In this document: in pieces, positions 1 to 64,000 of the stretch | Position numbering within the stretch: the first letter of the stretch is position 1 | Layout: the number at the start of each line of letters is the position of its first letter | NCBI GenBank assembly: GCA_027490155.1 | Contig: JAIXYP010000045.1 | Location: 62,001-126,000 of the forward strand | Reading direction: 5' to 3' | Source of the DNA: Cytophagaceae bacterium | Lineage (GTDB): Bacteria; Bacteroidota; Bacteroidia; Cytophagales; Flexibacteraceae | DNA: 64,000 nucleotides | Made by a program: the position numbers and the translations under genes | Notes under the pieces: model-generated | What the model was told of the DNA's origin: nothing | The model's database searches: none | Seen by the model: only the letters and a program-made list of their open reading frames with translations

Positions 1-975
1 GACAACATTACAAGCAATATCAATGCTGCCTCGGTGACCAGCAGCAGTACCAAGCTGGCTGACCTTGGCATTACCACCTCATTGGACAAAGCCACCTATA
101 CAGTAGGTCAGACAGCTATCATGACCATCAATGTGGTTAGTGCTGGCCCAGACGTTGCCGAGTCAGCCAAGATGGCGCTAAACGTGCCATCTGGAATGAC
201 CGTGGAAAATGTCGCTTTCAATAACGTTTCTGGCTCGTATGATGCCCTCAATAAGGTCATCACTTTCAACAACATCAATAACGGGGTCTCTGGTACAGTG
301 ACCGTATCTGCGAAAGCTGTAACAGCCGGAAACTTCAACTTCGGTGCAGCTACCTCTGGTTTCCCCTTTATGACGGATCAGACGGACGCTAACAATAGCA
401 GTAATAATTCCACAAAGATCGAAAATGTCGTTTTGCCGGTAGAGTTTGCCCATTTCAGCGCAACCAATGCCAAAGAAGGTGTAAACCTGACCTGGAAAAC
501 GGCCATGGAAAAAAATGCTGCCCAGTTCAACGTTATGTTCAGTAAGGATGGCAAGTCGTTTAGCCTTGTTGGTACGGTACCTGCCGTCGGCAACTCGACC
601 ACATTGCAGGTTTATAGCTTTATCCATGCAGAGAAGATCAGTGCCGAAGGTTACTACCAGATCGTTGAGGTTGACTTTGACGGTAGCAAAACATATAGCC
701 CAAAGATTGTGGTGACCCCAAGTGCAGCCTTTACCACTAGTAATGTGTTAGTTACTGCCTATCCGAACCCAACGCAGGCTGTAATTAACTTGACGATCGA
801 GGGGGAACAACTTTCTGGTAGCCTTATGTTGTACAGCTCTAGCGGAGTGGCTCAGACAGTAACCTTTGACGATCTAGGCATTAAAAACTACCGGGCCGAC
901 CTAAGTCACCTGCCAACTGGTGCTTATTATCTGGTGGTACCTGGTTCTAGGGCCGTTAAGGTTATCAAAAATTAA
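1..975 (+). CDS. C-terminal part of a T9SS-secreted surface protein (5' end outside window)
   Basis: The reading frame is open from base 1, so the gene starts upstream of the window; the GTG at 34 is an internal codon. The visible 324 residues hold three parts. First, a DUF11-like beta-sandwich starting at ADLGITTSLDKATYTVGQ. Next, the linker domain that often precedes T9SS tails (LPVEF, then LTWKTAMEKN and FSKDGKSFS). Last, a type A C-terminal sorting domain with the YPNPT motif and a final VKVIKN strand. Proteins of this class cross the outer membrane through the type IX system, after which the tail is removed and the protein anchored. The role of the missing N-terminal part cannot be told. 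Confidence is high for the class and low for function. Confidence 0.85.
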   Translation, partial: DNITSNINAASVTSSSTKLADLGITTSLDKATYTVGQTAIMTINVVSAGPDVAESAKMALNVPSGMTVENVAFNNVSGSYDALNKVITFNNINNGVSGTVTVSAKAVTAGNFNFGAATSGFPFMTDQTDANNSSNNSTKIENVVLPVEFAHFSATNAKEGVNLTWKTAMEKNAAQFNVMFSKDGKSFSLVGTVPAVGNSTTLQVYSFIHAEKISAEGYYQIVEVDFDGSKTYSPKIVVTPSAAFTTSNVLVTAYPNPTQAVINLTIEGEQLSGSLMLYSSSGVAQTVTFDDLGIKNYRADLSHLPTGAYYLVVPGSRAVKVIKN

Positions 976-1122
976 AAAAAATTCAAACGGAGAGCATTTT
1001 ATTTAACAAACTGAAGGCTACCCTAACAAAGATACTGATTCGCCCAAGCATGGGCGCTCGATAAGTGGAGTAAGGACAGATTGGGTATAAGAAATAGGTA
1101 TATTTTTTTCGATGAATCTGAC

Positions 1123-1151
1123 TTGCCTTTTGCGTTTTTCGTTTACCTTTG
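1123..1151 (+). promoter_or_regulatory. Bacteroidota-type promoter
   Basis: TTG at 1123-1125, an 18-nt spacer, then TACCTTTG at 1144-1151 match the Bacteroidota housekeeping consensus (TTG, then TAnnTTTG). No protein gene follows, which suggests a non-coding transcript starting near 1155-1158. Confidence 0.5.
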
Positions 1152-1255
1152 TAGCCTGACATCAGTCAAAAGACATTGGCAAAAGCAGCATAAACGCGCT
1201 GCCTAGCTGCAAGACCAATAGATTGGGTTTTAGAAATCGGCAGGCTATCTTTTTT
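1152..1255 (+). ncRNA. Candidate structured small RNA
   Basis: Three nested complementary pairs can be read. The outer pair is TAGCCTG (1152-1158) with CAGGCTA (1241-1247). The middle pair is ATTGG (about 1175-1179) with CCAAT (about 1215-1219). The inner pair is GCAGC with GCTGC around an eight-to-nine-base loop. The outer arm is followed by TCTTTTTT, as in an intrinsic terminator, and a consensus promoter sits just upstream. It does not match 4.5S, tmRNA or RNase P signatures that I know. A minus-strand open stretch covers the same bases, so this call is tentative. Confidence 0.3.
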
Positions 1256-1372
1256 GAGGATGGCTTGCTTTTTTGCTTTTAGGCGTTTGCCGAAATTAAC
1301 TTGCTTGGAAAGTTCGTCAATCAATGGCTCGAGAAGGGCATTAATTTGCTTCTCAGGGTCGATTTTGGGCGG
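1166..1372 (-). pseudogene. Start-less open stretch, possible gene remnant
   Basis: On the minus strand a 68-codon frame lies between two stops. It has no ATG, GTG or TTG in a useful place, yet it reads like a real hydrophilic helical protein: KIDPEKQINALLEPL, then KRLKAKKQAILKK and LAARQRVYAAF. Its codons resemble those of neighbouring genes. It could be the decayed end of a gene. It conflicts with the small-RNA reading of the same region, and I cannot decide between them from sequence alone. Confidence 0.25.
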
Positions 1373-1676
1373 TCAAGGTGGCAAATGGGTACAAATGACC
1401 GAAATAACCATAAATGACCACGATTGTTTGAGTTAGCACCAACCGCTTCATTTATCAGGGCCCTAGTTGGCTAGAAATTAAGGCAGACTGTATCATAATC
1501 ACTACTTAGCTGCGTATTACCCCTGATGTCGGTAGCTTGTTGCAAAGAGGCTTATCGGTAAGCCAATCAACTTGTGGCTTAGGGCTATCCTTGACAGGTT
1601 GTACAAAGTGATAATTCTAGTGCTTTATTTGCCATTTTGCTATCAAATTAAACCAGTCCATATAAGTCAGAAGTGA

Positions 1677-2240
1677 CTAAGCTTCTTCTTTCGGTCCGAG
1701 CTCCGCATCCTCAGCAATAAAGTCCTTGGGTTGGGGCAGCTCAGTCATGTCCTTGATGCCGAAGTAGTCCATAAATTTTTTGCCGCTGCCATACAACATG
1801 GGCCTGCCTGGTCCGTCGCTTTTGCCACGGATTGCAATCAACTCACGCTCAAGTAATCGTTGGATGGCATAGTCGCTATTGACACCGCGAATGGCTTCGA
1901 TTTGTGATTTGGTGATCGGCTGTTTGTAGGCGATAATGCTAAGGGTCTCGAGAGCGGAAGTGCTCAGGCGTTTTTTGCTTTTGTGTTTTAGTAAGATGGA
2001 TATACTTGGCTGGTAAGCTGCCTTGGTCAAGAACTGATATCCGCCATTGATGGCCACGATCCTGAACACAAAATCGTCAGACTCATACTTGGTCTTAAGC
2101 TCCTCTAAAGCGGTCAGGACATCCTCTTGGGCAAGCTCGGCATCAAACATTTCGCTTAAGCATCGGCCAAGATCCAGAGCCGTAACGGGCTCCTCTGCAC
2201 AGAAGATAAGCGCTTCTAGATGATTGTGTAAAAAGTCCAT
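1677..2240 (-). CDS. scpB: Segregation and condensation protein B (ScpB)
   Basis: ScpB binds the kleisin ScpA and the SMC ATPase to form the bacterial condensin that organises and separates chromosomes; it acts in the cytoplasm on the nucleoid. The 187 residues contain two winged-helix domains. The signature stretch is LSTSALETLSIIAYKQP followed by SQIEAIRGVNSDYAI, then GKSDGPGRPMLYG, all typical of the family and in the expected order. The acidic tail (EDAELGPKEEA) is variable in homologues. The ATG at 2240 is supported by a TAAGTTTG promoter element 40 bases upstream. scpA is often next to scpB but is not in this window. Confidence 0.95.
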   Translation of the reverse strand: MDFLHNHLEALIFCAEEPVTALDLGRCLSEMFDAELAQEDVLTALEELKTKYESDDFVFRIVAINGGYQFLTKAAYQPSISILLKHKSKKRLSTSALETLSIIAYKQPITKSQIEAIRGVNSDYAIQRLLERELIAIRGKSDGPGRPMLYGSGKKFMDYFGIKDMTELPQPKDFIAEDAELGPKEEA

Positions 2241-2279
2241 GATTATTGTATTGGTAATTTTTCTGGCCCAGTTGGGTTA

Positions 2280-2287
2280 CAAACTTA
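2280..2287 (-). promoter_or_regulatory. Promoter -7 element of scpB
   Basis: Read on the minus strand the bases are TAAGTTTG, a full match to TAnnTTTG, placed to give a leader of about 35 nt before the scpB ATG. I do not see a clear TTG at the usual upstream distance. Confidence 0.4.
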
Positions 2288-2429
2288 CGCCCAAGGATAT
2301 AAAGACTCAGTGAGACCACCTAAAAATGTTGGCTTGCGGTTTGGTCCTTCCGGATTGGTGCCGTATAATGTAGCATTGCTTTGTGGTTAGAAACTAATCC
2401 AACTATTGACGATTAACTAGTCGAACATC

Positions 2430-3032
2430 ATGAAAAACCCATCTCACCTCCTGACCTCGGGTCCGAAGTCGCAAAGTCATCAGCTAGCACTAGACCTACA
2501 AACAACCACTGCTGGCCACGCGCCAGCCTTTCTGCAGCACATCCAGATCGAACCCAACAGTGTGATGGGCAGGTTTGGTAAACCTTGGTCTGTAAACTGG
2601 GCAATGGCTGTAAGCTGCCTGCAACAGCTCAGCTTCGTGGCTAGGCAAGAGGGCCTAGCTGTTCATTCTTTCAGGTTTCGGCCTGTTGTTGGTATGACAG
2701 TGCTCGAAGCGCCTGTATTTACGGGCACACTCGACCATAGTACTCAGCTTGACACTTTGCTGGTGGCTGCCATCAAACCCGTCTGGCGACTTGCTGCCGA
2801 AACTGCCCCTGAGGTGATGGAGTGGCAGCTGGAGTTTGATTTGGTTTCGCTTAGGGTGCAAGCTGCTGAGTGGGGTCTGGCAGAAGATCAGACTCCGGAA
2901 GATGCGGATTATGCGCCTGACCTTTTGGCGCTCGATAGGCATATAGATTTTTTGTGGCAAAAATATGGCTACGACACTGTAGGGATGTTGGCTGCGCTTC
3001 CTCAGGTTGATCCTTTTAGGCTGGCTTCGTAA
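2430..3032 (+). CDS. Hypothetical cytoplasmic protein
   Basis: A 200-residue protein starting at ATG 2430 with no signal peptide or membrane segment. I recognise no family. The middle (residues about 60-140) alternates short hydrophobic strands and helices (VNWAMAVSCLQQLSFVARQ; VVGMTVLEAPVFTGTL), and the tail is acidic around residues 140-165 (AEDQTPEDADYAPD), so a small globular fold is likely. It is followed after about 120 bases by the Lon-domain gene on the same strand, and the two may be co-transcribed. Coding status rests on its length, its codon use and the lack of a better frame. Confidence 0.65.
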   Translation: MKNPSHLLTSGPKSQSHQLALDLQTTTAGHAPAFLQHIQIEPNSVMGRFGKPWSVNWAMAVSCLQQLSFVARQEGLAVHSFRFRPVVGMTVLEAPVFTGTLDHSTQLDTLLVAAIKPVWRLAAETAPEVMEWQLEFDLVSLRVQAAEWGLAEDQTPEDADYAPDLLALDRHIDFLWQKYGYDTVGMLAALPQVDPFRLAS

Positions 3033-3153
3033 CAGGGCATCTGGTTTGGTAGTTATTTAGTCAACAAAGGCATTGTGGCTCAGTCTTTGGTTGCTTGTCG
3101 ACCTATGTGATCTTGTTTCACGCCTTAGTTTTCGCTGTTTCGCCCTGCCTTTT

Positions 3154-3843
3154 ATGTCCGCTCATAACCAGCCACCCAACCAGTTGCCTTCTGACAATGA
3201 CAATCAATGGCCAATTTGGTTGCCCTTGTTTCCGCTTGGGCTAGTTGCCTATCCTGGCCAACCACTAAATCTACATGTTTTTGAGCCTCGGTATCGGGAG
3301 TTAGTGGCCGACCTAGGCGTGGGTGGCTGTTTTGGCATTTCACCTTTTCTGGATGGGCAAGTGATGAGCTTTGGCACCGTTGTTCGTATCATCGAGATCA
3401 CTGATAAGGCAGAGGATGGCAAGTGTAATATCCGCACGCTAGGCGTCAGTACTTACAGAACGGATATGTGCGAAAATCCTTGGTCGGACAAGCTCTACGC
3501 TGCAGCAAGGGTTAGCCATCAGGAAGATAATAGCAATGGCTCACCCGTCCTTGAGCAGACTACCTTGCATTTGCGTGATCAGCTTTTTGCCTTGTTAGGA
3601 GTGATCCCGCCAGAGGTGGTAGTGCTACCGGGCAGCTACCTGAGCTATGCGACTGCAGGTAAACTAGGCCTTTCTGTCCAGCAGGAAGCCATTTTGCTGA
3701 TGACGGAGACTGAAAATCTACGGCTTGCCTTCTTGATCGCCCACCTAGAACATATCCTGCCGGTGTTAGAACAAACAGAGCGTACCAAAGTATTGGTCCA
3801 GAGCAATGGACATTTTAAGGAACTGGGGCCCCTTGGTTTCTAG
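3154..3843 (+). CDS. Lon N-terminal (substrate-binding) domain protein
   Basis: A stand-alone Lon-N (PUA-like) domain without the AAA+ ATPase or protease parts of Lon. The start of the domain is clear at residues about 20-45: WLPLFPLGLVAYPG, then LHVFEPRYRELV, the classic motif. In Lon this domain binds substrate. Free-standing versions are widespread in bacteria, and their role is not well settled. An upstream TTG at 3073 would add 27 residues with no family match, so I chose ATG 3154, which gives 229 residues, near the usual size. No signal peptide; cytoplasmic. Confidence 0.8.
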   Translation: MSAHNQPPNQLPSDNDNQWPIWLPLFPLGLVAYPGQPLNLHVFEPRYRELVADLGVGGCFGISPFLDGQVMSFGTVVRIIEITDKAEDGKCNIRTLGVSTYRTDMCENPWSDKLYAAARVSHQEDNSNGSPVLEQTTLHLRDQLFALLGVIPPEVVVLPGSYLSYATAGKLGLSVQQEAILLMTETENLRLAFLIAHLEHILPVLEQTERTKVLVQSNGHFKELGPLGF

Positions 3844-3974
3844 TCGGTCTGATTGCTGGTGCAAGGCAAAGATTATTTTTTTGTTTAGATATCTGTCATT
3901 GCTCCAAACCTACTTTCTTTATCCCACTAGCAGAGGATTGACGAACTAACGAGTCAATTGCTAGCATTGATCTG

Positions 3975-6170
3975 GTGGTAGGTGATTTGATATGGAGGCA
4001 CAAATACTGGCTTTGGGGATTGTTTTTATCCCTAGCTGTCGGCCTGTGCCATTCGTCTTGTTATGGTCAAGTTGCCACCCAACCGACTTCCCCGCTCCCC
4101 GGCCAACCGACCTCTACCTTGATGCAAACGCTTTTGGAGCGGCAATTGCCCATCTATCAGGGAATCGAAAATCCTGACCCTGCTGCCATTGATGCGTTGC
4201 TGAGTAAATACCAAACGCGGATTGATATTAATGAAGCGACGGAGGCCGATTTGTTATGGTTGGGTGTACCTGATAGTTTGGTACGTAGTTTCATGGACTA
4301 CCGCCAGCAATACGGGCCATATCGGTCCTTGTATGAGTTGGCCGCCATACCAGGCTTTGACTATGCATTGGCTAATGTGTTGCGTTGGTTTTTCATTGAT
4401 AGTCCGTCCTTGCAGTTCGGTGGCCGCCAACTATCAGACAAATGGCAGAAGAATAGTCTATTGAATGCGCCAGTACATTGGATGCAGGCACGGGTGGGCA
4501 TAACCGCAAGGGCTAATGATGACTATCCACGTCAGCCGATGAGCCAACTCCTGCGCTATCGCCTACGTACTGATGCGGGGCTGGCGGTTGGCCTAACGAT
4601 GCAGCAAGATGCGGGCGAATACTATCGATGGAATCCGGGGCGATCGCTTTATGGTCCTGATTTCATAAGTGGGTATGCGGCTACTGGTCGGATTAGTCCT
4701 AGGCTGAGGGAGGTAGTTGTGGGAGATTACACCACCTCATTTGGGCATCGGTTGCTGACGGGGGCTGGCCTAAGTGCTGGGCGTGGTAGCATGGCTACGA
4801 CACCACTCGAAGGTTATCAGGATGGACTTCGGCCCTACACTAGCACGGCTGAGTATGGTTTTTTGCGGGGTATTGCTCTGGATTGGGACTTAGGACCAAG
4901 GGGGCAAAGGCAGCAAACTGCCCTAGGTAATGGGGCTCGGCTGATGACTTATTTGAGCTATAAACAGATTGATGCAAGCCCAATCGCCTTGCAAGACAGC
5001 ATCCTAGACGAGGGTTATAGCATTGGGAGTTTGCCGGCTTCTGGTATCCATTTAACGGCAGGGCAGTTGGCTAGGCGTGCCACCCTTGGCGAAACGATTA
5101 TGGGTGGCCAATACCTTCTACCCATCCTGAATGACTATGGGCAGGCAATCGGTCGCATAGGGGCCAGTTTACAGCAAACCATCTATGGCCAACCATTAGC
5201 CGCCACCACCAGCCGCCGTTTTATGGGGCAGGCCTCTAGTGCATTAACTATTTACGGATCACGCAGGGTAGGGGCTGGGACTTATGCGGGCGAGGTGGCC
5301 GGGCAGGTGGCAGATGGGCGTTTGACGACGGCTGGGCTGGACAATTTGGCCATAAGCCTCAGCTACATCAGGGGCTTAAATCGGTATCGCACGATGACCG
5401 TCAGGCTTCGGAACTATGGCAATAACTATTATGCTCCTTATGCCGCAGCCTTTGGGCAAAGTAGTGGACCGGTGGCCGAACAAGGTATCCACTTAGGGGC
5501 AGAGCAGAGCAAACAAATCGGATGGGCTTGGTCTGGGTGGTTGGATGTGTTTCGGTTTGGGTCGGCACGATACCGGGTGAGTAGAGCCGGGGTGATTGGG
5601 CTAGAGACGATGACACGTGTAGGATATGCGACTGATATGGGTGCAACTTATGCCGCCCAATACCGGCTAAGGGTGCAGCCCCTAGATAACCTTGGTAATA
5701 CCACCGGTATGTCCAACATGATGAGGCAGGTGGCGCAGGTATCTGGCCAGATTCCGTTGACCGCGGATCTATATTGGTCCAGTGTATTACAGGCCACCGA
5801 ATACCAACATTGGCGCAACGGGCCTGCCCAATATGGTGTGGCCATCAATACCAGTCTGGCAGCAAAGTGGCCAAGGTGGCGCAAATTCAGGGCGGTGCCG
5901 TTTATGTGTTATTACGATGTATCCAGTAGCCAGGCCCGCCCCTTCCTGACCGAACCACAAGTGATGTGGTACCAGCAGTTGCCTTACCTGGATGGTCAGG
6001 GCCTGCGGGTGGGTTTGTTGCTGAAGGCAGAGGTAGCTAATGGCCTACAGGCTGAAATGCGTATGGTGGGCGACTTATTGCAACCAGATCGGCAGGAGGT
6101 GATGGTGCAGCTGACCTATAATTTGGCCAAGGCTCTAGGCAGGATGGAAGAACAAATTTTGTTGTGGTAG
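3975..6170 (+). CDS. Exported helix-hairpin-helix protein with predicted beta-barrel body
   Basis: Starts at GTG 3975 with a signal peptide (hydrophobic residues 11-24, ending near SSCYGQ). Residues about 82-140 form a ComEA-like helix-hairpin-helix unit: RIDINEATEADLLWLGVPD, YRSLYELAAIPG and ALANVLRWFF. ComEA-type HhH units bind DNA. The remaining roughly 590 residues are rich in alternating, Gly/Tyr-rich strands (for example YRLRTDAGLAVGLTMQQD and AGTYAGEVAGQVADG) and end in a strand with a terminal W, as expected for an outer-membrane barrel. Similar HhH proteins of about 700 residues are common in Bacteroidota with no proven role; DNA binding or uptake at the surface is an inference only. 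Confidence 0.75.
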   Translation: MVGDLIWRHKYWLWGLFLSLAVGLCHSSCYGQVATQPTSPLPGQPTSTLMQTLLERQLPIYQGIENPDPAAIDALLSKYQTRIDINEATEADLLWLGVPDSLVRSFMDYRQQYGPYRSLYELAAIPGFDYALANVLRWFFIDSPSLQFGGRQLSDKWQKNSLLNAPVHWMQARVGITARANDDYPRQPMSQLLRYRLRTDAGLAVGLTMQQDAGEYYRWNPGRSLYGPDFISGYAATGRISPRLREVVVGDYTTSFGHRLLTGAGLSAGRGSMATTPLEGYQDGLRPYTSTAEYGFLRGIALDWDLGPRGQRQQTALGNGARLMTYLSYKQIDASPIALQDSILDEGYSIGSLPASGIHLTAGQLARRATLGETIMGGQYLLPILNDYGQAIGRIGASLQQTIYGQPLAATTSRRFMGQASSALTIYGSRRVGAGTYAGEVAGQVADGRLTTAGLDNLAISLSYIRGLNRYRTMTVRLRNYGNNYYAPYAAAFGQSSGPVAEQGIHLGAEQSKQIGWAWSGWLDVFRFGSARYRVSRAGVIGLETMTRVGYATDMGATYAAQYRLRVQPLDNLGNTTGMSNMMRQVAQVSGQIPLTADLYWSSVLQATEYQHWRNGPAQYGVAINTSLAAKWPRWRKFRAVPFMCYYDVSSSQARPFLTEPQVMWYQQLPYLDGQGLRVGLLLKAEVANGLQAEMRMVGDLLQPDRQEVMVQLTYNLAKALGRMEEQILLW

Positions 6171-6293
6171 GTGGAATAAATATTGACCCAATGAGTGGTT
6201 GTCAATCCTTAGCCCTATAATTGTAAAAAGTTGGAGTGTAGTATCTTCAGCCTTGACCTTATTAACCTATCTAACCCTCAATTGTCCTTCCTT

Positions 6294-6686
6294 ATGATGA
6301 ATCTAGTAAAACGTACTTGCATGATTGTCATGCTTGGTGCTTGTTTGTACTTGGCTCCGGCCAACGTGCAGGCTCAATCAACAGTTTATGAATACCAATT
6401 GGTGACGACCGTCGAAAGTGTTGTGCCTGGTGGTTTGGGACGTTCTCGTATGATTTCCACAGATGCCAATGGACAAATGGAGGAAGTGAACTTGGTTAAC
6501 TTTTTTAGCCTAGTTGGTATCAACTTCGGCAACATCCGGAACAACGACAAAATGATTACGGACAAGATTAATGCCATGAGTGTTGCTGGCTTTGAACTGC
6601 ACGATATTACAAGCGGTGTCTATTCGACAGAGTCATCTACGGGCATCTTCATTACCCGGTATTTTTTCCGCAGGCCGAAGAAATAG
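6294..6686 (+). CDS. Small secreted protein, DUF4177-like
   Basis: About 130 residues starting at ATG 6294 (a second ATG follows at once at 6297), with a clear signal peptide ending AQA/QST. The mature part begins YEYQLVTTVESVV and later has INAMSVAGFELHDI, which recalls DUF4177-type small proteins (YEYkvv, then a LNelgkeGWELv pattern). An upstream in-frame start at 6231 would only lengthen the region before the signal peptide. A strong terminator follows. Function unknown; probably periplasmic. Confidence 0.7.
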   Translation: MMNLVKRTCMIVMLGACLYLAPANVQAQSTVYEYQLVTTVESVVPGGLGRSRMISTDANGQMEEVNLVNFFSLVGINFGNIRNNDKMITDKINAMSVAGFELHDITSGVYSTESSTGIFITRYFFRRPKK

Positions 6687-6713
6687 ATTTTGGTCTTAGA
6701 TTGTGATTTTTAG

Positions 6714-6747
6714 CCTCCACTGAAGCGATTTAGTGGAGGTTTTTTTT
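6714..6747 (+). terminator. Intrinsic terminator
   Basis: CCTCCACT (6714-6721) pairs with AGTGGAGG (6732-6739) across a 10-base loop and is followed by eight T (6740-6747). It ends the transcript of the small secreted protein gene. Confidence 0.85.
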
Positions 6748-7043
6748 GGCATCGTGGCTTCGGCTTTTGGCTCTTATTGCAACATAAATGTGTTTGGTTT
6801 AATAAACCAATGGGATTAGTATAATGACAGCGGTGAGTTTTGAAGCCATAATAAATATTTATCTTACTTAACTTCACCTTCTTCAAAATCAGCCTTTGTG
6901 TAGACCTACTCATTCATAAACAAGTCTTGAAGATTATTTGGGTTTTTAGTATATGTATAGTTTTAATTTTGCTTTAGGAGTCATTCAGTACAGCTGCTTT
7001 TTATTTAAAGCGAGTCAGTCATTCGTTTTTGGGATTAGACCTC
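6748..7043. other. Intergenic stretch, nothing seen
   Basis: About 300 AT-rich bases between a plus-strand terminator and the end of the photolyase-like gene. I find no gene, repeat or promoter here that I would defend. Confidence 0.5.
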
Positions 7044-8552
7044 CTAAATCTCCTCCTCCTCCTCCCCCTCCATGGTCAGTGGTTTGTCCAAGGTATGCTG
7101 TTTCAGGATGCGCCAATTCTCGGCTTTGACAAGTGGGTGGTCTCGTAATGCCCAAGTACGTTCTCGATAGATTCGTGATGATGTTTCCCAATCAATGATC
7201 GGTAAAGGGTAGTCTTGGCCAGGAGTAAATCGATTAAATGATTGCTCTAGCGGGGACATCAAATGCGGTTGGTGGAGGTCCTGCAAGGGGACATTAACCA
7301 GCTCGGGCACCCATTGCCTGATAAATAGGCCATTTGGATCATGTTCCATACTTTGTTTAATGGGGTTATAAACCCGCACAATATGGATGCCAACAACGCC
7401 CGCTTGCATCTGGAGTTGTGGGTAATGAATGCCGGGCTCAAAATCAAGAAATAGGCGGGCCAAATGGGCAGCACCATCTTGCCAACGCATCCCCATGCTA
7501 TTGGTCAGGAAGGATACCAACATGGCCCGCATCCGGAAGTTGAGGTAACCTGTATGGTGTAGGCAGCGCATACAGGCATCCACCAATGGGTAGCCTGTTT
7601 GGCCATCAATCCATGCCTGCAATAGGACTGGGTTTTGGCTGGCTATCAGTTGGTCATATCCACGGTTTATGTTTTGGGTCTCCATGCGGCACTCTTGCTC
7701 AAACTTCTGGATGAAGTGACAATGCCACCGTAGGCGTGACCGGAATGATTGCACAACCTTGGCTTTTCCTTTCTGGGCTAGGTTGGGTGCACTGGCCTGA
7801 TAAATCTGCCTGATGCTGAGGCATCCAAAAGCGATGTAGGGACTAAGGCGTGAACAACCAGTGCGGGCCAATAGTGGTTTGCTGATATGTCGGTTATAGT
7901 TCCGGACTCGATCCCCTAGGAAGGAGGCTAGGTACCGCTCAGCAGGCCCTACACCACCTGGCTGGAACTGTTTGTTGGTTTCAGTAATCTCATGGTGGAG
8001 TGGGGCGGGGGCCAGCTGTTGGCGTATGCTGTCAGGCACGGTCCAGATCAGGTTGAGCTGTTGGACTTTCTGCCAATCAGGGTTGTTGGGCTTGGTGCGC
8101 ATGAAGTCTTCCCATTGTTCGCGCCAAAGGTGCCGATCCTTTCGCCCTCGTTGGACACCATTTTGCTGGTATTCTTGCCAGACGACACCGTGATTATGAC
8201 ACCACTTAGCCACCCATTTATCCCGCTGATAGGTGGCCATTAGGTGGGTCTCTGCATAGCTGAATATGGTCTGGATCTGGTAGGTCTGAGCCAGGATGCG
8301 TAGGGTATCTGCCATCGTACTGTGACTGATGGTGACCTGACCACCATGAGACCGAATGAAGTTATCAAGCTCTTGCAAGGACTGGTACACAAATCGGGCA
8401 TGGCGCACATCATGCTCGGGTAAGGCCATCATGTCTGGCTCAAAGACATACAATACTAGGAAAGGTTGCTCTCGTTTGATGGCGACCTCCAATGGGGCAT
8501 GGTCTGCCCAACGCAAACAACGTTTGAGCCATACGATGTTGACTGTATGTAT
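7044..8552 (-). CDS. Cryptochrome/DNA photolyase family protein with doubtful start codon
   Basis: Photolyases use FAD and blue light to split UV-induced pyrimidine dimers; relatives act as light sensors. The N-terminal alpha/beta antenna domain is followed by the FAD-binding helical domain: [35 protein letters not shown] and [12 protein letters not shown], then [15 protein letters not shown] and IRQWVPEL, all diagnostic. The conserved first strand ([12 protein letters not shown]) has no ATG, GTG or TTG before it; the first usable start (TTG 8516) lies inside this strand. An ATA at 8550-8552 sits where homologues begin, giving 502 residues. The usual KRDLR is KRCLR here. Either the start is mutated or a rare start is used. 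It runs away from the metallo-hydrolase gene. Confidence 0.8.
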
Positions 8553-8708
8553 TGAGGATGTGCTGATTGCCGAGGTTGGTGTAGCCCGTTTAGTAGGCCG
8601 ACCTACGGTTAGAACCCATAACGGCTGGCTTATGTTCAGGCACTAGCGACACTTCAATTCGGCTGGAATTGGGCAGTGTTGGCTTGCTAAGTGCATGCCT
8701 TGTGCCAT

Positions 8709-8716
8709 TACCTTTG
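8709..8716 (+). promoter_or_regulatory. Promoter -7 element just before the metallo-hydrolase start
   Basis: TACCTTTG at 8709-8716 matches TAnnTTTG, and the ATG follows only four bases later at 8721. A TTG at 8684-8686 is 22 bases upstream, slightly long. The mRNA would be essentially leaderless. Confidence 0.5.
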
Positions 8717-8720
8717 TGCT

Positions 8721-9356
8721 ATGCTAACTGTCCATACGTTTACGTTCAATCCGTTTCAGGAAAACACCTATGTCTTGACCGATTCAGAGACCAAAGAGGC
8801 CCTGATCATTGACCCAGGTTGTTTCACCGTAGCAGAGCGCCGCACCCTCGATACTTTTTTGGCGGACTACAAGCCAGTGGCGATTTTAAATACCCATGGG
8901 CATCTGGACCACGTTTTTGGTGTCAACCACCTAGTGGCTAAATATCAGATTCCGTTTTACCTCCATCCGCTAGAAGACCCAATTTTGCGGAATGTGCCAG
9001 CCGTAGCCGAACGTTATGGTATGGGATTGGTCCCCAGCATCGATCAATATAGCCCACTAGCTACTGGCCCGTTTGCTTTTGCAGGGCATGAGCTCCAGAT
9101 ATGGCATACACCAGGGCACGCCCCTGGCCATGTCGTGATTTATGCACATAACCTGAAGACCGTCATAGCCGGTGATGTGCTGTTCCGCGAAAGTATCGGG
9201 CGTACAGACTTCCCCTATTGTTCTTTTGATGACCTGCAACATAGCATCCGCCAAGTGCTCTATGCCTTGCCAGATGACACCATCGTGCTAAGTGGACATG
9301 GGCCTCAGACAACGATTGGGCACGAAAAGTGGCATAATCCATACGTCCCTGCATAG
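8721..9356 (+). CDS. MBL-fold metallo-hydrolase (glyoxalase II-like)
   Basis: A 211-residue metallo-beta-lactamase-fold hydrolase. The metal site is complete: NTHGHLDH (the HxHxDH motif) near residues 66-73, HTPGHAPGHV for the next ligand, AGDVLF for the bridging Asp and a late SGHGPQT histidine. The start MLTVHTFTFNPFQENTY is characteristic of the small glyoxalase II-like (YcbL-type) subgroup, which hydrolyses thioesters such as S-lactoylglutathione; the true substrate here is unknown. Residues encoded between 8691 and 8721 do not match the family, so ATG 8721 is chosen. Cytoplasmic. Confidence 0.9.
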   Translation: MLTVHTFTFNPFQENTYVLTDSETKEALIIDPGCFTVAERRTLDTFLADYKPVAILNTHGHLDHVFGVNHLVAKYQIPFYLHPLEDPILRNVPAVAERYGMGLVPSIDQYSPLATGPFAFAGHELQIWHTPGHAPGHVVIYAHNLKTVIAGDVLFRESIGRTDFPYCSFDDLQHSIRQVLYALPDDTIVLSGHGPQTTIGHEKWHNPYVPA

Positions 9357-9373
9357 GTGCAAGACGTATGGAT
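9337..9373 (+). terminator. Hairpin at the end of the metallo-hydrolase gene
   Basis: ATCCATACGTC (9337-9347) pairs perfectly with GACGTATGGAT (9363-9373). The stop codon lies in the loop and there is no T-run, so it may act as a transcript-end stabiliser or weak bidirectional terminator between two converging genes. Confidence 0.45.
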
Positions 9374-9394
9374 CACAATCCGCATCCTAGTCAA

Positions 9395-10633
9395 TTACAG
9401 GCCGAAGCCGATGGCAGCACCTAGGACGAAGTTGTTGATGCTGTGGATTGATTCGTAATTTTTGGGACTGCTTCCTATTATGTTGTCAGTCCGGCGATAA
9501 TAGATGTTAACCACCTGATTTTCGTATCCGACCTTACCAAGCAGATAAACCCTGTTGGTGATGTAGGACTTGATTCTGACATTAAGGCTGTATGCGAAAC
9601 TATTGAAGTAGTTGTCTTGACGTGCCACTTCATACCTTTCGATGTAATGTGTTGTTGGTCCAACTGGTCTACCAGTTGGTATTTGGTCTACATACGTTAG
9701 CTCAAACTCTGGCACGCGGACCGAGCCAAGGCCGAAGCCTGCATGGAACATAATGTCGGATTTGCGGGTCACGTTCAGGAAGTAAACCGGACCTCCAGAG
9801 ATGAAGGTACTGTTGTTTCCACTAGAGAAAGATACGTTATTCAGCCTGCCAGATATGGGTATTCCATTGTTGCCGTCGGGCAATGGGAGAGGACTTCGGT
9901 AGTCCGAATTGGCCAAATTATCGGGGTTGACACCGTTGGTGGTGGTTACGAAATTAGCAGTTGCTCCCCAGTTTTTGCTGAATCTGGTGATGATCCCAAA
10001 CTCAAAAAATCCACCTAAACCAGCGAATAATGAGCCCCCATCTTTGTAAAAGTTGCCGCTCCTGCTGCCTCCAAAATTGCCTAGTGGGTGGCCGTCGCCG
10101 CCAGCAGCTGTGGTGCCTCCGCCAATGGTATAGATCACTTCTTTGAACAGTGGCTCGCGATCCTCAGGGATCATGACTAGCTCCTTGGTATAATAATGCC
10201 TGTATGACCGGGCGCTGTCAGCTTTCGTCTTTGGGGATTCTAGTTTTGATTGTGTGACCACCTTGGTTTTAGTTTCCGCCTTAGGGGTGTTTGGGGTGGC
10301 TGGCGTCACCTCATTAGTTGGCGTAATGTTTGGGCTGGCTACAGGAGGCTCTGCTTTAACAAATGGCTTTTTGTTGTAGAATGTAGTGTCCGGGTCGCCA
10401 TTAATCTTGATCCAATCCAGCTGGTTTAGTTTTAGCCTATAGATAGGCCCAGACAGATTGGTGTAAGTATGATAGATTACTTCGTCTGAGGAGATTTCAT
10501 TAACTTTAACTTCCAGAACTGGTCCGTTGGTTTTCTTTAATTTGTCCTGAGCAAGTGACGAAAAACCGGAACCGGTTAGGATAGCCACTATGATGATCAA
10601 TCTGGAATATGCCTTCAGTTGTGCGTAGTTCAT
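9395..10633 (-). CDS. Predicted outer-membrane beta-barrel protein B1
   Basis: 412 residues from ATG 10633, with a signal peptide (IIIVAILTGSGFSSLAQ). An N-terminal small domain (QDKLKKTNGPVLEVKV, EVIYHTYTNLSGPIYRL, DWIKINGDPDT) is a type often found in Bacteroidota surface proteins. A Pro/Thr/Lys-rich linker (about residues 110-145) and a Gly/aromatic-rich beta-strand body follow, ending in a barrel-like strand GAAIGFGL. It is a clear paralogue of the protein at 12070-13275 (shared LVMIPEDREP/LVMLPTDKQP, RFSKNWG/RFSKRWG, and NSDYRSPLPLP/NSDYTSPLALP). It lies 46 bases behind the A1 gene and is likely co-transcribed. Function unknown. Confidence 0.75.
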   Translation of the reverse strand: MNYAQLKAYSRLIIIVAILTGSGFSSLAQDKLKKTNGPVLEVKVNEISSDEVIYHTYTNLSGPIYRLKLNQLDWIKINGDPDTTFYNKKPFVKAEPPVASPNITPTNEVTPATPNTPKAETKTKVVTQSKLESPKTKADSARSYRHYYTKELVMIPEDREPLFKEVIYTIGGGTTAAGGDGHPLGNFGGSRSGNFYKDGGSLFAGLGGFFEFGIITRFSKNWGATANFVTTTNGVNPDNLANSDYRSPLPLPDGNNGIPISGRLNNVSFSSGNNSTFISGGPVYFLNVTRKSDIMFHAGFGLGSVRVPEFELTYVDQIPTGRPVGPTTHYIERYEVARQDNYFNSFAYSLNVRIKSYITNRVYLLGKVGYENQVVNIYYRRTDNIIGSSPKNYESIHSINNFVLGAAIGFGL

Positions 10634-10679
10634 GATACGGGTGCCAGTGGTTATGGATAGCATTAAGGCAGAGCAAGGA

Positions 10680-11804
10680 TTAGAAATAGAGCCCAAAGCC
10701 AAAGGAAAGATTGATTTGAGAGATACCCTTGTCGATCGTACCGGAGCGCACGACCCGATTGCCTGGGTCATTGATGGTGAGGTTGAACTTTGGGTTTGAA
10801 TAGTAGTATGAAGCCTCGCCTGACAAATACCAGCCATTTTGATTCGGAATCATGAGCTGAAAATTTGCACCTAGTCTGTAACAGGTAGAGTTTGCACCCG
10901 TTGAGGAGATTAGTGATCGTCCAGAACTGTTGCCACTTCTGTATGGAGAGTTGTTGCGCTCTAATGACATGTAATGATGTACATAGCCAACGGTGGCAAA
11001 AACGTTGATATTCATCAGGCGGTGTTCGAACACCCGATAGGCAGGCCCAGCTGATGCGTGGGCAATAAAAATTCTACCTTCGTAAGTTGATTGTGGATAC
11101 CCAAACGGATCAGTTGAACTTGGTGTGATATTAGGAGAAAATGTCGGACCACTAAGGCCACCAGTCACCAGGAGTTGCCAACGTTTATGGACTTTGGTCC
11201 TGAGGTTTAATATGCCAGTATAGGCATTGGCAAGGCTAAGATCAGAGGATGTGAGTAGATCCTCATTGAGCTCACTGTTGGTCCAGAATGGCAAAGAGGC
11301 ACCAATGGAAATGTCCATTGAGTTTTCCAGCCGCCGCCAGCCATCGTACTCTTCTGAAGCCAGTGGAGTATAGATTGCATTGTAGGCCATGTGTTTGCTC
11401 GTGAGGGGTGCCTCGGCTGGGAGGTAGTTTGTACTACCGTTATTAAGGGCACCACTTCCTATCCGGTTGCTAGATCCGTAATACCCACTTGCTGAATAGA
11501 GGTTGGCGTAAGACGAAATCGCTTGGTACATATCTGGCGGAAGAACCCTACGAGCTGTAGGGCCTCGCAAGCCTCGGATGTTATTGAAATTGGCCCAGTA
11601 TAAGCCTTGGCCATATTGGGGTGCCTTCTCGATCTGGATGCTGTTTGAAGAAAGTGAAACAACGTTGCAGAGCCAGACGACCCCGTTTTCAAAAACAATG
11701 GTGTCCTGAAAGGATCCGGTTGTTTGTGCCTGGGTCCTGACTGAGGCAAGCAAGCCCCCAATAATCAGGATAATACCGATAAGGATTTTGTGTAAAAGTG
11801 TCAT
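10680..11804 (-). CDS. Predicted outer-membrane beta-barrel protein A1
   Basis: 374 residues with a signal peptide ending near RTQAQ. The N-terminal region (DTIVFENGVVWLCNVVSL, then NNIRGLRGPTARRVLPPD) is shared with the protein at 13328-14437 (DTIYYADGRVWKCQVLAY, NDLRGLRGPRAYKRLP), so the two are paralogues. The rest is made of alternating Gly/aromatic-rich strands (WYLSGEASYYYSNPKF) ending INLSFGFGLYF, as expected for an outer-membrane barrel. It is the first gene of the A1-B1 cassette. I recognise no named family. Confidence 0.75.
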   Translation of the reverse strand: MTLLHKILIGIILIIGGLLASVRTQAQTTGSFQDTIVFENGVVWLCNVVSLSSNSIQIEKAPQYGQGLYWANFNNIRGLRGPTARRVLPPDMYQAISSYANLYSASGYYGSSNRIGSGALNNGSTNYLPAEAPLTSKHMAYNAIYTPLASEEYDGWRRLENSMDISIGASLPFWTNSELNEDLLTSSDLSLANAYTGILNLRTKVHKRWQLLVTGGLSGPTFSPNITPSSTDPFGYPQSTYEGRIFIAHASAGPAYRVFEHRLMNINVFATVGYVHHYMSLERNNSPYRSGNSSGRSLISSTGANSTCYRLGANFQLMIPNQNGWYLSGEASYYYSNPKFNLTINDPGNRVVRSGTIDKGISQINLSFGFGLYF

Positions 11805-12069
11805 AGAGGATGGATGACGACTGGAGGTATAAATTATGGTATCTTGACTAGAGGGTAGCTAATTCAAGTCAGTTTGGCTCTGGTGCTAGGAATGGAACCA
11901 AGCAAACCAAGCGACTTGATCTAAGTGAATCTGATGCCAAAGTAGGGAATAAATCTGTCTATACGGCGATTAGTGCAAAAAGTTTTGGAGCTGCAATATT
12001 GACACTAACTAATCGTTACTGAGTTCTCATTTCCTTTAGCCAAGGGGCTGGTATATTGGCTAATAGGGG
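11805..12069 (-). other. Spacer between the two barrel cassettes
   Basis: 265 bases separate the B2 stop from the A1 start. This is much more than the 46-52 bases within each cassette, so A1-B1 probably has its own promoter here, though I find no exact TAnnTTTG close to the A1 start. Confidence 0.4.
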
Positions 12070-13275
12070 TTAAAGCCCTAAGCCAATGGCAGCGCCAAAA
12101 ACCAAGTTATTATAGTTATGATAGGCAGAGTAGTTCGTTGTTCTGCCACCACCAAAGACATTATCAGTACGTTGAAACGTGACATTGGTGACCTGGCCAT
12201 CATAACCGATTTTGCCAATGACATAAACCCCAGACCTGATATAGGTTTTGACTCTAACACCTAGGCTATATGCCACACCTAGGATGTTGCTATTGATGGG
12301 CTGGTAGACCTCGGTGTAGGGTCGTGCTGGCGTTAAAGTCTGCGCATTGCCACTAATTTTATCCTGATAGGCGAGTTTGAAGTTAGGCATAAATATAGAT
12401 CCTAATCCTAGCCCCGAATGTACGATAAGATCGGTTCGCCTACTGAGAGTTTGATAAAACGTTGGCCCACCTGTAACAAACATATTCATGAAGTTATTGG
12501 AGACTTCGACAGCAGTTAAACTCTTATTTAGTGGTCCACCAGCCGAGTTAGGTGGTAGTGCCAAAGGTGAGGTATAGTCTGAGTTCATCAAGTTTTGCCC
12601 ATCGAAACCATTGGTTGCATAGACATAGTTAATAAATCCGCCCCATCGTTTGCTAAAGCGTGCCAAGGCACCGAGCTCGAAGTAGCCACCTTGAGTTGCA
12701 AATAGGGCACCGCCTCTCTGGTAAAAGTTGGCATTTTTACCAATGCCAAAATCTCCAAATGGATGTCCATTATCTTGTGCCCAGTTGGCGCCACCGCCTA
12801 CTGTGATGATAAGCTCTTTTAGCTTGGGTTGTTTGTCAGTAGGTAACATCACCAAGTCATTGGTGAAAATGTTACGGTAGGCCAAGGCAGAGTCCCCTGC
12901 TGTTTTGGCAATGGGTATTTGTTTGGGTTGCCCTTGCTCGGTTGTGTCAACCTCATAGAGTTTGTCATCTGGGATTACTTGGTCGTCGGCCAGTTTCACT
13001 GGGAATAGGACCCTGACTTTGTCATGTGCGTAGCGAATGGTGTCTGGCTCCCCATCCACCTTGATCCAGTCAACAAGCTTAAGCCTTAGTTTGTAGACAG
13101 GACCAGTAGGATTAATATAGGTTTGATATGTAACCTCTTCAGGCTCTATCTTCAGTATCTTGACCTTGATCAAGTTGCCGTCTGATTTTTTGATTTGGTC
13201 TTGGGCAAGCACCTCTAGGCTCATCGCCAACAGACATACCACAAGTGTCCAGAAGGAGCGTTTGATATTGTTCAT
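12070..13275 (-). CDS. Predicted outer-membrane beta-barrel protein B2
   Basis: 401 residues, signal peptide cut near SLEVLAQ. Same plan as B1 (9395-10633): N-terminal domain QDQIKKSDGNLIKVKI with DWIKVDGEPDT, a linker, then LVMLPTDKQPKLKELI and a long beta-strand body ending FGAAIGLGL. Many short blocks are identical to B1 while the linkers differ, consistent with an old tandem duplication. It lies 52 bases behind A2. Probably an outer-membrane protein of unknown role. Confidence 0.75.
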   Translation of the reverse strand: MNNIKRSFWTLVVCLLAMSLEVLAQDQIKKSDGNLIKVKILKIEPEEVTYQTYINPTGPVYKLRLKLVDWIKVDGEPDTIRYAHDKVRVLFPVKLADDQVIPDDKLYEVDTTEQGQPKQIPIAKTAGDSALAYRNIFTNDLVMLPTDKQPKLKELIITVGGGANWAQDNGHPFGDFGIGKNANFYQRGGALFATQGGYFELGALARFSKRWGGFINYVYATNGFDGQNLMNSDYTSPLALPPNSAGGPLNKSLTAVEVSNNFMNMFVTGGPTFYQTLSRRTDLIVHSGLGLGSIFMPNFKLAYQDKISGNAQTLTPARPYTEVYQPINSNILGVAYSLGVRVKTYIRSGVYVIGKIGYDGQVTNVTFQRTDNVFGGGRTTNYSAYHNYNNLVFGAAIGLGL

Positions 13276-13327
13276 TTCAGAATGTACTTTGATAGTTAGT
13301 TATGGGTATTATGCCATCAAATAGATA

Positions 13328-14437
13328 TTAGAACAGAAAGCCAACACCAATCGAACCGTTTAGGATGGACATGTATTTGGTAAATCTCTCGTTGCGTTCG
13401 TTAACGTTGCCAGGGTCTCGGAGGGTGACAGCAAACTCAGGTGCGGCATTGTAAATATTAGCGTTAGCCGCAAAATACCATCCCTTAGATTGCGGGATCA
13501 TGATCTGTAGATTGGCACCAAGGGTGTAGCATGGGGCATTAGCACCAGCCCTAGAGACGACATCCTTTACTGAACTTCTTGGGTCAGATCCTCTCCTCTC
13601 GATCCGGAATACATTGTGGACAAAGCCTAACGTGCCGTAAAGGTTCAGTATGGTGCCAGGGCGATTAATGGCACGGTATGATGGTCCTACTGAGGCATAG
13701 GTCATAAACATCGCACCCGAGTACAGTCTATTTTGGCTATAGAATAAGTTTGACTGAATGTTGGTCGCAAATTGGTGCTCGACCAATCCACCCATGACTA
13801 ATACCTGCCAATGGTCGCTGATGCTACTCCGGTACTGAAGTTGCACCGCTATGGTTGGGTTTGTTTCGAAGTCACTCGTTTCTAAAAAGTCTTTCTTTTG
13901 TGCTTGGCCTAGCCCAAGTGGTATGGAGATCCCTCCTAAAAAGTCGATGCTATTTTCTCGTTTTTGCCAGGCCTTTAGCTCGACGTTGGCCTCAGCGGTA
14001 TAGTTAGCACGGTAGGGGAAGTACCTGTTTGAGATCGGGGCCTTGATGGGCATATAGTTAACCGTGTCTGACTTCGAGAATCTAAACTTACGAGCGCCAG
14101 GTTTTGTGATTGGTCGGTTGCCGAGTTCATAACTGTTGATGGCTTCGTATATGCCTATGGGTAAGCGCTTATAGGCCCTGGGTCCGCGTAGTCCCCGCAG
14201 GTCATTTAGGTTGGCATCAAATCGTCCACCACCATGTTCGGGCGATCTATTGATGGTTACGATATTGGTTTTATATGCAAGCACCTGGCATTTCCAGACC
14301 CTGCCATCAGCATAATAGATCGTGTCCTTGTAGTCCTCAAGGTCTTGGCCAGAAGCTGTTGACACCATACCTACCAGCATCATGAACATGAGGACAAAAC
14401 CAACGGATTTTGGTTGGCCTAATCGTGGGATAAACAT
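13328..14437 (-). CDS. Predicted outer-membrane beta-barrel protein A2
   Basis: 369 residues from ATG 14437, which places a good signal peptide (VGFVLMFMMLVGMVSTASGQ) at the N-terminus; a longer start at 14518 would add an unrelated hydrophobic stretch. Paralogue of A1 through the RGLRGP region and the barrel body (WYFAANANIYNAAPEF versus WYLSGEASYYYSNPKF). It ends SILNGSIGVGFLF. First gene of the A2-B2 cassette. Confidence 0.75.
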   Translation of the reverse strand: MFIPRLGQPKSVGFVLMFMMLVGMVSTASGQDLEDYKDTIYYADGRVWKCQVLAYKTNIVTINRSPEHGGGRFDANLNDLRGLRGPRAYKRLPIGIYEAINSYELGNRPITKPGARKFRFSKSDTVNYMPIKAPISNRYFPYRANYTAEANVELKAWQKRENSIDFLGGISIPLGLGQAQKKDFLETSDFETNPTIAVQLQYRSSISDHWQVLVMGGLVEHQFATNIQSNLFYSQNRLYSGAMFMTYASVGPSYRAINRPGTILNLYGTLGFVHNVFRIERRGSDPRSSVKDVVSRAGANAPCYTLGANLQIMIPQSKGWYFAANANIYNAAPEFAVTLRDPGNVNERNERFTKYMSILNGSIGVGFLF

Positions 14438-14709
14438 AGATTTTGTGGGGCTGGTTCGGGATGTGAAGGCTAGTAGTACTATGCTATACAGGCAAAGGAT
14501 AGGCGTAATAGCTGACACCTAGAGCAAACAGATGCCAATATATGGCAGTTAAGGGGGTATGCAAAACCATTAGATATGATTTGTAATATATCGGGGTAAT
14601 GGTCTCTGTTTTGGTGCTTAGCCTTCTGGGTCAGGCTGCATGTGCAACCAGTTTGTATTGTATGTGATCTTATCCAGATTCCTCACCTGACCTATCCCTA
14701 GCAATAGCA

Positions 14710-14737
14710 TTGCGGATGCCTCTCATTCTTATCTTTG
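14710..14737 (+). promoter_or_regulatory. Promoter of the sigma-like gene
   Basis: TTG at 14710-14712, a 17-base spacer and TATCTTTG at 14730-14737: a near-perfect Bacteroidota promoter. The ATG follows six bases later at 14744, so the transcript should be leaderless or nearly so. Confidence 0.65.
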
Positions 14738-14743
14738 TGACCG

Positions 14744-15217
14744 ATGCGTAATCTCAAGTCCAAACCGTCCCGCTCAGGCACCAAGTCCAAAACTAACCAG
14801 GCCATCAAACCATTGCCTGCCATGTCGGCCTTTGGTGGCATCTCGACGTTGGACAAGGATGCCCTGCCAGCTCAGTCGGCCTATTTGCCATTGGGTGACT
14901 ACCTAGAAAAGCTGGATGTGCCTGAGCCTATGTCCGATGAGGACCTTTGGGCACTGATCAAGAAGGGGTCTGCCGACCAGAAGACAATGCCGATCATGGC
15001 CAAGTACTTCCAGCGAGATATGATCGCTATGGTCTATGAGCTTCAGTCTGACACCTTGCCACTGACAAGGTTGTACGGGCTTGCAACGGTTGGCTTGGTC
15101 CAGGCTTCGATGTTTGCGAAGGACCTTGAAGAATTCCGTGCCTTTTTTCTTGATTTTGGCCGCAAAACAATCAATATGTACATAGATGCACGCCGAAACG
15201 AAGGCCTAAGCACCTAA
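14744..15217 (+). CDS. Small protein resembling sigma-70 regions 1.2-2, upstream of rpoD
   Basis: 157 residues. The first 45 are basic and low-complexity (KSKPSRSGTKSKTNQ). From there it can be aligned almost without gaps to the RpoD encoded just downstream: LGDYLEKL with [25 protein letters not shown] with [32 protein letters not shown] with [24 protein letters not shown] with RGFKFIS. It stops where region 2 ends, so there is no region 3 or 4. The region 2.3-2.4 tryptophans needed for promoter opening (VWWIRQ) are absent (DFGRKTIN). I infer a diverged sigma-domain protein that might contact RNA polymerase. This is my own alignment by eye and the function is unproven. Confidence 0.7.
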   Translation: MRNLKSKPSRSGTKSKTNQAIKPLPAMSAFGGISTLDKDALPAQSAYLPLGDYLEKLDVPEPMSDEDLWALIKKGSADQKTMPIMAKYFQRDMIAMVYELQSDTLPLTRLYGLATVGLVQASMFAKDLEEFRAFFLDFGRKTINMYIDARRNEGLST

Positions 15218-15438
15218 GTGCCAAATGTTGATCTCGAAACTTGAGTATTTAGGCAGGTTTAGGGGCTATCAAATACAGGTATCTACCTGACAGCCTGTCT
15301 TTTCTGGAACGCAAGTTGCAATAAGCCAATCTGTCTGCAAAGGCACAATCAGCAGTCGAAACACAATCAGTACGGAACTGAAAAGCACCATGAGCCATCT
15401 TTAGGTAGTACATTTTGTCATTATGTCCGACATCGTGC

Positions 15439-15469
15439 TTGACAATGGCAGTATTATCTGCTAACTTTG
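15439..15469 (+). promoter_or_regulatory. rpoD promoter
   Basis: TTGAC at 15439-15443, then TAACTTTG at 15462-15469 with 20 bases between TTG and TA. The leader to the rpoD ATG at 15558 is about 80-85 nt. Confidence 0.6.
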
Positions 15470-15557
15470 CAGTTTTGCAAAAGCGCCCACCTATTTGCCG
15501 CACTATGCTGTGCTGGCTGACATCTGGGCAATCCCCCCGCGAAAGCCTCCCTGGCCA

Positions 15558-16421
15558 ATGAGACAGCTAAAGATCAGCAAACAGATTACCAACCGTGAAA
15601 GTCAGTCGCTAGACAAGTACTTGCAAGAGATCGGGAAGGTGGACTTGCTAACACCAGAAGAGGAAGTTGACCTAGCTAAACGCATTAGGGAAGGGGACCA
15701 ACTGGCCCTTGAAAAGCTCACGAAAGCCAACCTGCGCTTTGTGGTCTCTGTTGCAAAACAATACCAAAACCAAGGTCTCAGCCTCGGAGACTTGATCAAT
15801 GAGGGTAACCTTGGATTGATCAAGGCTGCACAACGCTTTGACGAAACCCGCGGTTTTAAATTTATCTCTTACGCCGTTTGGTGGATCCGTCAGTCGATCC
15901 TGCAGGCTTTGGCCGAGCAGAGCCGCATTGTACGTCTGCCACTCAACAGGGTAGGGTCGCTTAACAAGATCAGCAAAACGTTTAGCGAGCTAGAGCAACG
16001 CTTCGAGCGTGAGCCAAGCCCAGACGAGCTAGCTGAAGAGCTGGACCTTAACACTGCTGAGGTAGTTGATACACTCAAGATCAGTGGCCGCCATGTTAGT
16101 ATGGATGCGCCGTTTGTTCAGGGCGAAGAGAACTCCTTGCTTGACGTTTTGGAGAACGATAGCGAAGTCACCCCAGATAGCGAGTTGATTAACGACAGCT
16201 TGCGTCGTGAGGTGCAACGCGCCATCGGTACACTGACCCAGCGCGAGTCAGACGTAATCACCCTTTACTTTGGTCTTAATGGCGAACATGCCATGACGCT
16301 CGAAGAAATCGGTGAGAAGTTCAATCTGACCCGTGAGCGTGTCCGCCAGATCAAGGAGAAAGCTATTCGTCGTTTGCGTCATAATAGCCGCAGCAAAGCG
16401 CTGAAGCCATACCTAGGCTAG
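15558..16421 (+). CDS. rpoD: Primary sigma factor RpoD (SigA)
   Basis: 287 residues from ATG 15558, the usual length for the Bacteroidota primary sigma, which lacks the N-terminal 1.1 region of proteobacterial RpoD. An upstream in-frame TTG at 15495 is not needed. Region 1.2 is at residues 15-45, region 2 at about 50-120 ([29 protein letters not shown]), region 3 at about 125-200 ([13 protein letters not shown]) and region 4 at about 215-275 ([18 protein letters not shown], the -35-binding helix). It directs core RNA polymerase to TTG/TAnnTTTG promoters, several of which are visible in this window, including its own. Confidence 0.97.
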
Positions 16422-16646
16422 TGCCTAAGTCCTTGGCCTCATAGATCTTGTCTGTTTGTTGCCCGTTCAGCTACATTTTGTAGAATTATCCTCTGAAGGC
16501 AGCCCTGCCATGAGGCCAGAGTTCACCATACCTGCCAATTTCACGATCAAGCCAGAATTGGCCATGATTTGTGCGTCCGAGTGGCTAGGTAGGATCTCAG
16601 CTAAGTTGGGGCGGGTTTGTAGGTTTGGTGTCAGCCTTGGTCGTTG

Positions 16647-17078
16647 TTATAATCGACTTAGCTGAAAGTGCATCCCATCGGGCACACGCCAATGCCCGCC
16701 CCAGTCAAAACCAGCCCTCGCAAAACAGTCCACCAAGGCCAGACTCATTGTTGATTTTTGCCCTAGCTGGTTGGTACTGGCATTGATGTCGATCGCTAGG
16801 CCCCAGCTATGGAGGCTCCAGACCCCAGCATAGCGCCTTTGCCATCGGATGTTGAAGCAGCCATCCCAAGTTTTTATTTCAGACCCTAGCCCTGCTGCTG
16901 CCACATTGTCGAGTGCGCGGCGTAGCGGGCCAGCTAGCAATTGGTGGCAATAAACCCTAGTGGGCAAAGCGGGTATATGGTCCCGTAGTGCTTTGGGGAA
17001 GGTAAAAAGCGTCATGTAATGCGCATTTTGAGTAGTTGGTTTGCCGAACTTGGTTAGGCAGGCTTGACTCGTGATCAT
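16647..17078 (-). CDS. M15 family metallopeptidase (D-Ala-D-Ala carboxypeptidase/endolysin-like)
   Basis: 143 residues, about the size of a single M15 domain. Zinc-site motifs are complete: SLHSWGLAIDIN (H and D ligands, residues about 92-103), AGFDWGGHW, and DGMHFQL with the third histidine near the C-terminus. Such enzymes cut the peptide stems of peptidoglycan. There is no signal peptide, as in many phage-type endolysins, so the gene may be of phage origin, but no other phage genes are nearby. It converges with rpoD, with a 225-base gap between them. Confidence 0.85.
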   Translation of the reverse strand: MITSQACLTKFGKPTTQNAHYMTLFTFPKALRDHIPALPTRVYCHQLLAGPLRRALDNVAAAGLGSEIKTWDGCFNIRWQRRYAGVWSLHSWGLAIDINASTNQLGQKSTMSLALVDCFARAGFDWGGHWRVPDGMHFQLSRL

Positions 17079-17537
17079 GATTGGGGGCGTCTTGAGGGTT
17101 GGGTTAACCGTCTTTGGTATTTATTCTAGCTTTTGCGATCCATGCACCTAGGTCTTTGGCCAAAAGGCCGTCAGGTTTGGTTTACCTATTATAGGTTAAG
17201 TGACTAGGCCATGTCAAGTAATGAATCTCAAATAGGAAATCTTTTGTAGTCTACTAGTGACTCCATTTAGTCCTTTAAAGGGTCTATGCTATCGTTTATG
17301 GTCGTTGGTTTACGGGATATTGGTTGAATAATGCTAGGATCTAATATTCTGATTTTCAGATAATTAGATTGCTGATCGATTTGGCGGTACCTTTATTGCT
17401 ATTAGGTTGGCTTATCAGCAAATGGACCTAGTGTGGGCGTTCATTGCACGATAGAGGCTGGTAGGGTTGATTGCCTTTTACGGGCCAACTTTGCTGGTGA
17501 TTTTGCTGATAATTATCTCCACTTATATCTCCCGAAT
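17079..17537. other. Divergent intergenic region
   Basis: About 460 bases between the starts of the M15 gene and the lipoprotein gene. No convincing gene. CAACTTTG near 17488-17495, about 45 bases before the lipoprotein ATG, is one base off TAnnTTTG and may be its promoter. Confidence 0.4.
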
Positions 17538-18128
17538 ATGCGTTACGTGCACTTTGCCAGCCTGCTATTGATAGCTGGGCTGAGTTCTTTCTTATTGTCT
17601 TGCACCAAGTCAAACACACCCAACACGGTGGATGCCGTTGATGTCGCCCCAACCTATAACGAAGGGCGCTATGCTGTAGGCTACAAGTACAACACGGCTT
17701 TCAACCTGACCAACGATACCAAGTTGTTCAAGAATCTGCTCACGAAAGCACTTTTGGTGCAGCATCCTAACCTAGAGGCTGTGATGCCAGACAAAATCAT
17801 CTCGACAGACACGGCCGCTTGGAAAAACGTCCGTCTGCTTATCTTAGGAAAGGAAACGCAGTACTTAGTCGGCCGGCTTGACATCCAGGACACCTCGCGG
17901 TATACAGTCGCCATCGAGTTGGAGCATGACCCAGTAAACGATAGCCTCTATTATTTTAACACTACCGAGGTCCATGTATGTGCTGGCAATACTTGCCCAG
18001 ATTGTGACTTCCTGAAAACGCCTGAGGGTCGGATTACTGGTTGCGTTTGCAGTGGTTCCACGCAATCGCCAAAGGCCCAAAATGGCTGCACCCATTCCAA
18101 AACAGAACATGGCGCCATGAAACGTTAG
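17538..18128 (+). CDS. Lipoprotein with a Cys-rich C-terminus
   Basis: 196 residues from ATG 17538; the signal peptide ends in a lipobox (FLLSC), so the mature protein should be lipid-anchored. The body is mixed alpha/beta with a domain around NVRLLILGKETQYLVGRLD. The tail carries a cluster of cysteines (VCAGNTCPDC, then GCVCSG and a final GC) spaced like a disulphide knot or a metal site. An in-frame upstream start at 17433 would bury the lipobox. No family recognised. A good terminator follows. Confidence 0.75.
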   Translation: MRYVHFASLLLIAGLSSFLLSCTKSNTPNTVDAVDVAPTYNEGRYAVGYKYNTAFNLTNDTKLFKNLLTKALLVQHPNLEAVMPDKIISTDTAAWKNVRLLILGKETQYLVGRLDIQDTSRYTVAIELEHDPVNDSLYYFNTTEVHVCAGNTCPDCDFLKTPEGRITGCVCSGSTQSPKAQNGCTHSKTEHGAMKR

Positions 18129-18177
18129 TGTTATGTCCTGCATGCTTTGTCCTTGGGCTAGCAAATTGATCTTGACC

Positions 18178-18214
18178 AAGCATGGCTGCCTATTTAGGTG
18201 GCCATGCTTTTTTC
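18178..18214 (+). terminator. Intrinsic terminator
   Basis: AAGCATGGC (18178-18186) pairs with GCCATGCTT (18201-18209), followed by a T-run to 18214. It ends the Cys-rich lipoprotein transcript. Confidence 0.75.
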
Positions 18215-18325
18215 TGGCCCTACTAATAACCTGAATTTGACCATGCCATATTTTAGTCTGGTATTTTGGTTTAGGCAATCTCAATTGCTTTTATTACGAT
18301 CATAAAATAGGCCATTCCACAAGCC

Positions 18326-18565
18326 CTATACATGGTCTGGATATGACGATGTTGCCAATTGGCTAGGTGTAAGGTAGTGGTAGGTAAGCCAATTGTTAGG
18401 CATAGGCTGGCCTTTTGGTGGTGCGCTTATTGTTTGCGAATGCGACACATAATTGCCCTCCGAATAGGTGTTTTTAGAGTACAGCAGTACCCGATGGCCT
18501 TTGGACCAAAACTTTAGCACGCTTTTGGCATAGGCGGGGCTTAGGCTAGTCAAAATGCCGAACAA
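18326..18565 (-). CDS. Possible small secreted protein or gene remnant
   Basis: A 79-codon frame with only a TTG start. The first residues, including a few codons before the TTG (RLALFGILTSLSPAYA), look like a signal peptide with an AYA cleavage site, and the rest is hydrophilic (KFWSKGHRVLLYSKN, then SAPPKGQPMPNNW). Codon use is like that of neighbouring genes. No ATG or GTG is available in frame and a stop lies just upstream, so the 5' end may have decayed. Low confidence. Confidence 0.25.
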   Translation of the reverse strand: MFGILTSLSPAYAKSVLKFWSKGHRVLLYSKNTYSEGNYVSHSQTISAPPKGQPMPNNWLTYHYLTPSQLATSSYPDHV

Positions 18566-18637
18566 GGCAAGCCTTACCTAGGTTATACGCCTACCATCAC
18601 CCAATAGGTTTTGACTAGCTACTCTGGATGTCTCCAG

Positions 18638-18656
18638 AACGAAATGTTCGTTTTTT
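18638..18656 (+). terminator. Short hairpin with T-run before topA
   Basis: AACGAA, three loop bases, TTCGTT, then TTTT. No plus-strand gene ends close by, so it may be a small attenuator-like structure or chance. Confidence 0.3.
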
Positions 18657-18751
18657 CGGCTTTTTAGCGTTTGCTTTGTTGCCGCAATGCCGTACTTAGG
18701 CCCAACCTGAAGGCTTACGTGCTGATTAAACACCTTCTGACCCAGTTCCAT

Positions 18752-21277
18752 ATGCCGAAAAATCTAGTTATTGTCGAGTCGCCTGCCAAGGCCAAAACCA
18801 TCGAAGGCTACCTCGGCAAAGATTTTACTGTTAAGTCCAGCTTTGGGCATGTGCGGGATTTGCCAAAGGGTAACGATGCCATCGACATCGCACATGGGTA
18901 TCAGCCACGGTACGAAATATCAGACGATAAAAAGCAAATTGTCAGCGAGTTGCGCAAATTGGCTAAGGACAGCGAAACCGTCTGGCTAGCGACTGACGAT
19001 GACCGCGAAGGAGAGGCCATTAGCTGGCACTTGCTCGAGTCATTAGGCATTCCTGAAAGCCGCACCAAGCGCATTGTGTTTCGTGAAATTACCAAAGGAG
19101 CTATCCTGAAGGCAATCGATAATCCACGGATGATCGATCGTGATTTGGTGAACGCTCAGCAAGCGCGCCGTGTGCTTGACAGGTTGGTCGGGTTCGAGAT
19201 ATCCCCCATCCTCTGGAAAAAGATCAAAGGCGGCTTGTCTGCTGGTCGAGTGCAGTCTGTCGCCGTCCGGGTTTTGGTAGAGCGTGAGCGTGAAATTGAG
19301 GCCTTTAACAGCCAAGGTAGCTACCGCATCCGTGGTTTGTTTGAAGCTGAAAAGGGTAGGACCCTGACAGCCGAACTACCAAAAAACTTAGCAGCCAAGG
19401 CAGATGCCGAAGCTTTCTTGCTAGGGTGCCAGCCAGCCACTTATACAGTTGAGGCGCTAGAGGTCAAACCAGCCAAACGTAGCCCTGCTCCACCGTTTAC
19501 GACATCCACCCTACAGCAAGAGGCTAGCCTCAAATTGGGCTATGGTGTCGCCCGGACCATGACCTTGGCCCAACGGCTTTATGAGGCTGGTCTGATCAGC
19601 TATATGCGTACTGACTCAGTTAACCTGAGTGATACCGCAATCCAGGGGGCAACGCATGAGATTAAGAGCAGCTATGGCGAGACATTCGTCAAGGTGCGCA
19701 AGTTCAAGAACAAGTCCGAAAGTGCTCAGGAGGCTCACGAAGCCATCCGGCCTACTGACTTTGCCCGCCACACAGCTGGGGATGACAATGACCAGCGTAA
19801 ACTCTATGAGCTAATCTGGAAACGTGCCATCGCCTCACAAATGGCAGATGCAGAGCTTGAGCGCACAACTGCCACGATTGGCATTAGCACCATGTCTCAA
19901 CGACTATTTGCAAATGGCGAGGTCATTAAGTTCGAGGGTTTCCTGAAAGTCTATATCGAAAGTAAACTAGACGATAGCGGAGACGAGGAAGACAGCAAGC
20001 TCCTTCCGCCATTGGCAGTAGGGCAGGTCCTTGGACTGATGAACCTGAAGGCAACCGAGCGGTTTAGCAAACCAGCCCCTCGTTACACCGAGGCCAGCCT
20101 TGTCAAGAAGCTGGAGGAGCTCGGCATTGGTCGTCCATCCACCTATGCACCAACGATTAGTACCATCATCGCCCGCGAGTATGTCGCTAAAGAAAGCCGT
20201 GATGGCAAGCCTAGGCCTTACGTTGAGCTCACCCTGGATAAACAGCGTCAGCTGAGCGCCCAAGTGCTGACTGAAATGGTTGGTGCCGAAAAAAACAAAT
20301 TGTTCCCGACCGATATGGGGACTATCGTGACTGATTTTTTGGTCGCCCATTTCCATAACGTGATTGACTATTCCTTCACCGCTGAGGTCGAGAAGGAGTT
20401 TGATATCATTGCACAGGGTGGCATGATCTGGAACGAGATGATCGACAAGTTCTATGTCAAGTTCCATAAGGATGTGGAGGACAGTGCCCAAATTGCAAGG
20501 GCAGACGTTGGTGCCGCTCGTGAGCTTGGCATCCACCCCGAGTTTGGCAAAAAGGTAGTTGTTCGTTTAGGACGCTATGGTGCCGTGGCGCAGATTGGCC
20601 TTACTGAGGATGGCGACACCCCACAATATGCTAACCTCAAAACTGGGCAACGCCTCGAGACCCTCACGATGGAGGATGCCCTTGAGCTGTTTAAGCTACC
20701 ACGTATAGTAGGTGACTTTGAGGACAAGACCATCAAGGCAGCAGCTGGCCGGTTCGGCCCCTATCTGCAGCATGATGGTAAGTTTTATAGCCTACCTAAG
20801 GGTGAGGATCCGCTGGTGGTGAGTTATGATCGCTCGCTTGAGATCATTGCTGCCAAACGCAAGGCTGATGCCGAAAAGCTGATCAAATCTTTTGCCCAAG
20901 ATGAAACCATCCAGATCTTGAATGGTCGATGGGGACCATATTTGGCCAAGGATGGTAGCAACTACAAAATCCCGAAAACACAGGAGGCTGCCGAGTTAAC
21001 CTATGAGCAGTGCCTGACCATTATTGCTGAGGCGCCGCCAACCCCAGCCAAAGGGCGTGGTGCCAAAGGGAAGGCCAAAGCACCGGCTGCCAGGGCAACT
21101 ACAAAGGCACCTGCCAAATCCAAAGCAGCACCTAAGCCCAAAGCTGAAGCGAAGCCCAAAGTAGCTCCAAAGGCTAAGGCAGCTAGCACACCCGCCGGCA
21201 AAACAAAGGCACCAGCCAAGGCAAAGGCAGTAGCCGATACCAAGGGGCCTTCCTTACGCAAAACAAAGGGAGAATAA
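18752..21277 (+). CDS. topA: DNA topoisomerase I
   Basis: Type IA topoisomerase that relaxes negative supercoils by single-strand passage. From ATG 18752 it has 841 residues. The Toprim domain carries IVESPAKAKTI (Glu9) and TDDDREGEAI (Asp82, Asp84). The catalytic tyrosine is Tyr284 in LISYMRTDSVN. C-terminal repeats (FGPYLQHDGKFYSL, WGPYLAKDGSNYKI) replace the zinc fingers of E. coli TopA, as usual in this phylum. The last 75 or so residues are a Lys/Ala/Pro-rich tail resembling histone H1, which probably binds DNA non-specifically. The upstream TTG/ATG options before 18752 do not match the family start MPKNLVIVES. Confidence 0.96.
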   Translation: MPKNLVIVESPAKAKTIEGYLGKDFTVKSSFGHVRDLPKGNDAIDIAHGYQPRYEISDDKKQIVSELRKLAKDSETVWLATDDDREGEAISWHLLESLGIPESRTKRIVFREITKGAILKAIDNPRMIDRDLVNAQQARRVLDRLVGFEISPILWKKIKGGLSAGRVQSVAVRVLVEREREIEAFNSQGSYRIRGLFEAEKGRTLTAELPKNLAAKADAEAFLLGCQPATYTVEALEVKPAKRSPAPPFTTSTLQQEASLKLGYGVARTMTLAQRLYEAGLISYMRTDSVNLSDTAIQGATHEIKSSYGETFVKVRKFKNKSESAQEAHEAIRPTDFARHTAGDDNDQRKLYELIWKRAIASQMADAELERTTATIGISTMSQRLFANGEVIKFEGFLKVYIESKLDDSGDEEDSKLLPPLAVGQVLGLMNLKATERFSKPAPRYTEASLVKKLEELGIGRPSTYAPTISTIIAREYVAKESRDGKPRPYVELTLDKQRQLSAQVLTEMVGAEKNKLFPTDMGTIVTDFLVAHFHNVIDYSFTAEVEKEFDIIAQGGMIWNEMIDKFYVKFHKDVEDSAQIARADVGAARELGIHPEFGKKVVVRLGRYGAVAQIGLTEDGDTPQYANLKTGQRLETLTMEDALELFKLPRIVGDFEDKTIKAAAGRFGPYLQHDGKFYSLPKGEDPLVVSYDRSLEIIAAKRKADAEKLIKSFAQDETIQILNGRWGPYLAKDGSNYKIPKTQEAAELTYEQCLTIIAEAPPTPAKGRGAKGKAKAPAARATTKAPAKSKAAPKPKAEAKPKVAPKAKAASTPAGKTKAPAKAKAVADTKGPSLRKTKGE

Positions 21278-21429
21278 CGCTTGGCTTGCCTGCTGGTCTT
21301 TTCATGATGATTTTGCCAAGGTTGGCTGTGGTACCCCCCATCAGGCATGATTACGCTACCCGAGCATTTTACAGACCCAATTACAATTTTGGACCTCTAC
21401 TGACAGTTATATTGCTACAGTTTTTACTT

Positions 21430-22098
21430 ATGCCCTGGCGCACGACTATTTATACAAACTCCGACAAGCCAAGATCCCTGGTCGGCTTCTGGCGTCCGTA
21501 CCTGATGATTGTACTGGTGGCTGCCCTCACGACCCTGTCTGGTTGCACCTGGTACCAGAAAAAGCAACTCGCTGAGTTCGAGACCCGCTGGATACCTTTG
21601 CGTGACTCGGTAACGATATACTTGGACAGCATTAACTATTTACCACGGCAGGCCACGACCTACACCAATCTGATGTACCAAGACACCCTGTTCTTCAGGC
21701 TCTTTGATGCCAAAAGTGTGCAACGGCTCGAGCTTGTCCGCGGCGAGGTTGATAAGGCCAACAAAGATTATTACCTTAACGAAGGACGTTACCGTGCCAT
21801 TCTCAAAACCGCAGAGGCCACAGATCTCACGTTCGAACAAACCAAACGATACCTCAACGGAGTCTATCCTAAGGAGCCTACCCTCACGATCAGCGAGCTC
21901 AATGATCGGGCAGATTCGTTACATTTGAGTTTACAGCTTTTGAAGGCGGACCACGCTAGGTTGTTCCATGCCATACGGGATAACTTCTTTATGCATAAGG
22001 ACCTGCACAACAACCTAATGAAGCCATTTTGGGACAGTCTGTACGCCAAGCAAGGCCAAACCCAGACCTTGTCTAATTATCCTGCTCCTAAACTCTAA
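21430..22098 (+). CDS. Lipoprotein in operon with porQ
   Basis: 222 residues from ATG 21430; an N-terminal hydrophobic segment ends in a lipobox (LTTLSGC). The mature part is mostly helical and hydrophilic (DSVTIYLDSINYLPR, VRGEVDKANKDYYL, LSLQLLKADHARLF), suggesting a helical bundle facing the periplasm. It ends 17 bases before porQ, so the two are very likely co-transcribed, which makes a role at the envelope plausible. No family recognised. Confidence 0.7.
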   Translation: MPWRTTIYTNSDKPRSLVGFWRPYLMIVLVAALTTLSGCTWYQKKQLAEFETRWIPLRDSVTIYLDSINYLPRQATTYTNLMYQDTLFFRLFDAKSVQRLELVRGEVDKANKDYYLNEGRYRAILKTAEATDLTFEQTKRYLNGVYPKEPTLTISELNDRADSLHLSLQLLKADHARLFHAIRDNFFMHKDLHNNLMKPFWDSLYAKQGQTQTLSNYPAPKL

Positions 22099-22115
22099 TT
22101 GCCCTAAAAACCACC

Positions 22116-23261
22116 ATGCCACAAGGCCATCTGTACATCAGGCAAATAGCTCTCATTTCGCCTAGGCGCAAGGCGGGTCTATACCTGATTATTTGTTTGG
22201 GTTTGGTGTTTTCGGTGCTTCCAACTCTTAGTTGGGCCCAAATTGGTGGTAAGTCTAGCATGGGGTTTCTGAATAGTCCGGTAGGTGCCTTAGCGACAGC
22301 AATGGGTGGCCAAAATACCAGCATCATTAGTGATGACCCGAGCCTTCAGCTTAGCAACCCTGCCTTGCTTAATGACAAGATGCATGGTAGGCTCGATATG
22401 TCCTACACGCCATGGTTTGCCTATAACAACTTTGGCAGCAGCTATGCGCATCACCTTGAGGAGTCCGGGACGACACTCGGTGGTACGATTGTGTTCAATA
22501 ACTATGGCAAGTTTGTGGGCCTAGACGCTGGCGGCAACCCAACGACCGACTTTACGGCAAGTGATTTTGCCTTGGTGGTAGGTGCAGCTCAGGCTAAAGG
22601 TAATTTTAGGTTGGGAGGTAACTTCAAGTTTGCTTCAAGCTCCATTGGTGGGTATAGTGCCCAAGCCATCGCTGTTGATCTTGGTGCGGCTTTTGTCCAC
22701 CCAAAGAAGGAGCTCCGGATTGGTCTCGTGGTCAAGAATCTAGGTTTTGGCCTCAGCAACTATACAGACCAGTCGCCAACACTACGTCTTCCCCTTGACG
22801 TGCAGGCAGGGTTAACATATAAATTGGCCCATATGCCCTTACGCTTCAGTGTCACGACCCATAGCCTCAACGTTTGGGACGTAACCTACCAAAACCCAAA
22901 TCCGCTGGCTAGTAACGACCCACGTACCCGGACAAGCGAGGAGAACAACAAACCGTTTTTTGACCAGATCGCTAGGCGGGTGGTTATTGGTGGGGAGTTC
23001 TTGCTCGGTAAGGGCTTTAACATAAGGGCTGGGTATAACCACCTCATCAACCGCGAGCTGAAACAAGAGCAAGCGGGTGGCGCTAGTGGTTTTTCTTTTG
23101 GTGGGATGATGCGGATCAAGTCCTTCGAGATCGCCTATACCCAGGCCATCTACCATGCCCAAGGCAGCACAGGGGTCCTCACGATTGGCATCGATATGGC
23201 TCGGATTGGCATCACCAAGAAGCAAGCTTCGGCCACAGAAACCTTGCCGACTAGCAACTAG
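22116..23261 (+). CDS. porQ: Type IX secretion system protein PorQ
   Basis: 381 residues with a signal peptide (residues about 21-41, ending LSWAQ). PorQ is an outer-membrane beta-barrel needed for T9SS function, working with PorU, PorV and PorZ at the attachment step in which cargo tails are removed. Family marks are GGKSSMGFLNSPVGALATAM, then DDPSLQLSNPALL, FGSSYAHHLEESGTTL and FNNYGKFVGLDAGGNP, in the expected order; the end is repeated amphipathic strands. Its presence fits the seven T9SS cargo genes in this window. Confidence 0.88.
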   Translation: MPQGHLYIRQIALISPRRKAGLYLIICLGLVFSVLPTLSWAQIGGKSSMGFLNSPVGALATAMGGQNTSIISDDPSLQLSNPALLNDKMHGRLDMSYTPWFAYNNFGSSYAHHLEESGTTLGGTIVFNNYGKFVGLDAGGNPTTDFTASDFALVVGAAQAKGNFRLGGNFKFASSSIGGYSAQAIAVDLGAAFVHPKKELRIGLVVKNLGFGLSNYTDQSPTLRLPLDVQAGLTYKLAHMPLRFSVTTHSLNVWDVTYQNPNPLASNDPRTRTSEENNKPFFDQIARRVVIGGEFLLGKGFNIRAGYNHLINRELKQEQAGGASGFSFGGMMRIKSFEIAYTQAIYHAQGSTGVLTIGIDMARIGITKKQASATETLPTSN

Positions 23262-23292
23262 GATCGACAACCAGTTTTTATCAAATAGGCAT

Positions 23293-24624
23293 TTACTGAA
23301 CGACCAGTCGGCTCGTAGTTGCACCAATCTTTAGGATATATGTTCCCTTTGCCATAGCGCTCAGGTCGAGTGCTAGTGTGGTTGTTCCTATGGTTTGGCC
23401 AGTGCAAATTGTCTGCCCCAGTGTGTTGACTATGACCCATGAGGTGCTTGCTTTCTGGTCTTCAGGGACTTGAATCTGGAATTGACCATTGCTAGGGTTG
23501 GGCCAAATTGCTGGACTAATAGTTGTTGATTTGGCATCAGAATTTAGGCTAGTAGTGGTGCAGATTACCCGCCTAAGACGTTGCCAAATCTGGTCATTGT
23601 AGCCAAAGGGGACTAGCCCTGTCCCCGAATTGACTCCCATCCGGATCATGACTAATCGCTCAGAAGGGCTTATGTTGATCAGTTGCCCATTTTTGCCAAT
23701 GGCAGCATAAATGTCACTTGGGCCGTTCGGGATCAAACTGCCGTTGAATTGAAGCTGGGACTGTGGCACTCGATAGCTGGACTTGCCATTAAGCCACCAG
23801 AGGTATCCGTAAGACTGATTGAGGGACTGTGAGGTGGTGGTGGACTGCCTGAAGTAAGCCGTATCGGTCAGGATAGGGGTGTTGCCCCAAGTTCCTTTGT
23901 TGAGCATCAGGAGGCCAAAACGTGCCATGTTCCGTGGGGTGCTGTAGAAAACGTTGTTATACCCGGACCTAATGAAAGCTCCAGCAAAACCTGTGGTTGG
24001 CCTCAGGCGATTGAGTATATAGAGAGTAAGGTTGGTACTGCCTGTTGCTGCTCTTACTACCTCGTCAAGCAAGGTATAAGGGCCATTATGATAAGCCCAA
24101 CGGCTACTTGCATCAGCCAAGTAATGCAGACATGAGGGCAGGGTGCAATCTCTGTCCTGGACGTTGTCATCTAGGCCCGTGGTCATGGTCAACTGGTGCC
24201 TGATCGTGATGAGATTTTCTTTGACAATGGGTGCCGAGGTCCAGCCTGGGTTTAGGAAATCTGAAGTGCGTTGGTTGATGTTAAGACGTCCTTCTTGTTG
24301 CGCCAGCCCTACTGCAAGCCCTGTCAGGGTTTTACCAGCTGAGGCCCAATACCAAACGGAGTCTTGTGTAAACGTCCCGAAATATTTCTCGAGCACAATC
24401 TTTCCATCCTTGAGGACGATAAAGGCTTTAGTGTCCGTACGGTCTAAGAAGTCGTACGTGCTATCGATGTATTGTGTGCACCAGCCTAGGGATTGAGGCG
24501 ATACCGTGTCCCAAACATTACCAGTTGCTGGGGGGAAGTATAATGTCTGGGTTCGACCAAAAGTAATGGCGCCAAAGTAGGTCAGCAACAAAAAAAGTGA
24601 GCGCAATATATTTGACTTGATCAT
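23293..24624 (-). CDS. T9SS-secreted serine hydrolase (class C beta-lactamase/PBP family)
   Basis: 443 residues from ATG 24624, with a signal peptide (LRSLFLLLTYFGAITFGRTQ). The hydrolase domain has the catalytic SxxK (WASAGKTL), a YxN-type motif (WAYHNGPY) and GLAQQEGRLNINQ, all typical of the S12/beta-lactamase class C fold. The last 80 or so residues are a T9SS type A tail (IWPNPSNGQFQIQV, MAKGTYILKI). It is therefore an exported esterase, peptidase or amidase; the substrate is unknown. It converges with porQ, with 31 bases between their ends. Confidence 0.85.
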   Translation of the reverse strand: MIKSNILRSLFLLLTYFGAITFGRTQTLYFPPATGNVWDTVSPQSLGWCTQYIDSTYDFLDRTDTKAFIVLKDGKIVLEKYFGTFTQDSVWYWASAGKTLTGLAVGLAQQEGRLNINQRTSDFLNPGWTSAPIVKENLITIRHQLTMTTGLDDNVQDRDCTLPSCLHYLADASSRWAYHNGPYTLLDEVVRAATGSTNLTLYILNRLRPTTGFAGAFIRSGYNNVFYSTPRNMARFGLLMLNKGTWGNTPILTDTAYFRQSTTTSQSLNQSYGYLWWLNGKSSYRVPQSQLQFNGSLIPNGPSDIYAAIGKNGQLINISPSERLVMIRMGVNSGTGLVPFGYNDQIWQRLRRVICTTTSLNSDAKSTTISPAIWPNPSNGQFQIQVPEDQKASTSWVIVNTLGQTICTGQTIGTTTLALDLSAMAKGTYILKIGATTSRLVVQ

Positions 24625-24831
24625 GACGGAGTGGATAGGATTTACAGCATTTAGCCACACGGGTAAGACCATATTTGGCTTCCATAGGTTTGATTGGCTT
24701 CGTGCAAAATTTATCAAAAAAGGACTCCACGACCATGCCATTTTCTGGGTGACAGAATATCCTTGGCTAAAGTCCTGGCATCGATGCCAGATGAGGGTCT
24801 AGGGTCCAGCACCAAATCCGGCGAGTGGTGC

Positions 24832-24839
24832 TAGTTTTG
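24832..24839 (+). promoter_or_regulatory. Possible promoter -7 element of the ABC ATPase gene
   Basis: TAGTTTTG matches TAnnTTTG and lies 18 bases before ATG 24858. No good TTG is seen at the right distance. Confidence 0.3.
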
Positions 24840-24857
24840 CAAAGCCAGCCTGCGGCT

Positions 24858-25496
24858 ATGCAGAGTCAGTCCGTGTTCGAAATCAAAGCAGAAAATCTTG
24901 GGAAACGCTATGTGCAACACTGGATCTTCAGGGGGATAGTAGCGCATTGGCAACAAGGACAACGTATTGCGATTGTTGGAGGGAACGGCAGCGGTAAAAG
25001 CACCTTTCTGCAAGTTTTATCTGGCATGCTCCCACCAACAGAAGGGCAGCTGAGCTATCATCAAGCTGGCCAAGTGATTGATATCGAGCGATATCACCGC
25101 TACCTTAGTATTGCCTCGCCTGCTCTAGAACTGCCCGAAAGCCTCAGCTTGCGCCAATTGTTGACCTTTCATGTGCAGCTAAAACCCTTGATAGGGGATA
25201 ATGATGTCAAGCATATAGCTGATCGTATGGATCTGGCGGGGCATCTGGATAAAGATTTGAGGCTATTCAGTAGCGGTATGCGGCAGAGGGTCAAGTTGGG
25301 TCTTGCAATGTGGGCTGCGTTGCCCCTTATCTTACTAGACGAGCCAACCTCGCATCTTGACACTAGGTACATTGGCTGGTATCAGGAACAACTTAGCTCC
25401 TTGGGGGGCGATAAGCTGGTTTTTGTTGCCAGTAATGATGCCAGAGAGTATGTTGGCTTTCAGCAGGTGATCCAGATGGGAGATTTGAGCAGGTAG
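24858..25496 (+). CDS. ABC transporter ATP-binding protein (orphan)
   Basis: 212 residues, a single nucleotide-binding domain: Walker A GGNGSGKST, a variant signature FSSGMRQRVKLGL instead of LSGGQ, Walker B LILLDEPT and the D-loop SHLDT. ATG 24858 is preferred over a GTG at 24825. The next genes are not a permease, so its partner is elsewhere. The SSGMRQR form is common in ATPases of the CcmA/ABC-2 export type, which suggests an ABC-2-like exporter; this is an inference. Confidence 0.88.
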   Translation: MQSQSVFEIKAENLGKRYVQHWIFRGIVAHWQQGQRIAIVGGNGSGKSTFLQVLSGMLPPTEGQLSYHQAGQVIDIERYHRYLSIASPALELPESLSLRQLLTFHVQLKPLIGDNDVKHIADRMDLAGHLDKDLRLFSSGMRQRVKLGLAMWAALPLILLDEPTSHLDTRYIGWYQEQLSSLGGDKLVFVASNDAREYVGFQQVIQMGDLSR

Positions 25497-25624
25497 TTGG
25501 TTGCACCTGTCCATCTTTTTGGTCCCTCAATCAAGCCCATTCGTCGATGGTAGCTAGGGAGCCGAACGGGGACTTAGTGGCCTTTGGCGCAGGTTTTGAG
25601 TCAGAATATCAGTATCTTGCAGGC

Positions 25625-26155
25625 ATGGCATGGTATAACCCCTTCAAGCGCACCTTCACCCAGCAAGAGCTTATCCAGTTCCGGTTCCTGAGCAAGGTTA
25701 AGTTGTTCGGTAGCATGACCAATGAAGAGCTCTCGGGTCTGTTACCCTACTTGTTTCTGCGTGAGTACAAGCAGAATGATGTCGTGTTCTTCCGGGAGGA
25801 TCCTGGAGCGGCAGTTTATCTGGTCAAGTCGGGGTCAGTCACGCTTAGCCTAGACATTGAAGGTAGGCTGGAGACCCTAACAACGATTCGGAACTATGGT
25901 TTTTTTGGTGAGGAGGCTCTATTGCCTGGTCAGAAACGCATTTATAATGTGGTCGTGACCAGCGAGGAAGCTGAGATTTATGTGATCCCTCATGTGAATA
26001 TAAACGACTATTGCGACCGTAGCAAAGGGTTTAAAGCCAAGTTGTTTGCCAATCTGTCTCAGGTCCGGACCGACTTTTTGATGCGGGTCTTTAAGGCTTA
26101 TCGCCAAGAGTTTGGTCTCTTCGAGCTCAAATTGGCCTTTAACTCAAAAGGCTAG
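25625..26155 (+). CDS. Cyclic nucleotide-binding (Crp-like sensor) domain protein
   Basis: 176 residues from ATG 25625 (the start MAWYNPFKRTFTQQELIQF looks like the natural N-terminus; ATG 25547 would add 26 residues of no clear homology). The middle forms a cAMP-binding beta-roll: YKQNDVVFFREDPGAAVYLV, SGSVTLSLDIEG and NYGFFGEEALLPGQKRI (the phosphate-binding cassette position). There is no helix-turn-helix after it, so it is not a Crp-type activator. Its role, perhaps as a sensor partner protein, is unknown. Confidence 0.8.
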   Translation: MAWYNPFKRTFTQQELIQFRFLSKVKLFGSMTNEELSGLLPYLFLREYKQNDVVFFREDPGAAVYLVKSGSVTLSLDIEGRLETLTTIRNYGFFGEEALLPGQKRIYNVVVTSEEAEIYVIPHVNINDYCDRSKGFKAKLFANLSQVRTDFLMRVFKAYRQEFGLFELKLAFNSKG

Positions 26156-26337
26156 ACCAAACCGCTAGTAAGAATGCGGCCTTGATCTAAAGTTATTGGC
26201 GACCATTGCCATCCCATAATTTCCATACACCAAATCCAACGAATTTTTAGGCCACGATAAGCTCTTTAGGACGAGCCTTGTGGTGATATCCAATTTCAAA
26301 GTTTGGGGGCGTATGCACCTGCAGACCAACAATTGTC

Positions 26338-27138
26338 ATGAAAATAATGATTGCGGGCGGCGGCAATATGGGCCGCACATACGCTGATAGCTTCACTGCC
26401 AACCAAACAGTAAGCAAGGCCGATCTTTACATACTAGAGCATTATCAGGAAAAGGTGGCTCAATTTGTTGATGCAGGCTACCATAACACCTATTGTGAAG
26501 GTGGCAACTGGGTGTCCGAAATGGATCTGATCGTCTTGGCTGTAAAACCCCAGGATGCGGAGGGTCTTTATCCTATCCTAGCACGATACATCAAGCCAGA
26601 GCAGATGGTCCTGACTATCATGGCAGGGGTCCGGATCGAGAAACTGCGAGCAGCCCTGCCAACAACCAAGATTTTGCGAGCCATGCCTAATCTGCCAGCC
26701 CAAATCGGCATGGGGATGACTGGCTTTACGGCAGATAAGTCAGTTACGCTGGCTGAGTTGTTCGAGGTCCATAACCTGCTCAATACCACAGGTCGGAGCC
26801 AGTATTTCGAGGATGAGAACCTCCTAGATGCCGTCACTGCAATTAGTGGGAGTGGGCCAGCCTATGTGTTCTACTTTATGCAGGCCATGATCAGCCAAGC
26901 TGAGGCAATGGGCTTCAGCAAACCACAGAGTGAGCTACTAGTGGCTCAGACTTTTATGGGTGCTATCCACTTGCTGAAGGGTAACAACCTGAGCTGCGAA
27001 CAATGGATCCAGCGGGTGGCCAGCAAAGGGGGCACCACGGAAGCTGCCCTTAAGTCCTTCGACCAGCAGGAAATCGCGGAGCACATCGGCATTGGGCTTA
27101 ACGCCGCTCTTGACCGGGCGGTTGAATTAGGTCGGTAA
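26338..27138 (+). CDS. proC: Pyrroline-5-carboxylate reductase
   Basis: Last step of proline synthesis: reduces 1-pyrroline-5-carboxylate to L-proline with NAD(P)H in the cytoplasm. 266 residues, standard length. The Rossmann start is MIAGGGNMGRTYAD, then MDLIVLAVKPQD, LRAMPNLPAQIGMGMTG, SGSGPAYVFYFMQA (substrate binding) and the signature VASKGGTTEAALKSF near the C-terminus. Its stop codon directly abuts the stop of the convergent receiver gene. Confidence 0.96.
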   Translation: MKIMIAGGGNMGRTYADSFTANQTVSKADLYILEHYQEKVAQFVDAGYHNTYCEGGNWVSEMDLIVLAVKPQDAEGLYPILARYIKPEQMVLTIMAGVRIEKLRAALPTTKILRAMPNLPAQIGMGMTGFTADKSVTLAELFEVHNLLNTTGRSQYFEDENLLDAVTAISGSGPAYVFYFMQAMISQAEAMGFSKPQSELLVAQTFMGAIHLLKGNNLSCEQWIQRVASKGGTTEAALKSFDQQEIAEHIGIGLNAALDRAVELGR

Positions 27139-27558
27139 TTAGGCAATAGGGGCTTCTGGCTTAGTCGGAAGATAGGTGCTGAGTTTGTCAAACAAGTCTT
27201 GCGGCATGAAGGGTTTGTTGACATAGTTCGTGAAGCCTGAGGTACGTACTAGCTCGGTTACATCAGCTTCAGGGCTTGCGGACAGGGCTAGAATAGGCGT
27301 TTGTGCATTAAGCCCACCTTGGTTACGAATAATCTGGACTGCCTCAGGGCCACTCAAATTGGGCATCATGAGGTCCATCAGGATTAGGTCATAGACTTTT
27401 ATTGATGCCATGTTAACCGCTTCCTGACCATCCTGAGCAACTTCAGGATAGATGTTCCAGCGGTTCAGGAACTTCGTGATCACTAGGACATTCATTTCGT
27501 TGTCCTCAGCCAGTAATATATTGGGTTTGGCAAAATCGCCAATCGGAAGAGGTTTCAT
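27139..27558 (-). CDS. Receiver (response regulator) domain, remnant of a hybrid histidine kinase
   Basis: 139 residues from ATG 27558 (a GTG at 27591 is also possible). It is a complete CheY-like receiver: NILLAEDNEMN (acidic pocket), LILMDLMMPNL (phospho-acceptor Asp), ALSAS (Thr/Ser switch position) and YVNKPF (Lys). There is no output domain. Directly upstream, in the same frame, lies the damaged ATPase domain of a sensor kinase (27559-27840), so this is the C-terminal domain of a former hybrid kinase. It is uncertain whether it is still expressed alone. It converges with proC with no spacer. Confidence 0.75.
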   Translation of the reverse strand: MKPLPIGDFAKPNILLAEDNEMNVLVITKFLNRWNIYPEVAQDGQEAVNMASIKVYDLILMDLMMPNLSGPEAVQIIRNQGGLNAQTPILALSASPEADVTELVRTSGFTNYVNKPFMPQDLFDKLSTYLPTKPEAPIA

Positions 27559-27840
27559 GTTCGAAAGTGGGACGGCATTGCTGGCCTCCACAGAGTAATA
27601 GAACGTTAAGATAAACGAAAAGGTCGAATCCGCATTAATTATTGTATCCAGATTACTCTGTCCACCGATAAGTTAGACCAAGGTTGTCGACATACTTAGA
27701 CCAAAACCATTAGCAACATAATCAGAGGCGGTATAAGTTTTGGCCTGCGTAAATCCCTCCAACACTTTGGTCAGCTCTGGCTCTCACTCAATAATTGCAG
27801 GTTGCTATAGCCCCGATCTTAGGTCTACTAGCAGGTAAGG
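27559..27840 (-). pseudogene. Decayed histidine kinase ATPase domain
   Basis: In the same frame as the receiver, the translation reads ELTKVLEGFTQA, then NGFGLSMSTTLV, a stop, LIGGQSNLDT and STFSFILTFYYS. This matches the end of a HATPase_c domain of a hybrid kinase (FeaFsQa, GTGLGLSItkkLVelMGG, GSTFsFtLPf). Three in-frame stops are seen at 27673-27675, 27784-27786 and 27805-27807, and the G2 glycines are partly lost. The upstream dimerisation domain is gone. A pseudogene. Confidence 0.8.
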
Positions 27841-28163
27841 ACTTTAAGCGCGTAACGCTATTTGTTTTTGAGGGTATCGGGCGTTTTCCAGATAAGGTAT
27901 CGAAGGATGGCGTGTGCATAGGTGACCACGTTACTCGGTTTCGACTTTGATGCTTTTGTTAAGTGCCGTTTGCCTTCTACCAAGGTGACCAAGGCCATAA
28001 GAGTTTCAATAAGCTCTGCTGCGAACTAGGTGAGCTTGTTGAAGTTGTGTGCGTAGGGCTTATCCAGAACCAATAGCGAATGCAGTTTGGCTAGCCTGAC
28101 TCGTTCGTTGGGGCTAAGCGTGGACTCAATCTTCCCTTTAGAGGGCGAAAATGTTGCTTCTTT
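27828..28163 (-). pseudogene. Decayed gene of unknown family
   Basis: A minus-strand frame of about 111 codons, interrupted by stops at 28026-28028 and 27858-27860, reads as a plausible helical protein: KGKIESTLSPNERVRLAKL, then FAAELIETLMALVTLVEG and VVTYAHAILRYLIWKTPD. It has no start codon (a stop precedes it at 28164-28166). Codon use fits neighbouring genes. I recognise no family. It slightly overlaps the kinase remnant in another frame. Confidence 0.55.
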
Positions 28164-28274
28164 TTAGCTTAGAAAGTAGTTTGCTTATCGTCTTTATTGC
28201 TTTGAGTTTTTGGATCACTTTTAGTGATATTGCCTAGCTGATTCTTGTTCAAAAACCAATCAAAAACCAGACGA

Positions 28275-28778
28275 ATGACAATGGAGTTCAAGGGCCGGAT
28301 CCAGAAACAAGACCAAAATACGATGGGATCTGTGGCCTGCGTATTTCTGCCACGTGACATTGCCGACTACTTAGCAGCCGAGGGTGTAAAACGGATATTG
28401 GTCCATACCGAAGGTCTGGTCTTGAAACGAGCCGCCATAAGTGATGGGGAAGGTGGCCGATATATTATGACAGGTAAGGATGTGCTTCAGAAGCTGGGAT
28501 GCGGCATAGGGCACATGCTGGATATCAGGATCGAGGTGGACCCAGACCCAAACGCCGTTGATCTGCCCGAAGAGCTGGAGGTCGTGCTAGAGCAGGACGA
28601 AGAATTTGCCAAGTATTTTTTTGGCATCACAAAGGGCCGCCAGCGGAGTTATGCCTTTTACGTGTCGACGGCAAAAACAGTTGATACACGCATTAAACGC
28701 AGCTTGGACCTAGCCTACAAGGCCAAAACTGGCCAACTCGATGCACAAAGGCGCAAGGCACAAAAAACAGAAGAGTAG
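28275..28778 (+). CDS. YdeI/OmpD-associated family protein (DUF1905 plus YdeI tail)
   Basis: 167 residues from ATG 28275; a TTG at 28245 is less likely. The N-terminal DUF1905-like half runs from MEFKGRIQKQ through GSVACVFLPRDIADYL to LKRAAISDGEGG. The C-terminal YdeI-like part is LEVVLEQDEEFAKYFFGI, RQRSYAFYVSTA and KTVDTRIKRSLDL. Proteins of this family are linked to bacteriocin or stress resistance in some bacteria, without a known biochemical activity. Cytoplasmic. The stop codon lies in the 5' arm of the terminator. Confidence 0.8.
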   Translation: MTMEFKGRIQKQDQNTMGSVACVFLPRDIADYLAAEGVKRILVHTEGLVLKRAAISDGEGGRYIMTGKDVLQKLGCGIGHMLDIRIEVDPDPNAVDLPEELEVVLEQDEEFAKYFFGITKGRQRSYAFYVSTAKTVDTRIKRSLDLAYKAKTGQLDAQRRKAQKTEE

Positions 28779-28803
28779 TGCCAATAACACTACTCTTCTG
28801 TTT
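28768..28803. terminator. Strong bidirectional terminator hairpin
   Basis: CAGAAGAGTAGTG (28768-28780) pairs perfectly over 13 bases with CACTACTCTTCTG (28788-28800), loop of seven, then TTT. On the other strand short T-rich bases also follow. It sits between converging genes. Confidence 0.8.
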
Positions 28804-28828
28804 AAATTTCAATGTTGAACAAGTATCG

Positions 28829-30478
28829 TTATTGTAGCTCGACTAGGACATGACACCTAGACCCTTTGGCAAAAGGAATTGTTGGCGTACCTGTCAAAGT
28901 CAGCGGCTTGCCATCCACCAAAATAGACTTGACGATATGGCCTGTCCCATGATACCAAAAACTATATTGACAGCCCCTAATTAGCAGCCCTTCGAGTTTT
29001 GCCTTCGGATACTGAGTGCTGAGGTTGGGCTTCAGGACGATGCCTTGGTCAGTCAGGTTGAGCCCTAGGACGTCCTGCAAGAGGTTGCGCAGGTAGCCAC
29101 TAGCACCCCAAGTTTGGCGGGTGGTGCTTTCCCATAACACCAATTTGCGATCGTTATCCTCCTGCACTCCACCATAAGGTAAGCGATTATCCGGATGGTA
29201 AATCTCCATAAACTGGCGGTCACGGAAGGCGTGCTCGGCTTGTAGGGTTACCTCATGATGTAGCCTGAGGCTATCATTGGTGATGGCTGCGGCATGGGCC
29301 CAGAGGCTTTGTACCATCGTCCAGACGGTCTGGGCATGGCGTGGATAGTGTTTGATGCTCGACTGCGCTTTGGTTGGCTTAAAGGCGTCATATCGGCTGA
29401 AGCCTGGCCAGAGGCAAGGCATACCCGCATTTGTTTGGTGGGCAGATGCCATTATCTGTTTGGCTTGCTCGGCAGAGGCCACACCGGTTGAAATGGCAAG
29501 TGCGAGGCCCATGCCCTCCTGATGTGCTGATGGTCCGTTCGGATCCTGAAAGTAGAGATAGGTGCCACGGTCAGGTTGCCAAAGCTGCTTATTGATATTA
29601 TCCTTAAGGGTAGCTGCTTTTGTGGCCCAAGTAGGGTCTGATTTGCGGCCTAGGATGGTAGCTAGTAGCGGGAGGGTCTGATATGCTTGGTAGTGCACGC
29701 AGTTAGTGCTGAGTGCCATCAGGGGCAAACCAAAGCCAACCTTTGATTTTTTGTCAGCATTGGAAGGTTCGAATGGCCATTTTTTGATGTTGCTGACCCA
29801 ATGTTCGCCACCTTCGATCCAGGTACCAGTATTAGCATAAAGGTCAGGGTAACCCGAGATGCCGTCGTTAAAACCTGCAGCACCACGGAATAGGCCATAA
29901 CGCTTGTTATACTCATCACGCTCGCGGTCGGCTAAGGCATTAAGCGAAGCTGTCATCGCTTCGTCAACGAGGCTGGTGTCGCCAGTGGCTAGGTAATAGT
30001 CATAATGTGCACGGGTCTGGAGCAAGTTGTCCCAGTATTCACCAGCGAAAATCAGGCGGCCATCTTTGTCACGTTTCAGTTGTGAAATAAGGGTATTGTG
30101 GCAGGCCGCGGGTGCCAGCATGGCCATGCCGTTGCTGATGCTGAGGGCTCCATCCCGAGCCCATGGTCCGTAATAGTCGAGGCCGGCATAGAGGCAGGTT
30201 TGGCTGTCAGGCAGCAATCCACCCTTGAAAGGCTTAAGGTTGCTTGCGATGTCACCCACCGCAATGCTAAACACCTTGCTCAGGGTATCGATCTCCGCAG
30301 GAGTGGCCTTGAAGGTGGGTACATAGAGCACGTTGGCCACGTCGATGGGCTTGGTGCCGCCGCTGTTTGCTTGGTCTGTTGGCTTTTGTTGGCAACTAAA
30401 ACCGAGCATGGCAGCTAGGCCAATAGTAAACAAACTGCCTAATGAGGTATTGCGTTTATTGAGGTTAGGTTGGGTCAT
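28829..30478 (-). CDS. Glycosidase-like lipoprotein, six-hairpin (alpha/alpha) fold
   Basis: 549 residues from ATG 30478 with a lipobox (LGFSC) after a short signal peptide. The body has features of the (alpha/alpha)6 glycosidase superfamily: YYGPWARDGALSISNGMA, YWDNLLQTRAHYDYYLATGD, LFRGAAGFNDGISGYPDLY, PCLWPGFSRYDAFK, LWESTTRQTWGASGYLRNL. The GPWARDG and GFNDG acidic residues are good catalytic candidates. An alpha-linked or debranching activity on oligosaccharides at the cell surface is likely, but the exact GH family is not clear from sequence alone. Confidence 0.75.
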   Translation of the reverse strand: MTQPNLNKRNTSLGSLFTIGLAAMLGFSCQQKPTDQANSGGTKPIDVANVLYVPTFKATPAEIDTLSKVFSIAVGDIASNLKPFKGGLLPDSQTCLYAGLDYYGPWARDGALSISNGMAMLAPAACHNTLISQLKRDKDGRLIFAGEYWDNLLQTRAHYDYYLATGDTSLVDEAMTASLNALADRERDEYNKRYGLFRGAAGFNDGISGYPDLYANTGTWIEGGEHWVSNIKKWPFEPSNADKKSKVGFGLPLMALSTNCVHYQAYQTLPLLATILGRKSDPTWATKAATLKDNINKQLWQPDRGTYLYFQDPNGPSAHQEGMGLALAISTGVASAEQAKQIMASAHQTNAGMPCLWPGFSRYDAFKPTKAQSSIKHYPRHAQTVWTMVQSLWAHAAAITNDSLRLHHEVTLQAEHAFRDRQFMEIYHPDNRLPYGGVQEDNDRKLVLWESTTRQTWGASGYLRNLLQDVLGLNLTDQGIVLKPNLSTQYPKAKLEGLLIRGCQYSFWYHGTGHIVKSILVDGKPLTLTGTPTIPFAKGSRCHVLVELQ

Positions 30479-30740
30479 TCTAAAGGTTGATTGTTGTGGG
30501 TGATGGGTACTAGGATCATGACTTAGGCCACTATTACTCGTAAAAGTATAGACCAATGAGCAATGCATGCTTGCAAAATTTTCGCCACTATGAGTTCACA
30601 GAACAACTAGGTCGCAAGCCTAAGATTAAAGGCTGGTTAATCTGAAAAAAATCATCATATTTAGCCATCATACAGTCTGGATAAGGCCATGTGATCGCTA
30701 CCACACGCACCAAATGTTTTACCCTTTACCCCAAGTCCTT

Positions 30741-33700
30741 ATGAAGCGAATATTTGCCAATGGTTGGGCGCTTTTGTTAGTTCTAGCAATTAGTGCCTTA
30801 GCCCCAATAGCAGAAGCCAAACGGATTAACACCAAAGTTCATAACAAGCAGTCTGCAGTTAGGTTGCTCGAGCCATTTACGGCCTCTCGCCAGCTGACTG
30901 AAAGACTCGATAGTGTCTCAAAGGCATATCTGTTAACTATGCCAAATGCCACTGCATTTGCTGAGCTCATCAAGGACCGGCCTCTGAATGTCAACATCAG
31001 TATCCCGACCAAGGATGGAGACCTAGTGGCCGAGCTTGGCGTCAGCAACTTCATGAGCCCGGATGTCAAGTTTACTGTCCGGGATGAGAATGGGGTCAAA
31101 CCATTGGCATACCAAAAAGGCTTACACTACCAAGGTCAGTTTGCAGGTGACCCAACTAGCCATATCGCTATAAGCTTCTTTGCGAATGGCCAGATCATTG
31201 GGGTGGCTTTCAGTGCGAAGCCAGGGGGTAATTTGGTCATTGGTAGGCTCGAGACAAAGGGTGTGCCCTTTACGGAGCGCCCGGTCGTGATCTATGACGA
31301 TCAGGACCTAAAGGTGCACAACAACTTTATGTGTGGCACGACAGACGAGTTTGAACCCGAAAAAAGCAATAAAGGCGGCTTGATGCCCAACTATAAAAAC
31401 GAAGTTGAGAAGGGTGTGGCGGCCAATTGCAAAACCATTACGAACTATTGGGAGGCAGGTTTCACAATGTATGTAGCACAGGGCAGTAGCTCGGTCACAA
31501 CTACCAACCACCTAACGGCCATTTTTAATGTGGTGAACCAGCTCTACAACATCGAGCAGCTGCACCATACCCTCAGCCGTGTCCAGATCAATACCGCATC
31601 TGACGCCACCCGTACAACGACTTCTAATACCGTCCTAGATGATTTTTCGGCCCGCCAAGCAGGTGGTTTTGCCGAAAACTTGGCCCATTACTTCACTGCG
31701 CAAGAGGGCCTCGGCGGTTTGGCTTATGTAGATATACTTTGTCGGTCTCAGGCCAATCTCAGGACTGGTATGAGCGATCTGAATCTTGATATCGCCTCCT
31801 TGCCAGCCTACAGCTGGGATAGCGAGGTCACGACACACGAAATGGGCCACAACTGCGGCAGCCGCCATACCCAATGGTGTGGTTGGAACAAAGGCGGCGG
31901 CGTTATCGGCAACATCGATAGCTGCTATGCGACAGAAGCCGCTGCCGGAAGCACTGCTTGCTATACTGGTACGCCAGTGGCCCGCATTGGCACCATCATG
32001 AGCTATTGTCACCTAAATGGCAGTATTGATTTGGCTAATGGATTTGGACCACTACCGGGGGCTACCATCAGAGCTGAGTTTGCTGGGGCTAGCTGCCTTT
32101 CGGGCGTTGCAGCACCAACTTTGGCCTCCACTGGATCCACCAGCACCTGCCTTGGTGAGACTGTGAACCTATCCGTGAATACTGTTGCGGGGGCTACTTA
32201 CTTGTGGTCGGGCCCCAATGGCTACACGGCCAATACCGCCAGCATCAGCCGCACCAACTTGGCTAGCACTGGCATCGGAACCTATACTGTGCAAGTGACG
32301 GTCAATAACTGTACCTACACCGCACGCCCTGTCCTGATTGCCCAGTCTTGTGTGACCCTTACGAACCCTAGTAAGGTGGCCTCGCTCTGCGTAGGCGATA
32401 ATCTGCCATTTGCAGCAACACTAAACGGGGTGGCGCAAGCTGGTACTAGCATGGCTGTCCAACTCAGTAATGCTTCGGGGTCTTTTGCTTCGCCGACTGT
32501 CTTGGGCACATTTACCAATACCAGTTCCATCAATACTTCCCTAACTGGCACTTCTAGCATAGGTGCTGGTAGCTATCGCTTGCGCGTCGTAACCTCCCAC
32601 CGAGGAACGTCCTATACCAATGTGTTGCCGCTAGCAGTATCTGTTGTTGCTAGGACCGCAGCACCTACTACACCATCAGCCCAGTCGCTTTGCGGCAGTG
32701 GCCCGGTGACGTTCACCGCCCCAGTCAACACCTTTGCCAAACAGTGGTTTAGCCCACTTGGCAGCCAAGTCAGCACTGCGTCCTCTTACACCACACCGAC
32801 CCTTAACGCCTCGGCTAACTATACCTACGTCCAGACAGAAACTGCAACTGCCTCAGTGGGAAAAACGACAGCCACTGGCGGTAGCAACCGATCAGTTGCT
32901 TCCAGTTTTGGGAACTGGTTGCGTGTATTCCGTACCATGCGCATTACAGGCTTTACAGTCAATGCTGATGCTGCGGGCACAGGCACCATTAACTTATTGG
33001 ACTCTGCGACCAAGTCATTGGCAGCAACTGCAAACTACTCGTACAACAGTGGTAATACCAATGTAACTGGCCTATCGATCACCTTGCAACCAGGGGTCTA
33101 TCTGATGTCAGGCTCGGCAACTGCCAACCTGTATCGCACCAACTCGGGCGGAGGTTATCCTTATTCAGTAGCTGGCGTCTGCGAGATGCTAGGTGCTGAC
33201 AATGGCGGCCCACCAAACTTCAGCTCCAGTTTCGTCTATTGGTACTACAACATCCAGCTCAGCTATACACGTTGCCCAAGTAGCCCTGTTACATACGCTG
33301 CCACTGTCACGAACCTGAGCATACCAACCGTTAGCCCAGCTGGCCCACTCCAAATTTCTGGCCCGACTGTCTTGACGGCTCCTGCTGGTTTTAGTTACCT
33401 ATGGTCTAACAGTGCGACCACCCAGTCCATTACGGTCAGTACAGCTGGTAGCTATTCTGTCCGTACGATCCAGGCAGGTTGTACATCTGCTTCCTCAGCG
33501 GCTGTTGTGGTTACGCTAGCCGCTGCCCCAACCTATGTTTGGAATGGCACGGGTGCTTTTAGTACCGCTGCTAATTGGTCTAGCAACACCGTACCTTCTG
33601 GCCTCACCGCTGCAGATACCATCTATATTAACAGTGGTACTTGTACACTGGACCAAAACCGATCGTATCCTAATGTGGTTGTCCGTGCCGGTGGTACCCT

Positions 33701-35345
33701 TGCACTAGGGGCTTTTGGCCTTACAACCAGTGCTACGTTCCGGAATCTGGGCACTGTTAGTAGTGCTGCCGCTGGTGTCCTCACGATAGGGCAGGGGACA
33801 GCCCGCAGCCTTGGTACCACGACTCTGCCCAATATTATCCTAGGTTCTACAGGCAACGTGACGGTCATCGGAGGGTTTAGGGCAACGACATCCATGCGCT
33901 GCAATAACACCATTACCTTGTCGGGCGCAGCTGATAAACTCACCTTGGGTGCTTCTGCAACAGGATCTGCATCCTACCATGCTTCTAGCAATGCGAGCTT
34001 CGTTGGCAATGCAACCCAATTTGTACACGAAGTCTGGCTAGATCCGTCTAAAGCAGGTGCTGCTGGCGGATGGTATTTCCTCGGTAATAGCATCAATACG
34101 ATGGCCGTGAGTCAGTTTGGTGTGGGTAATACTTTTGCTTCCAATACGTTCAACAATGCGGTGCCTACAGGTAGTTCGCTTTACCTATATGACCCAACGA
34201 ATGGTGTCTGGCCGAGCAACCAAGGCTGGGTCAAAACAACGGCCAATGCAACATTAAGCCGTGGCCAAGGCGCTAGGGTATGGGTTAGCAGGGCCCGGAT
34301 CCTTGCAGGTGTCTTGACCTTTACTGGTTTCCCAGACAACACGACTGTCAATAGATCGATGCTTTATTGTGCCGCTGGATGTACTTATGGTACTACAAAT
34401 GGATACAACCTAGTCGGTAATCCGTTTGCTAGCTCGCTTGACTGGGACTTGGTTACCAAAAACCAAATGGTCAACAGTGTGGCAGTATGGCGGCAGGATA
34501 GGCTACAGTACACCAGCTACGTTAATGGTGTGGGTGTCAACGGTGGTAGCAATCTGATCGCTAGGGGCCAAGCATTTTTTGTGCAGGCCCTTAACGGCAG
34601 TGGTAGCCTCAGCATTACAACTGCAGCAATCTCAACAGTCGGCACAACATTCTATCGCCAAGCATCGGTAGATAATCTAGTAAAGGTAAGCGTCCTGGAA
34701 GGTGGCCAGATGCAGGATGAAATTGCGGTCCGGCTAACCAATACTGCCACTGATGGATTTGATAACCAGCTGGAAGCTCCTAAAATCATGGGTAATAATA
34801 CCAATATCTACTCAACAGGGCTGGGCTCAACCCAATATGCCATACAGGCTAGAACCTTGCCAATAGCTAATGACTTGGTCCGCATTCCGGTTCTCCTAGA
34901 TGCTGTTCGCCAAGGCCAAATGCTGCATTTTGCGGGCTTGGCTAGCCTTACCAATGGTTTGTCTGTTTATCTGACACATCCAACTTTTGCTCAGCCAATA
35001 CAGTTGACAGAAGGTATGGATCTGCCTCTAACGGCTGCCATGGGCACTGGGCTTGAGCTCGTTTTTGGCCAATCATCACCCACGACAATTGGGGCCAACC
35101 TAGAGCGCCAAACAGCCTTTAGCCTTCAGCCAAACCCTGCCACTTCGGTCGTTCAGGTTCGGTCTGCTGGTCAGGTTATGCAGCAGGTTGAGGTCATAGA
35201 TGCTGTCGGAAAAGTAGTACTAACCCTCCGGCCGGATCAGACTGAGGCTAATATTGACCTTGATCAGCTAAGCCCAGCTACCTATTTGGTGCGGGTGACT
35301 GGTACTGCTGGTGTATCAAACAAAAAGCTCGTAGTTGTGAGGTAG
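30741..35345 (+). CDS. Giant T9SS-secreted M12B-type zinc metalloprotease
   Basis: 1534 residues from ATG 30741, signal peptide ending PIAEA. An N-terminal propeptide-like region is followed by a metzincin domain: zinc motif THEMGHNCGSRH at residues about 365-376 and the Met-turn GTIMSYCH. This matches reprolysin-like (M12B) enzymes. Next come Ig/PKD-like repeats (TCLGETVNLSVNTVAGATY), a jelly-roll-like segment, a beta-rich region (NRSYPNVVVRAGGTLALG) and a T9SS type A tail (LQPNPATSVVQVRS, LSPATYLVRV). It is an extracellular protease, possibly for scavenging or predation. A terminator follows. Confidence 0.9.
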   Translation: MKRIFANGWALLLVLAISALAPIAEAKRINTKVHNKQSAVRLLEPFTASRQLTERLDSVSKAYLLTMPNATAFAELIKDRPLNVNISIPTKDGDLVAELGVSNFMSPDVKFTVRDENGVKPLAYQKGLHYQGQFAGDPTSHIAISFFANGQIIGVAFSAKPGGNLVIGRLETKGVPFTERPVVIYDDQDLKVHNNFMCGTTDEFEPEKSNKGGLMPNYKNEVEKGVAANCKTITNYWEAGFTMYVAQGSSSVTTTNHLTAIFNVVNQLYNIEQLHHTLSRVQINTASDATRTTTSNTVLDDFSARQAGGFAENLAHYFTAQEGLGGLAYVDILCRSQANLRTGMSDLNLDIASLPAYSWDSEVTTHEMGHNCGSRHTQWCGWNKGGGVIGNIDSCYATEAAAGSTACYTGTPVARIGTIMSYCHLNGSIDLANGFGPLPGATIRAEFAGASCLSGVAAPTLASTGSTSTCLGETVNLSVNTVAGATYLWSGPNGYTANTASISRTNLASTGIGTYTVQVTVNNCTYTARPVLIAQSCVTLTNPSKVASLCVGDNLPFAATLNGVAQAGTSMAVQLSNASGSFASPTVLGTFTNTSSINTSLTGTSSIGAGSYRLRVVTSHRGTSYTNVLPLAVSVVARTAAPTTPSAQSLCGSGPVTFTAPVNTFAKQWFSPLGSQVSTASSYTTPTLNASANYTYVQTETATASVGKTTATGGSNRSVASSFGNWLRVFRTMRITGFTVNADAAGTGTINLLDSATKSLAATANYSYNSGNTNVTGLSITLQPGVYLMSGSATANLYRTNSGGGYPYSVAGVCEMLGADNGGPPNFSSSFVYWYYNIQLSYTRCPSSPVTYAATVTNLSIPTVSPAGPLQISGPTVLTAPAGFSYLWSNSATTQSITVSTAGSYSVRTIQAGCTSASSAAVVVTLAAAPTYVWNGTGAFSTAANWSSNTVPSGLTAADTIYINSGTCTLDQNRSYPNVVVRAGGTLALGAFGLTTSATFRNLGTVSSAAAGVLTIGQGTARSLGTTTLPNIILGSTGNVTVIGGFRATTSMRCNNTITLSGAADKLTLGASATGSASYHASSNASFVGNATQFVHEVWLDPSKAGAAGGWYFLGNSINTMAVSQFGVGNTFASNTFNNAVPTGSSLYLYDPTNGVWPSNQGWVKTTANATLSRGQGARVWVSRARILAGVLTFTGFPDNTTVNRSMLYCAAGCTYGTTNGYNLVGNPFASSLDWDLVTKNQMVNSVAVWRQDRLQYTSYVNGVGVNGGSNLIARGQAFFVQALNGSGSLSITTAAISTVGTTFYRQASVDNLVKVSVLEGGQMQDEIAVRLTNTATDGFDNQLEAPKIMGNNTNIYSTGLGSTQYAIQARTLPIANDLVRIPVLLDAVRQGQMLHFAGLASLTNGLSVYLTHPTFAQPIQLTEGMDLPLTAAMGTGLELVFGQSSPTTIGANLERQTAFSLQPNPATSVVQVRSAGQVMQQVEVIDAVGKVVLTLRPDQTEANIDLDQLSPATYLVRVTGTAGVSNKKLVVVR

Positions 35346-35405
35346 CATACTCGGTATCGATGGCATATTGATAGGAGATCTTTGCTGCCATCTATCACAA
35401 ACATG

Positions 35406-35453
35406 ATTAGCCCCATTGCCATCTTAAGGAAGGTAGTGGGGCTAATTTTTTTT
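35406..35453 (+). terminator. Intrinsic terminator
   Basis: ATTAGCCCCA (35406-35415) pairs with TGGGGCTAAT (35437-35446), then a T-run to 35453. It ends the metalloprotease transcript. Confidence 0.85.
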
Positions 35454-35647
35454 AGGATTGTCCCGCTTGCCTTGCAACCATTTGATGCATTTAGCTGTCA
35501 TATTTGTAGGATCAGGAGACTTAGTCTGGCAAATCTGTATCAAAGTCCTTATCTTAGCCCCTAAGTGCAACAAAAATGCTTGATGCCAGACTTATCAGTT
35601 TTGTATCAAAAGTCGTAACACCCAACAACCTTATTACCAAAAAAGCT

Positions 35648-38600
35648 ATGCAAATGCTTACACGCTTTAGACGTTGGGCCATAGCAGCTATCTTGCTCAC
35701 TGCAGGACTAGCCGCCGAGGCACAACAAACCATGGTGACGTATGCCGGTACGACCGGACGTGACCGTTTCATGAGTACGCTCCGCCTATCTGATGGCACT
35801 GTACTTGTGGCAGGACGCTCCCAAAGCCTCAGCTGGGTGCCAGGATCGGTTCCTGTCACGACGCTTACAATCCCGCAGGTTCCTTCTGCTAGCTTTGACT
35901 CCGTACTCGGGATCAATAGTCGGGACACGACCAATTCAATCGCCTATGTCCTGCGGATGAATGCCAACATGACCAATATCTTGTCAGTTGTGCGTTTCCC
36001 GTCTGGCACCGTGCTTGACGTGTCCAAAATCAAAACCAACACCGTACCTGGGCAGACCACAGGTGACGTTTACATCAGCGGACGCCGGATTTATCCTAGG
36101 CAGCGTAACGGTGCTACTGCCGGTAACTCTGGCTTCGAAGGATATTACATTGCCAAGCTCAACGCCAACTACCTCACCGGAACTCCATCTGGCCTTGAGT
36201 GGACCTTTGATGTTGCTGCTCTCACCATCCGTAACAATACATCAGCCTACCCATATTATGGTGCCAACTCTGACGCTGGTATCCTCAATAACCAACCTTG
36301 GGATGTCACTAACGATGGCAAGATCTGGTACGTAACTGGCCGCGAATTCAGTGATGATTGGTCTGCATTATTCAAGGCGAAGCCTGTGCAGCGCAATGGT
36401 GCTACTGTATTGGTGTCTGACACTGCCTCCGCGATGCCATACAATCGTGCTCGTACTGTTGGCTATTCATTGCCAAGCCTTAATGGCCGCATCATCGAGA
36501 CACGCTACCGCAATGTGCGTGTTGGCGACTCAGTAACTGTGACCGTGAGCAGTGTGCCATATCGTGTCAAAATTGATAGCCTCTTGCAAAGTGGTATCAT
36601 CCTCAAGATTAACCGCAATGGCTCTAACTCACGTTCGTATGACATCAATGAGGCCAACCTCTTGCTGAACGACGAAAACGGAAACCCTGGTCGCAAAGGC
36701 AAATATCCTGACGATTACTACTACGCTGAGCCTTGTACTACTGGTTGCAACGGCAATGGCCCTGGCTATACAGGATATTCTATAAACACCAACGGTGGCA
36801 ACACCGCTACGCAACGCGTCGTCTCCATCACGGTGGACAAACGCACCAATGAGCTTTATTTCGGCGCCAGCACCTGGTCACGTCACCGTTACAGCAATCC
36901 AGCTCAAGATTTTGAGTCTAGCATCACAGCACTTGGTAGCAACGGAGATGTGAAGTGGTGGGCACGTGGCTACAAAGAAGATACTGCTGGCAGTTCTGCT
37001 TTGCAATTCATTGACCAAGTTGAGCTAGACTATAATAATAACCAACTGGTTGTTTTGGGTCGCTCTATCGGAGATGCCACAAACAACTTCTGGCATGGTG
37101 ACCAGATCACTGCCAACCCTGGTGGTAATGGTTTCCAGAACAAAATCACTGGTACCCAAGCAGAGCGTGATGTGGCTGATGTCCGCTGGATTGGCAAGTA
37201 CCGTATCAGCGATGGTGTGATTGTCCGCTCGACCTATGTCGGCGAAGTGGCCAAAGACGCCACAACAGGCACCAACTTCACTGCTGCCCTTATGGATGGC
37301 TGGCATGACCCAAACACAGGTAGCCCAGCACTTGCCATGACCAAAATCACCAAACTATCCCTCAACTTGGACGGATCGATCTTGGTAGTTGGTCAGAGCG
37401 ATGGCCGCATTATCACGACAAACAATGCGTTCCAGAAAATGCTGAAAGCTGATCCGAATGCGCCTTCCTTGCCGGGTACCAATACCTTCGTTCGTATCTA
37501 CAATGCTGACCTATCGGCTATCACTTACAGCACCTTGCTTAGCAATGTCTGGGACCCAGTGACTGGTACTGGTGGTGGCACTGTCGAGTTGACTGACGTC
37601 ATTGCTGGTGCTACACCAGACCACATTAGTGTTGTCGGTTACCACAAAGCAACTTCGGTCGCTCCGTTGGTTTCTGATGGTGGCCCAGTCCCAACAACCA
37701 ATATCCCAACATGGGGTGCAGCCCGCCCAGATGGTGAGTCTGCCTTGCTAGCAAATCTTTACTTTACCTGTACTGCTGGTCTGCCAGCAATGCCAGATAG
37801 CCTCCGCGGTCCTGCGTCGGCTTGTGCTAACCAACCAGGTCAGTACATCATCAAAAAAGTACCAGGTGCTACACATTATGTATGGGCCCTTCCAGGCACT
37901 AACTACACTGGCTACTCTGCCACCGATACCATCACTATTTCTGGTGCTGCTGGCAATGGCGGAACGCTGCGTGTAGTTGCTGTTAACGAGTGTGGTGCTG
38001 GTCCTGCTGCGACATTGGTCGTTGGTCGTCCAGGTAACACAGGTCGCCCTACTAGCTTGCAATTGTTGCCTTCTCCAGGGTTGTCAACAACTTCTCAGTG
38101 TGCTAACTCAACCCGTTGGTACCGTATCAGCACTGTTACTGGTGCCACCAGCTACCGCTGGGTGATGCCAACTTCTGGCTGGGTCCCTGTTGGTGCTCAA
38201 CCTACTGATACTGTCTTCGTTTCGAGCGCTGATAGCATCCAGATCTTCTTGGCTGATACTGCTACCCGCACAGGCCTAATCCGTGTACGTGCCTCTGGTC
38301 AGTGTGGCGCAGGCCTTGCTTTTGGTCGTCAATTCCAGATCACCCGTGCCCTGATTGCATCTGATTCTATCCGTCGCCCGAACGGCTCGGCCAATGCCAT
38401 GTGTGCAGGTACTAACCGTATCTACACCGCCGGTGCTGTAACTGGTGCTACTAGCTATGTCTGGACCCTGCCAGGTGCCAACTGGTCTGCTACAAACCTG
38501 ACAACAACTACCCCAAGCCTGACCGTTACGGCTGCTGCTGGTGCAGGTGGTATCATGACGGTCCGTGCTGTTAATGCCTGTGGTCAAGGTGCCCCACGTA

Positions 38601-39109
38601 ATCTGACTGTACCTGCCGTTAATGAGGCTCCGGTTAACCAGACCATCCAGGACAACCAAGCGACTACTACATTATCTGTACCGCGTCAACCTGGTGCTAC
38701 TTACCAATGGCGCCGTCAAGGTGTTAACATCACTGGTGCTACTGATACCTCTTGGAACTATGGTACCCTTTCAGGTGCCTATACCTTGGTGATCACCAGC
38801 TGCGGCTCAAGCATCACACTAGGCCCACTCACTAGCCTGAACGATCGATTGACTGCTTCTGATGTTGAGTTGTTCCCGAACCCTACTACTGGCAAAATGA
38901 CCTTCAACATCAATGGCGGTACGTCACAAATTGTCTCCGTCCGTATCCTTGATGTCCTTGGCCGCCCTGTCTTGACGACTGGCACAGCCAAAGCAGCAGA
39001 AGGAACCACAAGCCTAGACCTTGACCTGTCAGCCCTATCTAGCGGCCTATACACTGCCGAGATTGTGAGTGGAGACCAACGTGTCACCAAACGAATCACG
39101 AAGCAATAG
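35648..39109 (+). CDS. Large T9SS-secreted surface protein with PKD-like repeats
   Basis: 1153 residues from ATG 35648 (signal peptide AIAAILLTAGLAAEAQ). The first two thirds resemble SBBP/propeller-type surface proteins (TMVTYAGTTGRDRFM, DGTVLVAGRS, LNLDGSILVVGQSDG). Then come three or four PKD/Ig-like repeats with a shared pattern: ACANQPGQYIIKKVPGATHY, QCANSTRWYRISTVTGATSY, MCAGTNRIYTAGAVTGATSY, each with a NECG/QCG/NACG turn. It ends in a T9SS type A tail (VELFPNPTTGKMTFNI, LSSGLYTAEI). Probably an adhesin or structural surface protein. Codon use is notably regular, which suggests high expression. Confidence 0.88.
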   Translation: MQMLTRFRRWAIAAILLTAGLAAEAQQTMVTYAGTTGRDRFMSTLRLSDGTVLVAGRSQSLSWVPGSVPVTTLTIPQVPSASFDSVLGINSRDTTNSIAYVLRMNANMTNILSVVRFPSGTVLDVSKIKTNTVPGQTTGDVYISGRRIYPRQRNGATAGNSGFEGYYIAKLNANYLTGTPSGLEWTFDVAALTIRNNTSAYPYYGANSDAGILNNQPWDVTNDGKIWYVTGREFSDDWSALFKAKPVQRNGATVLVSDTASAMPYNRARTVGYSLPSLNGRIIETRYRNVRVGDSVTVTVSSVPYRVKIDSLLQSGIILKINRNGSNSRSYDINEANLLLNDENGNPGRKGKYPDDYYYAEPCTTGCNGNGPGYTGYSINTNGGNTATQRVVSITVDKRTNELYFGASTWSRHRYSNPAQDFESSITALGSNGDVKWWARGYKEDTAGSSALQFIDQVELDYNNNQLVVLGRSIGDATNNFWHGDQITANPGGNGFQNKITGTQAERDVADVRWIGKYRISDGVIVRSTYVGEVAKDATTGTNFTAALMDGWHDPNTGSPALAMTKITKLSLNLDGSILVVGQSDGRIITTNNAFQKMLKADPNAPSLPGTNTFVRIYNADLSAITYSTLLSNVWDPVTGTGGGTVELTDVIAGATPDHISVVGYHKATSVAPLVSDGGPVPTTNIPTWGAARPDGESALLANLYFTCTAGLPAMPDSLRGPASACANQPGQYIIKKVPGATHYVWALPGTNYTGYSATDTITISGAAGNGGTLRVVAVNECGAGPAATLVVGRPGNTGRPTSLQLLPSPGLSTTSQCANSTRWYRISTVTGATSYRWVMPTSGWVPVGAQPTDTVFVSSADSIQIFLADTATRTGLIRVRASGQCGAGLAFGRQFQITRALIASDSIRRPNGSANAMCAGTNRIYTAGAVTGATSYVWTLPGANWSATNLTTTTPSLTVTAAAGAGGIMTVRAVNACGQGAPRNLTVPAVNEAPVNQTIQDNQATTTLSVPRQPGATYQWRRQGVNITGATDTSWNYGTLSGAYTLVITSCGSSITLGPLTSLNDRLTASDVELFPNPTTGKMTFNINGGTSQIVSVRILDVLGRPVLTTGTAKAAEGTTSLDLDLSALSSGLYTAEIVSGDQRVTKRITKQ

Positions 39110-39140
39110 TCCTGCTATTAGTGGTCTCTGGACCAAGACA

Positions 39141-39173
39141 AAACGCCACCTTAGTGATAAGGTGGCGTTTTTT
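39141..39173 (+). terminator. Intrinsic terminator
   Basis: A perfect 13-base stem, AAACGCCACCTTA (39141-39153) with TAAGGTGGCGTTT (39158-39170), loop of four, ending in T. It closes the large surface protein gene and may also serve the opposing XRE gene. Confidence 0.9.
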
Positions 39174-39206
39174 GTGGGAGCTAAATAAAATACAGTTCAA
39201 ACAACC

Positions 39207-39578
39207 TTACTGAGGCAATAGAGCATCCAGCTGCCTGCGGAGGGAGGCTACCTCTTGCTCCAATAGTTTTACTTGGTGCTCAAGCTCCTTGGTGTAGGTA
39301 GTGCTGTCGTAATAGTTGTTGATGTTACCAAAAATCAAACCACTCTGATGCTGGTTGTTGTTGTTATTGATGGTCATCAATTCTGGCAACAAATCTGTGA
39401 TGGGGATGTCCAGCACCTTGGAGAATCGTTGAAGGTCCTCGAAGTTGGCGTTGGTTTCGTTCCGCTCCAGCCTACCGTATGCAGCAGGCGACATGGCCAA
39501 GAGGTCTGCCATTTCGTTTTGGCTGAGCCGCTTCATTTCGCGGAGGGTTGTCAGTCGTGAGCCAAGTTTAATCTTCAT
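39207..39578 (-). CDS. XRE-family helix-turn-helix regulator with coiled-coil tail
   Basis: 123 residues. The HTH is at residues 5-60: LGSRLTTLREMKRLSQNEMA, LLAMSPAAYGRLERNE, then FSKVLDIPITDLL. An Asn-rich linker (five N in a row) and a C-terminal coiled coil (KELEHQVKLLEQEVASL) for oligomerisation follow. It is divergent from the AT-rich pair at 39648, with 69 bases between the two starts, so it probably regulates itself and that pair; this is an inference from position. Confidence 0.85.
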   Translation of the reverse strand: MKIKLGSRLTTLREMKRLSQNEMADLLAMSPAAYGRLERNETNANFEDLQRFSKVLDIPITDLLPELMTINNNNNQHQSGLIFGNINNYYDSTTYTKELEHQVKLLEQEVASLRRQLDALLPQ

Positions 39579-39635
39579 ACGGAAAAGCGGTTATGTTGGA
39601 CCGCTAAGCGAAGGTAAAGAAAATTTGGGGTCTAG

Positions 39636-39643
39636 TATGTTTG
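39636..39643 (+). promoter_or_regulatory. Promoter -7 element before the AT-rich pair
   Basis: TATGTTTG at 39636-39643 matches TAnnTTTG; the ATG follows after four bases (39648), so the mRNA would be leaderless. No clear upstream TTG; the XRE regulator may help recruit polymerase here. Confidence 0.4.
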
Positions 39644-39647
39644 CGTC

Positions 39648-40140
39648 ATGAAAAAGTGGCTACTAGTGCTATTTCTTGCCTTGATGGGGTCGTTTGCGCA
39701 GGCGCAGATGCTAACGTTGGATGAGATGGTTTATGTTTATAATCAAAGTATGAAGCAAACCGATAAATTTTTAGTCAAGAAAGGGTATTATCTAAATTCC
39801 GAGGGCCCAGTAGATTTTGATGTATGGGAGGATACCTCTTTTGTTTGGAAATGGCGAGCCAAGAAATTTATAAAAAGTACCAATAAATTTGTGAATTCTG
39901 ATATTTATTTTAAGTATATCTCGAATAATATAATTTCCATGGATGTAAAATCTAGTATCAAGATAATTAACGATTTTTGGGTTGTAGCAAAAAAAAACTA
40001 TTGGCAATGATTTTGTTGTACAAACTAGTGGCGAATATTCGATGAAAATTTATACCTTCTATATTGGTGACGACAAATATCACGCCGCCAAATTAGATAA
40101 TCAAGTTAGTTTATTTAGAATTTTACCCCCTACTGAATAA
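39648..40140 (+). pseudogene. Small secreted protein, frameshifted in an A9 run
   Basis: It starts with a good signal peptide (LLVLFLALMGSFAQAQ). The first frame stops at 40010, but at an A9 run (39989-39997) dropping one A continues the protein for about 47 more residues (GNDFVVQTSGEYSMKIY, DDKYHAAKLDNQVSLF) to a TAA at 40138-40140 that overlaps the next ATG (TAATG). The restored protein has 163 residues, almost the length of its neighbour (162), with matching starts (MLTLDEM/DLTIDDL). So it is either a recent frameshift, a sequencing error, or slippage-controlled expression. AT-rich. Unknown function. Confidence 0.7.
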
Positions 40141-40628
40141 TGAAGAGGTATGTTATTTTGTTGGTTCTTATGGTGCTAGGATTTAACTCCATCGGTCAAG
40201 ATTTGACTATTGACGATTTATGTGGTTTCCTTACTGAAAATACATATAATTCTGTAAGTAAGTTAGAAAAAATGGGATATAAGAAACGTAATTTTATCTA
40301 CCAAGACTCGACTTCCGTTGAAATGTATGATCCTTACTATAATCTTGTTTATATAAGGAACAATAAATCAATTAAATCAACTATTACTTGGATACAGAAA
40401 AGAGGTGTCGAAAGCGAGATTCTAGTTCTTGAATCCCCCAAAGGAGGATTTAAGTACATTGAGTTAATTCTTGGTAATTGGTATAAAGTTAATAAAATTG
40501 ATTTGTATACTTCAGGAATAAACAAGCAAGGTAATGTTTTTGTAGCTTACGACTATGGTTTTAAAGGGCGTATATATCGAATTTACTACTTCATGGATTA
40601 TTCAATACAAATCTTTAGAGTCAATTAG
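40140..40628 (+). CDS. Small secreted protein, paralogue of the preceding gene
   Basis: 162 residues with a signal peptide (YVILLVLMVLGFNSIGQ). The mature part is rich in aromatic residues, Lys and Asn: FLTENTYNSVSKLEKMGYKK, YIRNNKSIKSTITWIQKRG, GINKQGNVFVAYDYGF. The ATG overlaps the TAA of the frameshifted upstream reading, pointing to translational coupling. Base composition is clearly more AT-rich than the neighbours, a sign of transfer. No family recognised; likely periplasmic or secreted. Its stop touches the stop of the convergent TPR-like gene. Confidence 0.75.
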   Translation: MKRYVILLVLMVLGFNSIGQDLTIDDLCGFLTENTYNSVSKLEKMGYKKRNFIYQDSTSVEMYDPYYNLVYIRNNKSIKSTITWIQKRGVESEILVLESPKGGFKYIELILGNWYKVNKIDLYTSGINKQGNVFVAYDYGFKGRIYRIYYFMDYSIQIFRVN

Positions 40629-42122
40629 TTAACCCAACCGCTCAACCCACCCCACCAAATCAAACTGGTACCCAAAGCTGCCACCTATTGCATTAGATGT
40701 ATTGGATATTTGCCTCTGGACAAATGCCGATTTAATGCTTTGCCTTTCAGCAGCTGTGCCGGCACGTGCGAGTTTCAGGAAAAAACCATGATCTAATTGG
40801 TCTCCGCTTGTCATAAGTCCGCTAGTCTTCAAGAAGTGTTGCACACTCCTGAGTTTGCTGGCCACAAAAGATTCATCTCCTAGGTCAGCATGGACAGCAA
40901 GTTCCATTAACCGAACTGAATACTCATATTCTGGTAGCTTGCCATAAATGTTATTTCCGTTGATGAGGTAGGCAAGCATCTTGATGGCATCGCTGTTTTT
41001 CCCAGCCATCACGTAGGCTTGTGCGATGGTATAGGCCACATCGGTGCCAAAGGCTGGGTCGAGGTGGAAGTCTTTTAGTTGGGTTTCGAGATTGGCTCCT
41101 TCATCGGCTGCAATGTGGTAGGCACCTTGGGATAGGTGCTGGCTAATAGATAGCCGACCGACTAAAAGTTGAAGTTTCTGGTTCTGCCCTTGGGACAGAA
41201 ACCTCTGTTGCCGCAGCTGTCCTAATAAGGTGTCAAGTTGTTGTCCTTGGCCAAGCGCTAGATAGGTCAAACCCAGATTGCGGTAACTGTCAATTACCAA
41301 ATTGGGGTTGCTAAGCCGTACCTCTTGGTTTTGCTGCAAGGTGTCCATCAGTTGCTGGAGCCAGACTAGGCTTTGCTCAAACTGGCCTTGTAGCCTAAGG
41401 CCAATACTCATGATGGCTGACTGGACTATTTTGGCCCTAATCGTGAGCATCGAATCTCCTTTGGTCAGCATGGGGCTATGCAAGAGGTTCTTGATAGCCT
41501 CCAGACTTGTATGGGTATCACTTACTAAGCTAGAAGATGATGCCAAAATGGTGCGCTCTATAAGCTGGAATTGCAGATGTAGTCCTTGCAACTCCTTGAG
41601 CTGGGCTAGCTGTTGGATGACGGTTTGGCCCAAACGCAGTGCTTGGTCTGCTGCCTCAAGATCACCATTGTGGAGGTGAACCTTCATGAGCCACTCCTGG
41701 ATGGCGATACGCTCTTCAATAAATTCGTAGGTAGATGCAACTTCATCAGCCTGGTGAAGTGCGACTTGGGCTTGGCTAAGTAAGCCACGTAGGTAGAAGA
41801 CTTCCGCATGGCTGATGAGACGGGTGATCTCTACCCGCGGGCTGATCTCCTGCTGGCTTGCTAGGGAGTTAACCAATTTGTCGGTCAGGTACTTCTTGAG
41901 CTGGCGGTATCCGTCCTTGTCTAGGCTAAGCTGGGTACGCCATTTTTCATCATCGGGTTTGCTTGCGCCCCTTACCAACTGAAATAGCTGAAGGTAGGCC
42001 AATGACTCTTCAGCCCCATTGGTAGATTGCTGCCCTTTGCTGAAGGTCCTACACTCTGTTGTAGTCAGCCTTTGGACCAAGTCAAAAAGGGTGGTGCGGT
42101 TATTTTTCTGGGGAACCATCAA
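40629..42122 (-). CDS. TPR-like helical repeat protein
   Basis: 497 residues, no signal peptide, almost entirely helical with the Ala/Leu/Tyr spacing of tetratricopeptide-like repeats (VFYLRGLLSQAQVALHQADE, DLEAADQALRLGQTVIQQL, YRNLGLTYLALGQG, VAYTIAQAYVMAGKNSDAIK). The N-terminal segment (LFDLVQRLTTTECRTFSKG) resembles a small domain seen in long hypothetical proteins of Bacteroidota. Probably a cytoplasmic scaffold; the partner is unknown. Confidence 0.75.
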   Translation of the reverse strand: MMVPQKNNRTTLFDLVQRLTTTECRTFSKGQQSTNGAEESLAYLQLFQLVRGASKPDDEKWRTQLSLDKDGYRQLKKYLTDKLVNSLASQQEISPRVEITRLISHAEVFYLRGLLSQAQVALHQADEVASTYEFIEERIAIQEWLMKVHLHNGDLEAADQALRLGQTVIQQLAQLKELQGLHLQFQLIERTILASSSSLVSDTHTSLEAIKNLLHSPMLTKGDSMLTIRAKIVQSAIMSIGLRLQGQFEQSLVWLQQLMDTLQQNQEVRLSNPNLVIDSYRNLGLTYLALGQGQQLDTLLGQLRQQRFLSQGQNQKLQLLVGRLSISQHLSQGAYHIAADEGANLETQLKDFHLDPAFGTDVAYTIAQAYVMAGKNSDAIKMLAYLINGNNIYGKLPEYEYSVRLMELAVHADLGDESFVASKLRSVQHFLKTSGLMTSGDQLDHGFFLKLARAGTAAERQSIKSAFVQRQISNTSNAIGGSFGYQFDLVGWVERLG

Positions 42123-42224
42123 CGAAATTAAACTCTACGACCGCTCCTGATCTCACAACAATATCTAAAACACTTGCTTCCTAGGTCGGCATCATCATGA
42201 CCTAGCCAATGGACCCCATAGGGC

Positions 42225-42977
42225 CTACCAATATTCTGGGAATGGGCAGGGTACAGAGTAGAATGTGTAGGTCAGCGTTACTCCTGCAAACATATACCAG
42301 TCGCTATTCAGTTTGTAGCCCCGTTGTGGTGGATCTCCCTTAGGATTGTATTGTTGGGTGTTTGGGTCCCTTGGGATAAAGTCGGCACTATTATCTAGGT
42401 AGCTAGTGAATGTTTTGCGGAACGTAGCCTCGGCACCTAAGTTAAGCGTCCGGGTCAGCGCATATTTGTATCCCACACCAAATGGAACTGAGGCCTGGAC
42501 AGGACTTACTTTTCCATTGGGTTCGACAGGGTTAGGAAAGAACAAGAAACCAGCAAACCCGCCCATGATGTAAGGAGTACCCCGACGACGGCTTTTGTAT
42601 TTGCGGTAGTCAAAAAAGTTGTACTCGTATGTTGTGCTGAGTTCAACCAATGGGCTACTGAATGAGCTTTGGTTAAAATTCTTGACCATTCGGTTTGACT
42701 GATCCGTGGCATTTCCTTTGATGGTGCCTGCCATCAGGGAGATGTTGAGCACAGAGGCTGTATTGAGGTTGAACCTAATCATGGCCTTAGCAGCTGGGCT
42801 CGCATAGGTTGGGTTGTAAGTGGCAGCAAGTTCCCCTTGGTACAAAAACGTACCTAGACCACCCCCAACTTCATAAAACTGGGCCATGGACTTGTTTGTC
42901 ATGGTGACCATCAGTCCTAATGCAATAAGGACTGTGTGGAAGGGTAGGAGGGATCTTTTACTACGGTTGTAGGTCAT
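42225..42977 (-). CDS. Outer-membrane beta-barrel protein, DUF6089 family
   Basis: 250 residues, signal peptide ending NKSMAQ. The mature N-terminus FYEVGGGLGTFLYQGELA is the DUF6089 signature (elGvglGt-yyGdl). YEYNFFDYRKYKSRRRGTPY, IMGGFAGFLFFPNP, FGVGYKYALTRTLNLGAEAT and LNSDWYMFAGVTLTYTF follow as barrel strands. Such proteins are abundant outer-membrane components of Bacteroidota with no assigned function. It lies about 100 bases upstream of the TPR-like gene on the same strand. Confidence 0.85.
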   Translation of the reverse strand: MTYNRSKRSLLPFHTVLIALGLMVTMTNKSMAQFYEVGGGLGTFLYQGELAATYNPTYASPAAKAMIRFNLNTASVLNISLMAGTIKGNATDQSNRMVKNFNQSSFSSPLVELSTTYEYNFFDYRKYKSRRRGTPYIMGGFAGFLFFPNPVEPNGKVSPVQASVPFGVGYKYALTRTLNLGAEATFRKTFTSYLDNSADFIPRDPNTQQYNPKGDPPQRGYKLNSDWYMFAGVTLTYTFYSVPCPFPEYW

Positions 42978-43262
42978 GCGAGGGAAAAGTGCGTGATAAT
43001 TAAGCTTATCGGTAGGTACCTAATACCTGGATCTGTTGGTTATAGCGATAAACTAAGGTTTAGGTTACTGGTGTCCTGATTAGGCACTAATGTAACCAAC
43101 GCTATAACGCTGACCTGTTGGCAATATTACAGCAAATCAACGTGTGATGTGTAGCAAAACAAGTGCATGAAGGCCAAAAGTTTGGTCTTGGGGTCGGTCT
43201 TATCCGATTTTTGACCAACTTTGCCTACGTAATAGAGATGCAAACCACCTCAGTCTAAGCTA

Positions 43263-44216
43263 GTGAAAAGAGTCTTGATAACCGGTGCAGCCGGGTTCCT
43301 AGGGTCACATCTGTGTGATCGATTTATTAATGAGGGCTACCATGTCATCGGCATGGATAACCTGATAACAGGCTCGCTGGCTAACATCGAGCACCTGTTT
43401 CACCTCAAGCAGTTTGAGTTCTACAACCATGACGTGAGCAAGTTTGTCCACGTGCCTGGTCATCTGGACTACATCCTGCACTTTGCTAGCCCTGCCAGCC
43501 CAATCGACTACCTCAAAATCCCGATTCAGACACTGAAGGTAGGTTCGTTAGGTACGCACAATCTGCTGGGCCTTGCCAAAGCAAAAAAGGCTCGCATGCT
43601 TATCGCTAGCACCAGTGAGGTCTATGGCGATCCGCAAGTACATCCGCAGAACGAAGACTATTGGGGCAATGTGAACCCAATTGGTCCGCGTGGTGTGTAT
43701 GACGAAGCCAAACGTTTCCAGGAGGCGATCACGATGGCCTACCACACTTACCATGGCCTAGAGACCCGCATTGTCCGGATCTTTAATACCTATGGCCCAC
43801 GTATGCGTCTGGATGACGGCAGAGCGTTGCCAGCGTTCATGAGTCAAGCCCTTACTGGTCAGGATCTGACTGTTTTTGGCGACGGATCTCAAACGCGCAG
43901 CTTTACCTATGTTGATGACCTTATCGAGGGCATCTACCGTTTGTTGCTCAGCGACTACGCATTCCCGGTCAATGTCGGAAACCCTGCCGAGATCACCTTG
44001 CTTGAGTTTGCTGAGGAGATCATCAAACTGACAGGTACCAGCCAAAAAATCGTCTATCACCCATTGCCGAAAGACGATCCGAAGCAGCGCAAACCAGATA
44101 TCACCCGTGCCAAGGAAATCTTGGGCTGGGAGCCTAAGGTTAACCGTGCGGAGGGCCTCAAAATCACGTACGAATACTTCAAAAAACAACTGGCTGCCGA
44201 GGGTAAACTCAAATAG
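43263..44216 (+). CDS. UDP-glucuronate decarboxylase (UDP-xylose synthase) type SDR
   Basis: 317 residues from GTG 43263. Converts UDP-glucuronate to UDP-xylose, or a close relative reaction, for surface glycan synthesis. NAD-binding motif [16 protein letters not shown], then [19 protein letters not shown], which is characteristic of UXS. The catalytic pair is Tyr146/Lys150 in GVYDEAKRF with STSEVYGDP before it. Later marks are [16 protein letters not shown] and [16 protein letters not shown]. Cytoplasmic. A hairpin terminator follows. Confidence 0.9.
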
Positions 44217-44243
44217 TTTTCCAATGTCCGTCAGATGATTCTC

Positions 44244-44283
44244 ACAAGCCCTATCGACAGCAATGTTGGCAGGGCTTGTTTGG
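44244..44283 (+). terminator. Probable terminator
   Basis: ACAAGCCCT (44244-44252) pairs with AGGGCTTGT (44271-44279), an 18-base loop, then a few T. Confidence 0.55.
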
Positions 44284-44495
44284 TTATTAGGGGCTAGTTT
44301 GATGGGTTCTCTGTTCTGATTTTTGTCCTGGAGCGTTGCATTGGCTTTCTAGATTTTGTACTTTGGGATACATAGGGTGTGCAAGCTAAGGTAATCCTAT
44401 CAGGAGGTTAGTTAAGCTGACCTCTGGCAAAAGAAGTAGGCAAAGCATCCAAGACCGAACAAAGCAAGCTAGGCACCAGGACCAAAAACGCTATT

Positions 44496-45857
44496 ATGAA
44501 GACAAGGTTGAAAATTGAAAGGCCGATATGGATTCGCTACGAGGTCACTTGGGGTCATTTGGGCTTCATACTTGGGCTTTTATTTTTTGCTCAAATGGCT
44601 TTTGCCCAACCTCCTCAAGGTCAATGGACGTTATCGGACACGATGATGTATAAGCGGGCCGTGACAGGCGGTGGCTTTCGGTGGGATAGCATACGGTACA
44701 ACCTCTATCACCCGGCTAATACGCCAGTGGCACGCGGCTTTATTTTATCGCCGTATACCTTATCCGAGCGGTTGTTTTTGGTAAGCATCCCTTGTCGTGC
44801 GATGGTTGATACGGTAGGTATCGGCATCGTGTACATCAATAGGGCACCCTTCAGTGTCTTTGATACAACCAAAGGGCATGATACCTTGCTGCAGAAAGTG
44901 CTGGATCGCATTGCATTTAGCTCTGGCCACCCAGAATATCGATATGCCCCATGGTTCACGGTCGGTCATAGCACGGGTGGTATCCTGACCTATAACATCC
45001 CGTGGTGGAAACCCGAGCGCAGCATTGGGGCTATTACCTACAAAAGTGGCAAAATCGCCCCGCCGCTTTGGTTGCCCCGCAGTCGTTGGGGCGCCATGGC
45101 TGATGTACCGCTAATGGCTGTTAATGGGCAGTATGAGGAATATGGCCCTGGCCCTAGCGGCGTGATTCCGCCCGGTGTTTCGCGCGAGATCCAGTGGTGG
45201 TCTGTCCGTGATTCGATCACCAAATACCGCACCGACCAAGTCCAATGGCCTTTTAGCCAATATGTGGATCGAGGTGGTGCCCATACCAATTGGAATATCA
45301 GGACATGGGAGGTGATGGCGCTATATATCAGCAAGGCTTGCCGATACCGCTTGCCAGACACGGGGTCCATTTTTGGGCCACTGCAGTTACTGCCTATCAA
45401 CAATACTTTGCCTACTTGTTACGTCAGCGATACGAACCTCAACTACATCATGGCAGGCAATCAGCCCACTTTGGGACAACGTTTTATGCGTCCTGTTGTC
45501 CATTGGCCACAGGATAGCCTAGCAGGTACCTATTTCCACTTTGATGCTGAGATGGCTGCTGCTTGGGCCAACTACCACTTTTGGGGATTTGGAACCATTG
45601 TAAGTGCAGGACCAAAACTAACAGAACGTTCCACAAGCAATATCTGGCCCAATCCTGCCTCGGGGGCCTACCTCATGGTTTCTAAGGCCAGCCCGTATTT
45701 GCCGAGCCATGTCATGATGATAGCCGTAGATGGGCGTAGTTATCCAGTTTGTTCCGATGACCAAGGGGCAAGCGTACGACTAGACATCGAGAACTTGCCA
45801 AAAGGGCTTTACACCTTGGTTGGCATAGGCAAATCTCAGAAGGTAGTGCTTTACTGA
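44496..45857 (+). CDS. T9SS-secreted alpha/beta-hydrolase-like protein
   Basis: 453 residues with a signal peptide (LGFILGLLFFAQMAFAQ). An alpha/beta-hydrolase fold is suggested by the nucleophile elbow VGHSTGGIL (Ser near residue 159) and a later GAHTNW that may hold the catalytic His. VPLMAVNGQYEEYGP is the strand that usually precedes the acid residue. The last 75 or so residues are a T9SS tail (IWPNPASGAYLMVS, LPKGLYTLVG). It is an exported hydrolase; polysaccharide esterase or PHB-depolymerase-like activity is a guess. Confidence 0.8.
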   Translation: MKTRLKIERPIWIRYEVTWGHLGFILGLLFFAQMAFAQPPQGQWTLSDTMMYKRAVTGGGFRWDSIRYNLYHPANTPVARGFILSPYTLSERLFLVSIPCRAMVDTVGIGIVYINRAPFSVFDTTKGHDTLLQKVLDRIAFSSGHPEYRYAPWFTVGHSTGGILTYNIPWWKPERSIGAITYKSGKIAPPLWLPRSRWGAMADVPLMAVNGQYEEYGPGPSGVIPPGVSREIQWWSVRDSITKYRTDQVQWPFSQYVDRGGAHTNWNIRTWEVMALYISKACRYRLPDTGSIFGPLQLLPINNTLPTCYVSDTNLNYIMAGNQPTLGQRFMRPVVHWPQDSLAGTYFHFDAEMAAAWANYHFWGFGTIVSAGPKLTERSTSNIWPNPASGAYLMVSKASPYLPSHVMMIAVDGRSYPVCSDDQGASVRLDIENLPKGLYTLVGIGKSQKVVLY

Positions 45858-47075
45858 TTAGTCCAGGCCAAGGGATTCGAAGGCTTTGGCATGGAGGAAG
45901 TCATGGTTAAAAGCCACCTCATTGAAGGCATGGTTGATGTACGTATCAAACTTGGCCTGCAAGTCTGGTGTCTCCACAAAACTGTTAAAAGTTTCAGCTG
46001 AGGCCTGATAGAGGTCGTAGCCTACGCCAGCACCAAACATGTTGTGGGCTTCGTTGTCTGGGCTGATCAGGGCCACCATTGGTAGGCCGGCACCTAGGTA
46101 AGTCGTTAGTTTGGTGGAGACGCTGAACTTCATCCAGGCTGACTTAAACTCAAAGTGGTCCCACAAGAAGATGGCAAAATCAAACTCGTGTTTGCGTGCC
46201 ATGAGCTGCGCCTCCGGCACAACGCCACCGTCCACAAAAGTCACATTATCGATCGAACTGCTTGCACGCCAAGCATCAACACCTGGCAACCAGCTCCCCG
46301 TATGGCCAAAACAATGGATACGGAACTTCAGCGGGCTCAGCTTCTGGAGTTGCCCTAGGGCAACCTGCCAGCTTTTGTCAGAGTGCGAACTACCGACAAA
46401 TAGCAGCTGATAAGTGTCCTTTGGTTGTGGCGCCAGTACTTGGATGGAACTAGGGGCAAAACCGCGGCGGAAAATGAAGCTCTCGAGACCAAATGTAGAT
46501 TTGAACTCGGCACGAAGGTTATGACCGATCACGTCTGCCGAGGTGGCTCGGCTAATGACGTAGCGCAGGGCCTCAGTGTTGATACCAAAGTTATCAGGGT
46601 CGAAAAAGTCAAATCGGCAATCGTCATGGAACGTTAGGTGGACCTTGTTTGGCACCTGTCGCAAGAGGATTTCGGCCAGATAGACGGACTCGTTTTGCAT
46701 CACGATCCAGAGTACATCATCAGGGCCAACTTCTTTAATGATCTCATTGGCCCATGCCTTTACCCATTGCTTGAGGTATGATTTCTGCCCAGCAATGCGC
46801 ATGCGCCAAGCTATCGAGGGCCGGATATAACGCTTTACCCAATCGGCTAAAGGCTGATCATAGACTTTGTTTTGTTTCGGATATAACTTGATTCCGCGGG
46901 TAGTGAGCGAACTCAGGTACTCCTGCTTGGCAGTACCTATTTGGGGATAGAACCACTTAATGGCAAGGTCCTGGGGGAGTATATCAAGGATCTTACGGAT
47001 GATGGCGCCGCCCGCAAAAATGTTGTCTGCCTGGACGTTGCTTATCAGGATGAGGTTGCCTTTGCGGTCTGTCAT
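45858..47075 (-). CDS. Glycosyltransferase (GT-B fold, family 4-like)
   Basis: 405 residues from ATG 47075 (a TTG at 47099 is in frame). GT-B features: N-terminal acceptor domain NLILISNVQADNIFAGGAI, linker region RGFAPSSIQVL, then YQLLFVGSSHSDKSW and a donor-site end FSVSTKLTTYLGAGLPMVALI (the typical K/E-type loop). It should transfer a sugar from a nucleotide donor in surface glycan synthesis. It is next to two nucleotide-sugar epimerase genes and ends directly against the hydrolase gene (no spacer). Confidence 0.8.
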   Translation of the reverse strand: MTDRKGNLILISNVQADNIFAGGAIIRKILDILPQDLAIKWFYPQIGTAKQEYLSSLTTRGIKLYPKQNKVYDQPLADWVKRYIRPSIAWRMRIAGQKSYLKQWVKAWANEIIKEVGPDDVLWIVMQNESVYLAEILLRQVPNKVHLTFHDDCRFDFFDPDNFGINTEALRYVISRATSADVIGHNLRAEFKSTFGLESFIFRRGFAPSSIQVLAPQPKDTYQLLFVGSSHSDKSWQVALGQLQKLSPLKFRIHCFGHTGSWLPGVDAWRASSSIDNVTFVDGGVVPEAQLMARKHEFDFAIFLWDHFEFKSAWMKFSVSTKLTTYLGAGLPMVALISPDNEAHNMFGAGVGYDLYQASAETFNSFVETPDLQAKFDTYINHAFNEVAFNHDFLHAKAFESLGLD

Positions 47076-47165
47076 GGTTGCAAATTTGGTAAACAACAAG
47101 GCCCCAACCTACTATCGGCATGAACAAAAGCCCTAATATCTGGTAGGCATAACCTAGGCCTAAAC

Positions 47166-47194
47166 TTAGGTGTACCTAGTTTTGCCTATATTTG
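47166..47194 (+). promoter_or_regulatory. Promoter of the epimerase gene
   Basis: TATATTTG at 47187-47194 matches TAnnTTTG; TTA at 47166-47168 stands at the TTG position with an 18-base spacer. The leader to ATG 47261 is about 60 nt. Confidence 0.5.
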
Positions 47195-47260
47195 CACCAG
47201 ATTTCCAGACCAGAAATCCACCTTGATGGTTGGCGAAGGCTGACTCCAAAAAACTCAACT

Positions 47261-48322
47261 ATGTCGCAGAAAAAAGTACTCGTGACGGGCTCATCAGGCC
47301 TAATAGGATCAGAAGTGTGTGTGTATTTTGCTGAGCGTGGCTGGCAGATACATGGGGTTGACAACAACCAACGGGCCGTCTTTTTTGGCGCCCAAGGTGA
47401 TACCCGCTGGAACCAACAACGTCTCCAGAGCACACTCAATGGCTTTGTACACCACGAGGTTGACATTCGTGATCGTCAGGGTGTGCTGGACCTGATTGCG
47501 CAACTAAAGCCAGATGCCATTGTCCATACAGCAGCTCAGCCAAGCCATGACCGTGCTGCAGCAATCCCGTTTGATGACTTTGATACCAATGCCGTCGGTA
47601 CGCTCAACCTGCTTGAGGCCGTCCGCCGCGCTTGTCCTGAGTCACCCTTCGTCCACATGAGCACCAACAAGGTCTATGGCGATGCACCAAACGAGATCAA
47701 GATGGATGAGCTCGAGACCCGCTGGGAATATGCTGACCCAACTTACGCTAATGGCATCCCAGAGACTTTCCGTATCGACCAATGTAAACATAGTCTGTTT
47801 GGTGCCAGCAAAGTCGCCGCCGATGTGATGGTACAGGAGTATGGTCGCTACTTCAACATGCCAACTGCCTGTTTGCGTGGTGGTTGCCTTACTGGCCCTA
47901 ACCACACAGGTGTTGAGCTCCATGGCTTCCTGAGCTACCTCATCAGGTGTAACCTAGAGGGCCGCAGCTATACCGTCTTCGGATACAAAGGCAAACAAGT
48001 GCGCGATAACATCCACAGCCTAGATGTCGCTCGTTTTGTAGAGGCCTTTATCGAGACCCCACGTGTTGCCGAGGTCTATAACATCGGTGGTGGCAAAGCC
48101 AATAGTATCTCAATCTTGGAGGCCTTCAAGCTCATCGAGGACATCTCGGGCAAGCCAATGGTCTATACCTATAACGAAACCAACCGCATCGGCGATCATA
48201 TCTGCTACTATAGTGATCTGGACAAGATGCGTGCCCACTTCCCTAACTGGGACATCACGAAGGATCTTCGCACTACGTTCGAGGAAATCCACCAGGCATG
48301 GGTCACACGGACTGCACACTAG
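47261..48322 (+). CDS. NAD-dependent sugar epimerase, CDP-paratose 2-epimerase-like
   Basis: 353 residues from ATG 47261 (a longer in-frame start has no homology). Rossmann motif [32 protein letters not shown] and [12 protein letters not shown] are typical of the CDP-tyvelose/paratose epimerase-like group; later [25 protein letters not shown] and [13 protein letters not shown]. The usual catalytic Tyr of YxxxK is Phe here ([10 protein letters not shown]), which I believe is normal in this subgroup, but the point deserves care. It likely makes a deoxy-sugar or another nucleotide sugar for cell-surface glycans. Confidence 0.85.
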
Positions 48323-48332
48323 TCATTATTGA

Positions 48333-48367
48333 AATGAGGGCCTAGGACAAGGCCCTCATTATTTTTT
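48333..48367 (+). terminator. Intrinsic terminator
   Basis: AATGAGGGCC (48333-48342) pairs with GGCCCTCATT (48351-48360), an eight-base loop, then A and a run of six T. Confidence 0.9.
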
Positions 48368-48391
48368 CTGGAAGTACAAACCACTTGTCCC

Positions 48392-49486
48392 TTGTCAATC
48401 AAACTAGCCTACATCTTCACCCTGCTGACCCTCACGTTTGGCTGCAGCAATACCGATGCACCATTGCGCCCCATCCGGCGTAATGTAGTGCAGGCGGTCT
48501 ATGCTAGTGGTAAGGTCTATCCGCAGCACTACTACAAGGCCAATGCTGGTCTGGCGGGCTTCTTGGAGGAAATCTATGTTAAGGTCGGGGATACCGTCCG
48601 GGCAGGTCAGCCATTGTTCCGTGTTCGGAACGAGGTTAGCGACCTTGCCGTAGCTACTGCCCAAAATAACTTCAACCTCGCCTCTCGCTATGCGGCTCAG
48701 GATAGTCCGTTTTTGGCGGCTATGGCAGCTGAGGTAGCGGCAGCTCGGTCAAAGGCCATGCTGGATAGTACGAATCTGGCACGTGTCAGGGCCCTGAGGG
48801 CACAGAACGCAGGCACCCAGCAACAGCTAGACAATGCTGTCACCTTGGCCTATACCAGCCGAGAGATTTGGCAAAAGGCCCTTAGTAACCTTGCTGCCAA
48901 TCAGGACAAACTTCGTAATGATGTACGCAATGCAAGCAACCAACTGAAGGCGGCACGTAGCCAACAGAAGGATTTTACTGTTCTGGCTACAATCAATGGT
49001 CGTGTCTATGACATTCTGCCTAAAGTAGGTGAACTAATTGCCCCGCAGATCCCTGTGATGGAGATCGGTAGTACAGATGGCTATGAGGTCGAGTTGGCGA
49101 TTGACGAGAGTGATGCCAACTTTGTGAAGCCGGGTCAAGCAGTTGTCTTCAGTGCCGAATTCTTGGGCGATCGTACTTTAAAAGGGACCATCACCCAGGT
49201 CTATCCCAAGATCACCTTACTCAATAAAAGTATTAAGGCCATTGCCTCTGTTCAAGCTCCTGCCGATGTCAAGATGTACGCGGGCAGCACCATCGAGGCC
49301 AACATTGTCTATCGGGAACGCAAAAATGTATTGGTACTCCCGCGGTTTTATGTCCTGAACGACACGGTCATTGTCAAAAGTGGCCTTGGGATCCAGAAAC
49401 GTAAAATCAACACAGGTGCTGCAGATGTCGAGTTTGTCGAGATTACCTCTGGCCTTACCGAGCAAGACGAAGTGGTCCGACCATAG
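48392..49486 (+). CDS. Membrane-fusion (HlyD/MacA-like) efflux adaptor lipoprotein
   Basis: 364 residues from a TTG at 48392, the only start that keeps the signal peptide with lipobox LTLTFGC. Domain order as in MacA/HlyD adaptors: beta-barrel/lipoyl half (AGLAGFLEEIYVKVGDTVRA), a helical hairpin (residues about 85-195, for example RVRALRAQNAGTQQQL), second lipoyl half (INGRVYDILPKVGELI), then a barrel and membrane-proximal domain. It bridges the inner-membrane permease (next gene) and an outer-membrane channel. No ATPase or TolC-like gene follows. Confidence 0.85.
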   Translation: MSIKLAYIFTLLTLTFGCSNTDAPLRPIRRNVVQAVYASGKVYPQHYYKANAGLAGFLEEIYVKVGDTVRAGQPLFRVRNEVSDLAVATAQNNFNLASRYAAQDSPFLAAMAAEVAAARSKAMLDSTNLARVRALRAQNAGTQQQLDNAVTLAYTSREIWQKALSNLAANQDKLRNDVRNASNQLKAARSQQKDFTVLATINGRVYDILPKVGELIAPQIPVMEIGSTDGYEVELAIDESDANFVKPGQAVVFSAEFLGDRTLKGTITQVYPKITLLNKSIKAIASVQAPADVKMYAGSTIEANIVYRERKNVLVLPRFYVLNDTVIVKSGLGIQKRKINTGAADVEFVEITSGLTEQDEVVRP

Positions 49487-49555
49487 ACCACCAAAAGTAT
49501 CATTCTGTCTTGGTTAACAGCATCTAGTCTAAAAGCAGAACCAACCCCAATTATC

Positions 49556-50851
49556 GTGTCTCAATCGCAGCCCAACATCCCGGCCAGGACCAAAAAACAG
49601 AGCAACCCAATTTATCGGATTGCCTTTGTCCATTTGGTGTCCAAAAAGCGGCAGACCATCGTGGCCATGCTGGGGGTGATGTTCGGGATAACGGTATTTA
49701 TTTTTCAGGCTGGGCTGATCACTGGTTTGCAGATCTATATGTTGGATAAAATCGTCAATAACCAGGCGCACATCCATATCTATAACGAACCAGACAAACA
49801 TCCACCAAGCATCCTGAGCCAGCTGCCAGAGCATAAGGAAGATTGGGTCTTAGTTCGGAATCAAAAACAAAAGGATGCTAAAAAGCAGCTAAAGAATGGA
49901 GCGGGCCTCATGAAGATCTTGGAGGCTCATCCTGCAGTCTTGGGTATTGCACCAAATGTTAATACACAAGGGATCCTGCGGTCTGGATTTAAGGAAACAC
50001 CTGCTTCCCTTAACGGCATCGTGATTGATAAGGAGAATCAATTGTTTAATCTCAATAAGGAGGTTATCGCAGGTGATATCAATCAGTTAAAAGTAATCAA
50101 TAACGGGGCGATCCTTGGTGTTGGTGTTGCAGATAAAATTGGCGCGGAGGTAGGGGATATCCTGACCCTTGCCACAACCAATGCCATTGTGGATGTCAAG
50201 GTGGTAGCCATTACCCAGAGTGGTATCACACAAGTAGATGATAACCGTGCCTATATCAATATCAGACTGGCGCAAAACTTAGTGAATGCAGACCGCACCT
50301 ACATTACAGACCTCAATATCAAACTAAAGGATGTTGACGCAGCTGACAGGCTGTCAGTTCAGTTTGAGCAATCGTTGGGGTACAAGGCCCAGAGCTGGAA
50401 GGAAGCGAATGCAGGTATTTTTGGAGTGTTCAAGATCCAGAATATGGCTACCGGATTGGTGATTGTATCGATCCTGATTGTGGCGGGCTTTGGCATATTC
50501 AATATCCTGATGATGATGATTTACGAAAAGATGACCGACATCGCTATCCTAAAATCCATAGGGTTCAGGAATTCAGATATCAGGAATTTATTCATGATCG
50601 AGGCTTTGATCATTGGTGTAGCAGGTGGGATTACGGGTTTAGGCATGGGCTATGGTGTATCATTATTGGCAAGTCAACTAAAGGTGCAGCTGCGAGGTTT
50701 GGTCACGATAGATCATTTGATTATCAACTTTGATCCCTTGTTCTATACTGTTGGTTTTGGTTTTGCGATCTTGAGCACAGCCTTGGCAGGTTACTTCCCG
50801 GCCCGCAAAGCTAGCAAGATTGACCCCGTGGAAATTATCAGGGGTAAGTGA
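49556..50851 (+). CDS. ABC transporter permease, FtsX/MacB type
   Basis: 431 residues from GTG 49556. One N-terminal membrane helix (IVAMLGVMFGITVFIFQAG), a large periplasmic MacB-type core domain (residues about 65-290), then three C-terminal helices with the FtsX signature IYEKMTDIAILKSIGFRNSD and the closing FPARKASKIDPVEIIRGK. It forms the membrane part of a MacAB- or Lol-like efflux or lipoprotein pump with the adaptor upstream. The partner ATPase is not next to it. Confidence 0.9.
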   Translation: MSQSQPNIPARTKKQSNPIYRIAFVHLVSKKRQTIVAMLGVMFGITVFIFQAGLITGLQIYMLDKIVNNQAHIHIYNEPDKHPPSILSQLPEHKEDWVLVRNQKQKDAKKQLKNGAGLMKILEAHPAVLGIAPNVNTQGILRSGFKETPASLNGIVIDKENQLFNLNKEVIAGDINQLKVINNGAILGVGVADKIGAEVGDILTLATTNAIVDVKVVAITQSGITQVDDNRAYINIRLAQNLVNADRTYITDLNIKLKDVDAADRLSVQFEQSLGYKAQSWKEANAGIFGVFKIQNMATGLVIVSILIVAGFGIFNILMMMIYEKMTDIAILKSIGFRNSDIRNLFMIEALIIGVAGGITGLGMGYGVSLLASQLKVQLRGLVTIDHLIINFDPLFYTVGFGFAILSTALAGYFPARKASKIDPVEIIRGK

Positions 50852-50885
50852 TAGGTTGCAAGGTTGATTGTACTATTTTGCGGGT

Positions 50886-52925
50886 ATGGAACCCAAGAAA
50901 TCATTCCTTGCAAATCTGCTTCAGCAGGAAGTCCAGTACCAAGTCCCAATTTTTCAGCGGACTTATGCCTGGGATAAAAAGCAATGGTTTACCCTCTGGA
51001 CTGATGTTCTGGATTTGTACGAAAGGGAATCCGATAAGTCAGAGCGGCCTCATTTTATTGGCAGTATCGTGCTCACAGAGCTTGGTGCAAAGGGTGATGT
51101 GCCTCTTTATAGCGTTGTGGATGGTCAGCAAAGGCTTACAACGATGATCGTGTTTAGTTTGGCACTGGCCGATGCGATTACAGCATTAGGTAGTGAATCC
51201 CATATTTCTTTTAGGGATCGGTATATGGTCAATCAGTATGCGAAGAATGATAAGCGTTACAAACTATTGCCTTCAAGACCAGATAAGGAAGCCTTTCTAT
51301 CCTTGATCAATCGGACCAGTACTTTGCCTTCGCATGCTATTACAAGGGCCTATACCTACTTTCAAGATAAGGTCAGGAAAGAGTTCGGGACCAACGTCGA
51401 AGATTGTATCAGGATGTATGATGTTGTTTTTAATCGACTGCAGGCGGTTTGTATTTATATTGATAAGGACGAGGATCCGTACCAAATTTTTGAAAGCCTT
51501 AATGCCAAAGGAGAACCATTGGCAGTTGCTGATCTGATTAGGAATTATTTGTTTGCCGGCCTTGACGAAATGCGCCAAACAGAACTTTACGAGCAATATT
51601 GGCTGCCAATGGAGCAACTACTCGCCAAAAGTAAGGATGGTTTATCGAGCTTTATTCGGCTTTATCTGATGCGCAATGGCAAGAAGGTGGCCCGTTATAA
51701 CGTTTATTCGGACTTTAAACTTGAGGCTGAAGGACATAAGGAGCATATTCTGGAAACACTTCATCAGCGGGCGCAGCAGTTGGCCAACCTTTTTGTTGAT
51801 GTGCCACAAGGCGTGATGCCTAGTGCGGAAGCTGCCTGGATCAGGGCGATGGATATGAGTAGTTTCTTTCCGTTGATGTTCCAGTTCCTAGATCAATATG
51901 ATCGGGAAGACCTTGCGCTGAAAGCTAAAGACCTCGGTAGGCATTTGCTGAATGTGATGATACGGCGGTTCTTTGCTGAGAGTAAATCAAACGAAGTTGT
52001 GCGATTGGTTGGCGCTATGCTTCGTGATCTATTATCCGAAGAGAAAGATACGTATTATGAAACTTTGCTCAATCGACTGACCCTTGATCTTTGTCCTGAT
52101 GATGCGGTTGTCGCCAAAGCCGTTCCAACCAGACCTTTGTATGATCAGCCGGGGATTGTTGTCAAATGCCGGACGATCCTCGAAATGTTAGAGATAGGTT
52201 ATGGGCACAAAGAGCAGGCTGATCTAACAAGAGCCTCCATTGAGCACCTTGCACCTCAAACAATAGGCCCTTGGAAGGCTATGCTCTCTGATGAGGACCA
52301 AGAGGGGTATAATGAATGGATCCATACGCTTGGTAACTTGACCCTGACTGGCTACAATTCGGAGCTCAGCAATAAACTATGGACATATAAACAAGATGCA
52401 CTTAATAAGAGTAACTACGAGCTCAATAGGTACTTTGCTGACCAGCCAGTTTGGAATAGGGCTGCGGCATTAGCTAGGGCAGAGGCTTTGGTGCCGGACG
52501 TTTTGAAGGTATTTGCAGCGCCTGTGGAACTTAACAGGTCAGAAGCAAGACAATTGGCACGTACCTATGAGGCTCCATCAAGACCAATATCATTGACTTT
52601 GGGGACGCATCGAATCCCGGGAGGAAAATGGTCTAATTTAACTGCAGCTGGCCTTAGCTATATGGCCAATCAATTCCCTGAGCAGTTCAATACTTGGGCG
52701 ATTAACAGTCCCTATTTGTCAAACACCGCATCGTTTCCATTGCGTAATGTTGGATTGAAAGCCCAGGCTAATGAGCTTTCATGGTATTATAATTCAAATC
52801 AAAGCGGTCAATCGCATCTGAAGATTCTACGTACCGCTTGGCGTGGGATAGGCGGGTCTGAAGTTGACTTTGTAATGGAGTATGACGTAGATGGGGTTAG
52901 CACAGCATTAGATTTTGATGCTTAA
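50886..52925 (+). CDS. DUF262/DUF1524 (GmrSD-like) nuclease, probable anti-phage defence protein
   Basis: 679 residues from ATG 50886 (a TTG at 50868 is in frame). The N-terminal DUF262 (ParB/Srx-like NTPase) part carries YQVPIFQRTYAWDKKQW, HFIGSIVL and VVDGQQRLTTM (residues about 76-87). DPYQIFESLNAKGEPLAVAD follows, and near residues 448-490 the DUF1524 His-Me/HNH-type nuclease: SIEHLAPQTIG and HTLGNLTLTGYNSELSN. The last 120 residues are a further domain that I do not recognise. Such fused proteins act as type IV-like restriction systems against modified phage DNA. It lies 34 bases behind the permease gene, an odd partner, and codon use differs somewhat, suggesting transfer. Confidence 0.88.
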   Translation: MEPKKSFLANLLQQEVQYQVPIFQRTYAWDKKQWFTLWTDVLDLYERESDKSERPHFIGSIVLTELGAKGDVPLYSVVDGQQRLTTMIVFSLALADAITALGSESHISFRDRYMVNQYAKNDKRYKLLPSRPDKEAFLSLINRTSTLPSHAITRAYTYFQDKVRKEFGTNVEDCIRMYDVVFNRLQAVCIYIDKDEDPYQIFESLNAKGEPLAVADLIRNYLFAGLDEMRQTELYEQYWLPMEQLLAKSKDGLSSFIRLYLMRNGKKVARYNVYSDFKLEAEGHKEHILETLHQRAQQLANLFVDVPQGVMPSAEAAWIRAMDMSSFFPLMFQFLDQYDREDLALKAKDLGRHLLNVMIRRFFAESKSNEVVRLVGAMLRDLLSEEKDTYYETLLNRLTLDLCPDDAVVAKAVPTRPLYDQPGIVVKCRTILEMLEIGYGHKEQADLTRASIEHLAPQTIGPWKAMLSDEDQEGYNEWIHTLGNLTLTGYNSELSNKLWTYKQDALNKSNYELNRYFADQPVWNRAAALARAEALVPDVLKVFAAPVELNRSEARQLARTYEAPSRPISLTLGTHRIPGGKWSNLTAAGLSYMANQFPEQFNTWAINSPYLSNTASFPLRNVGLKAQANELSWYYNSNQSGQSHLKILRTAWRGIGGSEVDFVMEYDVDGVSTALDFDA

Positions 52926-53064
52926 CCCAACTTTCAAGTTCCAAAATTATACATAGTAGTCCTGTTTTGGTTCTGATGTGTAGATTGGCTAGTGATCCAA
53001 CGCCGACTACATCATACCTAATATCATCGAAGGGCATCGATTGAAAGCAAAATAAAATAGCCTA

Positions 53065-53102
53065 CAAGGATACTGTCACTCGCCAGAGGTACAGTATCCT
53101 TG
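53065..53102 (-). terminator. Hairpin downstream of the lipoprotein gene
   Basis: CAAGGATACTGT (53065-53076) pairs perfectly with ACAGTATCCTTG (53091-53102). On the minus strand a T-rich stretch follows, so it probably terminates the lipoprotein gene at 53175. Confidence 0.6.
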
Positions 53103-53174
53103 CAAGCTAACAGTAAGCAAGAACAGATCTTACTTCAGCTGATTTTTTAGCGGACATAAATCCAACCTCACAAT

Positions 53175-53930
53175 CTATTCCTGATCCTGCGCCACGATTT
53201 GCAACTGCGCCCTGCTATTGGGTCCGGCAGTGGTTACAGCGTAAGGCCTAATAACCGCAAGCTTGACTTTGTTCTGGCTCAAGACATCTGACACCGTAGT
53301 GGAGTTGATGAGCGAATCATTACTGGCCTTGTACAGTCGGATGGTATCGCCAGCAGTAGGTTTGATCCTGCCACTAAAAGTTGCGAAGGTGCCGTAATCA
53401 ACAGTGCCAAGGGTATGGCCATTGTGTGCCACCTTTAGCTGACCATAGCCAGGATGTGTATGCAGGAATGCTAGCTGGGCGCTGTCTCCTGATGGATTGG
53501 CAAAGTTAGGAACCACTAGCCTTTGGGGCGGATGGCTGCTGCCGGCAGTGGTCTCACCCACGTAAGCGATGATGTACTTACCGTTACGGCTCACGAGGTC
53601 TGAATAGGGAAGGATGATACCATCCACATTGGCGTTTAGGGATAGCTTTCCGACAATGCTGTCTCCTACAGCCCAGTCGATTAATATGCGGTTGGCATAT
53701 CCGTAGCCGAGCGAAAAGCTCCGTGACCTTGGGCTGACGATATTGGTAGTAAGCTCCGCTGCGTTGGCGGCGATCACAAAGTTGGTTGTCAGGATGGTGG
53801 TGTTCTTGATCGCCTGATTGGGTGTTGGGTCAGAGGACGAGGAACTTTTGCAATTGGCAAGTGAGATTGCAATAGCTGCTGCGATGCCTAGTCTGCCTAG
53901 AGCGCTGGATAGTCGGAAGGAGTTGTACAT
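53175..53930 (-). CDS. Lipoprotein, DUF4397-like
   Basis: 251 residues from ATG 53930 with lipobox (ISLANC) and a Ser-rich spacer after the cysteine. The mature part is beta-rich: SFSLGYGYANRILIDW, VGKLSLNANVDGIILPYSD, then the block LAFLHTHPGYGQLKVAHNG with TVDYGTFATFSGRIKPTAGD, which recalls DUF4397 domains (Ig-like, common in surface lipoproteins). A TTG at 53948 is a less likely start. Function unknown. Confidence 0.7.
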   Translation of the reverse strand: MYNSFRLSSALGRLGIAAAIAISLANCKSSSSSDPTPNQAIKNTTILTTNFVIAANAAELTTNIVSPRSRSFSLGYGYANRILIDWAVGDSIVGKLSLNANVDGIILPYSDLVSRNGKYIIAYVGETTAGSSHPPQRLVVPNFANPSGDSAQLAFLHTHPGYGQLKVAHNGHTLGTVDYGTFATFSGRIKPTAGDTIRLYKASNDSLINSTTVSDVLSQNKVKLAVIRPYAVTTAGPNSRAQLQIVAQDQE

Positions 53931-54095
53931 TGTCTTAATGCTGGTCAAAATTCGTTTAATAATGCCAAGTTATGGAATTGATAGCAGTATTCGAGTCTTT
54001 TGTGTAAATGAGTGCAATAATATATGGTGGATTGTTGTCTTCGCCATTGATTATCTGGCGATCCCGATAGGTAACCACAGCTGGGCCATTGTTAA

Positions 54096-54127
54096 CCAAA
54101 AAAGAGCCTAAAGAGGCTCTTTTTTGG
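54096..54127. terminator. Bidirectional terminator
   Basis: A perfect 14-base stem (54096-54109 with 54114-54127) around AAAG; each arm contains a run of A or T, so it works on either strand. It most likely ends the paaC transcript. Confidence 0.8.
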
Positions 54128-54165
54128 TGTGTATGGCAATCTCATATAGTGCCCGAGCCTGTGTT

Positions 54166-54918
54166 TTACCACTCGGCGTGGGGGTCTAGTTTGAAGACTT
54201 CGCTCATTTCCTCAAGCAGCGGCTCTAGGAATTGAGTATGCTCTCCCATGCGTCCTCCATATACTGGTGACAGGATTCTGACGTCGGGAAGCTCAAGTTG
54301 AGTCAGGTTGATGACTTCGGTAATTTTTACAAGCCAGCGTTCTTGCAACTCTTGCTCGCCAATAAAGACACCTGAGGCGACTAGGATATCCTCATACGGA
54401 GAAGGCTCAAAGATGCCGAGTGCAAAAGGCATGGCATAATTCAGGGCTATTTGCATCCGTTCTATAGCATCCTCGTTGGCATTGCCAAGGCGTTTGAGCC
54501 ATGTGCGGGCGTGCATGGCGTGGTACTTGATCTCGCCATAATACTTGTTGGCAAGGTCCGAAAGCGGTTTGTAGCTCGAGCTGCGCAAGGCATCAAAACG
54601 AACCAACTCGGCTAGGTCGAACAGGAAATGACGGACAAGCGAGAAATCATACTCTCCCACTGGCAGTTGCACAAAGTGTGAGCAGCGGTATTCGGAGGCC
54701 CGACGCATGAATGCAAGGTGATCTGGGTCGCTTTCGCCTAGGTTATTGAGCAGAATATAGAGCTGGCGTGCATGGCCGACTTTGTCTTGGGCGATGGAAG
54801 CAAAAGCAATATCTTCCTCTAGGAGAGGGCCAAGGCCTGTCCACTCGGCGTTGCGATGACCAAGTACTAGTTGGTCGTCGGCCATTTTGAACAGGAGCTC
54901 TTTGAGCGCAGTATGCAT
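54166..54918 (-). CDS. paaC: Phenylacetyl-CoA epoxidase subunit PaaC
   Basis: 250 residues from ATG 54918. PaaC is the non-catalytic ferritin-like partner of PaaA in the PaaABCDE complex that makes the 1,2-epoxide of phenylacetyl-CoA. Diagnostic stretches: KMADDQLVLGHRNAEWTG, LEEDIAFASIAQDKVGHA, PVGEYDFSLVRHFLFD and LNYAMPFALGIFEPSPYED. Like other PaaC proteins it keeps only part of the di-iron ligands. No other paa genes are in the window, which is unusual because paaABCDE normally form an operon. Confidence 0.92.
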   Translation of the reverse strand: MHTALKELLFKMADDQLVLGHRNAEWTGLGPLLEEDIAFASIAQDKVGHARQLYILLNNLGESDPDHLAFMRRASEYRCSHFVQLPVGEYDFSLVRHFLFDLAELVRFDALRSSSYKPLSDLANKYYGEIKYHAMHARTWLKRLGNANEDAIERMQIALNYAMPFALGIFEPSPYEDILVASGVFIGEQELQERWLVKITEVINLTQLELPDVRILSPVYGGRMGEHTQFLEPLLEEMSEVFKLDPHAEW

Positions 54919-55165
54919 GGTATGTCGGTGTTGTGCTGGTGTAATGCCCAGAAGGCTAGGAGCGTTGCGCAAGATACATTGGCCTAATCAATAATCATTG
55001 TGCTAAGACAAGGATAGCACCAGTTGAAAAGTAGGACAAACTACGGCAAAGCCCCCGTAACCATCAGGTTCGATATCGAGTCAAACCTTACATCTGCCAT
55101 AAAGGTTTCGCAAATGCACTAGGCCATGCTATCAGATTCCCTTATTGATAGGTAATTGTACTTAT

Positions 55166-55393
55166 TTACATCCGGACGGAGACCCAAGCACCAAAACCAT
55201 GGCCTAAGAGGTGCTGCTTTTTCAGAAGTTCTGGCCCGCTTTTCGGCAGGTGATGCGCCTGTTGTTTGCGGTCGGGCTGACGTAGACCAATCTGCGTCAG
55301 TAGCAATAAACAGAGGCCTAGGCTACCGATAAGCAGCATCATCAAGGGGATGTAGTCCTCGGTCAGGTTATGGTCTTTAGGGATCAGTTTCAT
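55166..55393 (-). CDS. Small single-pass membrane protein
   Basis: 75 residues from ATG 55393: MKLIPKDHNLTEDY, a 20-residue hydrophobic helix (residues about 17-37), then a basic tail (LRQPDRKQQAHHLPK). A longer start at 55438 is possible. Codon use is ordinary. It lies about 210 bases after the end of the PspC gene, on the same strand. No family recognised. Confidence 0.45.
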   Translation of the reverse strand: MKLIPKDHNLTEDYIPLMMLLIGSLGLCLLLLTQIGLRQPDRKQQAHHLPKSGPELLKKQHLLGHGFGAWVSVRM

Positions 55394-55602
55394 GGGCTGG
55401 TTGGGTCCTTTAGTGGGGTTTTGTGGGAATGGTACCACGCAGGGAATTTTGATTGGGTCGGTAGAGCGATTTGCAGTGCATTTTCCTTACCACAGTTGAC
55501 AGGAAGCCTGGACCTTTGGCCATTTGGGGCTACTTGGTGCAAAGGGCTACCTGCCAATCTGCTTGCGTAAGGTTTAGGTGCGGAGACGGCAATTGTCTGC
55601 TG

Positions 55603-57528
55603 TTATTGGTCCTCGTCCGTCTCCTCTTCTTGTTCAGGATCTTCGAAATAGTAATTGCCGTTTTCGTTCTGAAGGCTTTGGCGTTCCATCCGCTTCTGGG
55701 ATTTGCTGTCTAGGTACCAAAGTGTGTCTCCCTTGAATTTGAAAACACCGTTATGGAGCCTACGGTAGCTATCATAACCTTCCCAATAGATGTTATTGAG
55801 GTTGGTCGTGAATTTTTTGTCGATCGTGAACTGGGTGCTATGTGGCAACAAGACCTTGACCTTGAGGTGCTGACCGCGGTATGGCGTTTTGTCTTCAAGC
55901 TCAAATCGACCATCGATGTATAAGGTTGAGTCCGTGAGGCTGACTTTATGTTTGATCTGGTTGGCTAGGGCCGTTGCCTGTTCGTCGGTTTTGCCGTTGG
56001 ACTCATACGTCCTGATGATCACGATGCTGTCCCCAGTGGTGGTTTCGACCTCTAGGCCAACACTACTCCAGTCATGATCTTGATCTGAAAGGCCCATCTC
56101 GATTTGGAGATTCTTGGCATTTGTGCCTAGGGTGGTGGTGCGCTCTACACTACTTTCTTCGTGGAACAAATAGGCAAAGTTCAGCGCTTCGATCGTGACC
56201 CAGCCGATACTCAGGACCCAGAGGCCCAGTAGAGTTAGGGTGGCAAACATCGGTAGTTTTGGCCGGCCAAAGATCAAGCGCAGGGCCAACAAAAAGGCCA
56301 GCAACAGTGGCAAGAAAGCAACGATTGAAACTGAGGTAATTAGGCCCGTCGGGATCGAATCCATGATGGATGATACCGGGAAGTCCTCGATGTGCAGGAT
56401 GGTGGTCCAGTCGATGATATGGGTAGCAGCCATGACGGCCAAGAACAAGGCAAACATCAGGGACAAGATCGCGATGAGCAGAATGAGCCCCACTAGGATG
56501 CCGATGCCGCGTAAGATGGCGCCCGCTATCGGTGCCAAACCTGTCAAGACGGTACCAATCAGCCGAAATGGTAGCAGGATTAACTTGGTGAGGCCGTTCT
56601 CGATGTCGCCATTTTCGGGCTGGAGGTTACGCTTAACGGTGTCTTCGATAGAGGCTAGGTTGATGGGGGTACCCGTCATTTTCATTTCGTCGGTCAGGGT
56701 GGTGGCTAGTGGAGTAACTGCCCAAAGGACCACATACACCCAAAATCCGATTCCGAACGCGAAGAAGGAGACGATGGCTAGCAACCGAACAACACTAACA
56801 TCAATGCCAAAGTACTGGGCCAAACCACCGCAAACCCCAGCAATCGCTTTATTCTTGTTGCTGCGGAACAGTTTGCGCACGGTCCGGAGCTCGTCCTGAT
56901 AAACGGCAGGCATCGAAACCCAAAGGGCGACATACAACAACAAGATGGTAACGGGGATAAAGGGTAGCCACCCAAAGCCGAAGAACAAGGCCAAGAAACC
57001 CAACCTGACCCAAACTGCCGAAATGTTGAGGTACTGTGCAAGGCCTGCACAAACGCCACCCAGCATCTTGAGCTTGAGGTTCCGGCGGAGACCGGGGGGC
57101 TTTTTGTCATCGTCTAGGTGCTCAGCATCAGGCGGGATATTGCCAGTGGAGGGCGGTGTGCCAGTGCCGAAGCTGCGGGCATATCCTTGGCCATTAGCTT
57201 GTCCACTAGCCTGTCCTGCGGTTTGTTGCGGATTATTGAACCCAGCATTGTCATTCTCGGCTTCGTCAGCTGCAAAGTCAGCTACAGAACCCATGGTGGC
57301 TACGATGGCGGCTACGTCCTCTTGGGTGATGGACTCTAGGCGGTCTGGGTGACGGCTGATGAAGAGCTCGGCGATACGGGTCTCGATGTCGGACAGGATT
57401 TCGCGGCTGTCCTCATAGGTCGAAAAGTACTTGTGGACTTGGTCTAGGTACTGGCGCAGTTGGTCAAATCCATCTTCTTCTATCTGGAAGAGCACCCCGC
57501 CTATGGTAATACTGATAGTCTTTTTCAT
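55603..57528 (-). CDS. Membrane protein with two PspC domains
   Basis: 641 residues from ATG 57528 (a GTG at 57552 is also possible). An N-terminal small domain (ITIGGVLFQIEEDG, YLDQVHKYF) is typical of this Bacteroidota family. An Asn/Gln/Gly-rich linker (residues 90-145) and two PspC units follow, at about 150-206 (GGVCAGLAQYLNI) and 222-274 (AGVCGGLAQYFGI). Four or more membrane helices and a C-terminal soluble beta-rich domain complete the protein. PspC proteins take part in the envelope-stress (phage-shock) response. It is preceded by a PadR gene and probably in one operon with it. Confidence 0.88.
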   Translation of the reverse strand: MKKTISITIGGVLFQIEEDGFDQLRQYLDQVHKYFSTYEDSREILSDIETRIAELFISRHPDRLESITQEDVAAIVATMGSVADFAADEAENDNAGFNNPQQTAGQASGQANGQGYARSFGTGTPPSTGNIPPDAEHLDDDKKPPGLRRNLKLKMLGGVCAGLAQYLNISAVWVRLGFLALFFGFGWLPFIPVTILLLYVALWVSMPAVYQDELRTVRKLFRSNKNKAIAGVCGGLAQYFGIDVSVVRLLAIVSFFAFGIGFWVYVVLWAVTPLATTLTDEMKMTGTPINLASIEDTVKRNLQPENGDIENGLTKLILLPFRLIGTVLTGLAPIAGAILRGIGILVGLILLIAILSLMFALFLAVMAATHIIDWTTILHIEDFPVSSIMDSIPTGLITSVSIVAFLPLLLAFLLALRLIFGRPKLPMFATLTLLGLWVLSIGWVTIEALNFAYLFHEESSVERTTTLGTNAKNLQIEMGLSDQDHDWSSVGLEVETTTGDSIVIIRTYESNGKTDEQATALANQIKHKVSLTDSTLYIDGRFELEDKTPYRGQHLKVKVLLPHSTQFTIDKKFTTNLNNIYWEGYDSYRRLHNGVFKFKGDTLWYLDSKSQKRMERQSLQNENGNYYFEDPEQEEETDEDQ

Positions 57529-57607
57529 GATCTCGTTAGTTTGTGTTGCCACCTTGGCCGGTTGGGCACTTCAGGGGTAGCATACAGGTAAAGGAGGTGG
57601 GGTTGGA

Positions 57608-58129
57608 TTAGCTAAGCTGAGGTGGGGTGCTGGGTTGGTCTGGCTGATCAGAGGGTTGGTCGGTCTCTGGATCTTGTTGCGATGCGGTCGGTAGGTCTGG
57701 TGGCAATGCCTGTGCCTGATCAGAATGTAGGTCTGGCGGCAGATCGGACGCTGTGGCGTTGGTTGTCATGCCTGGGCCTTGGGCACCATGATCAGTGGGG
57801 GATTTGTCCCCGACGATTTGGCTTACAGCTTGTTTGATTTCTTGCCAGGTTTGGTCCAGCAGGGCAAGCATATCATTGCCGGAGGTCGTGAGGGTGTAGT
57901 ATTTGCGTGGAGGTCCATAAGCCGACTCCACCCACTTATACTCTAGCCAGCCTGCGTTCTTGAGGCGTGTCAGTAGCGGATATAAGGTACCCTCGACCAC
58001 CACCATACGGGCGCTGGTCAGCTCGGCAATGAGGTCCGAGGTATAAATCTCGCCGCGGCTGATGATGTGGAGCACACAGTATTCGAGTATGCCCTTCTTC
58101 ATCTGCACGTTCGTGTTTTCTACGTTCAT
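57608..58129 (-). CDS. PadR-family transcriptional regulator
   Basis: 173 residues. Winged helix at residues 10-105: MKKGILEYCVLHIISRGEIY, SDLIAELTSARMVVVEGTLY, PLLTRLKNAGWLEYKW and GPPRKYYTLTTSG, the classic PadR pattern. The last 65 residues are a low-complexity Asp/Pro/Gln/Ser tail, unusual for PadR, where a helical dimerisation tail is common. Such PadR-PspC pairs are frequent in Bacteroidota; the regulator probably represses this operon. Confidence 0.9.
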   Translation of the reverse strand: MNVENTNVQMKKGILEYCVLHIISRGEIYTSDLIAELTSARMVVVEGTLYPLLTRLKNAGWLEYKWVESAYGPPRKYYTLTTSGNDMLALLDQTWQEIKQAVSQIVGDKSPTDHGAQGPGMTTNATASDLPPDLHSDQAQALPPDLPTASQQDPETDQPSDQPDQPSTPPQLS

Positions 58130-58760
58130 AATGGTGTGGCGTCAAGTTGACAATGGTGACAAATGGGATAACTAGTCATCTGGTGGGCAGTGTGGCCTTT
58201 ATTAAGGACCTGCTATAAGGTGGAGGTAGGGGACCGAATCTGGGGCCGCTAACCTATGGCCTAATAGCTGGTGATGGACAGTACATGGCTTAGCCCGCTA
58301 CAAATGTACGACAGGTACTATACAATGCAAGGTACCTATCTGCATTTTGTATGAACGGTGAGATTTTGGGGGCCGGTGGTTGCTGGGGTGGGGCGAGGGT
58401 GGATTCTGATTACCCGTGTTTTTTTGCCTAAATCCTAGGTACGTGGGCAACCATCCGTTTACTAGTTCTGTCTAGTAGATGGAGTGCCGACGGCGGATCT
58501 GTTAGAATTGGTCAGGATGGTCTTACCTAGCCTGTAGTCGCTTGGGTGATTTTGCTGCAACCATGCCCCCATTGGCCAAGTTTAAATTACCTATATCTGA
58601 TTGATAAACAGTTGTATAGGCAAAAGGTAGGCTATCGGCTCATTCTCTAGTCCAGGTTTGATGGCTACTAGGTCATCCCTTAACCCTAAGGTGGACTGGT
58701 TTTATTTATTGTGATAGTAGTCCGAAACAGTGCTTGCGTATTCCTTAAACTTGGTTTTTT
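58130..58760. other. Divergent intergenic region with an inverted repeat
   Basis: 630 bases between padR and the T9SS cargo gene, with no gene that I trust. TACAATGCA (58321-58329) faces TGCATTTTGTA (58341-58351), an imperfect inverted repeat about 190 bases upstream of the padR start. GGTAC occurs twice nearby (58314 and 58331). It could be an operator, though it is far from padR. Confidence 0.35.
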
Positions 58761-60782
58761 ATGAGGAAAATATCCCTAACGTCGACATTGAGACGCCATT
58801 ATGAGGTGCCTTTTGGGCACTACTGCAGACCAGCAAGAAGTTATGTGCCTCTTTTGTTAATGTTGGTGTTCGGCTGGGTTTTCCTTTTGAGTGGCTCGTC
58901 CTTTGCCGCCTATCCTTTGGCCAACGCATCCACGGTTTTTGTCCGGCAGGAGACGAATGACTTGGTGCCTGAAATGCTTGCAACATGGATTACGAAGACA
59001 ACGGATTCTGGCAAAGCAAGGCCTCAGGTCTTGAGGTTGGTTAGTGATTGTATGTTGAACCGTCAAGGAGCGCCGATTATGGATACCATCACCCACTGCA
59101 AAGGCTGGGGTAACCTTGCCTTAACTGGATTACCTGCTGGTGGGGGTTGGTCCGGACCGTTTGTTAGCAATGGGGTGTTTAATCCTGCTTCTGCCAACTA
59201 CGGACAGGCTTATACGCTTACTTATACTGTGGCCTTGAACGGTGTCAACTGCACAACTACTAAAGTGGTGACGATCTCTAACGATTGCGAATATTGCGCC
59301 CTAGCCCCTAGTACCTTGCTTGGCGCTCCTAATACGATCACGACGATTAGCACCCCAACTACGCTCTCAGGCAATGTCATGGTCAAGGGCCCGATTGTGG
59401 TAACCTCGGCCCTCACGCTGGCCCCGAACACGACGGTTGTCTTTGTGCCCAATGTCGCTACCGATCCTGGGATCACATCTAGCACCCTCTGTAACCTCAA
59501 GACGACACCGTCTAACTATGCCTTCCTCTACATCACCCAAACCGGTAGCCTGACTGCCACCAAGGCGGTGCTACGGGCTGCGGCTCCGGGTTGCGGTAAC
59601 CTAGAGTGGCAAGGCCTGCTGTTGGAAAGTGGCGGCACGATCAACCTCAATGGGGCTGCCGCCGAGGACATTGTAATTGCGAATGCGGCTGAGTATGGTA
59701 TACGCCTCTTGGATTGCGGCTCTACAACCAGCAATGGCGGCCTGACGCTGAACTACGTCTCGATGCGGGAAACACCGCTAGGTAGCAGCAACCTCACCAC
59801 GAACCCAGCTAGCACCAAGGTCTATAAGTTTGGGGGCTCTAGGGCAGCCGTGGCCATCAATAATTGCCGCTTTGAATGGGGCCATGGCATACGGATTACG
59901 AGCCCGCATTCAGGAATTACCAATGTGTTCAATACCCGATTTATTGACAACGGCACGGCCATTGTGCTGGCTCAAGGCCCTGTCCGTGCCTCTGGGTTTA
60001 ACATAGTCATGATAGAGGTAAAAGCTAATCTATTTGAGAACTGCAAGAGTGAATGCCTTAAATTGGAAAGCTCCATACCATCTAATCTTTTTCTTGAATG
60101 TAACGCATTTACAACTGGTGAAATACCTGTTGGTCAAACAAGATATGGCGTTCGAATCACCTCTACTGGGACAGTTCGTGACCTTGGATCTATAGATGTC
60201 CAAAGTGTCGTCAATCCTCCTGGTGGCAATGCCTGGCCAATTGCGAATTGGAGTACAACACCAAAAGTATCGCCTAGTGGTTGGGTAAGTCTAGTGAACG
60301 AGAATTTGACTTCGCCTGCTTCAGTGATTAGATACCATAGATTTGCAAACGAAGAACTTGGCGATACTAGTTATTTAGGGTGGGATCTTGCAGCAGTATC
60401 TGCCAACCTATATACTGGGAGTGGCACTCCACCAGTTGGTTCTGTACAAGGTTGCCAAAACTCGTTTGTATCAAACGGCCCGTATTTCTTGCGGATGGCA
60501 GCCCCAATTACTGACCTAGAGGTAGTTAAGCAAATGAAGAGGGTGCGTGTTTATCCGAATCCATTTTCTGATAACCTCACAATAAAAGTTGGACAAGACT
60601 GCAACGTCAGCATTTTCGACCTAAATGGTCGTGAAATGGTTCCGTCTTGGGAAAGAATTTCTGAAACAGAAATCTCTATTTCATCTGACGACCTCACAAA
60701 GCTAAAGTCTGGCATTTTTGTTTTCCGCATTTTTGATAAGACCTCTAACACCTATCACTATGAAAGAGTTGTTAAAGAGTAG
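58761..60782 (+). CDS. T9SS-secreted protein with beta-helix-like repeats
   Basis: 673 residues from ATG 58761, signal peptide at residues about 28-50 (LLLMLVFGWVFLLSGSSFA). A short Ig-like segment (TLTYTVALNGVNCTTTKVVT) precedes a long region of the right-handed parallel beta-helix type, with short strands and Asn/Gly turns (NLEWQGLLLESGGTINLN, GIRITSPHSGITNVFNTRFI, RFIDNGTAIVLAQG). It ends in a T9SS tail (RVYPNPFSDNLTIKV, LKSGIFVFRIF). From about 60000 the DNA becomes more AT-rich than the first half, a mosaic look. The next gene overlaps its end. Confidence 0.85.
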   Translation: MRKISLTSTLRRHYEVPFGHYCRPARSYVPLLLMLVFGWVFLLSGSSFAAYPLANASTVFVRQETNDLVPEMLATWITKTTDSGKARPQVLRLVSDCMLNRQGAPIMDTITHCKGWGNLALTGLPAGGGWSGPFVSNGVFNPASANYGQAYTLTYTVALNGVNCTTTKVVTISNDCEYCALAPSTLLGAPNTITTISTPTTLSGNVMVKGPIVVTSALTLAPNTTVVFVPNVATDPGITSSTLCNLKTTPSNYAFLYITQTGSLTATKAVLRAAAPGCGNLEWQGLLLESGGTINLNGAAAEDIVIANAAEYGIRLLDCGSTTSNGGLTLNYVSMRETPLGSSNLTTNPASTKVYKFGGSRAAVAINNCRFEWGHGIRITSPHSGITNVFNTRFIDNGTAIVLAQGPVRASGFNIVMIEVKANLFENCKSECLKLESSIPSNLFLECNAFTTGEIPVGQTRYGVRITSTGTVRDLGSIDVQSVVNPPGGNAWPIANWSTTPKVSPSGWVSLVNENLTSPASVIRYHRFANEELGDTSYLGWDLAAVSANLYTGSGTPPVGSVQGCQNSFVSNGPYFLRMAAPITDLEVVKQMKRVRVYPNPFSDNLTIKVGQDCNVSIFDLNGREMVPSWERISETEISISSDDLTKLKSGIFVFRIFDKTSNTYHYERVVKE

Positions 60783-62184
60783 CTGGCTGCTTTTCTTAAT
60801 CCTAAACTTGGCCTTTGTTAGCAAGGGCCAAGTTATTTCAGAGAAAAGATTTATCTTTGGTAACGGCGACTATGCCACGAGTGGCACTCTACTACTGGAT
60901 TCTAGTTTTCTAATTTCGTATTCTGATTCAAGGTTTATTTCTAATCTTGGCATCGGTAAAGGTCTTTTAAGGCTGAATAGAAATCTAGATACGCTAAATA
61001 GTTTTGTTTTGCCAGAAAAAGGTAATATCAATCAATTGATACGTTTAGACTCAAGCAAGGTGCTTGCAGTTGGTACTGTTGCCAATAGCAATCAGATTTT
61101 CAAAGGACGTGCTGATTGTTATGACCTGAATTACACTCTCCAGTGGATATTAAATTTAGACTCCCTTAAGGGAACTAATATTATCCAAAGCGCCTGTATC
61201 GATACCAATGGGTTTATTTATATGACAGGCTATCAGGACCTTGATACTGTCCGTGGGTTCAACAGTAGAGTATTCTGCCTACGTATGACCTCTTTTGGGG
61301 TGGTAGATTGGTTTAAGTTTTACGATTGGGGCAGTCCGCTACAGGCGAGCTACAGCATCGCCCAGATGGAGAATGGTAACTTTATGGTTGGCGGCACTAC
61401 AGGTGCACTTATTGTAGGCATGGAGCTGGATGAAAATGGTAATCGTGTGGCACCATTGACCACCTTCTTTACGCCAGACTCATTGTACTATAACACCAAT
61501 ACTATCATTCAACCACTACCAAATTCAAGGTTTTTTGTTCGTGGTATTCAGCAACCTGGCTATGTTTGTTTAGCAATTACCGATCGATTTGGTACCGCGA
61601 TTTGGAGAGAATATGGACGTGGAGGTGTCAGCATACCAATGATCCATGCTTCAGATGGTTCAATTACTATCGGTAGAAGCGATTCAGGAAGTACAAACTA
61701 TCGATTTGAACGTATTCAGAACGATGGAACACTTTTATGGCGTCTTAGTTACCCTAATACAATAAATCAATTATACCGTAATTTTGGTGCGATAATTCCA
61801 TCCTATGAAGGTTGGGGTTTAGCATATGGTAGAAAAGTTGATTATTCGATTGCCAAAACCAGCGTCTTCCTCGCCAAAATCGCCAACGTGGGTTACCCAG
61901 CACCACCGCTAAGTACGCCGCTTAGTGTGCAGGTGCAGGCGGTTTCTGCCTATCCTAATCCTACGGCGGGGGCAGTTGTTTTAGGCATTCCGTCCTTGGT
62001 GGCGGGGCAGGCGTCATCGGTTGTGGTGGATGCCCTCGATATGCGTGGGGTTCGGTACCAGCTGCAAGCTACTAATGACCTTGGCGGCTATCGGCTAGAT
62101 CTTTCGGGCCTTCCTGCTGGTTTGTATCACCTCAGCCTTGTCGTCGGTGGGCAAAGGTATGTGGCACGGGTGGTAAGGGAGTAG
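60760..62184 (+). CDS. T9SS-secreted propeller-like protein
   Basis: 474 residues from ATG 60760, overlapping the previous gene by 23 bases, so translation is probably coupled. Signal peptide LLFLILNLAFVSKGQ. The body resembles quinoprotein/propeller-like surface proteins (LLRLNRNLDTLNSFVLP, LIRLDSSKVLAVGTVANSNQ, GFIYMTGYQDLDTVRGFNSR, MENGNFMVGGTTG). It ends with a T9SS type A tail (VSAYPNPTAGAVVLGI, LPAGLYHLSLVVG). Base composition is AT-rich for the most part up to about 61850, then GC-rich in the T9SS tail. Confidence 0.85.
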   Translation: MKELLKSSWLLFLILNLAFVSKGQVISEKRFIFGNGDYATSGTLLLDSSFLISYSDSRFISNLGIGKGLLRLNRNLDTLNSFVLPEKGNINQLIRLDSSKVLAVGTVANSNQIFKGRADCYDLNYTLQWILNLDSLKGTNIIQSACIDTNGFIYMTGYQDLDTVRGFNSRVFCLRMTSFGVVDWFKFYDWGSPLQASYSIAQMENGNFMVGGTTGALIVGMELDENGNRVAPLTTFFTPDSLYYNTNTIIQPLPNSRFFVRGIQQPGYVCLAITDRFGTAIWREYGRGGVSIPMIHASDGSITIGRSDSGSTNYRFERIQNDGTLLWRLSYPNTINQLYRNFGAIIPSYEGWGLAYGRKVDYSIAKTSVFLAKIANVGYPAPPLSTPLSVQVQAVSAYPNPTAGAVVLGIPSLVAGQASSVVVDALDMRGVRYQLQATNDLGGYRLDLSGLPAGLYHLSLVVGGQRYVARVVRE

Positions 62185-62205
62185 GCAGGTATTAGCTAAC
62201 AAGTA

Positions 62206-63591
62206 CTACCGTTTGATCGGTGCGTCAAGCAGAACGACCATGATTTCTTGGCAAGGTGTCCCATCCTGTAGTTTGAGGCCAAAGCTGCCTTTATAGTCCC
62301 AATTGGCCCAGGGTATGCGGTGGAGCTCGAAAATACGGCGCATATCTTGGTACCACCTAAGGCGGTCGGGCATCGGCGTTTTTTGGTAACAGCCCCACTC
62401 ACCACAATAGAGAGGGAGGTTCATCTTGCGGCTTAGAGCCAGCGGTTTGGCCAACATTTGGTCCAGCGCACGGGCATCCCAGAGTTTGTGGTGTTTTTTC
62501 ATCATCTGGACCACCGTGCTGTCTTGGCCAGTGGTGTCCTCTATGGCGAAGGTGTAGCCAGGGTAGCGCACCCGGCCAGTCCAGCTCCGTTGTGGGACCC
62601 AAGCAGCCTTGTAGTGAGTCAGGAAAAAGGGCTCATAAAAATGAAAACTCAACACGATATGGGGGTCGCCCTCCGGGATCTGGAGTTGGTCAAAAGTCTC
62701 GGTGGCCTGCCACATATTGCTACCAATCACGATCCAGCGGTCTGGCTCCAGTACCCTAATGAACCGATGGAGTTTGGATACGAGGGAATTCCACTGGGCT
62801 GGGTCTGGTGCCACGGGTTCGTTCATGAGCTCGTAGGCCAGCATCGAGTTGGGGTATCCTTTCAGCGCCTCCGACAAATCCCGCCAAAGGATCAGGAGGT
62901 GATTTTGGTCCTGCTCACTTGTCCAGAGGGTGTTGCTTTTGGCATTGAAATAATGGCTACGGATAATATGCAGATCCAGTATCACCTTCATATTACGGGC
63001 CATGCACCAACCGATGGCCTTGTGCATCAGCACGAAGGCGGTATCGTTCCGAACGCCATTCTGATCCCAAAGTTGCTCTTCGTCCACTGGTAGTCGGACG
63101 TGGTCTAGGCCTACGGATTTGATCCAGTCGATGTCAGTTTCTTGCAGAAATTCTTCGCGTTGCTGCCCTCGTTTGGCGGACTGGGATAGCCAGTGGCTGA
63201 GGTTGGTACCTCGCTTTAGGCCATAGTTAAAAGTTAGGGGATCATTAGTGGCGCCACCTGGTTGTAGGCCTTTGGCGCTTGAGGCAGGCAGGCCAAAGCT
63301 GGGGGGTACATAGAGGCCACGTCCCTCTACATGTGGTTGCTGGAACAACTCACCCGTTGCATCCATATTGACCATTTTGGCATACCTACGGGTCTTGGCT
63401 TGGTAGGCTAGGCTACGTTTGCTTGCCTGCTGCTTATATACCTTGGCACTATGCCCCCGCCGATGACTACTGCGTTTATGCCGACGTCGTTGTGCATTGG
63501 CGTCAGGTGCCAGGGCTACGGCGAGCATTAATCCAGCCAAGCAGATGGTCCAGATCATTTGGGGCGAGACCATTGGCCGCCGCATCACCAT
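62206..63591 (-). CDS. Glycoside hydrolase family 5 (cellulase-like) enzyme
   Basis: 461 residues from ATG 63591, placed to give a signal peptide (WTICLAGLMLAVALAPDANA). A strongly basic stretch (RRRHKRSSHRRGHSAK) directly follows the cleavage site. The GH5 TIM barrel begins at KRGTNLSHWL; NEP carries the acid/base Glu258 (AYELMNEPV), and GEWG the nucleophile Glu398 (PLYCGEWGCYQ). VKVILDLHIIRSHYF and FHFYEPFFLTHYKA are typical strands. It hydrolyses beta-linked glucans or mannans. No T9SS tail. Confidence 0.9.
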   Translation of the reverse strand: MVMRRPMVSPQMIWTICLAGLMLAVALAPDANAQRRRHKRSSHRRGHSAKVYKQQASKRSLAYQAKTRRYAKMVNMDATGELFQQPHVEGRGLYVPPSFGLPASSAKGLQPGGATNDPLTFNYGLKRGTNLSHWLSQSAKRGQQREEFLQETDIDWIKSVGLDHVRLPVDEEQLWDQNGVRNDTAFVLMHKAIGWCMARNMKVILDLHIIRSHYFNAKSNTLWTSEQDQNHLLILWRDLSEALKGYPNSMLAYELMNEPVAPDPAQWNSLVSKLHRFIRVLEPDRWIVIGSNMWQATETFDQLQIPEGDPHIVLSFHFYEPFFLTHYKAAWVPQRSWTGRVRYPGYTFAIEDTTGQDSTVVQMMKKHHKLWDARALDQMLAKPLALSRKMNLPLYCGEWGCYQKTPMPDRLRWYQDMRRIFELHRIPWANWDYKGSFGLKLQDGTPCQEIMVVLLDAPIKR

Positions 63592-63868
63592 GCTTGTTGG
63601 TAAGCCTAATGTTAACCCGCTCCGCAACCATCCTGACGGGCCATAAGTAGGCCTTTGCAACCAAGTGGTAGCAATAGGTACAATGCTGGAAACTGAAAAA
63701 CGAGTCTGGCGGGAGTGGCTATTCACTTACTGAGTAGTGGCGTTGGCAGCCATGGCAAATGGGGTGACCATGGTGCAACTATGTCGTCGGAGGTGGAGGT
63801 TTGTAGTGGTGCTTTTGAGGCTACTAAGTAGGAGGTAGGTATTTGTACTTACCTAACTACAAAAATAG

Positions 63869-64000
63869 TTAGTTGTAGGCTACATTTTGTAGAATAGCGT
63901 CTATTTGTTGGGCATGGGTCTCAAGATTGCAATGTTGCCATGCCCAATCATAAGCCGTCGTTGCTAGGCTGAGCCTGAGCTCTGGAGACTGATGGTATTG
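63869..64000 (-). CDS. C-terminal end of a glycosyltransferase (5' end outside window)
   Basis: 43 codons in frame to the window edge read SPELRLSLATTAYDWAWQH, then NLETHAQQIDAIL. This is the usual closing helix of family 4 glycosyltransferases (pelr..la..a...w....l..hA..l..iL). The stop is TAA at 63869-63871. A weak hairpin follows downstream on the minus strand (CTAACTA/TAGTTAG around 63854-63873). Confidence 0.65.
   Translation of the reverse strand, partial: QYHQSPELRLSLATTAYDWAWQHCNLETHAQQIDAILQNVAYN

What the first reader, a model, noticed from the sequence alone, without database searches (positions are those of the whole stretch)
14744..15217. Stand-alone sigma region 1.2-2 look-alike immediately upstream of rpoD
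The 157-residue protein aligns nearly colinearly with the downstream RpoD: Tyr53/Tyr21, LPL105-107/LSL74-76, GLVQA/GLIKA and Phe131/Phe100 keep the same spacing to within one residue. It stops before regions 3 and 4 and lacks the melting tryptophans. The part best kept is the one that in sigma binds the beta-prime clamp helices. It has its own consensus, leaderless promoter. A sigma mimic that competes with or modulates RpoD would be new; a decayed sigma paralogue is the plain alternative.
Basis: partly seen in the sequence, partly recalled or inferred. Interest (0 to 1): 0.8.

Follow-up and report, generated by a model that had tools for sequence, protein, structure and literature searches.

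The report
Repurposed sigma-factor fragment beside rpoD
Just upstream of the gene for this bacterium's main transcription-start factor lies a small, strongly preserved gene that looks like a cut-down copy of that factor with its RNA-polymerase-gripping and DNA-opening residues replaced, so it is probably a regulator rather than a working sigma factor or a dead copy.

Summary
Window 14744-15217 encodes a 157-aa protein (P1) whose residues 48-156 are colinear with regions 1.2-2.4 of the primary sigma factor encoded 340 bp downstream. Sequence similarity is weak but above chance: 2 of 5000 shuffles score higher, and the two best non-self matches of the P1 profile in 395 class genomes are primary-type sigmas. 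AlphaFold2 on P1 alone gives a fold whose 20 best PDB matches are sigma chains. P1 is not decaying: between the two known species dN/dS is 0.02, with 34 synonymous and 3 non-synonymous changes, none of the latter in residues 64-157.

The region 2.2 helix is the best-kept segment, but mainly at hydrophobic positions. The polar motif (D..N/Q,E; clamp contacts by recall) kept by RpoD and nearly all 11 other sigma factors of this genome reads R..G,L in P1, and the tryptophans are gone. Canonical clamp docking, by a competitor or a split-sigma subunit, is therefore unlikely. Best reading: a genus-restricted, neofunctionalised sigma-1.2/2 domain acting as a regulator, partner unknown. Present in 2 of 2 genomes of the genus, 0 of 9 others of the family.

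The parts
14744..15217 (+). P1, 157-aa sigma-1.2/2-like protein (stop included)
   Evidence: dN/dS 0.02 against congener
14744..14881 (+). codons 1-46: basic tail, predicted disordered (pI 10.7; block-mean pLDDT 34-49)
14882..15214 (+). codons 47-157: acidic sigma 1.2-2-like domain (pI 4.8), five helices
15050..15112 (+). codons 103-123: region 2.2-like helix; hydrophobic positions mostly kept, polar clamp-contact positions replaced (R109, G112, L113, T115)
15125..15199 (+). codons 128-152: helix at the place of regions 2.3-2.4; no Trp
14710..14712 (+). TTG, putative -33 element of P1, 17 nt before the -7 box
14730..14737 (+). TATCTTTG, -7 box (TAnnTTTG), unchanged in congener; predicted +1 at about 14742, 2 nt before the ATG
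   Evidence: box position -12 to -5 from PMC9723704
15218..15557 (.). P1-rpoD intergenic, unusually conserved (12 differences in 340 bp) and not obviously coding or structured
15439..15441 (+). TTG, putative -33 element of rpoD, 20 nt before its -7 box
15462..15469 (+). TAACTTTG, -7 box of rpoD
15558..16421 (+). rpoD, primary sigma factor, 287 aa

Best explanation
P1 is a functional protein derived from regions 1.2-2.4 of a primary-type sigma factor. It has lost sigma activity and been refitted as a small accessory regulator of transcription. Shown: the gene is under strong purifying selection between the two species. Well supported: its domain has the sigma-2 fold including region 1.2 (predicted); regions 3 and 4, the tryptophans and the canonical clamp-contact polar residues are gone. 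Inferred: the sigma-2 fold now serves as a protein-binding module with altered contacts, on RNA polymerase, RpoD or a factor that handles them; the basic tail touches nucleic acid or an acidic partner; the outcome is tuning of RpoD-dependent transcription. The link to RpoD rests only on likeness and adjacency.
For: Fold: AlphaFold2 without an alignment, block-mean pLDDT 67-89 over residues 61-150 (71-90); Foldseek ranks 1-20 and, for the second model, 1-25 are all sigma chains as read from titles and chain letters, probability 1.00 at rank 1 though E only 0.077 and 0.021; VIA-align Z 10.5, rmsd 3.0 over 107 residues with SigA and 10.2, 2.6 over 102 with sigma-S, spanning region 1.2. Sequence: (region 2.2 segment: 1 of 1000 shuffles as good). 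Nearest sigma of the genome is RpoD, 29.3 bits against at most 21.2 for the 11 others. Selection: dN/dS 0.02 at dS 0.41, 0 non-synonymous against 21 synonymous changes in codons 64-157, so the replaced residues are themselves held. Loss of sigma chemistry. Promoter box unchanged amid 13.6% divergence.
Against: No partner, expression or binding data. Sequence homology is weak (HMM 6.1 bits, hhalign 18.7%); the other four segments do not beat their shuffles clearly, the last helix not at all; no Pfam, NCBIfam, PHROG or PADLOC family matches P1 significantly. Selection rests on one pair of species. Low Foldseek significance. A regulatory role in transcription is not shown by anything except likeness and position.
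Confidence: 0.41

Rival explanations
1. Exaptation away from transcription: the sigma-2 fold is now a scaffold for some other task, and adjacency to rpoD is only the scar of a tandem duplication.
For: Of 27 polar positions near-invariant in primary-type sigmas P1 keeps 4, against 12 in sigma-S and 14 in sigma-70 (but ECF-type factors of this genome keep only 2-7). No regulatory partner found.
Against: The gene lies next to rpoD in both species; but these are only two genomes.
Confidence: 0.25
2. Decoy (PhyR-like): P1 binds a factor that normally sequesters sigma-2 of RpoD, for example an anti-sigma or phage inhibitor, and so frees RpoD.
For: Precedent of a sigma-like domain without sigma activity (PMC4598750, passages read).
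Against: Polar residues shared with RpoD are few, so an RpoD-specific binder would see little in common; no receiver domain. I did not search the genome for anti-sigma genes.
Confidence: 0.13
3. Canonical competitor or split-sigma subunit: P1 docks on the beta-prime clamp helices as sigma-2 does, blocking RpoD or pairing with a separate region-4 protein (RsoA-SigO or gp55-gp33 style).
For: Region 2.2 helix is the best aligned segment.
Against: The D..Q/N,E motif (sigma-70 D403/Q406/E407) is replaced by R..G,L while RpoD, E. coli RpoH and the 11 other sigma factors of the genome keep it almost entirely. No region-4-only partner was recognised: of 11 over-cut-off PF04545 matches 10 lie in genes that also match region 2 and one looks like a LuxR-type regulator fragment; of the 9 weaker ones one lies in a gene that matches region 2 and one that I read is Cro/C1-like (both labels are my reading). 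gp55, which does dock there, has a highly conserved 2.2-equivalent motif (PMC2988020, passages).
Confidence: 0.1
4. Chance look-alike: an orphan helical protein, not descended from a sigma factor.
For: Weak statistics; unrelated proteins reach BLAST E-values as low as RpoD's after selection from many genomes; uncertain register in the last helix; helical folds match easily.
Against: Concordance of sequence, reverse profile search and fold; the top 20-25 Foldseek matches are exclusively sigma; region 1.2 included.
Confidence: 0.09
5. Decaying RpoD paralogue.
For: Truncated, divergent, adjacent to rpoD.
Against: dN/dS 0.02; probability of 3 or fewer non-synonymous changes of 37 under neutrality about 6e-19; no frame damage in either species; no region 3-4 remnants found.
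Confidence: 0.02

Closest known systems
PhyR (alphaproteobacterial sigma factor mimic; PMC4598750, passages read)
   Same: Sigma-like domain in a protein that is not a sigma factor
   Different: [quoted passage not shown] P1 is region 1.2-2 only, primary-sigma type, no receiver, partner unknown
Phage T4 gp55 (PMC2988020, passages read)
   Same: Sigma similarity confined to domain 2
   Different: gp55 keeps a conserved region 2.2-equivalent core-binding motif, has a sliding-clamp-binding epitope and works with gp33; P1 lacks the canonical motif and has no known partner
RsoA of the RsoA-SigO two-subunit sigma factor (PMC10028694, passages read; a table in PMC10141391, passage read, seems to assign the domains differently)
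   Same: Stand-alone sigma-2-like polypeptide in a cellular genome
   Different: RsoA has a sigma-4 partner, SigO, and the two initiate transcription; no such partner recognised here
Primary sigma factor RpoD of Bacteroidota
   Same: Colinear regions 1.2-2.4, about 28-32% identity, neighbouring gene
   Different: P1 lacks regions 3-4, both tryptophans and the clamp-contact polar residues, and has a basic tail

Membership tests
sigma-70 family factor | sigma-2 fold | tested here: met
   Predicted only:
sigma-70 family factor | region 2.2 polar residues for the beta-prime coiled coil (identity of residues recalled) | tested here: not met
   R109, G112, L113, T115 in place of D, N/Q, E, N
sigma-70 family factor | -10 melting aromatics (Trp pair) | tested here: not met
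   Only Trp is W69, outside the region
sigma-70 family factor | region 4 for -35/beta flap | tested here: not met
   ORF ends after region 2; no remnant found in 340 bp downstream
sigma-70 family factor | match to Pfam Sigma70_r1_2 or Sigma70_r2 | tested here: not met
   No family at E<=10
split sigma (RsoA-SigO, gp55-gp33) | separate sigma-4-like partner gene | tested here: inconclusive
   PF04545 over the cut-off in 11 places: 10 in genes that also match region 2, one a response-regulator-like fragment; of 9 weaker matches most were not read
PhyR-type mimic | receiver domain and sigma-4-like part | tested here: not met
   157 aa, no Pfam match
PhyR-type mimic | binding to an anti-sigma factor | not testable with these tools
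   No complex prediction or binding data
pseudogene | relaxed selection or frame damage | tested here: not met
   dN/dS 0.02, intact in both species

The most novel reading that the evidence does not exclude
A free-standing protein built from regions 1.2-2 of a primary sigma factor, with its clamp-docking and melting chemistry rewritten and then frozen by selection, acts in trans on RpoD-dependent transcription and perhaps on rpoD itself through the unusually conserved 340-bp stretch between the two genes.
Probability: 0.27. Interest if true: 0.75.

Novelty: new variant of a known kind. Interest (0 to 1): 0.55.

Why it matters
The sigma mimic and the split sigmas that I compare it with come from an ECF-type factor, a phage and Bacillus. 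A primary-sigma domain turned into a non-sigma protein beside its parent gene would show how the most conserved part of the initiation machinery can be copied and rewired, and would give a compact handle on control of the unusual Bacteroidota primary sigma factor.

Tried and rejected
Family libraries: Pfam, NCBIfam, PHROGs and PADLOC give nothing significant for P1 (only PHROG match E 0.35), phmmer against the PDB nothing at E<=10. Phages and plasmids by tblastn: best E 2 and 4, chance. Viral contigs: 4 candidate stretches, none confirmed. Genome contigs: 1 relative, the congener. Order-wide profile search, 390 genomes: apart from the two true copies, 30 matches in 25 genomes at E 0.026-0.49; 18 were fetched and looked at: one RpoD (L036), one ECF-sigma-like protein hit out of register (L048), three PP-loop/TtcA-like (name recalled; L032, L039, L047), and 13 others without RpoD similarity, several of them short frames; the remaining 12 were not read. 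Class-wide search: all 9 non-self matches looked at, 3 primary-type sigmas, 6 without RpoD similarity. A bridged profile of P1 plus RpoD in 11 family genomes finds RpoD or RpoD-like genes and P1 only, no other stand-alone copy (G007 had no match at all, and no RpoD match either).

Ideas dropped: 6S or other known RNA in the P1-rpoD gap (Rfam none at E<=1; folding z 0.20 and -0.46 for 15218-15470; the 84-aa minus-strand frame there shows several amino-acid differences between the species). A region-4-only partner at C33:24468: looks like a LuxR-type regulator fragment at a contig end. Separate segment tests: only the region 2.2 segment is significant alone (1/1000); the segments at 47-60, 63-76, 80-102 and 126-152 are not (297, 90, 82 and 539 of 1000). 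Papers for the exact clamp-contact residues: three searches gave nothing usable, so these residues are recalled. The simple scan found no terminator-like site on the + strand between P1 and rpoD, so read-through is possible but untested.

Full report
What was claimed. A 157-residue protein encoded at 14744-15217, just upstream of rpoD, was said to be a stand-alone look-alike of sigma regions 1.2-2, possibly a sigma mimic, possibly a decayed paralogue.

The gene and its neighbour. The ORF is present as stated. RpoD is at 15558-16421, 287 aa, with strong matches to Sigma70 regions 1.2, 2, 3 and 4. P1 itself matches no Pfam, NCBIfam or PADLOC model, and one PHROG only at E 0.35. The host genome is a 3.99-Mb assembly in 69 contigs; the only relative in named genome contigs is a MAG called Cytophagaceae bacterium, which the taxonomy places in Bacteroidota, Cytophagales.

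Is the likeness real? BLASTP against RpoD gives 28% identity over 88 columns, E 2e-5; unrelated proteins drawn from about 390 genomes reach the same level (1.8e-5 for L031), so this alone proves little. A profile of primary-type sigmas (regions 1.2-2.4, plus E. coli RpoS and RpoH) scores P1 at 6.1 bits; 2 of 5000 shuffles score more; P1 ranks second of 141 frames in the window, after RpoD. hhalign gives a weak probability, 18.7%, P 0.0013. Taken alone, only the region 2.2 segment beats its shuffles clearly (1 of 1000; the others 82 to 539 of 1000). In the reverse direction, the profile of P1 and its orthologue against 395 genomes of the class gave 9 non-self matches at E<=0.1; the two best and one more (3 of 9) are primary-type sigma genes hit in register from P1 residue 49 or 50 onward, and the other 6 show no RpoD similarity. 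In the order-wide search (390 genomes) one of the 18 other matches looked at is an RpoD, at rank 6 among non-self matches. BLAST against 42 primary-type sigmas of Bacteroidota gives 14-34 bits (E 1.7e-5 to 79), ending at P1 residue 134-139 in all 42; the own RpoD (29.3 bits) is not the best of them, so P1 does not look like a recent copy.

Fold. AlphaFold2 from the single sequence and from the pair gives a disordered tail and five helices (50-56, 65-75, 82-99, 107-124, 128-152), mean pLDDT 65-66, block means 67-90 from residue 61 to 150. Foldseek against the PDB: ranks 1-20 and 1-25 are sigma factors by title and chain, sigma-S first, probability 1.00, but E-values are only 0.077 and 0.021; further down unrelated chains mix in. 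VIA-align on Foldseek's own candidates: Z 10.5 (rmsd 3.0, 107 residues) with S. aureus SigA and 10.2 (2.6, 102) with E. coli sigma-S, range 48-156, i.e. with region 1.2 included. The tool warns that helical proteins can reach such Z by chance; the exclusive sigma listing at the top is what persuades. In the viral library the named matches at ranks 1, 3 and 4 are sigma factors too; rank 2 has no name.

Not a pseudogene. The only other copy found lies at the same place, same spacing to rpoD, in the other genome of the genus. Between the two, P1 has 34 synonymous and 3 non-synonymous changes (S11P, A43S, M63I): dS 0.41, dN 0.008, ratio 0.02. For the available part of rpoD (176 codons) the ratio is 0.009; for three neighbouring outer-membrane-type genes (my reading) 0.06-0.10. 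In codons 64-157 there are 21 synonymous and no non-synonymous changes. Under neutrality 3 or fewer of 37 has probability about 6e-19; against the neighbours P is 0.022, against rpoD 0.63. This rests on two genomes.

What was kept and what was lost. At 38 hydrophobic positions invariant (95% or more) in 42 primary-type sigmas P1 keeps 12 identical and 29 hydrophobic; at 27 such polar positions it keeps 4 identical (17 still polar); for sigma-S the identical polar count is 12, for sigma-70 14. ECF-type factors of the same genome also keep few of the primary-sigma polar residues overall (2-7), so the general count does not single P1 out. The region 2.2 motif does. At the places of sigma-70 D403, Q406, E407 and N409, RpoD has D, N, E, N; the 11 other sigma factors of the genome have D or E at the first in 11 of 11, Q in 9 of 11 at the second (H and L in the others), E or D in 10 of 11 at the third; P1 has R, G, L, T. 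The fourth place is not conserved in those 11 either. That region 2.2 forms the main interface with the beta-prime coiled coil is in PMC4598750 (passages read); the residue list is recalled. At the place of the melting and -10 residues P1 has D137, F138 for W433, W434, F134 for Y430 and K141 for Q437, in the register supported by the ends of the structural alignment with sigma-S; the register is not certain, but P1 has no Trp there in any register.

Where it occurs. P1: 2 of 2 genomes of the genus, 0 of the 9 other family genomes, of which one (G007) also showed no RpoD; no further copy recognised in 390 order genomes or 395 class genomes, samples that overlap, nor in phage, plasmid or viral contig collections. 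Upstream of rpoD in relatives, 6 of the 8 neighbourhoods fetched were visible (two were cut from the output); these carry other genes there (metallo-hydrolase-like in three, RecQ-like in two, PNPase-like in one; names from my reading of the translations).

Expression signals. TTG at 14710 and TATCTTTG at 14730-14737 fit the Bacteroidota pattern; TAnnTTTG as the sigma-A -7 box at -12 to -5, and leaderless mRNAs as 5.5% of mRNAs in a flavobacterium, are from PMC9723704 (passages). The start site would be about 14742, two bases before the ATG. The box is unchanged in the congener although 30 of 220 aligned bases upstream differ. TANNTTTG is common by chance (55 found, 43 expected in the window); the pattern with TTG at 16-23 nt was found 13 times in the window, both strands (two of these share a box), with no chance expectation computed. 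rpoD has its own box at 15462-15469.

The gap between the genes. 15218-15557 differs at 12 of 340 sites between the species, against 67 of 537 in three other intergenic stretches (Fisher P 2.8e-6) and 13 of 72 fourfold sites of rpoD (P 5e-5). It has no Rfam match, no unusual folding over 15218-15470 and no match outside the genus in a sample (2 of 29 genomes, both of the genus). It could be a control region of rpoD; local recombination is not excluded.

Mechanism. Shown: a constrained gene. Well supported: sigma 1.2-2 ancestry and fold. Shown on the alignment: replacement of the residues by which sigma-2 is thought to grip the clamp helices and open DNA. From this a canonical competitor or split-sigma subunit is unlikely, and a decayed copy is excluded for these two species. 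Inferred: a refitted sigma-2 domain that binds some part of the transcription machinery, or a factor acting on it, by new contacts. Exaptation to something else is the main rival. After re-reading (L031) I raised the chance look-alike from 0.08 to 0.09 and lowered the best explanation from 0.42 to 0.41.

Comparison. PhyR, T4 gp55 and RsoA-SigO are the nearest kinds (passages of PMC4598750, PMC2988020 and PMC10028694 read). P1 differs from each: no receiver or sigma-4-like part, no canonical region 2.2 motif, no recognised partner. Searches for a stand-alone sigma-2 or sigma-decoy protein of this type in print (20 of 34 and 6 of 7 papers listed, titles and abstract starts seen) showed none in the listings; the library lacks most subscription papers.

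Noticed in passing
window 15218-15557: Non-coding stretch between P1 and rpoD is 96.5% identical between the two species while three other intergenic stretches are about 86-88%.
   Followed up: partly
window 9395-14518 (minus strand): Two pairs of related outer-membrane-type ORFs seem to lie in tandem (9395-10837 with 12070-13275; 10680-11804 with 13328-14518), perhaps a duplicated gene pair; judged by eye.
   Followed up: no
L013 (G006:C11:225043-225903): A second RpoD-like gene, 59% identical to this RpoD, in one family member: a group-2 sigma candidate.
   Followed up: no
L061 (G000:C7:9300-10900): A long sigma-70 region 2 ORF (463 aa by search, cut at the fetched end) with an extended C-terminal part, longer than the other ten non-RpoD sigma ORFs of this genome.
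   Followed up: no
G001:C188: The congener's contig ends inside rpoD (176 of 287 residues), so downstream synteny could not be compared.
   Followed up: no
PDB 9n9q chain C, rank 50: A chain of an 'RNA-guided transcription complex' appears among the fold matches of P1 (probability 0.25).
   Followed up: no
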